From Thermoplasmata archaeon (GTDB taxonomy: Archaea > Thermoplasmatota > Thermoplasmata > Lutacidiplasmatales > UBA184), in the NCBI GenBank assembly GCA_030037265.1, contig JASHRQ010000072.1, positions 1-32,505 of the forward strand: a stretch of DNA of 32,505 nt, written 5' to 3'. Positions 1 to 32,505 of the stretch are shown piece by piece. The notes under the pieces are model-generated. The model was given only the letters and a program-made list of their open reading frames with translations. It did no database searches and was not told the DNA's origin. Position 1 is the first letter of the stretch, and each line of letters opens with the position of its first letter. Position numbers and translations under genes: made by a program.

Positions 1-9515: not shown

Positions 9516-9539
9516 AGGGCGCGGGGAGACCATGGCTAG

Positions 9540-10909
9540 ATGAACGCAGCAGACCTGGATCCGACCGGAAGAAAGACTCGCTACGGACCAGGCTCCCGAT
9601 TCCGCAGGATCGTTCTCACCGTCGTCATTGCCGTAGGATTGGTCATCGCCGGGGGCTGGGTTCGTACTTCGTTCTGATCCACTACGCGGGGAACGGAGAA
9701 GTCGTCCGTGACGACGGACCGACGCTGTACCAGGCGCTCCGCGCGGTCAACCAGTCGGTCAAGGCAACGCCGGGTGGCCCATGGACCCTTTCGCAACTGT
9801 ACGGTGTCGCGAGCCCCGTTCCGACCGACCCCAGTTCGTGGGGGTGGGGGCCGTACGATGCCGTACTGAGTTCCTGTCAATCCGCGTTCAACGGGCTCAC
9901 GCTCTGGAACGGAACGATTCCGTTGTTCGACGGCACTTACAACTCTGGGACCGCACCATTTTGGCAGTTCGTCTTCTTTTCCAATGCGACCCAGCAGCTG
10001 CTGATTGCCACGGACGTGCTGGGGATACCGCATCTGTATCCTCCTATCGCGATGACGAGCGAGTGCGCGGAAAGTACCGGCCTTTCCGTGAAGCCGTGGG
10101 GCATGAGCCAACTCTTCGACTTTGCCCACGGCGGGTTCCCCGGCAACAGTCCAGGAATGGCGAACGCAGCTTGGGTCTCCCTCGCGAGACAGTGGGCGGC
10201 CGGGCTCCAACACCGCCCGACGGAGATGTTCGTCATGGGGGCCGCGCAGTTCGGTTCGGGTCAGCCTCCCGACACCATGACGATGTTCTATACCTGCGGT
10301 ACCCCGGGTGGGGCAGGCGCGACTCCAGGACTCGACGTATTTGCGGGCCCGCCCGGCGATCCGGGGGACACCGCGACGGTCATCGGCTCATTCGATTACA
10401 AGATTGGATGCACGCCGACGGCGAACAACTTCACCGCAATCCCCATTCGCGTCAACTTCTCCAACACTACGGAACTCTCGGGGGTCTCCGCGTCCGTGGT
10501 TCAAACAAAGTTTCAGTTCGAATTGGACGGTGCCCCGCCGTTCAACGGGCCCGGATACGACACCGTGGGCATCACGAGCTGGATGACGCAGCTGAACCTA
10601 ACGCTCTCGAACGGCTCAGCCCTGCCGGTGGCGAAATCGGGCTGTTCGGCCTGGGTGCCGTCCGTAAGCAGCTGCGTGCCGAGCACCTCGGGCTGGTACG
10701 CCGTGCTGTTTTCACCGGACAGTGAATGGGAGGGAAGCTACGCGGCGACCTCGTCCGGCGCGGGCTGGAGCTATCCGGTGCTTCCGATCGCAAACAATGA
10801 AACGATCGCCCTAGTGATTCCGTCCGACTGGAACGTTGCCGGCGACACGCTAGAGATTACGTCGACGACCGCGAGCCTACCGCTCTCGGGCGCTGTCGTC
10901 ATCTCCTGA
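9540..10909 (+). CDS. Membrane-anchored, secreted, probably N-glycosylated surface protein with an apparent -1 nt frameshift at the G5 tract 9651-9655
   Basis: ATG 9540 frame gives MNAADLDPTGRKTRYGPGSRFRRIVLTVVIAVGLVIAGG (TM anchor), then a stop at 9675. The downstream frame gives LGSYFVLIHYAGNGEVVRDDGPTLYQAL... to TGA 10909. One extra G joins them seamlessly. Extracellular part has many N-x-S/T sequons (NQS, NGT, NAT, NFT, NFS, NTT, NLT, NGS, NET). Confidence 0.7.
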
Positions 10910-11031
10910 ACCGCCCTAATGCGTCCCGTGCGACGTCCCTCGCCATGGACTGGGCGGCCGGTCCACTTCAATCGGCCAGCGCGAATTTGCCGAAAGCCTC
11001 AAAGAGCCGGCCCGATAGTCGCCGTGGGCGC

Positions 11032-11133
11032 GCTCCCGTAGTCTAGTGGTCAAGGATAGGGGCCTCTCGAGCCCCTGACGCGGGTTCAAATCCGGACGGG
11101 ACGTCCCGGCCGGTGAAAGTCCCGCCGGGAGCA
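11032..11133 (+). tRNA. tRNA-Glu (anticodon CTC) with T-loop intron
   Basis: Acceptor GCTCCCG/CGGGAGC, D stem GTCT/GGAT, anticodon stem GGGGC/GCCCC with loop CTCTCGA, T stem GCGGG/CCCGC, T-loop TTCAAA|T, discriminator A, no encoded CCA. The 3' halves pair fully only if 11091-11119 is removed. Confidence 0.9.
11091..11119 (+). other. 29-nt tRNA intron at position 59/60, with bulge-helix-bulge
   Basis: Outer helix GCGGG/CCCGC, 3-nt bulge AGT (11118-11120), central 4-bp helix TTCA(11085-88)/TGAA(11114-17), 3-nt bulge AAT (11089-91), inner helix CCGG(11092-95)/CCGG(11110-13). Confidence 0.88.
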
Positions 11134-11208
11134 CGTCCTCTTCCCGCCGGACCTCACGAGGAGGTAGCAGAGTCTTTGGCTGCGACCGGTTCCGGCGCGG
11201 TAGCCGGG

Positions 11209-12081
11209 GTGGGTTCGCGGTTAAGCTCCCGTGCGCCTCTGGCGCGCGGGGGAACCGTCCTGGACCGCCGCTACCTCATTGTGGTCAGCGAAGCCGACGC
11301 GGTCGCCGTGGAGATTGCCCGTCACTGGGGGACCCCTCCGTCGACGGGCGAGTTCGTCGACGGGACTCCGCTCCGATCCCTCTCCGACGCCGTCCTGCTC
11401 CTTCGCCGCCGTCCGCTGCACGTCGAGGACTCGGAGCTCGGCGCCCAGCTGGGGTCGGTCGTGCCCGACCTGCCGATCGTCTTCCCATCCCGCCACCGGA
11501 GCGAGAGCCGGATCGCCTGCGTAACCGTGCACGCGCTAGGCAACCTCGGCGAGGTGGCGGAGCTCGGGGGCGAGCCCCGTCGGGTCGTTCCGGCGGCGCC
11601 GCGGCTCATGGCCGACGCCCTGCGCGAATTCCACGGCGTCGCGGCCACGGTGGGCCTCCCGGCCTCGTACGAGGCGACCCACCACGGTCCGCTGCTCCAC
11701 CAGCCGGCGTTCTTCGCCGAGATCGCGGAGTCCGTGCCCCCGGGGCCCCGCGCGACACTCTCCCGCGCGGTCGCGGAGGTGCTGGCGGACCTGGACGAGG
11801 ACCCGGCGGACCGGGTCGCGATCGGCGTCGGCGGGGGCCACTACGCCCCGCACTTCACCGAGCTCGCCCTCGGTCGACGCTGGGCGTTCGGCCACATCGT
11901 TTCCCGGCACGCCGGGGAGACCGTGAACGCCGAGGTCGTGGAGCGGCTCCGGGCCGCCACCCCCGGCAGCGACGGCGCGCTCTTCCAGCGCGTATCGGAC
12001 GCCGACGACCCGGTGTGGGCCGGGCTCGGTCCCCGCCTCCGCGACGCGGACGCCCCGCGCCGCCCCACCGGGAGCGCGTGA
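11209..12081 (+). CDS. dtdA: D-aminoacyl-tRNA deacylase, archaeal DTD2/GEK1 type (start uncertain)
   Basis: RRYLIVVSEADAVAVEIARHW...; motifs YEATHHGP and GVGGGHYAPHF. The listed GTG at 11113 lies inside the tRNA, so the start must be downstream. Confidence 0.88.
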   Translation: MGSRLSSRAPLARGGTVLDRRYLIVVSEADAVAVEIARHWGTPPSTGEFVDGTPLRSLSDAVLLLRRRPLHVEDSELGAQLGSVVPDLPIVFPSRHRSESRIACVTVHALGNLGEVAELGGEPRRVVPAAPRLMADALREFHGVAATVGLPASYEATHHGPLLHQPAFFAEIAESVPPGPRATLSRAVAEVLADLDEDPADRVAIGVGGGHYAPHFTELALGRRWAFGHIVSRHAGETVNAEVVERLRAATPGSDGALFQRVSDADDPVWAGLGPRLRDADAPRRPTGSA

Positions 12082-12083
12082 GT

Positions 12084-12350
12084 TCAGTCGCTCTCGGACC
12101 GCCGCTTGCCGGGGCGCTGATACATCACGGCGCCGCTCCGGTAGACCGCCTTGCCGATGCGTAGCGTCTGGGCCGAGGCGAACCGCGGCGCCTTCTCCGC
12201 CACCATCATGCTCTCGACGACCTGGCGGAACAGCGCGCTCTGGTTGATCTCCGGGTGGCGCTCCAGGAACTCGTTCTCCGTCGGCGTGATGGTGATGTTC
12301 TTCCGCAGCATCCCACCCACGTCGGTCCGGGCGCGGGGCTTTCCGGGCAT
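12084..12350 (-). CDS. Small protein with ribbon-helix-helix-like segment, possible transcription regulator
   Basis: MPGKPRARTDVGGMLRKNITITPTENEFLERHPEINQSALFRQVVESMM...; ATG 12350 lies about 25 nt from a strong TATA box (leaderless). Confidence 0.55.
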   Translation of the reverse strand: MPGKPRARTDVGGMLRKNITITPTENEFLERHPEINQSALFRQVVESMMVAEKAPRFASAQTLRIGKAVYRSGAVMYQRPGKRRSESD

Positions 12351-12370
12351 GGGCCACCCCACGAGGTCTC

Positions 12371-12381
12371 AGTATATATAC
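12371..12381 (-). promoter_or_regulatory. TATA box (gtatatatact, minus strand)
   Basis: Clear TATATATA element in GC-rich DNA, correctly spaced for the 12350 start. Confidence 0.65.
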
Positions 12382-12403
12382 GTATTCGCGGACGCGGTTC
12401 CGG

Positions 12404-13618
12404 TCAGCCGCGCGCCGGCGCGGGACCGACCGTGACCGTCCGCATCCGGGCGGGAGACCAGGCGGCGGCCGCCGCGTCCCGGATCTCCCGCGGACGGACG
12501 GCCCGCAGCCGCTCCGGCCACGTGAGGTAGTAGTCGGTCGGCAACCGGTAGTAGGCCACCTCGGCGGCGAGCTCGTGGACGTCGGCGGTCGTCTCGAGCG
12601 CGAGCGGCATCGAGGCGAGGAGGCTCTCCCGGATCCGCCCGAGCTCGCTCGACGGGATCGACTCGTCCGACAGGCGGCGGACCTCGGCGCGCAGCGCGTT
12701 CGCGACCCGGTCACGCGAGGACGGGTGGGTGCCGGCCCGGGCCTGCCAGTAGCCGCCCCATCGCATCGCCTCGAGCTCGCTCGACGCGTGATACGCGAGC
12801 CCCATCCGTTCCCGGATCCCCTGGAACAGACGCGAGAGGAGCGGGCGCCCGCCGAGCACCTCGTTGGCGAGCAGGAGCGGCAGGTAGCGAGCGTCCGACC
12901 GGGGCACCGACGGCCCTCCGACCCGTACCTCGACCTGGCTCTGGCCGGCGATCACGATGTCGCGCCGGTCCGGCGACGACGCCGGGCGTTCCGGGAGGGG
13001 CGGGTCGGCCGGGGGAGCTCGAAGACTCCCGTCGGAGAGAATCCGATCCACCCGGCGTCGGACGGCGGGAGGGGGGACTGACGAAGTGACCACGATGGCC
13101 GAGCTCCGCGAGAGGAAGTGGTCCCGGTGGAACCGGCGTACCGCGTCGCGCGTGAGGCGGCGGAGGCTGGACGCCCGGCCCAATCCGGTCGAGCGGTACG
13201 GATGCCCTCGGGGAAAGAGGTCGCCCAGCAGTTCCCGACGCGACCGGAGGTCGGGTTGCGCGGCCTCGCGCAACTGACGTTCCCGGAGCTGTTGGCGGAC
13301 CCGCGCGACCTCCGCCTCCGCGAACGCGGGTCGGAGGATCGCGTCCGCCAGGAGCTCCAGTAGCGGCTCCCACGCGTCCTGCGGCCCCCAGACCGTCACC
13401 TCCGCGGACTCCGGGTCGGTGTGGCTCGTCAACGTGGCGGAGTATCGGTCGAGGAGCCGGGCTAGCTCCTTCCGGGGGTGACGGTCGGTGCTCTGTACCG
13501 AGAGCCGCGAGGCGAGCGCCGCGAGCCCTTCCGCCCCGGGCGGGTCATAGCCCCAGCCGGCGGGTGCGATCAGCGTCGCCGAGAACGACGGCGCGCCGGC
13601 GGGGGCCGCCTGGAGCAC
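12404..13618 (-). CDS. M16 family peptidase-like protein, lacking the zinc-binding HXXEH (regulatory/inactive subunit)
   Basis: LIAPAGWGYDPPGAEGLAALASRL (no HXXEH), LLGDLFPRGHPYRSTGLG, C-terminal GLAYHASSELE...GYWQARAGT; follows the active M16 gene on the same strand. Confidence 0.85.
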   Translation of the reverse strand: MLQAAPAGAPSFSATLIAPAGWGYDPPGAEGLAALASRLSVQSTDRHPRKELARLLDRYSATLTSHTDPESAEVTVWGPQDAWEPLLELLADAILRPAFAEAEVARVRQQLRERQLREAAQPDLRSRRELLGDLFPRGHPYRSTGLGRASSLRRLTRDAVRRFHRDHFLSRSSAIVVTSSVPPPAVRRRVDRILSDGSLRAPPADPPLPERPASSPDRRDIVIAGQSQVEVRVGGPSVPRSDARYLPLLLANEVLGGRPLLSRLFQGIRERMGLAYHASSELEAMRWGGYWQARAGTHPSSRDRVANALRAEVRRLSDESIPSSELGRIRESLLASMPLALETTADVHELAAEVAYYRLPTDYYLTWPERLRAVRPREIRDAAAAAWSPARMRTVTVGPAPARG

Positions 13619-13673
13619 GAGGTCCGGTCCGGCATCGGTCGGGGCGCGGTCGAGCCGGAGGGGATCTCGCCGG

Positions 13674-14963
13674 TCAGCCGCCGTGGCCGCCTCCCTCGGG
13701 CTCGTATCGCACGCACACGGACCGTTCGCGACGGAAGAGCCGCCGGGCCTCGGACCGGACGTCGTCCGGACGGAGCCGGACGAGGGCCCGTCGAAGCTTC
13801 CCTTCCAGCGCGAGGGACCCGTAGGCGGCGAACCATCCCAAACGGAACGCCGCGGCGCTGCTTCCCTCGTACGCCAGCGCGGCGCTCCGCGCGAGCATCG
13901 CGCGGGCGGTCGAGAGTTCCGCGCGCGTCGGACCGTTCCGGCCGATCCGCTCGACCTCGCGGAGGATGGCCTCCTCCAGGCGGTCCAGCGGGATGCCCGG
14001 GGCCGCCTGCGCCTGGATGTCGAACAGGCCGGGGTACAACCGGGGCCGATACTCGCTCGACGCGCGGACGGCGAGTCCGGGTTCGACGAGCGCGCGATAG
14101 AGCCGAGACGCCGGATGCTCTCCCGAGCGGCCGCCGAACGGCCGCGGGCTGAACAGGCCGGTCTCGCCGCCCAGCAGGAGGTCGAGCATCATCGCCGCCG
14201 GAGCCCGCGCGTCTCGAATCGGCGGAGCCGGCCAGGCGAACGACAGGAGCGGCGTCGAGCCCGGGCCGGTGAGCTCGGCCCGTCGGGGCCCGCTCGGCTC
14301 CGGTTCCCGGTCTCCGACGATCGGATTCTCCCCCGTTGCGCGGAGGCCACCGAACCGACGGACGATCGCCCGGCGAAGCGTCGGGGGATCGAACCCTCCC
14401 GCCACTGTGAGGATCGCGTTGCGGGGTCCGTAGAATCTCCGGTAGTAGTCGCCGAGCGCCGAGGTGGGCATCGACCGCATGTCCTCCGCGTAGCCGAGCG
14501 GGTCCCAGCGGTACGGATGGCGGCGGTAGGCGAGCGAGAGCAGCTCCTCCTCCACCCGAAACTCGGCGCGGTTCTCGTTCCCCTCCCGTTCCGAGAGCAC
14601 CACCTGACGCTCCCGTTCCGCCTCCGTCGGGTCGACCCGGGCGTCGAGCATCCGGTCGGCCTCGATCCGGAGCGGGACGTCCACGCGCTCGCGCGGCACG
14701 GTCGCGAAGTACGCCGTGAAGTCGGTGTCGGTGAAGGCATTGGATGTGCCACCGACCTCGAAGATCGCCCGGTCGATCTCGCCCTTCCGGAACTGGCGGG
14801 TGCCCTGGAACATCATGTGCTCCATCCAGTGGCTCACGCCCGTGATGCCGGGATGCTCGTTGACCGACCCCACCCGGTACCAGACCCAGACGCTCGTCGT
14901 CGGGCTGGCGGGTCGCAAGGCGAGGATCACCGAGAGGCCGTTGGCCAGCCGGAAGGTGGACAC
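13674..14963 (-). CDS. M16 family zinc peptidase (active subunit)
   Basis: VSTFRLANGLSVILALRPASPTTSVWVWYRVGSVNEHPGITGVSHWMEHMMFQGT: HWMEH = HXXEH; distal Glu region VVLSEREGNENR. Start GTG 14963 is internal to ORF 13674..15443. Confidence 0.9.
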   Translation of the reverse strand: MSTFRLANGLSVILALRPASPTTSVWVWYRVGSVNEHPGITGVSHWMEHMMFQGTRQFRKGEIDRAIFEVGGTSNAFTDTDFTAYFATVPRERVDVPLRIEADRMLDARVDPTEAERERQVVLSEREGNENRAEFRVEEELLSLAYRRHPYRWDPLGYAEDMRSMPTSALGDYYRRFYGPRNAILTVAGGFDPPTLRRAIVRRFGGLRATGENPIVGDREPEPSGPRRAELTGPGSTPLLSFAWPAPPIRDARAPAAMMLDLLLGGETGLFSPRPFGGRSGEHPASRLYRALVEPGLAVRASSEYRPRLYPGLFDIQAQAAPGIPLDRLEEAILREVERIGRNGPTRAELSTARAMLARSAALAYEGSSAAAFRLGWFAAYGSLALEGKLRRALVRLRPDDVRSEARRLFRRERSVCVRYEPEGGGHGG

Positions 14964-15013
14964 CCTCCCCGCGGCCCTCGAGGCGCTCGGCACGCGCGGC
15001 CCGGACCGGCGTC

Positions 15014-15024
15014 GCCATATAACG
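15014..15024 (-). promoter_or_regulatory. TATA box (cgttatatggc, minus) of the M16 operon
   Basis: TTATAT about 50 nt upstream of GTG 14963. Confidence 0.5.
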
Positions 15025-15099
15025 GGACGGAGGCGCGGAGTGGCCCCCCCGAGCCTTCCGAGGAAAATCGTTAAGCGCGGGCCCCCACCATCGAGCGAC

Positions 15100-15948
15100 G
15101 TGCATCCGGCGTTGCGCATCGTCCGGCTGGGCAACACCGTGGTCTCGTTCGTCGGGACGGTCGTGGGCGGGCTGGCGGCCCGTGGGGTGGGGGTCCGGTT
15201 GCCGCCGGACCTCTGGTGGGCCGTGGTCCTCGCGGCGTTCTCGACGGCGTTCGTGACCGCGGGGGGGAACGTGATCAACGACCTCCGGGACCGGGAGTCC
15301 GACCGGGTCAACCATCCGGATCGGCCGCTCGTGACCGGCGAGCTGAGCGTCGGCGCGGCCCGCTGGGGCGCGGTCCTCTTGCTCGTCGGCTCGGTGGCAG
15401 TCGTCGGGCCCGTGGTCCCCCGGGCTCCCGGCCTCGCCGTCATCCTGGCCGCTGCGATCGGCGCGCTGCTCGCCTACGAGTTCCGGTTCAAATCGGCCGG
15501 GTTCGGGGGGAACCTGCTCGTCGCCTTCCTCACGGGCGCGGTCTTCCTGTACGGGGGGACCGCGGTGGGAGCCCCGCTCGTCGTGGTGCCGTTCGCGTTC
15601 ATGGCCTTCTTCGCGACGCTGAGCCGGGAGGTCATCAAGGACATGGAGGACGCCGCGGGCGACGTCGACCGGCGCACGCTGCCCCGGATCCGCGGGATGC
15701 CGTTCGCGGCGGTCACCGCGCGCGTGGCCGTGGGGATCGCGGTCGCGCTGAGCGCCGTGCCGTTCCTGTACGTTGTCTCGCCGGCGACGACCGCGGGAGC
15801 GGCCTATCTTGGCGTGGTCGCCCTGGCGGACGCGGTGTTCCTCGTTTCGGTCGCATGGCTGCCCGACCGGCTCCACCGGGAGCAATCGACCAGCAAGGGC
15901 GCGATGGCCGTCGCGCTGCTCGCGTTCCTCGCCGTGGCGTTCCGGTAG
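15100..15948 (+). CDS. UbiA-family prenyltransferase, probable digeranylgeranylglyceryl phosphate (DGGGP) synthase
   Basis: VHPALRIVRLGNTVVSFVGTVVGG..., NVINDLRDRESDRVNHPDRPLVTGELS (NDxxDxxxD motif), REVIKDMEDAAGDVDRRTLP; upstream cgttaagc promoter-like element; followed by GGGPS. Confidence 0.9.
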   Translation: MHPALRIVRLGNTVVSFVGTVVGGLAARGVGVRLPPDLWWAVVLAAFSTAFVTAGGNVINDLRDRESDRVNHPDRPLVTGELSVGAARWGAVLLLVGSVAVVGPVVPRAPGLAVILAAAIGALLAYEFRFKSAGFGGNLLVAFLTGAVFLYGGTAVGAPLVVVPFAFMAFFATLSREVIKDMEDAAGDVDRRTLPRIRGMPFAAVTARVAVGIAVALSAVPFLYVVSPATTAGAAYLGVVALADAVFLVSVAWLPDRLHREQSTSKGAMAVALLAFLAVAFR

Positions 15949-15957
15949 GGGGACGGG

Positions 15958-16707
15958 ATGGGCAGGGTGCGGGAGTACCTCCGGGACCGGTTGCGGGACG
16001 GGCCGATCCATATGACGCTCATCGACCCGGACAAGTCGACCCCGGACGCCGCCGCCCGCGTCGCGGCGGCCGCCGCCCAGCTCGGCTCCAGCGCGATCAT
16101 GCTGGGCGGCTCCACGGGGATCTCCCCGGCGCGGATGACCGAGACCGCGCGCGCGGTGAAGGCCGCCGTGCAGCTCCCGACGATCATCTTCCCGGAGAGC
16201 CCGGCGTCGGTGACCCCGGCCGCGGACGCGATCTACTACATGAGCCTCCTCAACTCGCGCAGCGTCGACCGGGTGATCCGGATGCAGGCGCGCTCGGCGC
16301 TCGGCATCCGGCGGATCGGCCTCGAGCCGATCTCGCTGGGGTACATCGTCGTCGCCCCCGGGATGCGCGTGGGCGAGGTCGGCGAGGCCGACCCGGTGCC
16401 GCGGGACGACCCGACGCTGGCGCAATCGTACGCGCTGGCCGCGGAGTACCTCGGAATGGACCTGGTGTACCTCGAGGCCGGCTCCGGAGCGCCGGAACCG
16501 GTCCCGGCAACGATCGTGCGGGCCGTCCGCGAGGTGCTCTCGATCCCGTTGATCGTGGGGGGCGGCATCCGGTCCGCGGCCGACGCGACGGCGCTGCTCG
16601 ACGCCGGGGCCCAGGTGCTGGTCACCGGCACCGTGACCGAGGAGGAAGGGATCGGGCCCGCGATGGCCGGCATCCTCGAGGAGGTCCGGCGTCGCCGTGG
16701 CCGCTAG
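15958..16707 (+). CDS. Geranylgeranylglyceryl phosphate synthase
   Basis: HMTLIDPDKSTPDAAA..., AIMLGGSTGIS, IIFPESPASVTPAADAIYYMSLLNSR, VYLEAGSGAPEPV, LIVGGGIRSAADATALLDAGAQVLVTGTVTEE. Confidence 0.95.
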   Translation: MGRVREYLRDRLRDGPIHMTLIDPDKSTPDAAARVAAAAAQLGSSAIMLGGSTGISPARMTETARAVKAAVQLPTIIFPESPASVTPAADAIYYMSLLNSRSVDRVIRMQARSALGIRRIGLEPISLGYIVVAPGMRVGEVGEADPVPRDDPTLAQSYALAAEYLGMDLVYLEAGSGAPEPVPATIVRAVREVLSIPLIVGGGIRSAADATALLDAGAQVLVTGTVTEEEGIGPAMAGILEEVRRRRGR

Positions 16708-18526
16708 TCCGACGCCGAGCTCCCACACGGAGAAGGGGGACCGCCAGAACCGGCTCTACTCGAGCTTCATCGTGCGGGCGCCGGGCTTCGGCGTCTCGCT
16801 GGGTCTCATCGTCGCCACCGCCGCGGTCGACACGCTCCTGTTCTCCGGGCTCGGGCCGGACGCTGCCGGATGGCTGGAACGTCTGGTCCTCCTGTTCGCC
16901 CTTCCCGGACTCCTCGCCGCCGGTCTCACCTCCCCGTTCGCCCGGGCCCTGGGCGGATGGTTCCCGCCGCATCGGGCCGGTCTCCTCGCGCTGATGTCGC
17001 TGTTCGTGACCACGCTGTTCCTCCTCGTGTGGCGGGGGGTGGGACTGGCCCTCGGCGGGCTTCCCGTCTCGGCGGCGCTGCTGTTGCTGGCGGCCCAGGG
17101 ACCGGTCCTCTGGTTCCGGCACATGAGTCTGTTCGGCGTCTCGCGGGCCCGGCACGGGAGCTCGCTGCCCCCCGCGTTGCTCTTGCCAGTCCTCACCATC
17201 GCGGGCACGTTCGTCCTGTTTCCGCCGACCCCGGCGGTCGTCGCGGCGACGGTCCTGTTCCTCGTGCTCGGCTTCCTGTGCGTCGCGCTGCTCCTGCGGG
17301 CGGCGGACCGGCCGCTGCGGCGGGAGTTCGACACCTCCGGCGTGTCGCTCATCCGGCCGATGATGGAGCACGTCGGGAGCCGGGACCCGGCGGCGACGGA
17401 GGCGCTGGAGCAGTTCTTCCAGAAGTTCGCGGTCGAGGCGAACGTGCGCCTCACGGCGCTGCAGTTCCGTTCGAGCGGGGGCGTGAAGGCGACCGTCGCG
17501 CTACCCGCGGTGCACCCGGGTCCGTTCGCCGCGCTCGGGGCGAGCGACCTGCCGCGCAAGCTGGGCGAGCGGCTCGGCCCGGCGGCGGGGGTCGTGTTCG
17601 TTCCGCACACGCCGTGCAACCACGACCTCGACGTGCCGACCACCCGCGAGGTGGACCGGATCGCGCGGGCGACGGCCGAGCTCCTCCGTACCGCGGCGCC
17701 GGGGACGACGCACCGGACGAGTCCGCTGGTGTCGCCGGGCCCGGGGGCGTGGGCCCGGGCGCAGCTGCTCGGCGACGCGGTGCTGGTCGTCGCCACGCAG
17801 GCCCCCGAGCCGACCGACGACATTGACTTTGCCATCGCCGACCGGCTGCTCGCCGAGCTCGAGACCCCGGGTGCCCCCCGGGTGGCCCTCGTGGACGCCC
17901 ACAACTCGTACAAGGAGGACGAAGGCGACCTCACGTACGGGTCCCCGCGGGCCGAGCGATTCGCCGCCGACGTTCGCGCGGCGGTCGCGACCGCGCGCGC
18001 CCAGGGCCGGGAGGGAACGCTCCGGGTCGGCGTCGCGCGACGGGAGGGGTACTCCGTGGCGAACGCCGGCATCGGCCCGTGCGGGATCCGGGCGCTGGTC
18101 CTCGAGACGCTGGGCACCCGGACGGCCTACGTGCAGATCGACGGGAACAACCTCGTGCAGGGGCTTCGCCAGCGGCTCCTCGCCGCGCTGGCCGGCGTCG
18201 TCGACGCGGCCGAGGTGATGACGACCGACAACCACGTGGTCCACGAGCTGGACGGGGGCGTGAACCCGGTGGGCGAACGGTATCCGGTGGACCGCCTCGA
18301 GGCGGACGTCCTCGCCGTGGTCCGGGAGGCGCTCGGCAACCTGGAGCCGGTCGAGCTGGGCGTCGGGACCTCCGTCGTGCCGTCGGTGGCGGTCCTCGGA
18401 CCGGACTGGACCGCTCGCCTTTTGACCTCGCTCGGAGACACGCTCTCGATGTTCTCGAACGCCTTCCTCATGACGTTCCTCCTGCTGGTCGCCTCGTCGC
18501 TCGTCATCCTCGCCCTCCTCCGGTAG
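16697..18526 (+). CDS. DUF2070 family archaeal membrane protein
   Basis: N-terminal multi-TM region followed by soluble domain (VALPAVHPGPFAALGASDLPRKL, PHTPCNHDLDVPT, LVDAHNSY, AEVMTTDNHVVHELDGGVNPVGE) and a C-terminal TM helix. Confidence 0.85.
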   Translation: MAASPTPSSHTEKGDRQNRLYSSFIVRAPGFGVSLGLIVATAAVDTLLFSGLGPDAAGWLERLVLLFALPGLLAAGLTSPFARALGGWFPPHRAGLLALMSLFVTTLFLLVWRGVGLALGGLPVSAALLLLAAQGPVLWFRHMSLFGVSRARHGSSLPPALLLPVLTIAGTFVLFPPTPAVVAATVLFLVLGFLCVALLLRAADRPLRREFDTSGVSLIRPMMEHVGSRDPAATEALEQFFQKFAVEANVRLTALQFRSSGGVKATVALPAVHPGPFAALGASDLPRKLGERLGPAAGVVFVPHTPCNHDLDVPTTREVDRIARATAELLRTAAPGTTHRTSPLVSPGPGAWARAQLLGDAVLVVATQAPEPTDDIDFAIADRLLAELETPGAPRVALVDAHNSYKEDEGDLTYGSPRAERFAADVRAAVATARAQGREGTLRVGVARREGYSVANAGIGPCGIRALVLETLGTRTAYVQIDGNNLVQGLRQRLLAALAGVVDAAEVMTTDNHVVHELDGGVNPVGERYPVDRLEADVLAVVREALGNLEPVELGVGTSVVPSVAVLGPDWTARLLTSLGDTLSMFSNAFLMTFLLLVASSLVILALLR

Positions 18527-18539
18527 CCGGGGCGCGTCG

Positions 18540-20174
18540 ATGGCGGTGCCCGGGGCCCGGGAACCCCCCTCCGAGGTGCTCGCGGCCCTCGGAGACCCGG
18601 ATGCGTATCCGATGCTGCGGGACCTGGTCGCGATCGCGCCGACCAACCTCGAGGACCCCGCGCACGGCCGCTGGGAGAAGCCGAACTACCCGGCCGCGGC
18701 CCGGTACGTGAGCGACGTCGCGCGACGGTACGGGCTCGCCGTCCGGCAGTTCGACCCGGTCACCGACCTGCGGGGGAGCCCCGACCTGCACGGGGTCCCG
18801 CGGCCGAACGTCATCGTCGACCTGGACGCGGGCGCGGCCGACCGCGTCCTGGTCCTCGTCCACTACGACGTCGTGCCGGTCCCGGAAGCGGAGCGGGCCC
18901 GATGGGGGACGCCGCCCCACGCGCTCACCTACCGGGAGGACGGGAACCTGTACGGCCGCGGGTCGGCGGACGACCTGGGGAGCGGCGTGGTCCCGGGCCT
19001 CCTGCTCCTGAAGCAGCTCCGGGCGCTCGCCCACCCACCGGTGAATGTCCGACTGCTCGTCTGCTGCGACGAGGAGACCGGGGGGACCGGGGGGATCGAG
19101 GCGCTGAAGGCGCATGACGCGCAGCTCCCGCCGCGCGACCCCGGCCGGTTCCTCGAGGGGGAGTGCGCGCTGATCGCCGACGGGGACTCGCACACCACCG
19201 CGGGCTCCTCCGGCGTCGCGTTCCTCGACGGAACGTTCGCCCGACCCGTCCCCCTGCCGCGAGTGGTCGCGTACGGGGAGGCGCTCGTCGCGCTCCACTC
19301 GACCGCGAGCCGCTGGCGGTCGACGCTGGCCTCCCCGGATTGGCCCGCCCACGGAGCGCCAGAGCCCGTGATCACCGGGCGGGCGACGGTGACCCGGTTC
19401 GAGGCCCGGAGCGAACGGCCCGGTCCCGGCGGACGCGCCCGGCTGGTGGCCGCGCATGCCGAGAGCGACGCCGCGAACCAGGTGGCCCGGAGCGTGACGC
19501 TCGTCTTTGAGGGGGCTCGCCGACAACTGGAGGAACTGCGTCCGGCGCTCGAGCGCCGACTCGCGGCCCCGTTCCGTCTCGAGCCCGCGGGCGCGACCGC
19601 GCTCTCGGTCCCCGCCGGGGCGCTCGCGCTGTCCGTGGTCGGCGAGAGCACGCACGCGGGCTACCCCCACCGGGGGCACAACCCGGTCCCGGCGACGCTC
19701 GACCTGCTCGCGGGTGCGCTCGCCGAGGGACGCCTCGACGAGTCCGGCCCGGTCGAGGGGTCGTTCTCGGTCGACCTCCGGCTCACGCCCGAGATGACGC
19801 TCGCGGAGGGGGTCGAGCGGGCCCTGCGCGAGGTCCGGGCCTGGGGCTCGGCCCACGACCCCGACGCGCGGATCGATGCCCCGGCGGAGCGCGGACGCGG
19901 GGGGTATGCGCTCCCCGCGGACCACCCCGCCGTGCGCAAGATGGAGCGCGTGATCCGGTCCGTGTTCGGCACGGAGGGGGTGTTCGGGGAATACGGCGGG
20001 ACGGACGCGAGCGCGCTCGCCGACCTGACGACCCCGTCCGGCGCGAAGATGCCGGCGCTCGTCTTCGGGCTCATGAACCGGGCGTCGCACATCCACGAGG
20101 TGGACGAGCGCGTCGAGCCCCGGACGGTGGCCCAGGTGACGGACGTGCTCCGACGGTACATCCTCCAGCCGTAG
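18540..20174 (+). CDS. M20 family metallopeptidase/deacylase (ArgE/DapE/ACY1-like)
   Basis: RVLVLVHYDVVPVP, NLYGRGSADDLGSGVVPGLLLLKQL, LLVCCDEETGGTGGIEAL, VFGEYGGTDASALA. Confidence 0.88.
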   Translation: MAVPGAREPPSEVLAALGDPDAYPMLRDLVAIAPTNLEDPAHGRWEKPNYPAAARYVSDVARRYGLAVRQFDPVTDLRGSPDLHGVPRPNVIVDLDAGAADRVLVLVHYDVVPVPEAERARWGTPPHALTYREDGNLYGRGSADDLGSGVVPGLLLLKQLRALAHPPVNVRLLVCCDEETGGTGGIEALKAHDAQLPPRDPGRFLEGECALIADGDSHTTAGSSGVAFLDGTFARPVPLPRVVAYGEALVALHSTASRWRSTLASPDWPAHGAPEPVITGRATVTRFEARSERPGPGGRARLVAAHAESDAANQVARSVTLVFEGARRQLEELRPALERRLAAPFRLEPAGATALSVPAGALALSVVGESTHAGYPHRGHNPVPATLDLLAGALAEGRLDESGPVEGSFSVDLRLTPEMTLAEGVERALREVRAWGSAHDPDARIDAPAERGRGGYALPADHPAVRKMERVIRSVFGTEGVFGEYGGTDASALADLTTPSGAKMPALVFGLMNRASHIHEVDERVEPRTVAQVTDVLRRYILQP

Positions 20175-20188
20175 GAGGGCCGTGGCGA

Positions 20189-20764
20189 GTGGTCGACGCG
20201 CAGCTGGTCATCTTCATCCGGGTCCTTTGGGTGCTCACGCCGGTCTTCGCGGCGAACGCCCTCGCGACGCTGCCCCGGGGGCGGGGGCCGCCGATGGACT
20301 TCGGCCGCACGGCCTGGGACGGCCGCCGCCTCCTCGGGCCGTCGAAGACCTGGGCCGGGTTCTGGTGCGGCACGCTCCTCGCCGTGCCGATCGTCCTCCT
20401 CGAGGCGTGGCTCATCCTGCACGCCCCCCCCGACCTCCAGCTCGTGCCGGCGTACGCGGGCTCCGTCGTCGCGGCGCTGCCGGTGGCGTTCCTCCTCGGC
20501 GGCGGCGCCCTCGTCGGCGACGCGGCCGGCTCGTTCGTGAAGCGCCGGCTCGGGCTGGGCCCGGGGGCCCGGGCGTTCGGGCTGGACCAGCTGCCGTTCG
20601 TGGCGGTGCCGGTCGCGCTCGGCCTCGCCCTCGACCCCTCGGTGTTCGTGCCGGTGTTCTTTTCTTGGGAGGCGCTCCTCTGGGTCCTCGTGCTCACGCT
20701 GGGGCTGCACGCGCTGTTCAACTGGGTCGGGTACCGCGCCGGGCTGAAGCGGGTGCCGTGGTGA
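20189..20764 (+). CDS. carS: CDP-archaeol synthase (CarS, DUF46)
   Basis: Small multi-TM protein: VLWVLTPVFAANALATL, PMDFGRTAWDGRRLLGPSKTWAGFWCGT, GALVGDAAGSFVKRRLGLGPGARAFGLDQLPF. Confidence 0.93.
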   Translation: MVDAQLVIFIRVLWVLTPVFAANALATLPRGRGPPMDFGRTAWDGRRLLGPSKTWAGFWCGTLLAVPIVLLEAWLILHAPPDLQLVPAYAGSVVAALPVAFLLGGGALVGDAAGSFVKRRLGLGPGARAFGLDQLPFVAVPVALGLALDPSVFVPVFFSWEALLWVLVLTLGLHALFNWVGYRAGLKRVPW

Positions 20765-20768
20765 GCCG

Positions 20769-21317
20769 GTGAGCGACGTGGGGTCGGCGGCCGAGCGGAC
20801 CGCGACGGCCCGGATGCTGCTCGACTGCGGCGCCGTGCGGTTCGGGGAGTTCACCCTCACCTCGGGCCAGCGCTCGGACGTGTACATCGACGTGAAGCGC
20901 GCCTGGACCGACCCCGGGAGGCTCTCCACCCTCGCCGGCGCGCTCGCCGGGCGCGTCGGGACCGTGCAGCGGCTCGCGGGGATGGAGCTGGGCGCGGTGC
21001 CCCTCGTCGTCGCCACGGCGCTTCGGGTCGGCCTGCCGTTCGTGATCCTTCGGAAGGCCCTCCGGGACCACGGGACCCGGCAGCGGTTGGAGGGCGAGGT
21101 GCGTCCCGGCGACCGCGTGCTCCTCATCGAGGACGTCGTGTCGACGGGCGGGTCGGCCGTCGAGTCGGTCCACCTCCTGCGGGAGGCGGGCGCGGTCGTC
21201 GAGCGGGCGCTCGCCGTGGTCGACCGCGGGATGGGCGGGGGCGAGCGGCTCCGCTCCGACGGGGTCGCCCTCGAGGCGCTCGTCTCGATGGAGGAGCTCC
21301 GGGGCGGCCGAGCGTGA
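20769..21317 (+). CDS. pyrE: Orotate phosphoribosyltransferase
   Basis: LLDCGAVRFGEFTLTSGQRSDVYIDVKRAWTDP, VGLPFVILRKALRDHGT, GDRVLLIEDVVSTGGSAVESV. Confidence 0.95.
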   Translation: MSDVGSAAERTATARMLLDCGAVRFGEFTLTSGQRSDVYIDVKRAWTDPGRLSTLAGALAGRVGTVQRLAGMELGAVPLVVATALRVGLPFVILRKALRDHGTRQRLEGEVRPGDRVLLIEDVVSTGGSAVESVHLLREAGAVVERALAVVDRGMGGGERLRSDGVALEALVSMEELRGGRA

Positions 21318-22384
21318 CCGGCACGCTGCAGGACGACGCCACGGCGCGGATCGACGACCCGTCGGAGGCCGGCACGGTCTACGGCCGAGGGTTCTTCGGG
21401 ACCTTGGGCTCGGGCGGCCTCCAGCTCGACCGGACCGAGGCGCTCTACCTGGTCGAGATGGGCCGGATCGGCCTCGCCGGGACCCACGGCCGGGCCATCG
21501 GCTGGGCGGAGCTGTTCCGTCGCGCGCTGCGCGCCGAGCCCGGGTTCGGCGTGCGCTACCTGGTGTACCGGGACCTGCGGCAGCGCGGCTACGTCGTCCG
21601 GGCCGGCCCGCCGGGCGTCGCCTTCGCGGTGCTGCCCCGCGGCGGCGTGCTGCAGAAGACCCCGACCCGGTACTGGGTCGACGCGGTCTCCGAGCGCGCG
21701 CCGTTCTCGCTCCGCTCGCTCGAGGACGAGACCGACCGCGCGCAGGCCGCGAAGAAGCAGCTGCTCGTGGGCGTGGTCGACGAGGAGTCCGACCTCACGT
21801 ACTACCGGGTCCGTCGGCCGCGCCCGATGGGCGCGCTGCCAGCCCCGACACTGCGGACGCCCGTCCCCGGCTGGCTCGGCGAGGATCGCGTGCTGGTCTT
21901 CGAACCGGACGGCGTGGAGGCGCTCGGCCGCCAGCCCGCGTTCGGGAGCCGGATCGGGAGTCGGCTGGAGCTGAGCCTCATCGAGGCCGCGTTCCTCGCG
22001 CTCACCGGCCGGCTCGAGCTCCGCGACGCCCGCTCGCACCGACGCGTCCCGGTCGCCGGGCTGCTCCGGCGCGCGCGTCGTCTCGAGTCCGGGTTCGACG
22101 AGCGGCTCGCGGTCTACCGCGTACTCCGGGAGCGCCAGCTCGTCGTCAAGACCGGGTTCAAGTACGGCGCGCATTTCCGCGCCTATCCGCGGAACCCGGA
22201 GCACGCGCACGCCCGGTACCTCGTCCATGCGGTGCCGGACGGCTTCGAGGCGCCCTGGTCGGAGATCGCCCGCGGCGTGCGGGTGGCCCAGGGCGTGCGC
22301 AAGGAGTTCCTCCTCGCGAGGGTCCGGGGACCGCCGGCGACTCCGACGGTCGCGTTCCTCTCGCTCGAGCGGGTCCGTCCCTGA
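21314..22384 (+). CDS. endA: tRNA-splicing endonuclease EndA, two-repeat form
   Basis: C-terminal catalytic block TGFKYGAHFRAYPRNPEHAHARYLVHAV...ARGVRVAQGVRKEFLLARV (Tyr/His/Lys positions present); N-terminal half is a related, apparently non-catalytic repeat. Confidence 0.9.
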   Translation: MTGTLQDDATARIDDPSEAGTVYGRGFFGTLGSGGLQLDRTEALYLVEMGRIGLAGTHGRAIGWAELFRRALRAEPGFGVRYLVYRDLRQRGYVVRAGPPGVAFAVLPRGGVLQKTPTRYWVDAVSERAPFSLRSLEDETDRAQAAKKQLLVGVVDEESDLTYYRVRRPRPMGALPAPTLRTPVPGWLGEDRVLVFEPDGVEALGRQPAFGSRIGSRLELSLIEAAFLALTGRLELRDARSHRRVPVAGLLRRARRLESGFDERLAVYRVLRERQLVVKTGFKYGAHFRAYPRNPEHAHARYLVHAVPDGFEAPWSEIARGVRVAQGVRKEFLLARVRGPPATPTVAFLSLERVRP

Positions 22385-22412
22385 GCGCCGGAGCGCGGTC
22401 CCGGACCGGGCC

Positions 22413-23204
22413 CTATGCCGCGGCCCGTACCAGGGGGCCCAGGAACCGCTCGACCGACGTCGCGGTGGGGGATCGGCGGAGCCGCTCCTCCATCGCGCTA
22501 CCGAGGATCGCGCCGTCGGCGTGCGCGGACCGGATCCGTCGCACGTCCGGCGGACCCCGGACGCCGAAACCGACCAGGACCGGCAGCGCGGGTCGGGCCC
22601 GGTGCGCGGCGTCGACCCGGTCGCGTAGGGCGGCGAGGTCCGGGCGCTGTCCCGTACCCGTGGTGCCGTACCGGGCGACCAGGTACAGGAACCCGGTCGA
22701 ACGGGACGCGAGCCGCGCCACCCGGGGGATCGGGGTGGCGGGCGAGGCCATCTGGACGACCGCGAGCGACGCGCGGCGGGCGGCCGCTTCCCAGGGGCCG
22801 GACTCGTCGAGCGAGACGTCCGGCAGGATGAGCGCGCTGCCGCCGTGGGCGCGGAGCTCGCCGCACGCGCGCGCCAGCCCCCGGCGGAGCACCGGATTCG
22901 CGTACGTCATGACCGCCGCCGGCAGGTGCTCGACGACCACGTCGAGCGCCTCTAGCAGGTCCGCCCAGCGCGTGCCGTGGCCGAGCGCGGCGGCGGCCGC
23001 GGACTGCAGGACCGGTCCGTCGGCGATCGGGTCGCTGAACGGAACGCCCAGCTCGACGCCGGCCACTCCCGCGTCGGCGAGGCCCCGCGCGACCGCGGGA
23101 AGCCGCCGTCGGCGGGCGGCGTCGACCATCAGGTAGACGAGCAGGGACCCCTCGCCCGCCGCCTTCCGCCGGGCGAGCGCGTCAGCGAGGTCGATGGCTG
23201 CCAT
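22413..23204 (-). CDS. trpA: Tryptophan synthase alpha subunit
   Basis: LLVYLMVDAA..., GVAGVELGVPFSDPIADGPVLQSAAAAAL, PAAVMTYANPVLRRG, FLYLVARYGTTGTG, PVLVGFGVRGP. Confidence 0.96.
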   Translation of the reverse strand: MAAIDLADALARRKAAGEGSLLVYLMVDAARRRRLPAVARGLADAGVAGVELGVPFSDPIADGPVLQSAAAAALGHGTRWADLLEALDVVVEHLPAAVMTYANPVLRRGLARACGELRAHGGSALILPDVSLDESGPWEAAARRASLAVVQMASPATPIPRVARLASRSTGFLYLVARYGTTGTGQRPDLAALRDRVDAAHRARPALPVLVGFGVRGPPDVRRIRSAHADGAILGSAMEERLRRSPTATSVERFLGPLVRAAA

Positions 23205-24351
23205 GCTGGAGGACCACCTCGAGGTCCTTGTCCCCGCGGCCGGAGAGCGTCACGACGACGCGCGACCGTCGGGGCCGACGGCGCGCTTCCCGGAGCGCGG
23301 CAAAGAGGGCGTGCGACGGCTCCAGGGCGGGCAGGATCCCTTCGTCCTCGGCCAGCCAGTGGAACGCCCGGAGCGCCTGGTCGTCCCGCACCGAGACGTA
23401 CCGGACCCGGCCGCTCGCGCGGAGCATCGCGTGCTCGGGGCCGACCGCCGCGTAGTCGAGGCCCGCCGAGACGCTCTCCGTGTCCCGCACCTGGCCCTCC
23501 GCGTCCTGCAGGACGTAGGTGTAGGCCCCGTGGAGGATCCCGGGCCGCCCCTGGGTCAGGGAGGAGGCTCCGACCCCGTCGCCGCGGCCCCCCGCCTCGA
23601 CCCCGAGGAGCTCGACCGGGGTGCGGAGCAGCGGATGGAAGGTACCGATCGCGTTGCTCCCGCCGCCGACGCACGCGACCGCGAGGTCCGGCGCGCGGCC
23701 CCAGAGGGCCCGGCTCTGGGCGACGATCTCCCGTCCGATGACGCTCTGGAAATCGCACACCATGGAGGGGAACGGGTGCGGCCCGACGGCGGAGCCGAGC
23801 ACGTAGTGGGTGGTCTCCACCGACCCGATCCAGTCCCGGAGCGCGGCGTTGATCGCCTCCTTGAGCGTCCGGCGGCCCGCGGTCACCGGATGGACCGTCG
23901 CGCCGAGCAGCTCCATCCGCTGCACGTTCGGGGCCTGGCGCTCGATGTCCACGCGGCCCATGTACACCTCGGTGGGGAGCCCGAGCGCCGCGCCGATCAT
24001 CGCCGTCGCGACGCCGTGCTGGCCGGCGCCGGTCTCGGCGATCAGCCGGCGCTTCCCCATGCGTCGGGCGAGGAGGCCCTGTCCGAGCGCGTTGTTGAAC
24101 TTGTGCGCCCCGCCGTGCAGGAGGTCCTCGCGCTTCAGCCAGATCTCCGCGCCGCCGCCCCGGCGGGAGAAGTTCTCGGCCGGGTACAGCGGCGTCGGTC
24201 GGCCCCCGAGCTGGCGCGACCAGCGGCGCAGCTCGGACCGGAACCCCGGGTCCCTCCGCGCGCTCCTCCACGCCCGCTCGAGCTCCGCGAGCGCGGGGAC
24301 GAGGGTCTCCGGAACGTACGCCCCGCCGAAGGCGCCGAACCGCCTAGGCAT
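23182..24351 (-). CDS. trpB: Tryptophan synthase beta subunit
   Basis: MPRRFGAFGGAYVPETLVPALAELE..., LKREDLLHGGAHKFNNALGQ, AETGAGQHGVATAM, CVGGGSNAIG; ATG 24351 overlaps the trpF end. Confidence 0.97.
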   Translation of the reverse strand: MPRRFGAFGGAYVPETLVPALAELERAWRSARRDPGFRSELRRWSRQLGGRPTPLYPAENFSRRGGGAEIWLKREDLLHGGAHKFNNALGQGLLARRMGKRRLIAETGAGQHGVATAMIGAALGLPTEVYMGRVDIERQAPNVQRMELLGATVHPVTAGRRTLKEAINAALRDWIGSVETTHYVLGSAVGPHPFPSMVCDFQSVIGREIVAQSRALWGRAPDLAVACVGGGSNAIGTFHPLLRTPVELLGVEAGGRGDGVGASSLTQGRPGILHGAYTYVLQDAEGQVRDTESVSAGLDYAAVGPEHAMLRASGRVRYVSVRDDQALRAFHWLAEDEGILPALEPSHALFAALREARRRPRRSRVVVTLSGRGDKDLEVVLQHGSHRPR

Positions 24352-24991
24352 TCGCCTTCTCCCAAACCTCGATCGCGGCGAGGAAGCGTTGCATCGCCGC
24401 CGGGTCCTTGACGCCGCGGGCCTTCTCGACCCCCGACGACACGTCCACGCCCCAGGGCCGCACCGCGGACAGGGCCTCGCCGACGTTCTCGGGCGTGAGC
24501 CCCCCCGCCAGCACGAGCTTACGGCCCGGGGCCTTCTCGACGAGCGCGCGGCAGACCTCCCAGTCCGGCCGGAGGCCGCTGCCGCCGGGGAGGGGCCCTC
24601 CGGCCGCGTCGAGGTGGATGCGCGGGAACGACTCCGCCGGAGGGAGTTCCGGCGCCGGGCCGCCCGCACCGGGGAGCGGCACCGGCAGGGACGGGACCAG
24701 GTGATGGAGCTCGAGGAAATCGAGCCCTTCCGGTATCGTTCCGTGGACCTGGACCCGGTCCACGCCCACCTCGTCGAAGATCCGGTGCAGGAGGTCGATC
24801 GACGGGTCGACGACGACGGCCCATACCTCCGCGCCCGGCGGGACCCGTCCCGCCAGGTCGGCCGCCCGTTCGACGGTCAGGTTTCTCGGCGACGCCGGGA
24901 CGTCGATCACCAACCCGGCCGCGCCCTCCTCCGGCACGAGCGCGAGCGACTCCGGCTCCGACAGGCCGCAGAACTTCACGAACGTCCTCAT
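24344..24991 (-). CDS. trpF: Phosphoribosylanthranilate isomerase
   Basis: MRTFVKFCGLSEPESLAL..., DRVQVHG, LAGGLTPENVGEALSAVRPWGVDVSSGVE. Confidence 0.95.
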   Translation of the reverse strand: MRTFVKFCGLSEPESLALVPEEGAAGLVIDVPASPRNLTVERAADLAGRVPPGAEVWAVVVDPSIDLLHRIFDEVGVDRVQVHGTIPEGLDFLELHHLVPSLPVPLPGAGGPAPELPPAESFPRIHLDAAGGPLPGGSGLRPDWEVCRALVEKAPGRKLVLAGGLTPENVGEALSAVRPWGVDVSSGVEKARGVKDPAAMQRFLAAIEVWEKANA

Positions 24992-25788
24992 CGATCCTCT
25001 CGCTCCCCGGCGCTCCGCAGTGTACGCAGGAACTCCACCGGCTCCCGGGCCCGCGCGAACGCCGAGCCGACCAAAAGACCGTCGGCTCCCCAGCGGCGGT
25101 ACTCGACGGCCTCCGCCGCGCCCTCCACGCCGCTCAACGCGAGCCGCGGGCGGCCCCGCGGGAGCCTCTCGAGGGTGGCCCGGGCGACCTCCGGTCGGTA
25201 GGTGAGGGAGTCGAGGTCCCGGCGGTTGACCCCGAGGAGGTCGGCCGGGACCCGGTGCGCTACCTCGAGGTCGGACCGGTCGTGGAGCTCGAGCAGCACC
25301 TCGAGTCCCCGGGCGTGGGCCCGCTCGGCCAGCTCCGACAGCGGACGGCCGAGGCGGCCCTCGCGCTCCAGCCGCGCGATCAGCAGCACGGCGGCCGCTC
25401 CGGCGCGGTCCGCCGCCTCGACCTGTCGAGGCTCGACGACGAAGTCCTTGAACAGGACGGGCCGGCCGGTCCGGTGCGTCAGCTCCACCACCTCGCGGGG
25501 CGACCCGCCGAACGCGGGCCCGGTGGCCACGCACGAGAGCCCCTCGACGTCCGCTTCGTCCGTCGCCCGGACGAAGTCGTCGATCCCGACCGGAGGCAGC
25601 GCGGGCCGGGACGAGCCCGGCGAGACGTGCTTTCGCTCCACGAGCAGCGCCCAGCCGTTCGGAGCCGACTCCACCGCTTTCCGCAGGCTGGGTCGCCGGG
25701 TCGGGCCCTGCTCCGGCAGGCCGTCGAGATAGCCGGGCTCCGCGACGCGCTCGCGGACCCGGGGAAGGAGGTCGTCGAGGAAGCCCAC
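24988..25788 (-). CDS. trpC: Indole-3-glycerol phosphate synthase (start GTG 25788 or TTG 25794)
   Basis: LLVERKHVSPGS, VLFKDFVVEPRQVEAADRAGAAAVLLIARL, LLGVNRRDLDSL, LALSGVEGAAEAVEYRRWGADGLLVGSAF. Confidence 0.94.
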   Translation of the reverse strand: MGFLDDLLPRVRERVAEPGYLDGLPEQGPTRRPSLRKAVESAPNGWALLVERKHVSPGSSRPALPPVGIDDFVRATDEADVEGLSCVATGPAFGGSPREVVELTHRTGRPVLFKDFVVEPRQVEAADRAGAAAVLLIARLEREGRLGRPLSELAERAHARGLEVLLELHDRSDLEVAHRVPADLLGVNRRDLDSLTYRPEVARATLERLPRGRPRLALSGVEGAAEAVEYRRWGADGLLVGSAFARAREPVEFLRTLRSAGEREDR

Positions 25789-25790
25789 CG

Positions 25791-32505: not shown

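Follow-up and report, generated by a model that had tools for sequence, protein, structure and literature searches.

The window, i.e., the whole stretch of 32,505 nucleotides analysed here, is contig 50 of a 1.67-Mb Thermoplasmata MAG, approximately 82% complete, from a soil archaeon. The closest sequences to its splicing endonuclease, EndA, come from Thermoplasmata MAGs, including SubAcS15-31, which has been grouped with Lutacidiplasmatales genomes (PMC9287336), and the nearest named relatives of the genome are members of the Lutacidiplasmatales. The window carries a tRNA-Glu(CTC) gene interrupted within its T-loop and, 10 kb away, the gene for EndA. The features are as follows.

11032..11133, + strand: pre-tRNA-Glu(CTC) gene, 102 nt including the discriminator base, with the anticodon CTC at 11066-11068
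11032..11090, + strand: 5' exon, nucleotides 1-59, the same as in intronless orthologues save for one compensatory anticodon-stem pair
11091..11119, + strand: 29-nt intron at T-loop position 59/60, forming the hairpin TCCGGACGGGACGTCCCGGCCGGTGAAAG
11120..11133, + strand: 3' exon, consisting of T60, the T-stem strand CCCGC, the acceptor strand CGGGAGC and A73
11080..11125, + strand: strict hBHBh' splice motif, GCGGG-TTCA-AAT-CCGG ... CCGG-TGAA-AGT-CCCGC, as read from the sequence
11080-11084 and 11121-11125, + strand: T-stem GCGGG/CCCGC
11085..11088, + strand: exon strand of the central helix, T54 T55 C56 A57, which are invariant T-loop residues
11114..11117, + strand: intron strand of the central helix, TGAA
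11089-11091 and 11118-11120, + strand: bulges AAT and AGT, 3 nt each, at the exon-intron borders
21314..22384, + strand: endA, tRNA splicing endonuclease, 356 aa, two-domain, with two PF01974 repeats, 10 kb from the tRNA gene

An earlier note on this DNA had placed a tRNA-Glu(CTC) with a 59/60 intron at exactly 11032-11133, and this is confirmed, as removal of the intron gives a 73-nt product that is called as tRNA-Glu(CTC) and has a normal cloverleaf. The only difference between this product and an intronless orthologue is one anticodon-stem pair, G-C instead of A-T. Every element of the strict bulge-helix-bulge (BHB) drawn in that note (T-stem, TTCA/TGAA, AAT, AGT and the intron helix CCGG/CCGG) is present, and its cuts, after AA in AAT and after AG in AGT, delimit the 29-nt intron at 11091-11119, at a site that is interrupted in 22 orthologous genes. 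A 4-bp central helix with two 3-nt bulges is what characterizes an archaeal BHB tRNA intron. The position is not the canonical 37/38, one nucleotide 3' of the anticodon, as the intron lies between nucleotides 59 and 60. In the folding program, the BHB fold has an energy of −23.8 kcal/mol versus −24.1 kcal/mol for the minimum-free-energy fold, in which a 7x7 internal loop is slightly preferred.

Standard annotation handles this locus poorly. ARAGORN predicts an uninterrupted 78-nt tRNA-Glu at 11030-11107. The Rfam match to the unspliced locus is contiguous but truncated, contains non-pairs and scores 34.4 bits, compared with 68.2 bits for intronless orthologues. Our covariance model R1 scores the gene at 101.1 bits, with the window sequence being among the nine from which R1 was built. 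The earlier note expected that a naive annotator could miss the gene; ARAGORN does report it, but with a misplaced 3' end. Directly 3' of the tRNA gene, there is a D-aminoacyl-tRNA deacylase gene (PF04414; window 11113-12081, + strand). Since its mechanically assigned GTG start at 11113 falls within the tRNA intron, its true start is probably further downstream.

Among 30 tRNA-Glu(CTC) orthologues, 22 (the window copy included) are interrupted at one shared nucleotide by an intron of 28-32 nt, and the other eight are uninterrupted. All of the carriers belong to genera g1, g5 and g6, while the non-carriers are from g2, g3, g4 and g7. On an endA tree, which leaves out g3 and g4, the trait requires one change with support of 99/92, separating 21 carriers from three non-carriers, and no intron loss is seen across the 21 genomes of the carrier clade. 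The intron sequence drifts between species and its interior is not conserved, while the helix structure is kept: seven of the nine helix pairs have changed on both sides among orthologues, and 97% of intron hairpins are more stable than shuffled sequences at z < −1. The helix covariation score is 0.273 versus 0.111 ± 0.016 for shuffles, a control from which relatedness was not removed, and it falls to 0.104 or less once the register is slid. Because 22 orthologues are interrupted at the same site, the helix covaries and the hairpins are stable, the window intron is not a chance insertion. In many relatives, tRNA-Glu(CTC) and endA lie approximately 10-36 kb apart on one contig with the intron present or absent; such cases are the window (11032-11133 and 21314-22384) and G005:C4, G029:C3, G009:C3, G010:C26, G031:C19, G032:C23, G025:C33, G011:C36 and G006:C44.

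These data bear on two readings in which nothing is spliced. The weak or mis-ended calls of standard tools at this locus could be taken to indicate a decaying tRNA-Glu pseudogene with a random, unspliced insertion. However, each exon is whole and conserved, 22 genomes have their insertion at one shared nucleotide, with hairpins that covary, and a search for another Glu(CTC) gene came up empty. The earlier note had called for this search: no second tRNA-Glu(CTC) gene was detected in the window assembly (approximately 82% complete), and intron-carrying relatives assembled in 5-7 contigs each have a single near-full-identity match to the window tRNA. We consider a pseudogene very improbable. Even less credible is that the contiguous tRNA of ARAGORN (11030-11107) is the functional product. 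A chance CGGGA repeat inside the intron does allow partial acceptor pairing, but this fold requires non-pairs in the T-stem and scores 34 bits below intronless orthologues, and the interior of the intron is unconserved in relatives. Both readings were rejected on the basis of conservation and score.

The interrupted gene is not alone. At least seven further tRNAs of the same genome, Gly(TCC), Ala(GGC), Arg(TCT), Asn(GTT), Asp(GTC), Gln(CTG) and Pro(CGG), carry a T-loop intron, bringing the genome total to at least eight. The same intron sites recur across the window family, where His is also affected; elsewhere in the order and class, further families carry T-loop introns in Lys, Pro, Arg, Gly, Ala, His, Asp and Asn, and further examples were found in other classes of Thermoplasmatota. 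Most of these genomes are MAGs, with the pattern being repeated in independent assemblies. Intronless tRNAs are matched by the covariance models R1 and R2 as well, so intron numbers were not derived from these matches, and each intron cited here was verified by the closing of the T-stem and the acceptor stem. The distribution across Thermoplasmatota is patchy, since the best matches are intronless in several families (e.g., f20, f23, f27 and f31). The statement in the earlier note that it is unusual for euryarchaeal-type genomes to contain introns of this sort agrees with reviews (PMC4033280; PMC4090602), but it is contradicted by this survey for the Thermoplasmatota, and within its own clade the window intron, as a single gene, is ordinary.

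Some tRNAs have a second intron, either in the D-loop (Pro, Lys) or in the anticodon loop. In other Thermoplasmata families, tRNA-Pro and tRNA-Lys genes combine T-loop introns with apparent D-loop introns (L256, L262, L264, L276 and L277), and very short 14-nt T-loop introns (L247 and L265, genome G038; e.g., TGGTATTCTGAAAA) reside in tRNAs whose anticodon loop is interrupted as well. A 13-nt T-loop intron was seen at L339. In the window genome itself, there are apparent canonical anticodon-loop introns in tRNA-Glu(TTC), tRNA-Met and tRNA-Leu(TAA) (G000:C26, C109 and C87; L023, L019 and L025). tRNA-Gly(TCC) has C rather than U at position 33 (loop CCTCCAA) in the relatives L190, L206, L218, L222 and L347.

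A set of 101 distinct T-loop introns reveals how the splice motif is built. Pairing with the intron is formed at position 54 in 100, at 55 in all 101 and at 56 in 99, while the pair at position 57 is formed in 49 of 101, and the fit falls once the register is slid. Opposite G57, intron base −6 is C in 37 of 38 cases; opposite A57, this base is G in 48, T in 12 and C in two of 63. The covariation between R57 and intron base −6 has p=5e-24, uncorrected for relatedness. In about half of the introns, the central helix contains no more than three Watson-Crick or wobble pairs, frequently with an A·G mismatch at 57. As position 57 is often such a mismatch, many T-loop intron motifs are relaxed, and the window copy is of the strict four-pair type. 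The strict 4-bp core proposed earlier is therefore true of this copy, but most of its Glu(CTC) orthologues have TTC/GAA plus an A·G mismatch. Because positions 54-56 pair almost universally and the intron base fits 57, the exon half of the splice motif is the T-loop itself, with the intron supplying GAA and a fitted fourth base.

The enzyme available for these introns appears to be of the alpha'2 type, because two endonuclease repeats are present in one chain; no other PF01974 gene, including a separate beta gene, was found in the genome. A gene for the ligase RtcB (PF01139) is present. The predicted structure of EndA (mean pLDDT 93.6) best matches the splicing endonucleases of M. kandleri and A. 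fulgidus, and the enzyme has the same two-domain chain and fold as the alpha'2 endonucleases of A. fulgidus (2GJW; TM to target 0.86-0.87) and Thermoplasma acidophilum (2OHC; 0.73-0.75). The catalytic region aligns with both, and the CSL/ASL insertion is missing in all three. At that site, the hairpin before the first catalytic-domain helix, the EndA loop YGS-x-x-G is no longer than its counterpart in wild-type A. fulgidus, and the loop-bearing chimera 3P1Y aligns to EndA only with a 7-residue insertion. The insertion, with its conserved lysine, is absent from the window EndA and was found in none of 37 homologues.

Reviews tie the position of an intron to the endonuclease type, with alpha4 and alpha'2 hosts being restricted to canonical 37/38 introns, and an extra-loop enzyme being required for introns that are relaxed or displaced. 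The alpha'2 endonucleases have been called narrow, acting on the canonical BHB only (PMC6379350), and efficient removal of relaxed motifs is held to be limited to (alpha beta)2 and epsilon2 enzymes (PMC6379350; PMC4033280; PMC4090602). T-loop introns are on record for archaea generally (PMC6379350). Whereas the 2GJW and 2OHC enzymes are described as narrow, the window EndA would need to process T-loop introns, approximately half of which have no more than three central-helix pairs.

Taken together, the evidence favors a functional interrupted tRNA-Glu(CTC) that is spliced by the alpha'2 EndA and RtcB, and that represents one of many T-loop introns in Thermoplasmatota. We assign this reading, which includes a single gain of the Glu(CTC) intron in the ancestor of the three related genera, a probability of about 0.95. 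For the processing steps, we infer that: on folding of the transcript, T54-T55-C56-A57 would pair with UGAA close to the 3' end of the intron to form the 4-bp BHB core; the homodimeric alpha'2 EndA (21314-22384) would cut between A59 and U and between G and U60; and RtcB would ligate the exons, freeing the 29-nt hairpin. As every tRNA has a T-loop with which the GAA-type motif of each intron can pair, position 59/60 may serve as a ready-made site for intron gain.

Whether introns are copied from one tRNA gene to another is best seen in G108, a genome of another family. There, an identical 45-nt T-loop intron occurs in tRNA-Gly (L347/L355) and tRNA-Arg(CCT) (L344/L356), and these two are the only copies among 17 genomes of that family; same-genus genomes have one diverged copy in tRNA-Gly, one empty Gly site and one empty Arg(CCT) site. 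The same genome carries an identical 16-nt intron in tRNA-Gln (L288) and tRNA-Arg(TCT) (L346), the latter site being empty in a relative (same-genus comparison loci: L358, L368, L369 and L383). Identical introns in two tRNA genes together with empty sites in relatives indicate, at the sequence level, recent intron copying (transposition), with Gly being the likely donor of the 45-nt intron. These observations argue against an independent origin of T-loop introns in each tRNA, without copying from another tRNA gene. In the window family, however, introns of different tRNAs are no more alike within a genome than between genomes (54 of 500 permutations gave a likeness as high). This speaks for independent origin, which we regard as a real but lesser possibility. 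An all-family test of within-genome intron similarity looked strong but was discarded, being confounded by base composition.

The intron might also be real but retained for an extra role, such as shielding the 3' end of the tRNA against integrating elements, serving as a checkpoint for processing or modification, or releasing a stable circular RNA. The lack of loss among the 21 clade genomes would fit this, and protection against integration was proposed by Randau and Soll, as cited in PMC3293823. On the other hand, the intron keeps its structure while its sequence drifts, and neither a guide-like nor a protein-binding conserved sequence was seen. We consider an extra role unlikely.

Introns of this kind are already known, while the Thermoplasmatota setting is not described in the open-access papers searched, supplementary lists aside. 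The closest parallels are the non-canonical BHB introns of Crenarchaeota, especially Thermoproteales (Sugahara 2008 and Fujishima 2010, as summarized in PMC4033280 and PMC8450103). From those summaries, both sets of introns are short, lie off 37/38 and have BHB or relaxed motifs, and in both many tRNAs are affected, some with two introns; near-identical introns shared between tRNAs were seen here just in G108. In contrast to the crenarchaeal cases as summarized, the Thermoplasmatota hosts are of euryarchaeal type, the introns analysed are at 59/60, and the alpha'2 enzyme is without the crenarchaeal loop. ARMAN-2 likewise has non-canonical introns with relaxed motifs in a host outside the Crenarchaeota, but its epsilon2 endonuclease is a three-unit enzyme with an ARMAN-specific loop (PMC12397907), and the window EndA has neither. 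Intron-rich tRNA sets with non-canonical positions have also been reported for Atabeyarchaeia and Freyarchaeia, which come from wetland soil (PMC11291895); those are Asgard archaea with most tRNAs interrupted, and the T-loop position is not singled out in the available text of that report.

The wider proposal is that Thermoplasmatota possess phylum-scale, still mobile T-loop introns that use the invariant TTC as a universal half-site, so that any tRNA would be open to them as a target, and are processed by a loop-less alpha'2 enzyme, including the three-pair and A·G motifs. We would put the chances of this at even. For annotation of these genomes, the introns mean that tRNA 3' ends are misplaced or scores are low. 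The pairs of donor and empty sites within one genus make intron gain testable, and the shared TTC/GAA core offers a simple possible reason why introns accumulate at 59/60. What deserves specialist attention is the clade-wide pattern together with the loop-less alpha'2 enzyme: either many T-loop introns alongside such an enzyme break the rule given in the reviews, or the T-loop site satisfies the strict requirement in a different way. If the wider proposal is true, relaxed specificity would have arisen along a different path, or the description of alpha'2 endonucleases as narrow would be too sweeping.
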